Assembly (NCBI GenBank): GCA_022843945.1
Contig: JALHMR010000047.1
Location: 1-35,127, forward strand
Length of the DNA: 35,127 nt
Reading direction: 5' to 3'
Source: Rhodospirillaceae bacterium
Lineage (GTDB): Bacteria; Pseudomonadota; Alphaproteobacteria; CACIAM-22H2
Every line of letters starts with the position of its first letter. The stretch's first letter is position 1. The position numbers and the translations under genes were made by a program. This document shows, piece by piece, positions 1 through 35,127 of the stretch. The notes beneath the pieces are model-generated. The model had not been told where the DNA came from and searched no databases. It worked only from the letters and a program-made list of their open reading frames with translations.

Positions 1-478
1 CAACGGTGTCAGGCGACGCGCCATCCGGACGGAAGCGTCCGCTTTCGAACGGCGCCGACTGGGCCGGACTCTCCGCCGGCGCCGGTGGCGCTTGCGGAGC
101 CGCGCGCTGCGGCGCTGCCGTCGTGCCTGAGTCTTCCGCCCGCCCCGGAGCCGTACGGCGCACCGGCCGGGCGGGTGCTGGAGGCGGCGCCGAGCGCTCC
201 GCCAACGGCGCCTCCTGAAGCTGCGGCGGCGGCGGGGGCGGCGCCGGCGGCAGGGCTGGCTCGTTGACCTGCGGCGGGATGGTCGAGGTCGGCGGCGGCG
301 CCATGACCATCTCGATGACCATGGTCTCCGGTTCCGTCGGTATCAGGCGGCTCCACGGCCCGGTCAGCAGCAGCCACGCCGCCAGGCCATGAAGCAGCAC
401 GGACAGCGCCACGCCGCCGATCTGCGGGCGGCGATCCTTCACGGCGGTCGATGGCAGCGTGACGGGAACGGCAGGCAT
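1..478 (-). CDS. TonB-like energy transducer, N-terminal part (runs off window)
   Basis: The frame is open from an ATG at 478 to the left edge of the window, giving 159 codons without a stop. The protein starts with a short cytoplasmic arm, then one membrane segment at about residues 20-40. Within it Ser26, His30 and Leu37 are spaced S-x3-H-x6-L, as in the TonB transmembrane helix. From about residue 60 it is very rich in Pro and Ala, including a run of six prolines, as in the periplasm-spanning part of TonB. TonB proteins couple the ExbBD proton-driven motor to outer-membrane receptors. The C-terminal domain that would confirm this lies outside the window, so a TolA-like or other proline-rich inner-membrane protein is still possible. 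It diverges from the PAS gene across 100 bp. That gap includes a 12-bp palindrome, AGGGGGCCCCCT, at 517-528. Confidence 0.72.
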   Translation of the reverse strand, partial: MPAVPVTLPSTAVKDRRPQIGGVALSVLLHGLAAWLLLTGPWSRLIPTEPETMVIEMVMAPPPTSTIPPQVNEPALPPAPPPPPPQLQEAPLAERSAPPPAPARPVRRTAPGRAEDSGTTAAPQRAAPQAPPAPAESPAQSAPFESGRFRPDGASPDTV

Positions 479-578
479 GGTCTCATTATAAACCGGAAAA
501 CGGCCCATACTTTGGAAGGGGGCCCCCTCGGCTTCGGCAGCAGCGCCGCCGTACCCCCTTTCGTGTAGCGTTGACGGG

Positions 579-1154
579 ATGGAGTCTGCCGGCGATTTCG
601 ACCGTCTCGTCGAGGATATCCGCGCCGAGCGTCTCGACGTCGTCGCCCAGTTTTTCCAGACCGCCGAGGCCACGCTTCTCGCCCTCGAATGGACGCCGGA
701 GGCCGCCGCCCTCGAGAAGCCCGAGCTGCGGCTGCTGCTCGACTACTGGCACCGCCTGCGCGCCGGCCAGGCGCTGCCGCGGGCAGCGCAGGTCAGCCCG
801 TTCGACATGCGAGCGGCCCTCGGGCATATCGTCATCGTTGACGCTCTCGACGAGGGGCGCGACGGAACATACCGCCTGTTCGGCTCCAAGGTGGCGCAGC
901 GCCTGGGCAGCGATCTCACCGGCCGGCATCTGCGCGAGCTCGACGACGGCTCGTACCTCGCCCGGTTCGCCTGTGCCCTGCACCGGGCGGTCTTCCTGCG
1001 GCGGGAGCCGATTTTCGTCGCGCACCAGCCGCCGCCCAGCGTTTCGGCGACGGCCTGGCTCTGGCTGGTCATGCCGCTGGCCGACGAAACCGGTCCCGCC
1101 GTCGCCCGCTACCTGATCGGTATGCTCCCGGCTGCGGCCCGCCCGCGGACCTGA
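579..1154 (+). CDS. PAS_5-family single-domain protein
   Basis: A 191-residue soluble protein without signal peptide or membrane segment. The middle part (about residues 45-150) has the layout I associate with the alphaproteobacterial PAS_5 family (PF07310). It has a 'LLLDYWHRLRAGQALPRAAQ' start, then 'IVIVDALDEG..TYRLFGSKVA' strands, then 'GRHLREL', and ends with a strand containing 'WLWLVMPLADETG'. Members are small PAS-only proteins of unknown ligand, often several per genome, and a second one sits at 21710-22261. No output domain is attached, so any signalling role would need a partner. Start chosen at the ATG at 579, the first Met of the frame. The Shine-Dalgarno sequence is weak. Family assignment is from recalled pattern, not from a search. 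Confidence 0.8.
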   Translation: MESAGDFDRLVEDIRAERLDVVAQFFQTAEATLLALEWTPEAAALEKPELRLLLDYWHRLRAGQALPRAAQVSPFDMRAALGHIVIVDALDEGRDGTYRLFGSKVAQRLGSDLTGRHLRELDDGSYLARFACALHRAVFLRREPIFVAHQPPPSVSATAWLWLVMPLADETGPAVARYLIGMLPAAARPRT

Positions 1155-1251
1155 AAGTAAGAGCCCCGAAACGCAAAAAGTGGGCAGGAGGCGGCGGTTG
1201 CGGCAAACTCGCTTGTCGCGGCCCGGATTCGGGGCGCCAGGGAGTGAGATC

Positions 1252-1863
1252 ATGGCAAAGCACGCGCGGGATACTGTCGCCCGGTTTATGGCTGTGGTCG
1301 TGGCGCTGGCGCTCAGCGCCTGCTCCAGCACGCCGGAGCCCAAGGGTCCGCCGCAATTCGCCGAGCTGATGCCGGTGGCCATGATGCCGCCCCCGCCGCC
1401 TCCACCCCCGCCGCCCGCACCGGCCGTGGCGCCACCGCCGCCGCCGATGCCGACCGGGCCGATGTTTGGCGGCCATCTCGCCTCATATTCGCGCGAAGCG
1501 GAAGCGATGCGTGGCTGGAACAACATCGTGCGCCAGCACAGCAGTATCGGCACCCTGAAACGCCACCTGGTGCCGGCCGAGACGCCCAAGGGCCGGATGC
1601 TCCGGCTGATCGCCGGCGATTTCGCCACGCTCGACGAGGTGCAGCGCTTCTGTACCTGGGCCAAGCAGCAGAGCCTCTACTGCGCCGTGATGCAGCTCGG
1701 CGCCGACGGAATGACCGCCACACCCCTGCCGCCGCCGGCCCGCGCAGCCCGTCCAACGCGCCCCGCGCAACCCGCTCCAGCCGTCCAGCCCGCGCCCGCA
1801 GCCCCGATGCAACCTGCCCCGGCGCCTCCCATGCAACCCGCGCCGGCCACCCCTGCGCGATAA
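1252..1863 (+). CDS. SPOR-domain lipoprotein with proline-rich linkers
   Basis: A 203-residue protein. The frame can be extended to 1180, but the ATG at 1252 has GGGAGTGAG just upstream and gives a proper lipoprotein signal: basic N-terminus, hydrophobic stretch 'FMAVVVALALSAC' and a lipobox LSAC. A Pro-rich linker with a run of nine prolines follows. Then comes a domain of about 75 residues beginning 'GGHLASYSREAEAMRGWNNI' and containing 'GRMLRLIAGDFATLDEVQRF'. This is the signature layout of a SPOR domain, which binds denuded peptidoglycan glycan strands. The two Cys residues ('RFCTWA', 'LYCAVM') could form a disulphide. The C-terminus is a low-complexity tail of repeated 'QPAPA' blocks. 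Likely an outer-membrane-anchored, periplasmic peptidoglycan-binding protein, perhaps at the division site. The 8-bp hairpin at 1891-1912 follows the stop. Confidence 0.82.
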   Translation: MAKHARDTVARFMAVVVALALSACSSTPEPKGPPQFAELMPVAMMPPPPPPPPPPAPAVAPPPPPMPTGPMFGGHLASYSREAEAMRGWNNIVRQHSSIGTLKRHLVPAETPKGRMLRLIAGDFATLDEVQRFCTWAKQQSLYCAVMQLGADGMTATPLPPPARAARPTRPAQPAPAVQPAPAAPMQPAPAPPMQPAPATPAR

Positions 1864-1890
1864 TTCTCAACGGTCTATCTTCTAGCAGCC

Positions 1891-1912
1891 GGAATGGGTT
1901 AGAGCCCATTCC
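1891..1912 (+). terminator. Perfect 8-bp hairpin after the SPOR lipoprotein gene
   Basis: GGAATGGG (1891-1898) and CCCATTCC (1905-1912) form a perfect stem with a 6-nt loop, 28 bp after the stop codon. No U-run follows, so if it stops transcription it is Rho-assisted or weak. It may equally be an mRNA 3'-end stabiliser. Confidence 0.4.
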
Positions 1913-2006
1913 TACGATTGCAGAAAATTCTTCGCTAAGCAGAAAGAGTCGGGCATAGTCGCAAATTGCGCCGCCTGCGGCCTGCAGGACGGCTCGCTTT
2001 AGTGCG

Positions 2007-2020
2007 CCCCGGAAACGGGG
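2007..2020 (+). promoter_or_regulatory. Short GC hairpin in the gltB leader
   Basis: CCCCG-GAAA-CGGGG is a 5-bp stem closed by a GNRA-type tetraloop, ending 35 nt before the gltB ATG at 2056. It is followed by TGTTTGGGG, not a real U-run. It may influence translation or attenuation of gltB, but no ligand-binding leader is recognisable. Confidence 0.3.
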
Positions 2021-2055
2021 TGTTTGGGGACCAAGGTTTTCACGGAACGCTGTCG

Positions 2056-6684
<4,629 letters not shown>

Positions 6685-6720
6685 TCCGCCTCGCCTTTTC
6701 TCCTTCAGAGTTCAGAGTCT

Positions 6721-8163
<1,443 letters not shown>

Positions 8164-8171
8164 ACGTTAGC

Positions 8172-8275
8172 GGTCCTCATCCTTCGAGACGCCCACGCAA
8201 GCCTCACCCTGAGGTGCGAGCGTAGCGAGCCTCGAAGGGTGTGCCCCTTGCGCGTGGGCTCCTCAGGATGAGGGC
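8172..8275. repeat. Intergenic palindromic repeat element (type 1)
   Basis: The outer arms CCTCATCCT (8175-8183) and AGGATGAGG (8265-8273) are exact inverted repeats. Inside them CGCCCACGCAAG pairs imperfectly with CTTGCGCGTGGGC, and CACCCT pairs with AGGGTG. The fold is one long interrupted hairpin of about 100 nt between the convergent ends of gltD and the next gene. Elements with this sequence style are abundant in Bradyrhizobium-like alphaproteobacteria (from memory). GCTTTTCTT after the right arm could let it act as the gltBD terminator. Confidence 0.75.
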
Positions 8276-8280
8276 TTTTC

Positions 8281-9297
8281 TTAGTTGCTCTTGATCGTGG
8301 CCAGGACGCGGCGGATGTCCTTGTCCTTCTCGTCCATGCGCAGGCGTGAGCCCCAGGCGTTGCAGATCTGGCGCATCCAGACGATGGCCGCCGGATCCAT
8401 CGGGTTGGCGACCAGCTTGCGCTCGATCTCGTCGACCGCGCGGGTGTCGATGTCGACGTACTGCCGCAGGGTCTTGTCGCGCTTGTAGTATTCGAGCAGC
8501 CCCTTGAGCTCGCGCACCGCCTTGAGGTTCGGCGCCTCGCCGACCGTGGCCGTCGCCGAGGCGGTCGGCATGGCGGGAGCCGGCGGCGCTACGGGCCGCG
8601 GCGCCTCGACGGCGGGCGAGCGGTCTTCCGCCGGGTCGGAATCGGCGGCGGCACGCCCCGAGATCGAATGGCCCTGGCGGCTGACCCCCGGCCGGTTCGA
8701 GAAATCCGGCAGGCTGGTGGCGCGCTGCGCGAGCTTGGTCAGGATGGCCTCGAGCCGGTTGATCTCGGGCAGCATCTCCTTGTCCGCCTTGGCGGCGAAG
8801 CGCGGGGCGGCGAGCACGTTGCGCATCGCCTGCACGGCGCGCAGCTCCGTCTCCAGCATGTCCTTGCCGCCGAGCGGCAGGACTTCCTCGTCCTCGATGC
8901 GGTCGAAGAAGCCGAGCAGCGCCCGCAGGGTCGGGCGGAAGATCATCGCCCACAGGCTGTAGAAGCGGTCCTCGAGCTCCTGGCGGCGGTCGCTGACCAG
9001 CTCCTTGAGATGGCTCTCGATGACGTTGCAGAACGATTCGAACTCGCTGATCTTGTCGCGGAAGTCGAGATAGTCCTGGAAGTTCTGGAACTGCAGGTCG
9101 CCCTCGACGCGCAGGGCGAGCTGCAGGATCTCCTGCGCCTGGGCGCCGAGCCGCCCGATCATCTCGAGCTCGGGCGCGTCGCCGCGCACGCGGCGCCGGT
9201 CGCCGATCGTCGGCGGGCGCTTGAATTTCTTGGCCGGCGTTGCCGCCGGCTCGCTGCCTGGTTCGGGCGGATTCTCCGCCACCGTCGGCTCGACCAC
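8281..9297 (-). CDS. Uncharacterised 338-residue protein, helical, cytosolic
   Basis: I do not recognise a family. The start is a GTG at 9297 with GAGGAA 8 nt upstream, a strong ribosome-binding site. The first 40 residues are Pro/Ala-rich and look disordered. From about residue 40 to 190 the protein is highly charged and predicted helical by eye, with 'MIGRLGAQAQEILQLALRVE', 'FYSLWAMIFRPTLRALLGFF' and 'LETELRAVQAMRNVLAA'. A Pro/Ala-rich linker follows, then a C-terminal helical block of about 90 residues ('AVRELKGLLEYYKRDKTL', 'VWMRQICNAWGSRLR'). No signal peptide or clear membrane segment. It lies downstream of recJ and of another unknown gene, with a 147-bp gap. Codon use matches its neighbours, so it is probably a native lineage-specific gene. 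Confidence 0.75.
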   Translation of the reverse strand: MVEPTVAENPPEPGSEPAATPAKKFKRPPTIGDRRRVRGDAPELEMIGRLGAQAQEILQLALRVEGDLQFQNFQDYLDFRDKISEFESFCNVIESHLKELVSDRRQELEDRFYSLWAMIFRPTLRALLGFFDRIEDEEVLPLGGKDMLETELRAVQAMRNVLAAPRFAAKADKEMLPEINRLEAILTKLAQRATSLPDFSNRPGVSRQGHSISGRAAADSDPAEDRSPAVEAPRPVAPPAPAMPTASATATVGEAPNLKAVRELKGLLEYYKRDKTLRQYVDIDTRAVDEIERKLVANPMDPAAIVWMRQICNAWGSRLRMDEKDKDIRRVLATIKSN

Positions 9298-9444
9298 GGC
9301 TGTCGTTCCTCTATCGGCGCCGGCCCCGGGTTTGGGGGGGATTTCGTTATGGTTAAAAGCCCGGCGCGGATAACCCCGCTACAAAAGTGGGGCCCGGCCG
9401 GCGCGCTGTCAACGTTCGCGCGGCCCGGTACCGCGGTCCGCGCC

Positions 9445-10071
9445 CTACATCCGTCTGACGAACTGGCCGCTTTCCTGCATCGCCACCTGGATCAGGAGGT
9501 CCTGCGCCCGCTTCCGGTGCCTCTGCATATAGAACTGCGTCGAGACATGCAGGGCCATGCGATGGAAGGTCGAGCGGTCCGAGTCGCGGGAAAAGGTGCG
9601 CGAGCCGTCGTAGACCCGCAGCTTGGCGTTGAAGCGCTCCAGCAGCTTCTCGATCATCTCGAGCGCCTGCTCCTCCTCCATCTGGCGGAGCAGCGGGTAC
9701 ATGCGCTGCAGCACCTCGGACTTCCGCTTATGCAGGTCGCGCGTGTAGTACTGCGCCGTGTAATAGGCCGTGAGCTTGGCGAAGCGCGAGCGCTTGTCCC
9801 AGACATCCCACATGCGCTCCATCGCCACGTGGATGAACATGGGCTTGATCGCCCAGACCATGGCGTTGAGCTCTTCGTTGCGCGACAGGATGCCGAGCGT
9901 GGGCGGGAACTCAGAGAAGATCCGGCGCGAGACGACGATGGCCGAGCGCCGGGCGTGGCGCATGATGCCCTCGGCGCGTTCCTCGGGGATGGTCCAGTCG
10001 AGGGCGGCGTCGGACTTCTTGGTGAGGTCCTTGACCCGGCGCCGGAAAAGCCGCTTGAGCGTGGCGAGCAT
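9445..10071 (-). CDS. Uncharacterised 208-residue basic helical protein next to recJ
   Basis: Not recognised. The ATG at 10071 lies only 3 bp after the recJ stop, so the two genes are cotranscribed and probably translationally coupled. The protein is rich in Arg, Lys and aromatic residues. It starts with a basic 'LKRLFRRRVKDLTKK' segment and contains 'AMVWAIKPMFIHVAMERMWD', 'AYYTAQYYTRDLHKRKSE' and 'LLRQMEEEQALEMIEKLLER', the last probably a coiled coil. It ends with 'FYMQRHRKRAQDLLIQVAMQ'. No signal peptide, no metal or nucleotide motif. The basic character and recJ coupling would allow a nucleic-acid or membrane-surface role, but nothing shows it. Confidence 0.75.
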   Translation of the reverse strand: MLATLKRLFRRRVKDLTKKSDAALDWTIPEERAEGIMRHARRSAIVVSRRIFSEFPPTLGILSRNEELNAMVWAIKPMFIHVAMERMWDVWDKRSRFAKLTAYYTAQYYTRDLHKRKSEVLQRMYPLLRQMEEEQALEMIEKLLERFNAKLRVYDGSRTFSRDSDRSTFHRMALHVSTQFYMQRHRKRAQDLLIQVAMQESGQFVRRM

Positions 10072-10074
10072 GTT

Positions 10075-11865
10075 TCAGGCAGCCAGGCTGCCCTGGTCGC
10101 GCGCCGGTGCCGCATCCTCGATGTGAAGCTGCACCCGGATCTCGCCGCGCCATTCGTCGGCCCGCAGGCGGCCGGCCAGGTGCAGGCTCGCACCCGCGCT
10201 TTCCAGCAGGGCCGTGCCCAAGGGCGTGCCGACGGCACGGAAGGCGATGCCGTTCAGGCGGCCGCCGCGCTGGTCGGCGATGAAGACGCGCACGTGGCGC
10301 TCGCCGACCACGTCGGCCTTGGCCACGCGCACGGTCGGGAAGGCAAAACGCGGCTCGGGGTTGCCCATGCCATAGGGACCAACCCGGTCGAGGGCGGTCA
10401 GCAGATCCGGCGTGGCCGCGCCCAGGGACAGCGCGCCGTCGAGGGTCAGATGTGGCACGGCATCCTGCGCCCCCTCGACGACCCGCGCGGTGAGGAACTC
10501 GCGCAGCGCGTCCAGGCGCTCGGCCGCCACGGTGAAGCCGGCGGCGTTGGGATGGCCGCCGCCGTTGATCAGCAGCCCCGCCTGGCGCGCGGCGATGACC
10601 GCATTGCCGAGATCGATACCCAGCGCCGAGCGGCCGGAACCCTTGCCGATGCCGTCGGCGAGCGAGACGACGATGGCCGGGCGCTCGAAACGCTCGCGCA
10701 GCCGCCCGGCGACGATGCCGATGACGCCGGCATGCCAGCCTTCCGAAGCGGCGAAGACCAGCGGCCCCGGCCCGCCATTGGCCTCGACCTGCTGCATCGC
10801 CGATTCCAGCGCCAGGCCTTCCAGCGCCTGGCGCTCGCGGTTGTAGGCGTCAAGGCGCATGGCGATGGCCCGCGCCTCCTCGGGATCGTCGGTGGTTAGC
10901 AGGCGTGTACCCAGCGAGGCTTCGCCCACGCGCCCACCGGCATTGACCCGCGGCCCCAACACGAAGCCGAGGTGATAGCAGCTGTCGACCTTCACCGCCT
11001 TGGCGACCTCGGCCAGCGCCACCAGGCCGGCGTTGCGGCGCTGGGCCAGGATCTTGAGCCCCTGCGCCACGAACACCCGGTTGAGCCCGGTGAGCGGCAC
11101 CACGTCGCAGACCGTGCCCAGCGCCACGAGGTCCAGCAGGTCGACGAGCGACGGCTCGGGCCGTGACTTGAAACGACCGGCCTCGCGCAGGCGCCGGTTG
11201 ACCGCCACCGCCAGCAGGAAGGCGACGCCGACCGCGGCGAGCTGGCGGTGCGGACTGGTCTCGTCGAGGCGGTTGGGATTGATGATGGCCACGGCCGGCG
11301 GCAGCTTCGGCTCGGCCACGTGGTGGTCGACGACCACCACCTCGACGCCGGCATTGGCCGCGTCGGTGAGGGGCCCATGCGCGGTGATACCGCAATCGAC
11401 GGTGATGACCACGCCCGCGCCCTCTTCCTTGAGGCGCAGCAGGGCCGGCGCGTTCGGTCCGTAGCCTTCGCGCTGGCGATCGGGAATGTAGACGCGCACG
11501 CGGGCGCCGGCGGCTGACAGGAAGCGGTGGAGCAGCGCCGAAGAGGTGGCGCCGTCGACATCGTAGTCGCCGAAGACGGCGATCAGCTCGTCGTTCTCGA
11601 CCGCCCGCGCCACGCGCTCGGCGGCCTTGGCCATGTCCTTGAGATGATCCGGATCGGGAAGCTGGTCGCGCAGCCGCGGCTCGAGGAAGGCGGGAACGGC
11701 GGCTTCGTCGACACAGCGCGCGGCGAGCACACGGGCGACGATATCGGGCAGACCGAGGCGCTGGGCAAATCCCAGCGCCAGGCGCTCGTCATCGAGGCGC
11801 GTCTGCCACCGACGCCCGGTGGCCGAGCGCTCGACGCCGAGGAATAGGCTGCCCCCTGCCCCCAT
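10075..11865 (-). CDS. recJ: Single-stranded-DNA-specific exonuclease RecJ
   Basis: A 596-residue 5'-to-3' single-strand DNA exonuclease of recombination and mismatch repair. It has the DHH-phosphoesterase motifs in order: 'FGDYDVDG' at 98-105, 'VDCG' at 156-159, 'VVDHH' with DHH at 180-182, and 'GRVGEASLGTRLL' in the region joining the two core domains. 'INGGGHPNAAGFT' (GGGH) of the DHHA1 domain lies near residue 430. The C-terminal part has the OB-fold style 'VGPYGMGNPEPRFAFP' start. Length is normal. The start at the ATG at 11865 gives the typical early 'LGVERSATGRRW' segment. The gene begins 7 bp after glpX and is followed after 3 bp by an unknown gene. Confidence 0.96.
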   Translation of the reverse strand: MGAGGSLFLGVERSATGRRWQTRLDDERLALGFAQRLGLPDIVARVLAARCVDEAAVPAFLEPRLRDQLPDPDHLKDMAKAAERVARAVENDELIAVFGDYDVDGATSSALLHRFLSAAGARVRVYIPDRQREGYGPNAPALLRLKEEGAGVVITVDCGITAHGPLTDAANAGVEVVVVDHHVAEPKLPPAVAIINPNRLDETSPHRQLAAVGVAFLLAVAVNRRLREAGRFKSRPEPSLVDLLDLVALGTVCDVVPLTGLNRVFVAQGLKILAQRRNAGLVALAEVAKAVKVDSCYHLGFVLGPRVNAGGRVGEASLGTRLLTTDDPEEARAIAMRLDAYNRERQALEGLALESAMQQVEANGGPGPLVFAASEGWHAGVIGIVAGRLRERFERPAIVVSLADGIGKGSGRSALGIDLGNAVIAARQAGLLINGGGHPNAAGFTVAAERLDALREFLTARVVEGAQDAVPHLTLDGALSLGAATPDLLTALDRVGPYGMGNPEPRFAFPTVRVAKADVVGERHVRVFIADQRGGRLNGIAFRAVGTPLGTALLESAGASLHLAGRLRADEWRGEIRVQLHIEDAAPARDQGSLAA

Positions 11866-11872
11866 CTGCCCC

Positions 11873-12859
11873 CTACTTCGCCGGTTCGAGGCCCGGCTTG
11901 CGGGTGAAGTTGTGCTGCGCCTCGATGACCCGCACCGTGCCGGTCTTCGAGCGCATGATGATCGAATGCGTCGAGCCGCTTTCGCCGTAGCGGCGCACGC
12001 CGCGCAGCATCGAGCCGTCGGTGACGCCGGTCGCCGCGAACATCACGTCGCCCTTGGCCATGTCGAGCATGGTGTATTTGCGGTTGAGGTCCTTGATGCC
12101 CCACTTGGCGGCGCGCTGCTTCTCGTCGTCGTTGCGGAAGATGAGGCGCCCCTGCATCTGGCCGCCGATGCAGCGCAGGGCAGCCGCCGCCAGCACGCCT
12201 TCGGGCGCGCCGCCGGAGCCGATGTAGATGTCGACGCCCGAGCCCGGCCGCGAGGTGGCGATCACGCCGCTGACGTCGCCGTCGGAGATCAGCATGATGC
12301 GCGCACCGGCCTCGCGCACCTTGGTGATCAGCTCGGAATGGCGCGGCCGGTCGAGGATGCAGACCACGAGGTCGCTGACATCGGCCTTCTTGGCCTTGGC
12401 CAGGTTCTTGAGGTTGACCTTGGGCTCGTTGTCGATGTCGACCACGCCGTCCGGCAGGCCGCCGCCGACCGCGATCTTGTCCATGTAGACGTCGGGCGCG
12501 TTGAGGAAGCCGCCCTCCTCGGCCATGGCGATGACCGCCAGCGCGTTGGGGCCCCCCTTGGCGGTGATGGTCGTGCCCTCGAGCGGATCGAGCGCGATGT
12601 CGACGCGCGGTCCCTGCCCCTTGCCGACTTTCTCGCCGATATAGAGCATCGGCGCCTCGTCGCGCTCGCCCTCGCCGATGACCACCACGCCCTGGATGTT
12701 GAGGCCGTTGAGGGCGCTGCGCATGGCGTCGACCGCGGCCTGGTCGGCCGCCTTTTCGTCGCCGCGGCCCATCAGGCGCGAAGCCGCCAGCGCCGCCGCC
12801 TCGGTGACGCGTACAACCTCGAGCGCAAGGTTGCGGTCGAGGGTCAATTTGTCGGCCAT
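11873..12859 (-). CDS. glpX: Class II fructose-1,6-bisphosphatase
   Basis: A 328-residue enzyme hydrolysing fructose 1,6-bisphosphate in gluconeogenesis (or, in the Calvin cycle of some relatives, also sedoheptulose bisphosphate). Family motifs are intact: 'VVIGEGERDEAPMLYIGE' and 'DPLEGTT' for metal and phosphate binding, 'ISDGDVSGVI', and 'GSGGAPEGVLAAAALRC'. The start ATG at 12859 has GGGAG 7 nt upstream. It sits 50 bp after hom and 7 bp before recJ, a gene order I recall as common in alphaproteobacteria. The 50-bp spacer contains an irregular repeat of CTGACTT/CCGACTGG-like units with no obvious role. Confidence 0.97.
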   Translation of the reverse strand: MADKLTLDRNLALEVVRVTEAAALAASRLMGRGDEKAADQAAVDAMRSALNGLNIQGVVVIGEGERDEAPMLYIGEKVGKGQGPRVDIALDPLEGTTITAKGGPNALAVIAMAEEGGFLNAPDVYMDKIAVGGGLPDGVVDIDNEPKVNLKNLAKAKKADVSDLVVCILDRPRHSELITKVREAGARIMLISDGDVSGVIATSRPGSGVDIYIGSGGAPEGVLAAAALRCIGGQMQGRLIFRNDDEKQRAAKWGIKDLNRKYTMLDMAKGDVMFAATGVTDGSMLRGVRRYGESGSTHSIIMRSKTGTVRVIEAQHNFTRKPGLEPAK

Positions 12860-12909
12860 GGTTTTCTCCCTGACTTCCTTATCCTGACTTGTCTTATCCC
12901 GACTGGCCC

Positions 12910-14202
12910 TTAAAGGGCTTCGATGCGGATGGCGCGCGGCGTCTCGCGGACGTGGCTGGACGCGCCGATCTTCTTGAGTGCCCGGTTCATCGCCGCTTCT
13001 TCCGTGTCGTGGGTGGTGAGCACGACCGGCACCGTCTCGTTGGGGCTGCGACCGCGTTGCAGCATGGCTTCGAGCGAAACGCTCTCGTCACGCAGCACGG
13101 CCGTGACGTCGGCGATGACGCCCGGCCGGTCGACAACCATCAAGCGGATGTAATAGGAGCCGCGCCGCTTTTCCATCGGCGAGACCGGCGGGCGTGCCAA
13201 AGAGTCGACCGGTACCCCGAAGGTGGGGGCCCTTCTTCCTCGCGCGAGATCGACGAGATCCGAAAGAACCGCCGAGGCGGTCGGCCCGGCGCCGGCTCCG
13301 CGCCCCTCGAACACGGCATTGCCCACGAAATCGCCTTCGGCGACCACGGCGTTGAACACGTCCTCGACGTCGGCGATCGGCGTCTCGAGCGGCACCATGC
13401 AGGGATGCACGCGCTGCTCCAGCCCGTGCTCGGTCATGCGCGCGACACCGAGCAGCTTCACCCGGTAGCCGAGCTCCTTGGCATAGTCCAGGTCCATGGG
13501 AGAAACATGGCGGATGCCCTCGATATGCACACCCTTGAAGTTGACCTCGGTGCCGAAGGCGAGTGCCGCCAGCACGGCCAGCTTGTGCGCGGCATCGATA
13601 CCGTCGACATCGAAGCTGGGATCGGCCTCGGCGTAGCCGAGCTTCTGCGCATCGGCCAGCACGTCCTCGAAGGCGCGTCCGGTCTTGCGCATCTGCGTCA
13701 GGATGTAATTGCAGGTGCCGTTGAGGATGCCATAGATGCGCTGGATCCGGTTGCCGGCGAGGCCTTCGCGCACCGCCTTGATCACCGGGATGCCGCCGGC
13801 GACGGCGGCCTCGTAGCCCAACGACACGTCCTTGGCCTCGGCGGCGCGGGCCAGCGCCGTGCCATGAATGGCCAGCAAGGCCTTGTTGGCGGTGATCACA
13901 TGCCGGCCGCGGGCGATGGCGGTCTCGCAGACCTTCTTGGCGATACCGTCGGAACCGCCGACCAGCTCGACGATCACGTCGGCATCGGCCTCCTGCGCCA
14001 TGGCGGCCGCGTCGTCGAACCACTTCAGTGCGGAGATATCGACGCCGCGGTCGCGCTTCTTGTCGCGGGCACTGACGGCGGTGACGGTCAGCCTGCGCCC
14101 CGCGCGCTGGGCGACCAACTCGCCGTTCTTGGCGAGCAGCTTGAGCACGCCGGCGCCCACGGTTCCGAGGCCGGCGATGGCGATCTTGAGGGGTTCAGTC
14201 AT
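12910..14202 (-). CDS. hom: Homoserine dehydrogenase
   Basis: A 430-residue enzyme that reduces aspartate semialdehyde to homoserine, the branch point to threonine and methionine. The N-terminal Rossmann motif is 'IAGLGTVGAG'. The central family block includes 'ILNGTCNYILTQM' and 'YAEADPSFDVDGIDAAHKLA'. The C-terminus (about residue 345 on) has an ACT domain, 'YYIRLMVVDRPGVIADVTAV', implying allosteric feedback, typically by threonine. I place the start at the ATG at 14202 (MTEPLKIAIAGLG); a TTG at 14208 would add only two residues. An aminotransferase gene lies upstream on the same strand, separated by 160 bp that is mostly filled with a palindromic repeat. Confidence 0.97.
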   Translation of the reverse strand: MTEPLKIAIAGLGTVGAGVLKLLAKNGELVAQRAGRRLTVTAVSARDKKRDRGVDISALKWFDDAAAMAQEADADVIVELVGGSDGIAKKVCETAIARGRHVITANKALLAIHGTALARAAEAKDVSLGYEAAVAGGIPVIKAVREGLAGNRIQRIYGILNGTCNYILTQMRKTGRAFEDVLADAQKLGYAEADPSFDVDGIDAAHKLAVLAALAFGTEVNFKGVHIEGIRHVSPMDLDYAKELGYRVKLLGVARMTEHGLEQRVHPCMVPLETPIADVEDVFNAVVAEGDFVGNAVFEGRGAGAGPTASAVLSDLVDLARGRRAPTFGVPVDSLARPPVSPMEKRRGSYYIRLMVVDRPGVIADVTAVLRDESVSLEAMLQRGRSPNETVPVVLTTHDTEEAAMNRALKKIGASSHVRETPRAIRIEAL

Positions 14203-14220
14203 TGGCAAACTCAGACTTTT

Positions 14221-14345
14221 CCGTCACTCCCGCGCAAGCGGGAGTCCAGGGCAACCAGCATGGCACTAACCCTGGATGCCCACCCTGCACCGCGCCGCCG
14301 CGAAGCGCCGGCGGGCGCGCCCGGAAAGGGGCGCGGGCATGACGG
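14221..14345. repeat. Intergenic palindromic repeat element (type 2)
   Basis: The terminal arms CCGTCA (14221-14226) and TGACGG (14340-14345) bracket a nested set of hairpins. TCCCGCGCAAGCGGGA lies at 14228-14243, CCAGGG/CCCTGG pair at 14246-14251 and 14270-14275, and a GC-rich CGCGCCC/GGGGCGCG stem lies near the right end. It differs in sequence from the elements at 8172 and 18706. Unlike them it lies between two codirectional genes, so it would be transcribed in the aminotransferase-hom spacer. Confidence 0.7.
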
Positions 14346-14362
14346 ACTAAACATTACGCTAC

Positions 14363-15607
14363 TCAGGAAACGGCGGCCCGGTCGCGGGCCGACATGTTCT
14401 TCTGGGTCGGCGGCTCCGGGAGGGCCAGGTCGCTGTTGAGGAAGGTGCGGATGTTGCGCGTCGCCTGGCGGATGCGCTGGACGTTCTCGACCAGCGCCAG
14501 GCGCACATAGTCGTCGCCGTACTCGCCGAAGCCCAGGCCCGGCGAAACCGCGACATTCGCTTCCTTGAGCAGCAGCTTGGAGAACTCGAGCGAGCCGAGA
14601 TGCTTGAAGCGCTCGGGGATCGGCGCCCAGGCGAACATCGAGGCCGGCGGGCTCGGCACCTTCCAGCCGGCGGCGGCGAGGCCGCTGATCAGCGCATCGC
14701 GGCGCTGCTTGTAGATGGCGCGCGCCTCGGCCACGCAGTCCTGCGGCCCGTTGAGCGCGGCGGTCGCGGCGACCTGCACCGGCGTGAAGGCGCCGTAATC
14801 GAGATACGACTTGATGCGGCCGAGGGCGCCGATCAGCCGCTTGTTGCCGGCGGCGAAGCCGACGCGCCAGCCGGCCATCGAATAGGTCTTGCTCATCGAG
14901 GTGAACTCGACGGCGAGATCCTTGGCGCCGGGCACCTGGAGGATCGAGGGCGGCGGATTGTCGTCGAAGTAGATCTCCGAATAGGCGATGTCGGAGAGCA
15001 CGTAGATGCCGTAATGCCGGCAGATCTCCAGGCACTCGGCGTAGAAGTCGAGGCTGACCACCTGCGCCGTCGGGTTCGACGGGAAGTTGAGCACCAGCGC
15101 CAGCGGCGCCGGCACGCAGTGCTTGGCCGCGCGCTTGAGCGCCCCCATGAAATCATGCTCGCCGCCGATCGGCAGATGGCGGATCGAGGCCCCGGCCATG
15201 ATGAAGCCGTAAGGGTGGATCGGGTAGCTCGGGTTCGGCACGAGGATCGTGTCACCCGGCCCGGTGATCGCCTGGGCGAGATTGGCGAGGCCTTCCTTCG
15301 AGCCCAGCGTGACGATCGTCTCCGTCTCCGGGTCGATGTCGACGTTGAAGCGCCGCTTGTAATAGGCGGCGTGGGCCCGGCGCAGGCCGGGGATGCCGCG
15401 CGAGGTCGAATAGCGATGGGTGCGCGGGTCGCGCACCGTCTCCACCAGCTTCTCGACGATATGCGGCGGGGTGGGCATATCGGGATTGCCCATGCCCAGA
15501 TCGATCACATCCAGCCCTGCGGCTCGGGCCTTGGCCTTCATCGTGTTCACCTCGGCGAACACGTAGGGCGGCAGGCGGCGGATGCGGTAAAAATCGTCGT
15601 GGGCCAT
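14363..15607 (-). CDS. Class I/II PLP-dependent aminotransferase (AlaC / LL-DAP aminotransferase-like)
   Basis: A 414-residue fold-type I aminotransferase. 'IDLGMGNPDMPTPPHI' marks the N-terminal substrate region and 'GSKEGLANLAQA' the PLP phosphate region. 'LNFPSNPTAQ' carries Asn178, 'LSDIAYSEIYFD' the Asp and Tyr that contact PLP, and Lys240 in 'SMSKTYSMAGWRVGF' forms the Schiff base. The sequence style is that of the AlaC/LL-diaminopimelate aminotransferase-like group, whose members mostly use alanine/pyruvate or aspartate. The exact substrate cannot be told from sequence. The position upstream of hom suggests a role in aspartate-family or alanine metabolism. The start is the ATG at 15607. 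The frame stays open upstream to 16117 but that part runs antisense through the aldolase gene and is not family sequence. Confidence 0.92.
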   Translation of the reverse strand: MAHDDFYRIRRLPPYVFAEVNTMKAKARAAGLDVIDLGMGNPDMPTPPHIVEKLVETVRDPRTHRYSTSRGIPGLRRAHAAYYKRRFNVDIDPETETIVTLGSKEGLANLAQAITGPGDTILVPNPSYPIHPYGFIMAGASIRHLPIGGEHDFMGALKRAAKHCVPAPLALVLNFPSNPTAQVVSLDFYAECLEICRHYGIYVLSDIAYSEIYFDDNPPPSILQVPGAKDLAVEFTSMSKTYSMAGWRVGFAAGNKRLIGALGRIKSYLDYGAFTPVQVAATAALNGPQDCVAEARAIYKQRRDALISGLAAAGWKVPSPPASMFAWAPIPERFKHLGSLEFSKLLLKEANVAVSPGLGFGEYGDDYVRLALVENVQRIRQATRNIRTFLNSDLALPEPPTQKNMSARDRAAVS

Positions 15608-15791
15608 GGACTTATGCCAGTTTGGGGGCTGGAGCGGCAGTTTAACCCGATTCGGGAGGCCAAATTGGGGCGGGCCGGAATTTAAGCCCGCCAGAGGGCC
15701 CGCGCGACAGTTAAAATGGGGGCTGGAAGCGAATTCCGGCCGCCAAAAGGGCCATTCAAGGCCCCCGGGCGCAAGGGAGAGACAGACGATC
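15608..15791. promoter_or_regulatory. Divergent promoter region with direct and inverted repeats
   Basis: This 184-bp gap separates the divergent aminotransferase and aldolase genes, so it must hold both promoters. It contains a direct repeat of GGGGGCTGGA (15624-15633 and 15718-15727, 94 bp apart). It also has a perfect 7-bp inverted repeat, GGCGGGC (15669-15675) and GCCCGCC (15686-15692), with a 10-nt A/T-richer loop. AAGGGAGAG near 15774-15782 is the aldolase ribosome-binding site. No consensus -35/-10 pair stands out. Confidence 0.5.
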
Positions 15792-16559
15792 ATGCCGAGG
15801 TCCCTACGGGAACGGGCGCTGGCCGGGGAAACCGTGCGCGGCGCCATGGTCTTCGAGTTCTTCTCGCCTGGGGTCAGCCAGATCCTGGCCCAGGCCGGGG
15901 CCGAGTTCGCGCTGTTCGACATGGAGCATACCGGCCTCGGCCTCGAGACCCTGAAGAGCCTGGTCGCCACCTGCCGCGGCCTGCCCATCGCGCCCATGGT
16001 CCGCGTGCCGCGCGGCGAATACCATTTCCTCGCCCGGGCGCTCGACGTCGGGGCGGAAGGCGTCATGGTGCCGATGGTCGAGAGCGTCGACCAGGCGCGC
16101 GCCATCGCCGAGGCCACGCACTACCCGCCCCGGGGCCGGCGGGGTGCGGCCTTCGGCTTCGCGCACGATCACTACACGACGACCGGCGATGTCGGGACGA
16201 CCATGCGCAACGCCGACGCGCGCAACCTGGTCATCGCCCAGATCGAGACAGAACGCGGGCTCGAGGCGGTGGACGAGATCGCCGCCGTCGAGGGCATCGA
16301 CGTGCTCTGGCTCGGGCATTTCGACCTGACCAACTTCCTCGGCATTCCCGGCCAGTTCGACCACCCGAAGTATCTGGCGGCGGTGGAACGCATCGTCGCC
16401 GCGGGACGCCGGCACAAGAAGGCGCTCGGCTTCATGGCCTCGCATGAGAACTGGGCGCGGCGCTACAACGAGCTCGGCTTCAACATCATCGCCGCCGGCA
16501 CCGATCAGACGATCCTGATGGCTGGCGTGCAATCCATACTCAATGCCATCGGAGACTAA
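15792..16559 (+). CDS. HpcH/HpaI-family class II aldolase
   Basis: A 255-residue metal-dependent aldolase of the HpcH/HpaI family. These enzymes cleave 4-hydroxy-2-oxoacids to pyruvate plus an aldehyde, or the reverse. Residues known from E. coli HpaI line up almost by number. His46 in 'FDMEHTGL' is the catalytic base position, Arg71 in 'VRVPRGE' the pyruvate-binding position, and Glu152 ('QIETE') and Asp178 ('GHFDLTN') the metal ligands, 26 residues apart as in HpaI. The start is the ATG at 15792 with a good Shine-Dalgarno sequence. An open extension back to 15606 is promoter sequence. It is the first gene of a three-gene operon with a 3-bp gap to the dehydrogenase. The aldehyde substrate is unknown. 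Confidence 0.93.
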   Translation: MPRSLRERALAGETVRGAMVFEFFSPGVSQILAQAGAEFALFDMEHTGLGLETLKSLVATCRGLPIAPMVRVPRGEYHFLARALDVGAEGVMVPMVESVDQARAIAEATHYPPRGRRGAAFGFAHDHYTTTGDVGTTMRNADARNLVIAQIETERGLEAVDEIAAVEGIDVLWLGHFDLTNFLGIPGQFDHPKYLAAVERIVAAGRRHKKALGFMASHENWARRYNELGFNIIAAGTDQTILMAGVQSILNAIGD

Positions 16560-16562
16560 GAC

Positions 16563-17555
16563 GTGACGTTCAAGCTCGGTATCACGCGCGACGTGCTCGA
16601 CAGCCAGGGCGAGCCCAGTTTCGGCAAGGCGGCGCTCAAGGTGCTCGATGCCAACAAGGAGATCGCCTGGGAGTACCTGCCCGAGCGCATCACCGAGGTC
16701 TCGCCCGACCTTGCCTCGCGCTACGACGGTCTCTACGTGAATTCTCCGAAGGTCACCCGTGCTTCGGTCGGCCGCGCCGACTGTAAGCTCAAGATCATCG
16801 CCCGCCACGGCGTCGGCTATGACTCGGTCGACGTCACGGCGCTGACCGAACGCGGCATCGTGCTGACCAACACGCCCTACGCCATCCGCCGCCCGGTGGC
16901 GGTGGCGGCGCTGACCATGATCTTCGCGCTGGCCGGCCGCCTGCCGACCAAGGACCGGCTGGTGCGCCAGAACCGCTGGCACGAGCGCACCAACCACATG
17001 GGGCTCGGCCTGACCACGCGCACCATCGGCCTGATCGGTGCCGGCGGCATCGGCGAGGAGCTGCTGAAACTGGCGAAACCGTTTTTCGCGCGGATGCTGA
17101 CCGCCGACCCTTATGCCAAAGCGGCGCGGGTGAACGAGCTCGGCGCCGAGCTGGTGCCGCTCGACCGGCTGATGGGCGAAGCCGATTTCGTCGTGGTCTG
17201 CTGCCTGCTCAACGACGAGACCTTCCACCTGGTCAATGCCGCGCGCCTGGCGCTGATGAAGCCGAGCGCCTTTCTCGTCAGCCTGGCCCGCGGGCCGATC
17301 ATCGACGAGCCGGCCCTGATCCAGGCGCTGCGGGACAACCGCATCGCCGGGGCGGGCATCGACGTCTTCGAGAAGGAGCCGGTGGATCCGGCGAACCCGC
17401 TGCTCACCCTGGACAACGTGATCCTCACCCCGCACGCGCTGTGCTGGACCGACGAATGCTTCCACGACATGGCGGCGACCGGCCTGAAGAGCATCGTCGA
17501 CGTCTCGCTGGGCAAACGGCCGGTGCACGTCGTCAACCCGGATGTCTACCAATGA
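16563..17555 (+). CDS. D-isomer-specific 2-hydroxyacid dehydrogenase
   Basis: A 330-residue NAD(P)-dependent oxidoreductase of the D-2-hydroxyacid dehydrogenase/phosphoglycerate dehydrogenase family, starting with GTG. The nucleotide-binding motif is 'LIGAGGIGEELL'. The catalytic trio is visible as Arg243 ('SLARGPIIDE'), Glu272 ('DVFEKEP') and His291 ('ILTPHALCW'). The R-E spacing of 29 equals that of E. coli SerA. There is no C-terminal ACT or ASB domain, so it is a short form, not a regulated SerA. It begins 3 bp after the aldolase stop and its stop overlaps the next start (ATGA at 17552). It may interconvert a 2-oxoacid and D-2-hydroxyacid made or used by the flanking enzymes. Confidence 0.92.
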   Translation: MTFKLGITRDVLDSQGEPSFGKAALKVLDANKEIAWEYLPERITEVSPDLASRYDGLYVNSPKVTRASVGRADCKLKIIARHGVGYDSVDVTALTERGIVLTNTPYAIRRPVAVAALTMIFALAGRLPTKDRLVRQNRWHERTNHMGLGLTTRTIGLIGAGGIGEELLKLAKPFFARMLTADPYAKAARVNELGAELVPLDRLMGEADFVVVCCLLNDETFHLVNAARLALMKPSAFLVSLARGPIIDEPALIQALRDNRIAGAGIDVFEKEPVDPANPLLTLDNVILTPHALCWTDECFHDMAATGLKSIVDVSLGKRPVHVVNPDVYQ

Positions 17556-18697
17556 ACCGCCCCTTCTCTCCCGAGAGCCTCGCCGCGCAGGCGCTGGGCG
17601 ATGTCGACGCCACGGGCGCCATCATCCCGTCGATCCCGGTCTCGACGACATACCTGCGCGATCCCGACAACCAGTACCGCTCCGGCTTCTCCTACGGCCG
17701 GCCGGACAATGCCATCGTGCGCCATGGGGAGCGGGTGATCTGCGAGCTTGAAAAGGGTGCTGAAGCGCTGCTCTTCGGCTCGGGCATGGCGGCGGCGACT
17801 GCCTGTTTCCAGGCGCTGCGTCCTGGCGACCACGTCATCGCGCCCCCGGTGATGTACTGGTCGCTGCGCAACTGGCTGCGCGGGCATGCGACCGACTGGG
17901 GGCTCAAGGTCGAGTTCATCGACACCAGCGATCTTGCCGCGCTGAAAGCCGCCTTACGCCCGGGTGGCACCAAGCTGGTCTGGCTGGAGACGCCGGCCAA
18001 CCCGCTATGGACCGTCACCGATATCGCCGCCGTCGCCGACCTGGCGCACCAGGCCGGCGCTCGCGTCGCCGTCGATTCAACCGCCGCCACGCCAGTGCTC
18101 AGCCATCCCCTTGCGCTGGGTGCCGACCTCGTCATGCATTCGGCAACCAAGTATCTCAACGGCCACACCGATGTGCTGGCTGGCGCGCTGGTCACCGCAA
18201 AGAAAGACGAGATGTGGACGCGCCTCACCGGTATCCGAACCTACCAGGGCGGCGTGCTCGGCCCGTTCGATGCGGCCCTGCTGCTGCGCGGCATGCGCAC
18301 GCTGTACCTGCGCGTGCGCCAGGCCTGCGCCTCGGCGCAAGCGCTGGCCGAGCGGCTGGCCACACATCCGCAGGTCAGCGCGGTGCTCTATCCCGGCCTC
18401 AAGACCCATCCCGGCCACGCCATCGCCGCCAAGCAGATGAGCGGCGGCTTCGGCGGCATGATGTCGATCCGCGCAAAAGGTGGCGAGCGCCACGCCATCG
18501 CCACCGCCGCCGCGGTGAAGCTGTGGAAGCGCGCCACCTCGCTCGGCGGCGTCGAAAGCCTGATCGAGCACCGCGCCAGCGTCGAGGGTGCGGGCACGCC
18601 CGCCCCGGCGGACCTTCTTCGTCTCTCGGTCGGTATCGAGAATGCAGATGACCTCTATGACGATCTGGCCGAGGCGCTGACGAGAGCGGCGGGCTAA
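17552..18697 (+). CDS. Cys/Met-metabolism PLP-dependent enzyme (cystathionine lyase/synthase family)
   Basis: A 381-residue fold-type I PLP enzyme. Lys200 in 'HSATKYLNGHTDVLAGALV' is the PLP lysine. 'ALLFGSGMAAATACFQALRP' is the phosphate-binding segment and 'LVWLETPANPLWTVTDI' and 'VAVDSTAATPVLSHPLALGA' are family blocks. The C-terminal 'LLRLSVGIENADDLYDDL' is the usual ending. The family includes cystathionine beta-lyase, gamma-synthase, methionine gamma-lyase and sulfhydrylases, which cannot be separated by eye. Its ATG overlaps the stop of the dehydrogenase, so it is translationally coupled to it. Such coupling to an aldolase and a hydroxyacid dehydrogenase is not a standard methionine pathway, so a catabolic role for a beta- or gamma-substituted amino acid is possible. 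The C-terminus is followed by a palindromic repeat. Confidence 0.9.
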   Translation: MNRPFSPESLAAQALGDVDATGAIIPSIPVSTTYLRDPDNQYRSGFSYGRPDNAIVRHGERVICELEKGAEALLFGSGMAAATACFQALRPGDHVIAPPVMYWSLRNWLRGHATDWGLKVEFIDTSDLAALKAALRPGGTKLVWLETPANPLWTVTDIAAVADLAHQAGARVAVDSTAATPVLSHPLALGADLVMHSATKYLNGHTDVLAGALVTAKKDEMWTRLTGIRTYQGGVLGPFDAALLLRGMRTLYLRVRQACASAQALAERLATHPQVSAVLYPGLKTHPGHAIAAKQMSGGFGGMMSIRAKGGERHAIATAAAVKLWKRATSLGGVESLIEHRASVEGAGTPAPADLLRLSVGIENADDLYDDLAEALTRAAG

Positions 18698-18705
18698 TCT
18701 CTTTC

Positions 18706-18811
18706 TGTCATGCCCGGGCCTGACCCGGGCATCCATCGAGCCGCATGGCCCCTCGCCTGCAAGGCTGGTACACCGGAGACATGGATCGCCGGGTCAAGCC
18801 CGGCGATGACA
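18706..18811. repeat. Intergenic palindromic repeat element (type 3)
   Basis: The outer arms are TGTCAT (18706-18711) and ATGACA (18806-18811). Each side holds its own hairpin: TGCCCGGGCCTGACCCGGGC on the left (18711-18730) and CGCCGGGTCAAGCCCGGCG on the right (about 18787-18806). ATCCAT pairs with ATGGAT inside. The element sits between convergent gene ends (stop at 18697, stop at 18824) and may terminate both. Elements of this kind are common in Bradyrhizobium-type genomes (from memory). Confidence 0.75.
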
Positions 18812-18823
18812 AGAATGAATGGG

Positions 18824-20392
18824 CTAGTTGCCGCTCGCCGTCTGCGTCGGCTTGTTGAGGAAGCGCCGTGCCGCCTCGATCTCCGGGCGCTCGCCGTCTG
18901 AGTCGGCGGCAAGCTCCAGCAGCTTCCCGTGATAGAGCCGCGCGGTGGCGGTGGCCTCGCGGCCCATGCGTTCGGCCGCCTTCGCCGCCCCGGCGAGCGA
19001 ACGGAAGCGGTTGGGCGCGATGCGCAGGGCGCCGGTGAACTCGGCCAGGGCCAGCGCCGGCTGGCGACCGTCCAGCAGCATCTCGCCCAGCAATTCCCGC
19101 ATGGGAACAAGACGGTTGACCAGCACCTCCTGCCCTTCGCTGCGGCCTTCGAGGTCGGCGGCGGAACGCATCACGGCGAAGGCGTCGCGGCGCTTGCCCT
19201 CGGCCTGCAGCGTCCAGGCGGTGGCCGCCGTCTCGTAGATCTCGACCTGGCGCGCCCAGGCCTCGTCGCCGGCATCGAGCAGCTGGTAGCGCAGGCTGGT
19301 CAGGTGCTCGACCGCCTCGCGCGCCCCGGTCAGGTCGCGGCTGCGCGCCGCGCCCAGCGCCCGGGCGAACCAGGTGACCGCGGCCGCGTGCGGACGTTCG
19401 TCGGGTGCCGCTTCCAGCCGCGAGGCCGCCGCCCAGTCGCCGCGCTCCAGGGCATAGCGCGCCAGCAGCGCCGCCGAGGCGACGTCCGGCGGCGCCAGCG
19501 CAAAGGCCGCGACCTCGTCGACCAGGCGCTTGGCCAGACGGTCCTGGGCGCGCTGCAGATAGGCGTTGGCCAGCGCATCGAGGATCGGATGACGTTCGCT
19601 GCCCCCGCTGATGAAGCGGCTGGCGGCGACATCGGCCTTGATGGCGTCCGACCACAGGCCGAGGCGCGAGAAGATGCGCGACGGCAGGTGGCGCGCATAG
19701 GCCGATTCAGGCGCGATGGCGGCCAGGCGCCGGGCCGCCGGCTCGCCCTTGGTGGCGAGCAGCGGATGGTCGTAGCTGTGCACGAGGTAAAGCGGGATGC
19801 CGGGATGCTCGAGCAGCTTGCCTTCGAGGTTCTCGAGGATCACCGCCGCCTTGAGCTGGCGCGCGTAGGTCGTGTCGGTCGGGTCGGCGGCCTCGTTGAG
19901 GGCCAGGGCGTAGAAGATCTGGATCTCGCTGTCGTCGGGGTAGCGCTGGCGCAGGCGGGCCATCGCCGCCTCGTAGAGCCGGGCGCGGGACGCGCGATCG
20001 CGCCTGGCGGAGCCGTCGAAATAGGCGCCGAGCGCGTCGATCCAGTCGGCCTCGCGCGGCGTCTTGTGCGCGATGGCGCGGGCGCGCTCGATGGCCGCGC
20101 GGCCGCGCGACACGGCCGCGCCGCTCAGCGCGCCGAAGGGATTGCCGCGCGTGCTCATGGCGATGCCCCAATGCGCCATGGCGCAGTCGGGCTCATCCGC
20201 TGCCAGGCCGGCGAAGGTCTCGGCGGCCTCGGGGGAGAAGGCGTGCAGCAGGGCCACGCCGTGGTCGAAACGCTCCTGGGCCGCCGGCGTGCAGGAGATC
20301 GCGAAGGCGCCTTCCCCCTCGCCTTCTTCCGCCCAGGCAGGCGCCACGGCGAGCGCGGCCAGGAAACTCAGACGAACCAGAGAAGCGATCAT
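18824..20392 (-). CDS. Secreted tetratricopeptide-repeat protein
   Basis: A 522-residue protein with a clear Sec signal peptide: 'MIASLVRLSFLAALAVAPAWA', cleavage likely after AWA. The mature N-terminus 'ERFDHGVALLHAFSPEAAET' followed by 'DCAMAHWGIAMSTRGNPFG' is a block I recall from a family of exported TPR proteins. The rest is a series of helix pairs with TPR-like spacing ('ALNEAADPTDTTYARQL', 'LPSRIFSRLGLWSDAIKADV', 'LARYALERGDWAAASRLE', 'ALAEFTGALRIAPNRFRSLA'). It has no catalytic motif. It is probably periplasmic and serves as a protein-interaction scaffold. The Gfo/Idh oxidoreductase lies 78 bp upstream on the same strand, so cotranscription is possible. Confidence 0.85.
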   Translation of the reverse strand: MIASLVRLSFLAALAVAPAWAEEGEGEGAFAISCTPAAQERFDHGVALLHAFSPEAAETFAGLAADEPDCAMAHWGIAMSTRGNPFGALSGAAVSRGRAAIERARAIAHKTPREADWIDALGAYFDGSARRDRASRARLYEAAMARLRQRYPDDSEIQIFYALALNEAADPTDTTYARQLKAAVILENLEGKLLEHPGIPLYLVHSYDHPLLATKGEPAARRLAAIAPESAYARHLPSRIFSRLGLWSDAIKADVAASRFISGGSERHPILDALANAYLQRAQDRLAKRLVDEVAAFALAPPDVASAALLARYALERGDWAAASRLEAAPDERPHAAAVTWFARALGAARSRDLTGAREAVEHLTSLRYQLLDAGDEAWARQVEIYETAATAWTLQAEGKRRDAFAVMRSAADLEGRSEGQEVLVNRLVPMRELLGEMLLDGRQPALALAEFTGALRIAPNRFRSLAGAAKAAERMGREATATARLYHGKLLELAADSDGERPEIEAARRFLNKPTQTASGN

Positions 20393-20470
20393 TCAAGCGC
20401 CCAGCAAAAGGGCGGGAACTGTCGCCTAGTTTTGACGTTCGCGCGCGTGCCAAAAACGTGGGGCTGGCGC

Positions 20471-21592
20471 CTACACGATGGCCCAAGCGCGGCTGTCCGC
20501 GGAACGCTTGATGGCGGCGAGACAGCGCTCGAACGCCACCGCGGTGGAGAAATCGGGGTAGGCCGGTTTGGCTGCCGCCACCGCTTCGAGGAAGGCCGCC
20601 ACTTCCAGCAGCTTGAGGTCGCCGAAGCCGATCTGGTGCCCGGGCGCCGGGCAGAACGCCGCATAGCCGGGATGCTCCGGCCCGGCCAGGATGGTGGTGA
20701 AGCCCTGGCGGCCCCTGGCATCCCCGCCGCGGTAGAGCCGGAGCTCGTTCAGCCGGGTCTGGTCGAAGACCAGCGCGCCCTTGCTGCCGGTGATCTCGAA
20801 GCCCAGGCCCATCTTCTGGCCCAGGGCCACGCGGCTGGCCTCGAGCGTGCCGCTGGCGCCGCTGGCGAAGCGCACAAGGGCGTGTGCCTGGTCCTCGTTC
20901 TCCACCCGGCGGCGCCCGCCTGCGGGCACGGGCCGCTCGGCGATCACCGTCTTGAGGTCGCCGCAGACCTCGGCGATCGGGCCCATCAGGGTATGCGCCA
21001 GGCTGACGATATGAGCGCCGAGATCGCCCAGCGCCCCCAGCCCGGCCAGCGCCCGCTCGCAGCGCCAGCTGAACGGCCCCTCGGGATCGGCCATGTAGTC
21101 TTCGTTGTGGGTGCCGCGGAAATGGACCGGCGTGCCGATCTCGCCGCCGGCGATCATCGCCCGCGCCGTGGCGATCATCGGGTTGTGCAGGTAGTTGTAG
21201 CCGACGATGGTGACGCCCTTCGCCGCCGCCGCGGCGCGCGCCATGATCTCGGCCAGCTTCAGGTCGGGCGCCATCGGCTTCTCGCAGTGGACATGCTTGC
21301 CGGCCTCGAGCGCCGCCACCGCCATCTCGGCATGCAGGTGATTGGGCGTGGCGATGGCCACCACCTCGACCGCCGGATCGGCGACCAGCGCGCGCCAGTC
21401 GGTCGTCGCGCGGGCAAAGCCGTAGCGCTCGGCGGCGGTTTTCGTGGCGGCCTCGTCGACGTCGGCCAGCACGGCCAGGCGCGGACGCGGCAGGGCCGGA
21501 AAGACCGCCGCCACCTGGCGATAGGCCAGCGCCGTGGTGTGGCCGATATAGCCGGCCCCGATCAGGCCGATGCCGACATAGCGCATATACAT
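20471..21592 (-). CDS. Gfo/Idh/MocA-family oxidoreductase
   Basis: A 373-residue NAD(P)-dependent oxidoreductase. The N-terminal Rossmann motif is 'GIGLIGAGYIGHTTA'. 'VVAIATPNHLHAEMAVAALE' and the family signature 'GKHVHCEKPMA' (EKP, with the catalytic Lys) follow. The C-terminal domain has 'ALGDLGAHIVSLAHTLMGP', the usual Gxxx-D-x-x-x-H region. Substrates of the family are mostly sugars, inositols and related polyols. The substrate here cannot be named. Start is taken as the ATG at 21592; a second ATG at 21586 (MRYVG) is equally well placed relative to the GGA of the ribosome-binding site. The frame is open upstream to 22111 but that stretch is antisense to the PAS_5 gene. Confidence 0.92.
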   Translation of the reverse strand: MYMRYVGIGLIGAGYIGHTTALAYRQVAAVFPALPRPRLAVLADVDEAATKTAAERYGFARATTDWRALVADPAVEVVAIATPNHLHAEMAVAALEAGKHVHCEKPMAPDLKLAEIMARAAAAAKGVTIVGYNYLHNPMIATARAMIAGGEIGTPVHFRGTHNEDYMADPEGPFSWRCERALAGLGALGDLGAHIVSLAHTLMGPIAEVCGDLKTVIAERPVPAGGRRRVENEDQAHALVRFASGASGTLEASRVALGQKMGLGFEITGSKGALVFDQTRLNELRLYRGGDARGRQGFTTILAGPEHPGYAAFCPAPGHQIGFGDLKLLEVAAFLEAVAAAKPAYPDFSTAVAFERCLAAIKRSADSRAWAIV

Positions 21593-21709
21593 ATTTCCGT
21601 AACCGTTTCGGCGCGAAAGATGACAGCGAATCAGTCGCCCGTCGACCTCGGCGCCTCCGCTGGTCAGCGGTAATCCGATGTTAAACCCTGGCGCGGTAGG
21701 ACTCCGCGC

Positions 21710-22261
21710 ATGGTCCCCTGGTTCAGCGCACCGAGTCTGGTGCCCGTCACCCTGTCGAGCGAGATCGCCGATGAGCGGCTGCGCCGGCTCGTCGCCTATT
21801 GGTATGCCAAGCGCGGCGCCCACAAGGTGACGCGGCGCCTCGACATCGATCCGCTGGAGATGCCGTGGATCCTGCCCTTCGCCTGGCTCTACGACTACGA
21901 GACGGAGAGCGGCCGCTTCCACTGCCGCCTGGCGGGCGAGAACGTGCGCGAAGGCTATCCCTTCAACATCATCGGCCGCTATCTGGACGAGATCATCAGC
22001 CCCGAGGACTGGGCAGCGACCCGCATGACGCATCGGGAGATGATGGAGACGCCGGCCATCGGCCATTCCCGGGGCCGCATCTACCGCCCGGCGCTGGGGC
22101 GCACCGGTCATGTCGAGCGTGTGATGCTGCCGCTGAGCGACGAGAGCGGCCGCACGGTCGTCATGGTCTTTGGCGCGTCGATCTACACGGTCGGCCCGTC
22201 GGCCGTCGGCGGACCGGCCGGCAACGATCCCCTCACCCCGCGGCTTTTCCCGATCGACTGA
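21710..22261 (+). CDS. PAS_5-family single-domain protein (second copy)
   Basis: A 183-residue soluble protein of the same type as the one at 579-1154. It has 'RLRRLVAYWYAKRGAHKVTR' at the N-terminus, then 'WILPFAWLYDYETESGRFHC' and 'RLAGENVREGYPFNIIGRYL' for the first PAS strands and helix. It ends with 'HVERVMLPLSDESGRTVVMV'. The two copies share layout but little exact sequence, so they are old paralogues and not a recent duplication. No output domain. It diverges from the Gfo/Idh gene over 117 bp and converges on the next gene. Ligand and partner unknown. Confidence 0.8.
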   Translation: MVPWFSAPSLVPVTLSSEIADERLRRLVAYWYAKRGAHKVTRRLDIDPLEMPWILPFAWLYDYETESGRFHCRLAGENVREGYPFNIIGRYLDEIISPEDWAATRMTHREMMETPAIGHSRGRIYRPALGRTGHVERVMLPLSDESGRTVVMVFGASIYTVGPSAVGGPAGNDPLTPRLFPID

Positions 22262-22276
22262 GCGGGCACCCGGCCA

Positions 22277-22693
22277 CTACGGCGTCGGTCGCTGCCGGGA
22301 ATCCGTGCGGCTCGGCCAGCGATCCTTGAGGTCGTCGCTCTGCACCCGCAGCTCGTCCAGCGTCGGCCGGACTCGGAGAACCGCCGGCGGAACGGTCGCG
22401 CCCGCGAGCGGAACACCAAATGTCGGTTCGCCGAGCCCCGGCCCGGCATTCACGGCCGCCTCCAGCTCCACGGGGTCGACGCGGATCATCTCGCTGGTCA
22501 GCACTCCGTTCGCCTGTCGCGGCAGCGTGAGATACGTCGCCACCCGCCGGTAAGCGGGAAACGACAGACCCTCCAGCAGTTCCTCATCGGTCTCCACGAC
22601 GTAACGTCCCGCCGGCTGTTCGCCGTCCATCCCGGTCAGTTTGAAGGGATGGACGAAGGTCATCGTCCTGCTGGTGGTGCGGGTCGTCATCAT
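22277..22693 (-). CDS. Conserved hypothetical protein, 138 residues
   Basis: The N-terminal half has the pattern 'TTSRTMTFVHPFKLTGMDGE', 'PAGRYVVETDEELLEGLSFP' and 'AYRRVATYLTLP'. I recall this from small conserved proteins of unknown function in Bradyrhizobium/Reyranella-type genomes. The C-terminal 60 residues are less ordered and Pro/Arg-rich. No signal peptide, membrane segment or catalytic motif. It starts 4 bp after the stop of the 47-residue membrane protein and is almost certainly cotranscribed with it. Two adjacent ATGs (22693 and 22690) can serve as start. The Shine-Dalgarno sequence is weak, again suggesting coupling to the upstream gene. Confidence 0.75.
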   Translation of the reverse strand: MMTTRTTSRTMTFVHPFKLTGMDGEQPAGRYVVETDEELLEGLSFPAYRRVATYLTLPRQANGVLTSEMIRVDPVELEAAVNAGPGLGEPTFGVPLAGATVPPAVLRVRPTLDELRVQSDDLKDRWPSRTDSRQRPTP

Positions 22694-22697
22694 GAGC

Positions 22698-22841
22698 TCA
22701 GTTGCGGAGCAGCGCGTAAGCCGTCACCGCCAGGCCGAGCAGCAGCGGAACCACGAGCGGCGGCACGAGCCATGAACCGAGGGTCGGGCCGAATTCGCCC
22801 GCCGAGGCGGCGGAAACCGCTACCGGCTTTGGGGTCTGCAT
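22698..22841 (-). CDS. Small single-pass membrane protein, 47 residues
   Basis: ATG at 22841, stop TGA at 22698-22700, with GGAG 9 nt upstream in ACGGAGATCTCCC. Residues 1-20 are polar and Ala/Ser-rich. Residues 24-45 ('WLVPPLVVPLLLGLAVTAYA') form one hydrophobic helix and the protein ends 'LLRN', giving a likely N-out or N-in/C-short topology that cannot be decided. Codon use is GC-rich at third positions like the neighbours. The gene is 4 bp ahead of the 138-residue hypothetical gene. Both would be transcribed from the AT-rich region at 22910-23069. No family recognised. Confidence 0.65.
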   Translation of the reverse strand: MQTPKPVAVSAASAGEFGPTLGSWLVPPLVVPLLLGLAVTAYALLRN

Positions 22842-22909
22842 GGGAGATCTCCGTCGAAGGGTGTGGGCGCGGCCCGGCTCGCCGAAAGACGCGGCTGGCG
22901 CATCCCTGA

Positions 22910-23069
22910 TTGAGCCAATAGAGCCTGAATTACAACGACTATAAAGATATTATATAATAAAAAAGTATCTAGTTCCGGTAAGTAGGCGTACCAATATCAA
23001 TAATCGCCTGTTTTCGTAAATGAAAATACGCAAACTATTATTTCATATTATTTCATCCGGAGACCCATC
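22910..23069. promoter_or_regulatory. AT-rich divergent promoter island
   Basis: About 150 bp of strongly AT-rich DNA in an otherwise roughly two-thirds GC window. It lies between the divergent 47-residue membrane gene and the 113-residue gene. It contains the self-complementary ATTATATAAT (22949-22958), which offers a TATAAT on each strand. It also has a run AATAAAAAAG and an exact tandem duplication of the 10-mer TATTATTTCA (23036-23045, 23046-23055) just before the ribosome-binding site CCGGAGACC. It is a candidate for binding by a nucleoid protein or for a supercoiling- or temperature-sensitive promoter; the sequence alone does not say which. Confidence 0.65.
22929..22958 (+). promoter_or_regulatory. 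Sigma-70-like promoter for the 113-residue gene
   Basis: ATTACA (22929-22934) is followed after 18 bp by a perfect TATAAT (22953-22958). This would start transcription near 22965 and leave an mRNA leader of about 105 nt before the ATG at 23070. The -35 fits only moderately. Confidence 0.45.
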
Positions 23070-23411
23070 ATGTCGAGCTGGACAGAAAAGCGCGCGCAGT
23101 TGTCGGCCCACTGGGTCGAACGCAAACCTCAGCTGATCGCCCTGGCCATCGGACTGGTGGCGGGCCCGCTGATCTCGAACTATGCCGGCTGGCAGGTGAC
23201 GAGTGGCAACGCCCGCACGCAGGTGCGCGCCGGCATCGTCGAGACGCAGGCGACCTACTGCAACGTGAGCGCCCGACTGGCCAACGCCACCCCCGACAAG
23301 CTCGACTGGTCGGCCCGCGTCGACCTCGCCCGCAAATGGGCAGTGATGCCGGGCTCCGACACGGCCGATAGCGACGTCACCAGCGCCTGCGAGCGCAAGC
23401 TGCAGACCTGA
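23070..23411 (+). CDS. Hypothetical protein with one N-terminal membrane anchor, 113 residues
   Basis: The ATG at 23070 follows CCGGAGACC, a good ribosome-binding site. The N-terminus is cytoplasmic and polar ('MSSWTEKRAQLSAHWVERK'). A membrane segment 'LIALAIGLVAGPLISNYAGW' covers about residues 22-41. The remaining 70 residues would be periplasmic, with two Cys ('TYCNVS', 'SACERKL') that could pair. There are no enzyme motifs and I do not recognise a family. It is first in a run of three small plus-strand genes leading to groEL, and is transcribed from the AT-rich island. Confidence 0.8.
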   Translation: MSSWTEKRAQLSAHWVERKPQLIALAIGLVAGPLISNYAGWQVTSGNARTQVRAGIVETQATYCNVSARLANATPDKLDWSARVDLARKWAVMPGSDTADSDVTSACERKLQT

Positions 23412-23418
23412 CCGCTCC

Positions 23419-23631
23419 ATGATGTTGACCAACAAGCGGGTCGGCCTGTGGTCCTGGGCGCTGACCAGCGACGAGGCTGTCACCGCGATCCTGGTGGGCC
23501 GCGCCCGCCAGGCCGGCCTCTTCGTCGCCCCGGACCAGGCTCTCCGCTACGACGCCATGCTGGCCAAGCAGCGCAAGCTGACCGCCCGCGGGGCGCGCAC
23601 CACGCCCCGCACCACCGCGTGGCGGACATAG
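23419..23631 (+). CDS. Small basic hypothetical protein, 70 residues
   Basis: It starts 7 bp after the previous stop (ATG ATG at 23419), without a clear Shine-Dalgarno sequence, so translation is probably coupled. Third codon positions are strongly G/C, which argues that the frame is coding. The protein has an amphipathic first part ('GLWSWALTSDEAVTAILVGR') and an Arg/Thr-rich C-terminus ('LTARGARTTPRTTAWRT'). It has no membrane segment and no family I know. An overlapping frame starting at 23448 is a shadow. Confidence 0.6.
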   Translation: MMLTNKRVGLWSWALTSDEAVTAILVGRARQAGLFVAPDQALRYDAMLAKQRKLTARGARTTPRTTAWRT

Positions 23632-23683
23632 AGACCGCCTGAATCTCCAGGCGGCGCAACGACAGCATCCGAAGGAAACCGCC

Positions 23684-23806
23684 ATGGCCAAGGGCCAACA
23701 GAGAAGCAATCGCGAAGCCAAGAAGCCGAAGGCCGACAAGAACAAGAAGAAGCTGGCCGCCGCTCCGGTCCTGGTCTTCCCCGCGCCGAAATCCAAGTCG
23801 CGCTGA
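23684..23806 (+). CDS. Very small Lys-rich protein, 40 residues
   Basis: ATG at 23684 with AAGGAAACC just upstream, stop TGA at 23804-23806. The sequence starts 'MAKGQQRSNREAKKPKADKN' and ends 'VLVFPAPKSKSR'. The opening resembles, from memory, a family of tiny conserved basic proteins in Bradyrhizobium and relatives that begin 'MAKGQxRSNxEAKKPK'. It is highly positively charged and probably disordered. Binding to nucleic acid or ribosomes is conceivable but unshown. It lies 137 bp ahead of groEL. Confidence 0.7.
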   Translation: MAKGQQRSNREAKKPKADKNKKKLAAAPVLVFPAPKSKSR

Positions 23807-23844
23807 TCGCGACACCCGACCGCACAGCACAGAGCCAGAGACTG

Positions 23845-23878
23845 GGGAGCGCTCCCGGGTGGGACACGTCTCACCCGG
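23845..23878 (+). promoter_or_regulatory. Two adjacent hairpins in the groEL leader
   Basis: The palindrome GGGAGCGCTCCC (23845-23856) overlaps by 2 bp a second stem, CCGGGTG (23855-23861) with CACCCGG (23872-23878), 10-nt loop. They lie 65-98 bp before the groEL ATG. They may terminate the small-gene transcript, or be alternative structures in a leader. No CIRCE element (TTAGCACTC-N9-GAGTGCTAA) is present. Confidence 0.4.
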
Positions 23879-23897
23879 TCGAGCCGCCCATCGATAA

Positions 23898-25553
<1,656 letters not shown>

Positions 25554-25594
25554 GCCCATGCTCCCTGAAAAAGGGTTCTAGCGGATTGGTGGAA

Positions 25595-25616
25595 GGGCCG
25601 CCGAATACGGCGGCCC
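25595..25616. terminator. Bidirectional hairpin between groEL and the Crp-family gene
   Basis: GGGCCGCCG (25595-25603) and CGGCGGCCC (25608-25616) form a perfect 9-bp GC stem with the loop AATA. It lies between the convergent stops at 25553 and 25623. No U-run follows on either side (CCGGCCC on plus, TTCC on minus), so efficiency is uncertain. Confidence 0.55.
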
Positions 25617-25622
25617 CCGGCC

Positions 25623-26357
25623 CTAGTCGTGGACGACGACGTTCAGCAGGGCGCTGTGGACTTTCAGCGTTCCGTTGTACTCGATGAAGCCGAGCTTGCG
25701 GAACTTGTTCATGAAGTAGTTGATCCGCGCCCGGGTCGTGCCGACCCGGGCCGCGAGAATCTCCTGGCTGATCTTGGGGATGACCAGCTCCATCTTCCCC
25801 TCCTTGCCGAAATTGGCGAGGAGCAGCAGGACGCGGGCCAGCCGCCGTTCGCTCGAGTTGAAGAGCTGGTCGACCAGGTCGGCCTCGATCTGGATGTTGC
25901 GGGCGAGCAGAAACCCCATGAACATCTGCGAGATCTGTGGCTTGTCGTGAAGCACGCGGATCATCGAATTTTTCTCGAGCCGGGCGACGGTCGATCCGAC
26001 CATCGCCACGGCGGAGGAGATATGCTTGGGCTGGCCGGCGAGGCAGCCCTCGCCGAAGAAGTCTCCCTCGCCCAGCATGGCGATGACGCGTTCCTTGCCC
26101 TGCTGCGAGACCACGCGGAGCTGAACCCGGCCGCCTTCGATGTAGTAAACGGCATCCCCCGGATCGCCTTGCCGGAAGATCACCTCCTTCGGCTTGTAGC
26201 CGGCGGATGAGCGGCCGCTCCCGACGGACTCGAAAAGCACTGCAGCATCGAAACTCGGTGCAGGCGAGGCCGTCGTTTTGGCCCCGTTTCTGCCGTTGCT
26301 CTTGCTCTTGCTCTTGCTCTTGCTCTTGCTCTTGCTCTTGCTCTTGCTCTCGGCCAT
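25623..26357 (-). CDS. Crp/Fnr-family transcriptional regulator with Ser-Lys repeat tail
   Basis: A 244-residue regulator. After 'MAES' comes a (Lys-Ser)8 run and a short disordered linker. The cyclic-nucleotide-binding-type domain covers about residues 50-165 ('VIFRQGDPGDAVYYIEGGRV', 'AMLGEGDFFGEGCLAGQP'). The long dimer helix and a winged helix-turn-helix follow, with 'ISQEILAARVGTTRARINYF' and 'MNKFRKLGFIEYNGTLKV'. No N-terminal cysteine set for an FNR 4Fe-4S cluster is present, so it is not an oxygen-sensing FNR. Whether it binds cAMP is unclear. TGAGG lies 9 nt before the ATG at 26357. Two palindromes with Crp-type geometry lie 112 and 207 bp upstream and may be its own operators. Confidence 0.92.
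   Translation of the reverse strand: MAESKSKSKSKSKSKSKSKSNGRNGAKTTASPAPSFDAAVLFESVGSGRSSAGYKPKEVIFRQGDPGDAVYYIEGGRVQLRVVSQQGKERVIAMLGEGDFFGEGCLAGQPKHISSAVAMVGSTVARLEKNSMIRVLHDKPQISQMFMGFLLARNIQIEADLVDQLFNSSERRLARVLLLLANFGKEGKMELVIPKISQEILAARVGTTRARINYFMNKFRKLGFIEYNGTLKVHSALLNVVVHD
26296..26350. repeat. Hexanucleotide microsatellite (CTTGCT), about 9 copies
   Basis: 55 bp of uninterrupted CTTGCT units on the plus strand, read as AGCAAG (Ser-Lys) in the Crp-family gene. The unit is a multiple of three, so copy-number change alters tail length without breaking the frame. Confidence 0.95.
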
Positions 26358-26468
26358 GGCGCTATCCTCATCTTATGCGGCACCGCCGCCATCAACGCCT
26401 ACGACCCGCGCCGCAAGGATTGGAATACCATAATCGTCGGGCACAATGAACTGGTCGCCGGGCGGAGA

Positions 26469-26486
26469 CTGTTCACTATTGAACAG
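26469..26486. promoter_or_regulatory. Palindromic operator candidate, copy 1
   Basis: CTGTTCA-CTAT-TGAACAG: perfect 7-bp arms around 4 bp. Read as TGTTC-N6-GAACA it has the half-site spacing of Crp (TGTGA-N6-TCACA). It is 112 bp upstream of the Crp-family start codon. Confidence 0.65.
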
Positions 26487-26563
26487 GGCAACAAATGGCG
26501 GGCGCCAGTCTGTCGATGCCCCTCGCGAAACCCAGCTTGGTCTGAGCGGCTTTATCATGGCTT

Positions 26564-26580
26564 CTGTTCACTATTGAACA
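26564..26580. promoter_or_regulatory. Palindromic operator candidate, copy 2
   Basis: CTGTTCACTATTGAACA, identical to copy 1 over 17 bp including the non-palindromic centre. It lies exactly 95 bp from copy 1, close to nine helical turns, so both face the same side of the DNA. Confidence 0.65.
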
Positions 26581-26619
26581 ACACCGCCGCCACCCCTGTG
26601 GTTAGCTTCCAAGGGTTAA

Positions 26620-26659
26620 GTGCCGTGACGGGGTCGGGAGATCGCCGCGTCCACGGCAC
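26620..26659. promoter_or_regulatory. 8-bp inverted repeat upstream of the histidine kinase
   Basis: GTGCCGTG (26620-26627) and CACGGCAC (26652-26659) are perfect inverted repeats with 24 bp between. They could be a wide operator or the base of a leader stem-loop. Confidence 0.4.
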
Positions 26660-26712
26660 GAATCACAGGCGTCCATCCTGTTAACGCGCGTTGCACGTGT
26701 CTGCTCCTGACA

Positions 26713-26742
26713 GATCTTCCGGCCAAGGCTCTGATCTTCCGG
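26713..26742 (+). promoter_or_regulatory. Direct repeat of GATCTTCCGG with 20-bp period
   Basis: GATCTTCCGG occurs at 26713-26722 and again at 26733-26742, two helical turns apart, about 100 bp before the kinase start. This layout is typical of tandem binding of a response regulator, but the protein is unknown. Confidence 0.4.
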
Positions 26743-26844
26743 ACGAAATGTCGACGATACTACGGGGGTGTCCCTTTTCGGACAGACGTGCGTAAGCGAA
26801 CCGGGCGCTAGTGGTCAGGCTGTCTCTGACAGGAGCACCACGCG

Positions 26845-27882
26845 ATGCGAGCCATGCCGTCAATCGTCGAATACGGACCGGTGCGATCCGTCGCCCAGGC
26901 CGTCTTCGACACCATCGACACAGGGCTTGTGGTACTCGACGTCAACCTGCGGGTAGCGACAGCCAGCACCTCCTTCTGCCGGATGTTCGGCGTGGTCATG
27001 GAAGATGTCCGCGGCCGGTCGTTCTACGAGCTGGGTGGCGGTCACTGGGACACCCCGGACCTGCGCATGACCCTGGACGCCGTGGCATCGGGCAACGGCT
27101 CCCTGCACGCCTGCGAAGTGGAGCACGAGTTCCTGGAGCTGGGGCTGCGGACGATGCTGCTCGATGCCCGCCAGATACCGGAAACCGAAAACGCCGGGGC
27201 CTCGATACTCCTGACGGTCAATGACGTCACGGCGGCACGCGCCGCCGAGAAGAGACTGACGGCGCTTCTCGACCACAAGACGACGCTGCTCGAGGAGATG
27301 ACGCACCGGGTCGCCAACAGCCTGACGATCATCGCCGGTATCCTCATCCTCAAGGCGCGGCGCGTTCACGATGTCGAGGCGCGCCTGTTTCTCGAGGAAA
27401 CCCATCATCGCGTCATGTCCATCGCCACCGCCCAACGGCTGCTGCGGACAAGCCTAGACGATGCCGAGGTCTCGCTCGGCCCCTACCTGAGCGAGCTGTG
27501 CGAAAGTCTGGCGACGTCGATGATCGGGGACGGGCAGAAGATCGAAATGCGGGTGCAGGCCGGAGACGGGACGGCGCGCTCGCGCGACGCGGTCAGCCTC
27601 GGGCTCATCGTCACCGAGCTGGTGATCAACGCCCTGAAATACGCGTTTGCGGCCAACACCACGCACGGCCGCGTGACCGTGACCTATGCGACCACGCCGG
27701 CCGGCTGGGCGCTGGCGGTCGCCGATAACGGGATCGGGGCGCCCGAAGCGACGGGAAAGATGAGCAAGCCTGGCCTGGGCACCGTGATCATCGAAGCCCT
27801 GGCCAGGCAGCTCGATGCCAGGGTGGAGATCCTGATCAGGAACAACGGCCGGACGACGACCATCACCCATGCGATCCATTGA
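26845..27882 (+). CDS. PAS-domain sensor histidine kinase, HisKA_2 type
   Basis: A 345-residue cytosolic kinase with no membrane segment. A PAS domain spans about residues 15-135 ('FDTIDTGLVVLDVNLRVATA', 'GASILLTVNDVTAAR'). A HisKA_2 dimerisation helix follows with the phospho-accepting His154 in 'LLEEMTHRVANSLTIIAGIL', then an ATPase domain with Asn262 ('LIVTELVINALKYAFAA') and Asp294 in 'ADNGIG'. HisKA_2 and HWE kinases often feed unusual regulators such as the PhyR general stress response in alphaproteobacteria. No response regulator lies nearby. AGGAG sits 9 nt before the ATG at 26845 and is partly inside a small hairpin (CTGTC-TCT-GACAG, 26820-26832). The 3' end overlaps the next gene by 14 bp. 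Confidence 0.92.
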   Translation: MRAMPSIVEYGPVRSVAQAVFDTIDTGLVVLDVNLRVATASTSFCRMFGVVMEDVRGRSFYELGGGHWDTPDLRMTLDAVASGNGSLHACEVEHEFLELGLRTMLLDARQIPETENAGASILLTVNDVTAARAAEKRLTALLDHKTTLLEEMTHRVANSLTIIAGILILKARRVHDVEARLFLEETHHRVMSIATAQRLLRTSLDDAEVSLGPYLSELCESLATSMIGDGQKIEMRVQAGDGTARSRDAVSLGLIVTELVINALKYAFAANTTHGRVTVTYATTPAGWALAVADNGIGAPEATGKMSKPGLGTVIIEALARQLDARVEILIRNNGRTTTITHAIH

Positions 27883-28831
27883 ATCGTGGCTGCCCTGGGA
27901 GACGGCCGAGCCTGAGCGCACCGGAACCCGTCTGCGTCTCCGCCACCACACCTCTTACGACTACGGCGCGCCGAGGTTTCTCAGCCCGCAGATCATCCGC
28001 CTGCGCCCGGCGCCGCATGGCAGCGCGCAGATCCTGTCCTATGCGCTGACCGTGCGGCCGGAACAGCATGGCTTGAAATGGCACCAGGACCCGGCCGGCA
28101 ACCACGTGGCGCGCGTGACGTTCCAGGGACCCGTGACACGCTTCGAGGTCGCGACCGAGATCGGCCTGGCGCTGCGCCCCGTCAACCCGTTCGACTTCCT
28201 GCTCGACCCGGAAGTGGCGGCCTGGCCCTTCCACTATCCCGCGCCGCTCGAACTGGAGCTGGCGGCGTTCCGGCGCCTCGACACGCTCGATAGCCACCTT
28301 GCAACTCTGATTGCGGCGATCTCGTGCGACGAAAGCCCGACGATCGGCGCCCTCGCCGACCTTGCGCGCCTGATCCAGTCGCGGGTCGCCTACCGGGTTC
28401 GCCCGGAACCGGGCGTGCAGACACCGGGGGAAACCCTGACCCGGGCATCCGGATCCTGCCGCGACTCAGCCTGGCTCCTGGTCCATCTGCTTCGCTATCT
28501 CGGCTTTGCCGCGCGGTTCGTCTCGGGATATCTCGTCGAGATGAACGCCGGGATCGCCGGCGATACGCCGGCAGCCGATACGCTCGCCCTTCACGCCTGG
28601 GCGGAAGCGTACCTGCCGGGCGCCGGCTGGATCGGTCTGGACGCCACCTCCGGCCTGCTGACCGGCGAAGGCCATATCCCCCTGGCGGCAACCGCGAACC
28701 CTGAGTCCGCGGCGCCGGTCACGGGCACGACTGAAGCCGGCACGGCCGCCTTCAAGGTCGACATGTCGGTGACCCGCTTGGGCATTGCGGAAAGCAGCGG
28801 CCAGGGTCGTCGACGACAGCCCGGAAATTAG
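27869..28831 (+). CDS. Transglutaminase-like cysteine peptidase-fold protein
   Basis: A 320-residue protein with the bacterial transglutaminase N-terminal beta domain (about residues 20-105, 'RLRHHTSYDYGAPRFLSPQI') followed by the transglutaminase core. The catalytic triad is visible: Cys197 in 'ASGSCRDSAWLLVHLLRYLG', His242 in 'LALHAWAEAYLPGAGW' and Asp258 in 'IGLDAT'. Members of this family act as proteases, amidases or cross-linking enzymes and are mostly uncharacterised. There is no signal peptide, so it is probably cytosolic. The start codon at 27869 lies inside the kinase gene, so the two are translationally coupled. The stop overlaps by 3 bp the stop of the convergent small gene. Confidence 0.9.
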   Translation: MRSIESWLPWETAEPERTGTRLRLRHHTSYDYGAPRFLSPQIIRLRPAPHGSAQILSYALTVRPEQHGLKWHQDPAGNHVARVTFQGPVTRFEVATEIGLALRPVNPFDFLLDPEVAAWPFHYPAPLELELAAFRRLDTLDSHLATLIAAISCDESPTIGALADLARLIQSRVAYRVRPEPGVQTPGETLTRASGSCRDSAWLLVHLLRYLGFAARFVSGYLVEMNAGIAGDTPAADTLALHAWAEAYLPGAGWIGLDATSGLLTGEGHIPLAATANPESAAPVTGTTEAGTAAFKVDMSVTRLGIAESSGQGRRRQPGN

Positions 28832-29004
28832 TCCAGCAGCAGCTTCGCGCGCCGCAGCGTCTCACCGCTGAGCGCGAGCCGACGGTTATTGTCGGCGATA
28901 CGATCGTCGTATCTCCGCAGCAGGATGCTGGCGTTCGCCCTGTATTCGTCGAACGAGCGCCGGAAGGCGTCCAATTGCTCGTGCAGCTCCAGTGGCGCAG
29001 TCAT
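28828..29004 (-). CDS. Small helical protein, 58 residues
   Basis: ATG at 29004, stop TAA at 28828-28830. GGAG lies 7 nt upstream of the start (ACGGAGCTGAACA), a very good ribosome-binding site. The sequence is charged and looks like one or two amphipathic helices: 'LELHEQLDAFRRSFDEYRAN', then 'ILLRRYDDRIADNNRRL', ending 'TLRRAKLLLD'. A coiled coil is likely. It is antisense-overlapping only at the stop codons of the transglutaminase gene, so it is an independent convergent gene. Family unknown. Confidence 0.65.
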   Translation of the reverse strand: MTAPLELHEQLDAFRRSFDEYRANASILLRRYDDRIADNNRRLALSGETLRRAKLLLD

Positions 29005-29321
29005 TGTTCAGCTCCGTCCTCAAGGGGCGGGAGCGTGCGGAGGCCCACTTTTATCTCGGGGCCTCGTTGTCTCTCAGCCGTCGGCGCCGATGGCGTTGCC
29101 GAACGGTGAGCCACTCTACGCCAAGCTGAGCCGTCATTCTGTGCAATAGCGGACAGTCTGGCGAAGCATTTGGGTTGGGAAGGACCGTACGCCGTACGCC
29201 GTGCGCCTGCGCCCGCTCCCGCTTGCTGCACGGTGGCGGCGCCCGCCGCCTTCGAGGGGAACGCGCTGGACTTGTGGGCCCCGTCTGGGAATGATCGGCG
29301 TTCCTTTGTGGGAGTGAACGC
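29005..29321. other. 317-bp intergenic region, no gene seen
   Basis: It separates the divergent 58-residue and ABM-domain genes. It holds GGAGCTGAACA (ribosome-binding site of the minus gene), a short run of near-repeats CGTACGC-CGTACGC-CGTGCGC around 29187, and an interrupted palindrome GGAA-N9-TTCC just before GGGAG, the ribosome-binding site of the plus gene. No consensus promoter is obvious. Frames crossing it lack starts with ribosome-binding sites. Confidence 0.5.
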
Positions 29322-29621
29322 ATGATCCTGGAAATCGCCCAGCTCGACGTGAAGCCCGGCATGGAAGCGGAATTCGAAAAGGGCGTGGCCGAAGCCGCGC
29401 CGGTGTTCAAGCGCGCCAAGGGCTGCCGCGGCCTGTCGCTGCAGCGCTCGATCGAGAAGCCCGGCCGCTACCGGCTGTTCGTCGAGTGGGACACGCTGGA
29501 GAACCACACCGTCGACTTCCGCGGCTCCGAGGATTTCAAGGAATGGCGCCGGCTCGTCGGCCACTGCTTCCAGGAGCCGCCCTATGTCGAGCACACCAAG
29601 CCAGTGAACAAGTGGTTCTAG
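29322..29621 (+). CDS. Antibiotic biosynthesis monooxygenase (ABM) domain protein
   Basis: A 99-residue single-domain protein of the dimeric alpha-beta barrel type: 'MILEIAQLDVKPGMEAEFEK' (first strand and helix), 'GCRGLSLQRSIEKPGRYRLF', 'VEWDTLENHTVDFRGSEDFK' and 'EWRRLVGHCFQEPPYVEH'. This fold serves in quinol monooxygenases, heme-degrading enzymes and many proteins without known substrate. GGGAG lies 9 nt before the ATG. It stands alone, converging on the nikC end with 3 bp between stops. No substrate can be named. Confidence 0.88.
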   Translation: MILEIAQLDVKPGMEAEFEKGVAEAAPVFKRAKGCRGLSLQRSIEKPGRYRLFVEWDTLENHTVDFRGSEDFKEWRRLVGHCFQEPPYVEHTKPVNKWF

Positions 29622-29624
29622 CCC

Positions 29625-30452
29625 TCAAGCCTGCGACTGAGCGACCTCTTCCGAAGCGCCCGACAGGGCGTCGCCGAGCAGGTTGAGTGCTACCACCGTC
29701 GCGAAGATCGCCGTACCGGGATAGATCATCAGCGTCGGGTTGGTGCGAAAGTGCGTGCGCGCTTCGAACACCATCATTCCCCATTCCGGCGTCGGGGCCT
29801 GAACCCCGAGCCCGAGGAACGAGAAAGCGGAAAGCTGCAGCAGAATCCAGCCGGCATCGAGCGTCGTCACTACGACGACGACGGGGGCCACGTTCGGAAG
29901 CATATGCCGCAGCAGAACCGCGATGCTGCGCAGCGCCAGCAGGCGCGCGGCGGAAATGTATTCTTGCATTCCGACCGTCAAGGTAAGGGCCCTGACCGTG
30001 CGCGCGTGATGAGCCCAATGCACCGCGACGATGGCAATAACGGCGTTATCCAGCCCCGGCCCTAGAAAGCCGACGATAGCGAAGGCAAAGAGCAGCGTCG
30101 GAAAAGCCAGAACGAAGTCGACCGTTCGCATCAGCGCCTCGTCGATCCGGCCGCGCGCGTAGCCGGCGGTGGCTCCGATGACGAAGCCGAGAACAGCTGT
30201 CAGCGCGCCGACGAGCGCGGCCGCGCCAAGTGACGGCCTCGCACCCCAAAGGAGCCGCGAGAGGACGCAGCGGCCAAGATGATCGGCGCCCAGCGGATAC
30301 TTCGCACTCCTTCCGGCGAAGCGGTCGGCCAGCGACAGCTCCATTGGATCGTTTGGCGCCAGCCAGGGTGCAAACGCGGCGAGCAGGCACAGGCCGAGCA
30401 GGAAAGCCAGGCTGACCAGGCCGACCGGGCTGCGTACCAAGCGTTCAATCAT
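29625..30452 (-). CDS. nikC: ABC transporter permease, NikC/DppC type
   Basis: A 275-residue inner-membrane permease of the dipeptide/nickel group. The N-terminus 'SPVGLVSLAFLLGLCLLAAF' is the first membrane helix, followed by the subfamily block 'LAPNDPMELSLADRF' and 'YPLGADHLGRCVLSRLLWGA'. The EAA-type cytoplasmic loop contacting the ATPase is around 'EYISAARLLALRSIAVLLRH'. The ATG at 30452 overlaps the nikB stop (ATGA). The frame continues upstream to 31178 but that is antisense-phase sequence inside nikB. No ATPase gene (NikD/NikE) follows; the next gene is on the other strand, so ATPases must come from elsewhere. Confidence 0.93.
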   Translation of the reverse strand: MIERLVRSPVGLVSLAFLLGLCLLAAFAPWLAPNDPMELSLADRFAGRSAKYPLGADHLGRCVLSRLLWGARPSLGAAALVGALTAVLGFVIGATAGYARGRIDEALMRTVDFVLAFPTLLFAFAIVGFLGPGLDNAVIAIVAVHWAHHARTVRALTLTVGMQEYISAARLLALRSIAVLLRHMLPNVAPVVVVVTTLDAGWILLQLSAFSFLGLGVQAPTPEWGMMVFEARTHFRTNPTLMIYPGTAIFATVVALNLLGDALSGASEEVAQSQA

Positions 30453-31384
30453 GGGGCCGCCTGGGTCACGATGCGGGGATCGAGCGCCGCATGGACGATG
30501 TCGGCGATGAGATTCGTGGCGACGACGATGGCCGCAACGCAACAGACGTAGGCCTGAACCACCGGCAGGTCGCGCGTCAAGATGGCCGAGAGGAAGTAAC
30601 GGCCCATGCCGGGCCAAGCGAATACGGTCTCCACGACGACCGCGCCGCTCAGAAGGCCCCCGACGGCGACGCCCAGAGCGCTCCACAACGGCAGCCCGGC
30701 ATTGCGCAACACGTGCCGGCCGAACAGGTGGCGCCGCCGCAAGCCGCGCGCCCGGGCGAAACGCACGTAAGGCTGGCGAAGCTCGCCAACGACGCTGTTG
30801 CGCAGAAGGCGCGCGAATAGCGCCGTCTGGCCCGCGGCCAGGGTCACCGCCGGCAACACCAGGTGCGCCCACGATCCGCGCCCGGAAAGAGGCAGCAGGT
30901 CGAGCCAGACGGAGAAGCCGTACATCAGCAGATAACCGAGCCAGAACCCCGGCAGCGCCGTGACACCGATGGCCAGAAGTCGGCTTGCGAGGTCGAGGCT
31001 GCCCCCTACCCGCATCCCGGCAACCATGCCGACCGGGATGCTCACAGCCAGCGAGAGCGCCAAGGCTGCCGCCGCAAGCTCGACGGTCGCGGGCATCAAG
31101 CGGGCGAAATCCGCGCCGATCGGTTCCCCGGTGATGTAGGAGCGGCCGAATTCCAGGCGCAGCGCCGACACAAGCCATTCGCCGTAGCGTTCCAGCAGCG
31201 GCCGGTCGAGGCCGAACTGGGAGCGCAACGACGCGATGGTTTCAGGCGTCGGCTGCAAGCCGAGACCATGCAGGAGGCTGGATTCCAACCCGCCCGGTGC
31301 CAGACTAAGCAACAGGAAGCTGAGCGTCGAAGTCGCCCAGAGGATTAAGGGCGCCAGAATCAGCCGCCGGGTCACCTGTCGCAT
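30449..31384 (-). CDS. nikB: ABC transporter permease, NikB/DppB type
   Basis: A 311-residue inner-membrane permease. The N-terminus has the first helix 'LILAPLILWATSTLSFLLLS' and the family block 'LAPGG...LRSQFGLDRPLLERYGEWL'. 'ATVELAAAALALSLAVSIPV' starts the core helices. The loop 'VRFARARGLRRRHLFGRHVL' is the coupling segment, and the protein ends 'NLIADIVHAALDPRI', typical of the group. It begins 20 bp after nikA and overlaps nikC by 4 bp, so the three form one operon under the riboswitch at 33130-33295. Confidence 0.93.
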   Translation of the reverse strand: MRQVTRRLILAPLILWATSTLSFLLLSLAPGGLESSLLHGLGLQPTPETIASLRSQFGLDRPLLERYGEWLVSALRLEFGRSYITGEPIGADFARLMPATVELAAAALALSLAVSIPVGMVAGMRVGGSLDLASRLLAIGVTALPGFWLGYLLMYGFSVWLDLLPLSGRGSWAHLVLPAVTLAAGQTALFARLLRNSVVGELRQPYVRFARARGLRRRHLFGRHVLRNAGLPLWSALGVAVGGLLSGAVVVETVFAWPGMGRYFLSAILTRDLPVVQAYVCCVAAIVVATNLIADIVHAALDPRIVTQAAP

Positions 31385-31404
31385 GGGTGGCGTTCCCGGT
31401 GCCC

Positions 31405-33012
31405 TTACCTCCGTCGTATCCGTTCCAGCGGAATGACATACTGCTGCTCAGCGAAACCGAACCCGGTGAAGTCGCGCCGCAGGACGGCGAGATTCACCGC
31501 ATGGGAGATCGGCAGATGGATGGCCTGTTCGTGAAATGTCGTAAGCAGGATCCGATACATCTCCCGCTGCCGCTCCTCGCTGGTCGCCGCCATCGCCGAA
31601 GCGATCACCCGGTCTATGTCGGCCTTCATCGGCAAACCCGTTTGAGCGATGGCGCTCGGCTGGGTGGGAGAACGCATGGTGTTGATGAACGCGGCGGGCT
31701 CGTAGGGTGGTCCCCAGCTGTCGCCATACATAAGATCGAAATCCCCGGCCCGCTGCCGCCGCATGGTGGCAGCAGGATCCTCGCCATGCAGTCGCAGTTC
31801 GATCCCGACGGCGCGCAAATACGCCTGCAGGACCTCAGCCAGTCCTTTGGCGACGGTGTTCGGCGCCGCGAACGCAAGGGTCAACGCCAGCCTCTCGCCG
31901 CTGCGTGTGCGAATGCCCTGGCCGGGTGTGAGACGCCATCCGGCTTCCTCGAGCAGCGCGCGTGTCTTGCCGGGATCGTACGGCACCGGGGGCAGGCCCA
32001 CATCGGTGAACGGCACTCCCGGTGAAAACAGACCGTCGGCGCGCGGTTCCAGATCGAGCAGGAGACTCTTGACGATACTGTCCTTGTCGACGGCGCTCAG
32101 GATGGCCTGTCGTACCTTGATATCGGCCAACAACGGCCGGCTCGTATTCAGTTGAACGATGCGGGTGAAGAGCGGGCCCGATACGAACGTTTCCACGGAT
32201 CTGTTCTGGCGAAGGCGCACAAAGGCCTCCAGGCCGACAAGGCCGTCGCCGAAGAGAAGGTCGATATCGCCGCGCTCCAGAGCCAGCAGGCGTGTCTCGA
32301 CATCGGGCATGACCCGCACGACCACGCGCGAGAGTGTCGGCTTGGTGCCCCAATAGCGGTCGTTCCGCAAGAAAACGGCGTACTCGTCCTTTCGGTACTC
32401 GCTCATGATCCAGCGCCCGGTTCCGATGGGCGCCTTGATGCCATCGCGCGTGATTCCCGTTTCGCGGAATCCGCTGGGTGACAGGAAGCGCAAGGGCCGG
32501 ATCAGGCTCAGCTCCTGCAAGGAGCCTGAATAAGGCTGCTTGAGGGAGAAGCGCACCGTATGGCTGTCCACAGCGTCGACCTTGTCCATCTGGCGGATGA
32601 ACTCCATCCAGGCATGGCGTTCGCGGTTAGCCAGCACATGCTCGACGTTGAGCAGGACGGCCTTGGCGTCGAACGGCGTGCCGTCGGAGAAAACGACGTC
32701 GCGGCGCAGCACGAAGGTCAGCTCGCGGCCATCCTCGGACAGCGCCCAGCTCTCCGCGAGATGGGGCTCGATGCGACCGCCCGGCCCGTAATTGACCAGG
32801 CCCTCGTAGATCAGATCCTGCGCGAACATCTGGCTGGGCTGGTACATATGCGGATTGCTCGGACCCACATCGGCGTTCCAGGCCATACGCAACTCATGCC
32901 CGACGGCGGCCGTTTGGACGGCAAGGCACAGGCAGAACGCGAATACAGGTATCGAGAGGCAACGAGTCGGTATCCGCGCCACGGCGCGGAGCAACGAATG
33001 AAGGGACGACAT
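31405..33012 (-). CDS. nikA: NikA-like ABC transporter substrate-binding protein
   Basis: A 535-residue periplasmic binding protein of the SBP_bac_5 family. A signal peptide lies in the first 40 residues ('IPVFAFCLCLAVQTAAVGH'). The mature part follows E. coli NikA closely as I remember it: 'NADVGPSNPHMYQPSQMFAQ', 'LTFVLRRDVVFSDGTPFDAK', 'RERHAWMEFIRQMDKVDAV', 'GIKAPIGTGRWIMSEYRKDE', 'SWGPPYEPAAFINTMR' and 'HEQAIHLPISHAVNLAV'. NikA binds nickel, or nickel-histidine chelates. The upstream cobalamin riboswitch points instead to cobalt, or to a corrinoid precursor. The start ATG at 33012 has GAGG 6 nt upstream, inside the hairpin at 33020-33049. The true substrate is inferred, not shown. Confidence 0.93.
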   Translation of the reverse strand: MSSLHSLLRAVARIPTRCLSIPVFAFCLCLAVQTAAVGHELRMAWNADVGPSNPHMYQPSQMFAQDLIYEGLVNYGPGGRIEPHLAESWALSEDGRELTFVLRRDVVFSDGTPFDAKAVLLNVEHVLANRERHAWMEFIRQMDKVDAVDSHTVRFSLKQPYSGSLQELSLIRPLRFLSPSGFRETGITRDGIKAPIGTGRWIMSEYRKDEYAVFLRNDRYWGTKPTLSRVVVRVMPDVETRLLALERGDIDLLFGDGLVGLEAFVRLRQNRSVETFVSGPLFTRIVQLNTSRPLLADIKVRQAILSAVDKDSIVKSLLLDLEPRADGLFSPGVPFTDVGLPPVPYDPGKTRALLEEAGWRLTPGQGIRTRSGERLALTLAFAAPNTVAKGLAEVLQAYLRAVGIELRLHGEDPAATMRRQRAGDFDLMYGDSWGPPYEPAAFINTMRSPTQPSAIAQTGLPMKADIDRVIASAMAATSEERQREMYRILLTTFHEQAIHLPISHAVNLAVLRRDFTGFGFAEQQYVIPLERIRRR

Positions 33013-33019
33013 TAAAAGC

Positions 33020-33049
33020 CTCGCGGATCGACGTGTCCGTCACCGCGAG
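33020..33049 (-). promoter_or_regulatory. Shine-Dalgarno-sequestering hairpin of nikA
   Basis: On the minus strand CTCGCGG (33049-33043) pairs with CCGCGAG (33026-33020), a 7-bp stem with a 16-nt loop. The 3' arm includes the GAG of the ribosome-binding site GAGG (33022-33019). This is the usual expression platform of Gram-negative cobalamin riboswitches that act on translation. Confidence 0.7.
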
Positions 33050-33129
33050 CCACGGCCAGCGCAACGCCCTTTAAGCGCTACCTAGCCTCGCCGATACACC
33101 CCGACCAGCGATCTCGCGCGTGACACGAG

Positions 33130-33295
33130 CAATGGCAGGTCTCCTGACTTGCGGATCACCGCCAACGCCGGCCTTCCCAGTAACCCAGTGGCCTTTTCGA
33201 CGTCAGCTAACCGCTTACAGTTGCGGGGGCAGCCCCGGATTCTCACCGGGTTCCCGTTTAATCCCCGAAGGGAACCATCGCGGTCAGGCTGGTGC
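33130..33295 (-). promoter_or_regulatory. Cobalamin (B12) riboswitch
   Basis: The minus strand carries the conserved segments in order. GATGGTTCCC with GGGAACCCGGTGAGAATCCG comes first, then GGGGCTGCCCCCGCAACTGT followed by AAGCGG (the core), then GCCACTGGG with CTGGGAAGGC, and last the B12 box GTCAGGAGACCTGCC. All core elements of the adenosylcobalamin-class aptamer are present and unbroken. It lies about 120 nt upstream of the NikA-like gene in the same direction, so it should switch off the transporter when B12 is plentiful. TTGACA on the minus strand at 33314-33309 is a possible -35. Confidence 0.96.
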
Positions 33296-33405
33296 ACGAG
33301 AAGTCGATTGTCAACTTGATAAGTGGGTACGACGGAATGCTCGTCGCCCGAAGGATTGCGGCAAATTGCGCCGGCAGCCACCCGGCGCTAGCGTGCAGGC
33401 CGCGC

Positions 33406-34023
33406 ATGAGCCAGCCACCGCCCCCGCCCACCGATTCAGGCATTCCTGCTTCAGCCAGGACCGGGCCGCCGCGGCGCAAGCTGATCGACGGCTCGTTCCT
33501 GTTCATCGTCGGCTTCGCCGTGGCCAGCGCCGCCGGCTGCTGGTGGCTCAACGGGCCCGAGGTGTTCTTCGAGGCGCTGCGTGACGAAGGCGACCTGATG
33601 CTGCGCCTCGTGCCGGTGATCGCCGGCGCGGTGCTGCTCGCCGCCTTCGTGCAGGTGCTGGTGCCGACCGAGGTGGTGAAGCGCTGGCTCGGCGCTGAAT
33701 CCGGCTGGAAAGGGGTCGCCGTCGCCTCGGTGATCGGCGCCTTCGTGCCCGGCGGGCCGATGGCCTCCTTCCCGCTGATGATGGCGGTGATCGGCGCCGG
33801 CGCCCATGTCGCGGCCAGCGTCGCCTTCCTCACCTCGTGGTCGGTGCTGGCCATCCAGCGGCTGATCGTCTGGGAGATCCCGCTGATGGGCGGTGACTTC
33901 GCGCTGGTGCGCTTCCTCTCGTCGGTGCTGCTGCCGCCGCTGGCCGGCTGGGGAGCGGCCTGGCTCTACGCGCGCTGGCCGGAAGCCCCGGCGAAAGATT
34001 CAGGGGCGAAGGACCCGTCATGA
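33406..34023 (+). CDS. Half-size permease, ArsP_1/DUF318 type (first of a pair)
   Basis: A 205-residue membrane protein. After a proline-rich cytosolic N-terminus come about four to five membrane helices: 'FLFIVGFAVASAAGCWWL', 'LVPVIAGAVLLAAFVQVL' and a block 'WLGAESGWKGVAVASVIGAF' followed by 'VPGGPMASFPLMMAV'. Then come 'LTSWSVLAIQRLIVWEIPL' and 'LLPPLAGWGAAWLY'. The 'GAFVPxGP..SFPL' motif is that of predicted permeases of the ArsP_1/DUF318 family, which normally have two such halves in one chain. Here each half is a separate gene. I start at the ATG at 33406; a GTG at 33292 would run back into the riboswitch DNA. The stop overlaps the next start. Substrate unknown. Confidence 0.85.
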   Translation: MSQPPPPPTDSGIPASARTGPPRRKLIDGSFLFIVGFAVASAAGCWWLNGPEVFFEALRDEGDLMLRLVPVIAGAVLLAAFVQVLVPTEVVKRWLGAESGWKGVAVASVIGAFVPGGPMASFPLMMAVIGAGAHVAASVAFLTSWSVLAIQRLIVWEIPLMGGDFALVRFLSSVLLPPLAGWGAAWLYARWPEAPAKDSGAKDPS

Positions 34024-34511
34024 TCCTCGCCGTGGCGATCATCTGGCCGGCGGTGCTGATCTGCGCCTTCCTGCTGTGGCGCGGTCCGCGCGCGCGGGCC
34101 CAGCGCGCGCTCGATCTCGCGCGGCACAACGCCACGTTCATCGCCATGCGCGTGCCCTTTGCGCTCCTCGGGGCTGGTTTCGTCGCGACACTGCTGCCCG
34201 AGCGGCTGGTGGCGCAGTGGCTGGGCGGTGAATCGGGCTTCACCGGTATCCTCATCGCCTCCGTGGTCGGCGCCTTCGTGCCCTCGGGGCCGATCATCTC
34301 CTTCCCGCTGACCCTGGCACTGGCCAAGGCCGGGGTCGGCGTGCCGCAGCTCGTCGCCTTCCTTGCCGCCTGGTCGGTGCTTTCGGTCCACCGCCTGGTG
34401 ACCTGGGAACTGCCGCTGCTCGACACCCGTTTCAACCTTGTCCGTTACACGGTGTCGCTCGCCCTGCCGCCGCTTTCCGGCGTGCTGGCGGCGCTGCTGG
34501 TCGGGCTTTGA
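34020..34511 (+). CDS. Half-size permease, ArsP_1/DUF318 type (second of the pair)
   Basis: A 163-residue membrane protein starting inside the stop of its partner (ATGA). It repeats the partner's order of motifs: 'PERLVAQWLGGESGFTGILI', 'ASVVGAFVPSGPIISFPLTL', 'AAWSVLSVHRLVTWELPLL' and 'LALPPLSGVLAALLVGL'. The two proteins probably form a heterodimer equivalent to one full-length permease, with inverted or parallel halves undecided. No metal-binding cysteines characteristic of arsenic handling are visible, so arsenical transport should not be assumed. Context next to a B12-controlled metal importer makes metal or corrinoid transport worth considering. Confidence 0.85.
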   Translation: MILAVAIIWPAVLICAFLLWRGPRARAQRALDLARHNATFIAMRVPFALLGAGFVATLLPERLVAQWLGGESGFTGILIASVVGAFVPSGPIISFPLTLALAKAGVGVPQLVAFLAAWSVLSVHRLVTWELPLLDTRFNLVRYTVSLALPPLSGVLAALLVGL

Positions 34512-34550
34512 GGGGGCGTGTTAGCGTCGAGGGGCTGATGGGGTCCCGGT

Positions 34551-35033
34551 ATGGCCGCCCGTTTCGCCAAAGTGGCTGTCCTTCCGTTCGCCTTGCTGCT
34601 CACGCAATGCGCCGACGGCACCCTCTCGTCCGTCGAGCCTCCCGCCGTCCAGGCTGAGAACGAGGATCACCGGCTGCGCGAGGCGCTGGCGGCGCTTGAG
34701 TCAGGCGATCCCGAGACCGCCTGGTTCCGGCTCTGGGACATGGCCATCGAGGGCGACCCGGCGGCCCAGGTGCATCTCGCGCGGCTCTATCGCGAGGGCA
34801 CGGGCATTCCCGCCGATCCGCGGATCGAGCGGCGCTGGATCGAGCACGCGGCCACCGCCGGCCATCCGCTGGCCCAATACCGGCTGGGCGAGCTCTACGA
34901 GGCGGGCGGCGGCGATGCGGTCAGCCGCCAGGCCGCGGCGTTGTGGTACGAGCGCAGCGCGGCGCAAGGTCATGCGCCGGCGCGCCAGGCGCTCGCCCGC
35001 TTGCGCGGCCAGCTCGCCTCTCCGGCGAATTAG
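34551..35033 (+). CDS. Exported Sel1-repeat protein
   Basis: A 160-residue protein. The N-terminus 'MAARFAKVAVLPFALLLTQC' is a signal peptide ending in a possible lipobox (LTQC), although Gln before the Cys is unusual, so lipidation is uncertain. About residues 65-150 contain two to three Sel1-like repeats: 'GDPAAQVHLARLYREGTGIP', then 'AATAGHPLAQYRLGELYEAG' and 'SAAQGHAPARQALARLRG'. Sel1 proteins are helical scaffolds for protein interactions, often in envelope or stress functions. The ribosome-binding site is weak. Its stop overlaps by 3 bp the stop of the convergent partial gene. Confidence 0.85.
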   Translation: MAARFAKVAVLPFALLLTQCADGTLSSVEPPAVQAENEDHRLREALAALESGDPETAWFRLWDMAIEGDPAAQVHLARLYREGTGIPADPRIERRWIEHAATAGHPLAQYRLGELYEAGGGDAVSRQAAALWYERSAAQGHAPARQALARLRGQLASPAN

Positions 35034-35127
35034 TTCTCGACGTAGATGTCGTAGAGATCGACGCGCCGGCCTTGCGCCTCGTCGACGCTGAGGCGCGCGG
35101 CCGCGATACCGGCGCGCGACAGCGCCT
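35030..35127 (-). CDS. C-terminus of an unidentified protein (runs off window)
   Basis: A minus-strand frame enters from the right edge and ends at TAA (35032-35030). The last residues are 'LSVDEAQGRRVDLYDIYVEN', preceded by 'ALSRAGIAAAR'. The 31 visible codons have GC-rich third positions and the convergent stop-to-stop layout fits a real gene end. Too little is visible to name a family. Confidence 0.55.
   Translation of the reverse strand, partial: ALSRAGIAAARLSVDEAQGRRVDLYDIYVEN

Follow-up and report, generated by a model that had tools for sequence, protein, structure and literature searches.

The window, i.e., the whole stretch of 35,127 nucleotides analyzed here, comprised the entire contig C47 of an assembly that consisted of 82 contigs and was 96.7% complete. 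The 12 plasmid records at the top of the list for its glutamate synthase belonged to Sphingobium (11) and Qipengyuania (1), with identities of up to 69%, and the host is therefore regarded as an apparent alphaproteobacterium. A cobalamin riboswitch was found on its minus strand, followed after 104 nt by genes encoding a NikA-like solute-binding protein and NikB- and NikC-like permeases, in this order and without ATPase genes. The features of the locus were as follows:

33117–33294, minus strand: cobalamin riboswitch aptamer (RF00174), full-length match, 131.8 bits
33224–33229, minus strand: L5 loop CCCCCG, proposed kissing partner of L13, taken from the Rfam alignment
33088–33111, minus strand: P13–L13 hairpin with an 8-bp stem including a G-U pair; its loop, CGGGGUGU, is complementary to L5
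33020–33049, minus strand: putative hairpin sequestering the ribosome-binding site (RBS); 33049–33043 with 33026–33020, inner pairs 33042–33038 with 33033–33029
33019–33022, minus strand: Shine–Dalgarno sequence GAGG, 6 nt 5' of the nikA ATG
31405–33012, minus strand: nikA-like gene, family-5 solute-binding protein of 535 aa (TIGR02294, 593.6 bits; PF00496; PDB NikA)
30449–31384, minus strand: nikB-like gene, permease of 311 aa (top model TIGR02789, 339 bits; PF00528)
29625–30452, minus strand: nikC-like gene, permease of 275 aa (top model TIGR02790, 309.6 bits; PF00528)
29322–29621, plus strand: gene with an ABM domain (PF03992, 54.7 bits), convergent to nikABC, at the expected place of nikD

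All three nikABC frames were full length, and the riboswitch upstream of them was intact. The GC3 values of the operon (29625–33012) were 77–83% compared with 86–94% in five neighboring genes; thus, nikABC may be a recent, horizontal arrival behind a resident switch. Two overlapping plus-strand genes divergent from nikABC (33397–34023 and 34020–34511) each covered a different section of the ArsP_1 permease model (positions 12–133 in the first gene and 189–266 in the second, the latter match being slightly below the cut-off) and apparently represent a split permease.

Cobalamin riboswitches and the nikA leader

The Infernal search with Rfam matched RF00174 along the untruncated model (positions 1–189) with a score of 131.8 bits against a gathering score of 31.5 and an E-value of 3.6e-33, confirming the intact minus-strand aptamer reported in the first-pass annotation. 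The same annotation had placed the aptamer directly before a NikA-type importer, in agreement with the RF00174 match and the TIGR02294 score of the first gene, and about 120 nt from nikA; the order was right, and the measured distance from the aptamer end to the nikA ATG (33012–33010) was 104 nt.

Three cobalamin riboswitches were found in the assembly, preceding nikABC, cbtB–cbtA, and cobU/cobP–cobW–cobN; the one in the nikA leader had the highest score. CbtB (PF09489, 66 bits) and CbtA (PF09490, 178 bits) constitute a predicted cobalt transporter. The remaining riboswitch preceded a gene of the CobU/CobP type, followed by cobW and the first part of cobN, where the contig ended. Given cbtBA and cob genes as the partners of nikABC, the regulon therefore serves cobalt uptake and the synthesis of B12.

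The nikA and cbtB leaders look alike; however, the evidence was insufficient to regard the former as a recent duplicate of the latter. The cbtB aptamer was 75.1% identical to that of nikA, while other aptamers reached up to 80.0%, and it was second by local score (134 vs. 145). Platform identity between the two leaders was 70.3%, the highest of 51 values, the next being 70.2, 69.9, and 69.5%. The platform local score of 32 exceeded the shuffle mean of 16.4, yet the maximum of 2000 shuffles was 34, and another leader scored 33.

The L13/L5 element couples cobalamin aptamers to their platforms. Judged by sequence, the L5–L13 kissing loop, described in PMC9600662, is predicted in the nikA leader as well, where the CGGGG of the L13 loop (33103–33096) could pair with the CCCCG of L5 (33229–33224). 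CCCCG was present in 49 of 52 aptamers, representing 49 fetched loci and the three of this genome, out of 63 matches listed. An L13-type hairpin within about 58 nt of the aptamer was found in 22 of these 52 leaders, compared with 3.5 expected, although the leaders are not independent because many of them come from related genomes. Shuffling of the window leader yielded a hairpin with a CGGGG loop in 399 of 2000 sequences at a stem of 5 bp and in 86 of 2000 at 7 bp.

The 7-bp hairpin over the RBS, proposed in the first-pass annotation, was exact: CTCGCGG (33049–33043) pairs with CCGCGAG (33026–33020) by seven Watson–Crick pairs, and five further pairs lie inside the loop. The position of GAGG 6 nt before the ATG (33022–33019) was likewise correct; the 3' arm covers three of its four bases. 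Against shuffled sequences, the hairpin was modest: its fold z-score was −0.68, dinucleotide shuffling of the upstream leader gave a stem of at least 7 bp over GAGG in 32 of 1000 sequences, and 19 of 300 shuffles reached the opening energy of the RBS, 7.2 kcal/mol vs. 4.1 ± 1.9 kcal/mol in shuffles. By itself, the hairpin is modest evidence for control; the L5–L13 element is stronger. When the platform was folded alone, the closed hairpin (−53.3 kcal/mol) was favored over a hand-drawn open alternative (−48.2 kcal/mol), and this simple fold therefore leaves the ON state unexplained. A terminator consensus scan listed three sites, none of them inside the nikA leader; the leader hairpin is trailed by only four U, below the requirement of that scan, so that it could still act as a transcription terminator.

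Binding protein, permeases and ATPase genes

The binding protein scored 593.6 bits with the NikA equivalog model TIGR02294, well above the cut-off of 393, and 470 bits with the best solved structure, 4oer ('NikA protein'). Its score with the CntA model NF047575 was 391 bits, below the cut-off of 800. SBP_bac_5 (PF00496) was the only family found, and the test for a BtuF-like protein was negative. Identity to proteobacterial NikAs was 41–47% by BLASTP (42% to NikA of E. coli). The description of the protein as closely resembling NikA thus holds with regard to the TIGR02294 cut-off and is overstated with regard to these identities and to the lack of NikD and NikE genes. In a 38-row tree, the protein fell inside the NikA/CntA clade (100/99, 19 rows) but did not belong to the proteobacterial NikA clade of 11 rows (100/99). 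Its basal position was weakly supported, with 84/77 in this tree and 84/87 in a 29-row tree.

The residues of the NikA chelate pocket were taken from PMC11091072. Arg97, Trp100, Arg137, Trp398, and Tyr402 were retained in the window protein, and Tyr382 was replaced by Met at a position that is variable among the comparators. His416, which occupies the axial nickel position in NikA of E. coli (PMC11091072), was replaced by Gln. This histidine was present in 12 of 20 comparators, namely in all 12 aligned proteobacterial members of the NikA/CntA clade, and absent from the other eight, of which five were Bacillota rows including CntA, one was Fusobacterium, and two were distant Rhizobiaceae rows. 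Since these eight include Bacillota proteins annotated as NikA, the loss of His416, unusual among proteobacterial NikAs, is no proof of another metal. A pocket devoid of the axial ligand would fit a chelate that needs no ligand from the protein.

Both permeases scored below the cut-offs of their equivalog models (NikB, TIGR02789, 339 vs. 447 bits; NikC, TIGR02790, 309.6 vs. 358 bits). Neither nikD nor nikE, nor a remnant of them, was found in the window by tblastn with comparator NikD and NikE (E ≤ 1e-3). The NikD model had 142 matches in the assembly, the best 26 of which (at least 165 bits) formed 13 NikDE-like pairs in 12 regions, all of them with their own NikB- and NikC-like permeases. 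These best NikD-like matches sit with other permeases; NikBC would presumably borrow an ATPase. A second binding protein with two permeases and without ATPase genes was found in the same genome (contig C4, 178000–193000); the three cobalamin riboswitches lie off this contig. This set weakens the missing ATPase as a special mark of nikABC.

Related genomes and known systems

TIGR02294 was surveyed at E ≤ 1e-75, with the top few candidates per genome scored, in overlapping samples. A match was found in one of 385 genomes of the class sample (the genome of the window), in two of 398 of the phylum sample (the same genome and G736), and, in the class to which G736 belongs, in G736 alone out of 369. 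In 22 genomes of the same family, the best-scoring match to the window protein had 163 bits and 29% identity, and a search of genome contigs with the binding protein revealed two distant relatives only.

A different family-5 protein was found at seven of the 49 riboswitch loci from relatives. In six of them (G005, G009, G012, G016, G017, and G018; L157–L162), the riboswitch was followed by a DUF1636 gene, a family-5 binding protein, and two permeases; NikD-like matches were absent from the 6.5–12.2 kb downstream. The seventh locus (G019) ended at a contig end, and an eighth region fetched (G022) contained no such family-5 protein. A CobW-family GTPase gene was located within about 5 kb in five of the six DUF1636 loci, immediately downstream in three of them and upstream in divergent orientation in the other two; none was found in the G016 stretch examined. 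The DUF1636-linked binding proteins were 25–28% identical to that of the window and grouped in a clade of their own (100/100, 6 rows); Opp5A_nikA was the top NCBIfam model for the two proteins scored, with 251 and 224 bits against a cut-off of 600. From the layout in these six relatives, it follows that two different family-5 importers have come under the same type of control within a single family.

Cobalamin riboswitches of several relatives (L127, L139, L141, and L163) preceded a similar long open frame, which may encode a B12-independent ribonucleotide reductase. Riboswitch-led nikA operons on plasmids were considered and rejected: ten loci were scanned (eight plasmid nikA loci together with L004 and L027, leaving out L005, L036–L038, and L100–L107), and the riboswitch at the only one that had it, that of Methylobacterium radiotolerans, faced away from nikA. 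On plasmid pMRAD01 of Methylobacterium radiotolerans (L028, 5440–5648), a cobalamin riboswitch preceded a TonB receptor/ABC set that is divergent from a nikABCDE–nikR operon.

The pairing of a cobalamin riboswitch with nikA is already known. In Clostridium tetani and Desulfitobacterium hafniense, NikABCDE was predicted to be preceded by a B12 riboswitch; PMC2667541 set these systems apart from nickel-specific NikAs and counted two cobalt NikABCDE systems in Clostridia. The cobalamin riboswitch of Sporomusa ovata nikA has served in reporter strains (PMC9600662). All three organisms thus share with the window a cobalamin riboswitch before a NikA-type importer, for which cobalt is predicted in the first two, a likeness drawn from published descriptions. 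The window differs from these Firmicute systems in its apparently alphaproteobacterial host, the hairpin covering the RBS, the lack of NikDE, and Gln416. With NikABCDE of E. coli, it shares the TIGR02294 family, pocket residues, and the A–B–C order; however, it lacks D and E, NikR, and His416, and the identity is 42%. Staphylococcal CntABCDF likewise belongs to the NikA/CntA clade and has no His416, whereas the window, in the frames scanned, had no cntKLM-type genes and no ATPases, and its binding protein was below the CntA cut-off. CbtJKL of Sinorhizobium meliloti is an ABC cobalt importer under a B12 riboswitch (PMC7689651), likewise in an alphaproteobacterium, but CbtJ is BtuF-like, unlike the family-5 protein of the window. 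CbtAB, also located behind a cobalamin riboswitch in the same genome, belongs to a different transporter family. No description of such a system without ATPase genes, or of one linked to DUF1636, was found in the literature searched, whose coverage mostly excluded subscription journals. The ATPase-free layout and the unusual pocket are the variant aspects here.

Proposed cargo and function

The NikR_C search, positive in five of 14 control genomes, gave no match in the assembly. NikR occurs in fewer than half of NikABCDE organisms according to PMC2667541, so its absence is not strictly defining. Urease was present in the genome, and a lack of nickel demand therefore failed as an argument against nickel. 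The genome also contained two cbtA genes and NicO-family genes at two places. The NicO family includes both importers and exporters.

The nikABC operon probably encodes a B12-repressed ABC importer of cobalt, which would be taken up as a small Co(II) chelate with a borrowed ATPase and would feed the aerobic B12 pathway. Histidine or another amino-acid metallophore would most likely serve as the chelator. At low levels of coenzyme B12, the leader would leave the nikA RBS open, and NikA, NikB, and NikC would be made. Binding of B12 to the aptamer would lead to the L5–L13 kissing loop; the hairpin 33049–33020 would then close over GAGG and translation would stop. The binding protein would hold the chelate in its NikA-like pocket without an axial histidine, NikBC would move the cargo across the membrane, and a NikDE/DppDF-type ATPase pair from another operon would power them.

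The riboswitch with its L13 element, the cbtBA/cob regulon, the absence of NikR, Gln416, the parallel in the relatives, and the distinction drawn in PMC2667541 all argue for cobalt. Several points argue against it: urease makes nickel import useful; CbtAB, a second cbtA, and NicO are already present; neither NikB nor NikC reaches its Nik equivalog cut-off; and loss of His416 is common among the comparators. The preference of the platform alone for the closed hairpin speaks against the proposed mechanism, and the lower GC3 hints at a recent arrival.

That arrival is the starting point of the strongest alternative, in our view a rather unlikely one, according to which a transferred nikABC landed behind a resident cobalamin riboswitch and still imports Ni-histidine for urease. 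It would account for the equivalog score with TIGR02294, the urease, the GC3 of the operon below that of five neighboring genes, the lack of further TIGR02294 matches (E ≤ 1e-75) among the remaining 384 genomes of the class sample, and a best-scoring match of only 29% identity in the 22 genomes of the same family; Bacillota proteins annotated as NikA also lack His416. However, this histidine is retained in all 12 proteobacterial NikAs aligned from the NikA/CntA clade, NikR was not matched in the assembly, repression by B12 would presumably starve urease whenever B12 is plentiful, and six relatives carry a different family-5 importer under the same RNA class.

Still less probable is a broad metallophore importer of the staphylococcal CntABCDF kind, transporting cobalt, nickel, and zinc with an opine-type or other chelator and merely tuned by the riboswitch. 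The window protein does belong to the NikA/CntA clade (100/99, 19 rows), CntA shares the lack of His416, and NF047575 gave 391 bits; yet this is far from the cut-off of 800, no metallophore gene was found among the window frames scanned, and B12 would be an odd signal by which to control zinc uptake.

The first-pass annotation had proposed cobalt or a corrinoid as the cargo. Co-regulation with cbtBA and cob genes and the absence of NikR agree with the former, while nickel keeps a share of the probability because the genome encodes urease and some Bacillota proteins annotated as NikA lack His416. Import of a corrinoid, cobinamide or B12 itself, is highly improbable: cobalamin riboswitches often control corrinoid uptake (PMC3766115), but the small-chelate residues Arg97, Trp100, Arg137, Trp398, and Tyr402 are kept, the binding protein is of family 5 (PF00496) and not of the BtuF type, and the operon contains no outer-membrane receptor gene. 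Equally hard to credit is an operon decaying or non-functional through the loss of its ATPase genes, as the absence of NikDE from the window, the own permeases of the 13 NikDE-like pairs found elsewhere, and the 96.7% completeness of the assembly might suggest, since the operon has three full-length frames and an intact riboswitch, six relatives in a separate lineage have the same ATPase-free layout, and the genome contains another ATPase-free set of a binding protein and permeases.

Beyond the cobalt importer proposed for the window, a more tentative idea is that, within one bacterial family, cobalamin riboswitches took over ATPase-free family-5 sets at least twice, independently. Both sets could then import cobalt with an ATPase shared with peptide importers, and the one in the relatives could have DUF1636 and CobW-type GTPases as partners. 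Members of this protein family are labeled nickel importers by default, and automatic annotation could mislead here because the regulation, the absent axial histidine, and the parallel in the relatives point to cobalt. The ATPase-free layout in two separate lineages makes the sharing of motors among peptide and metal importers directly testable. For DUF1636, the loci of the relatives point to a possible function in cobalt/B12 supply.
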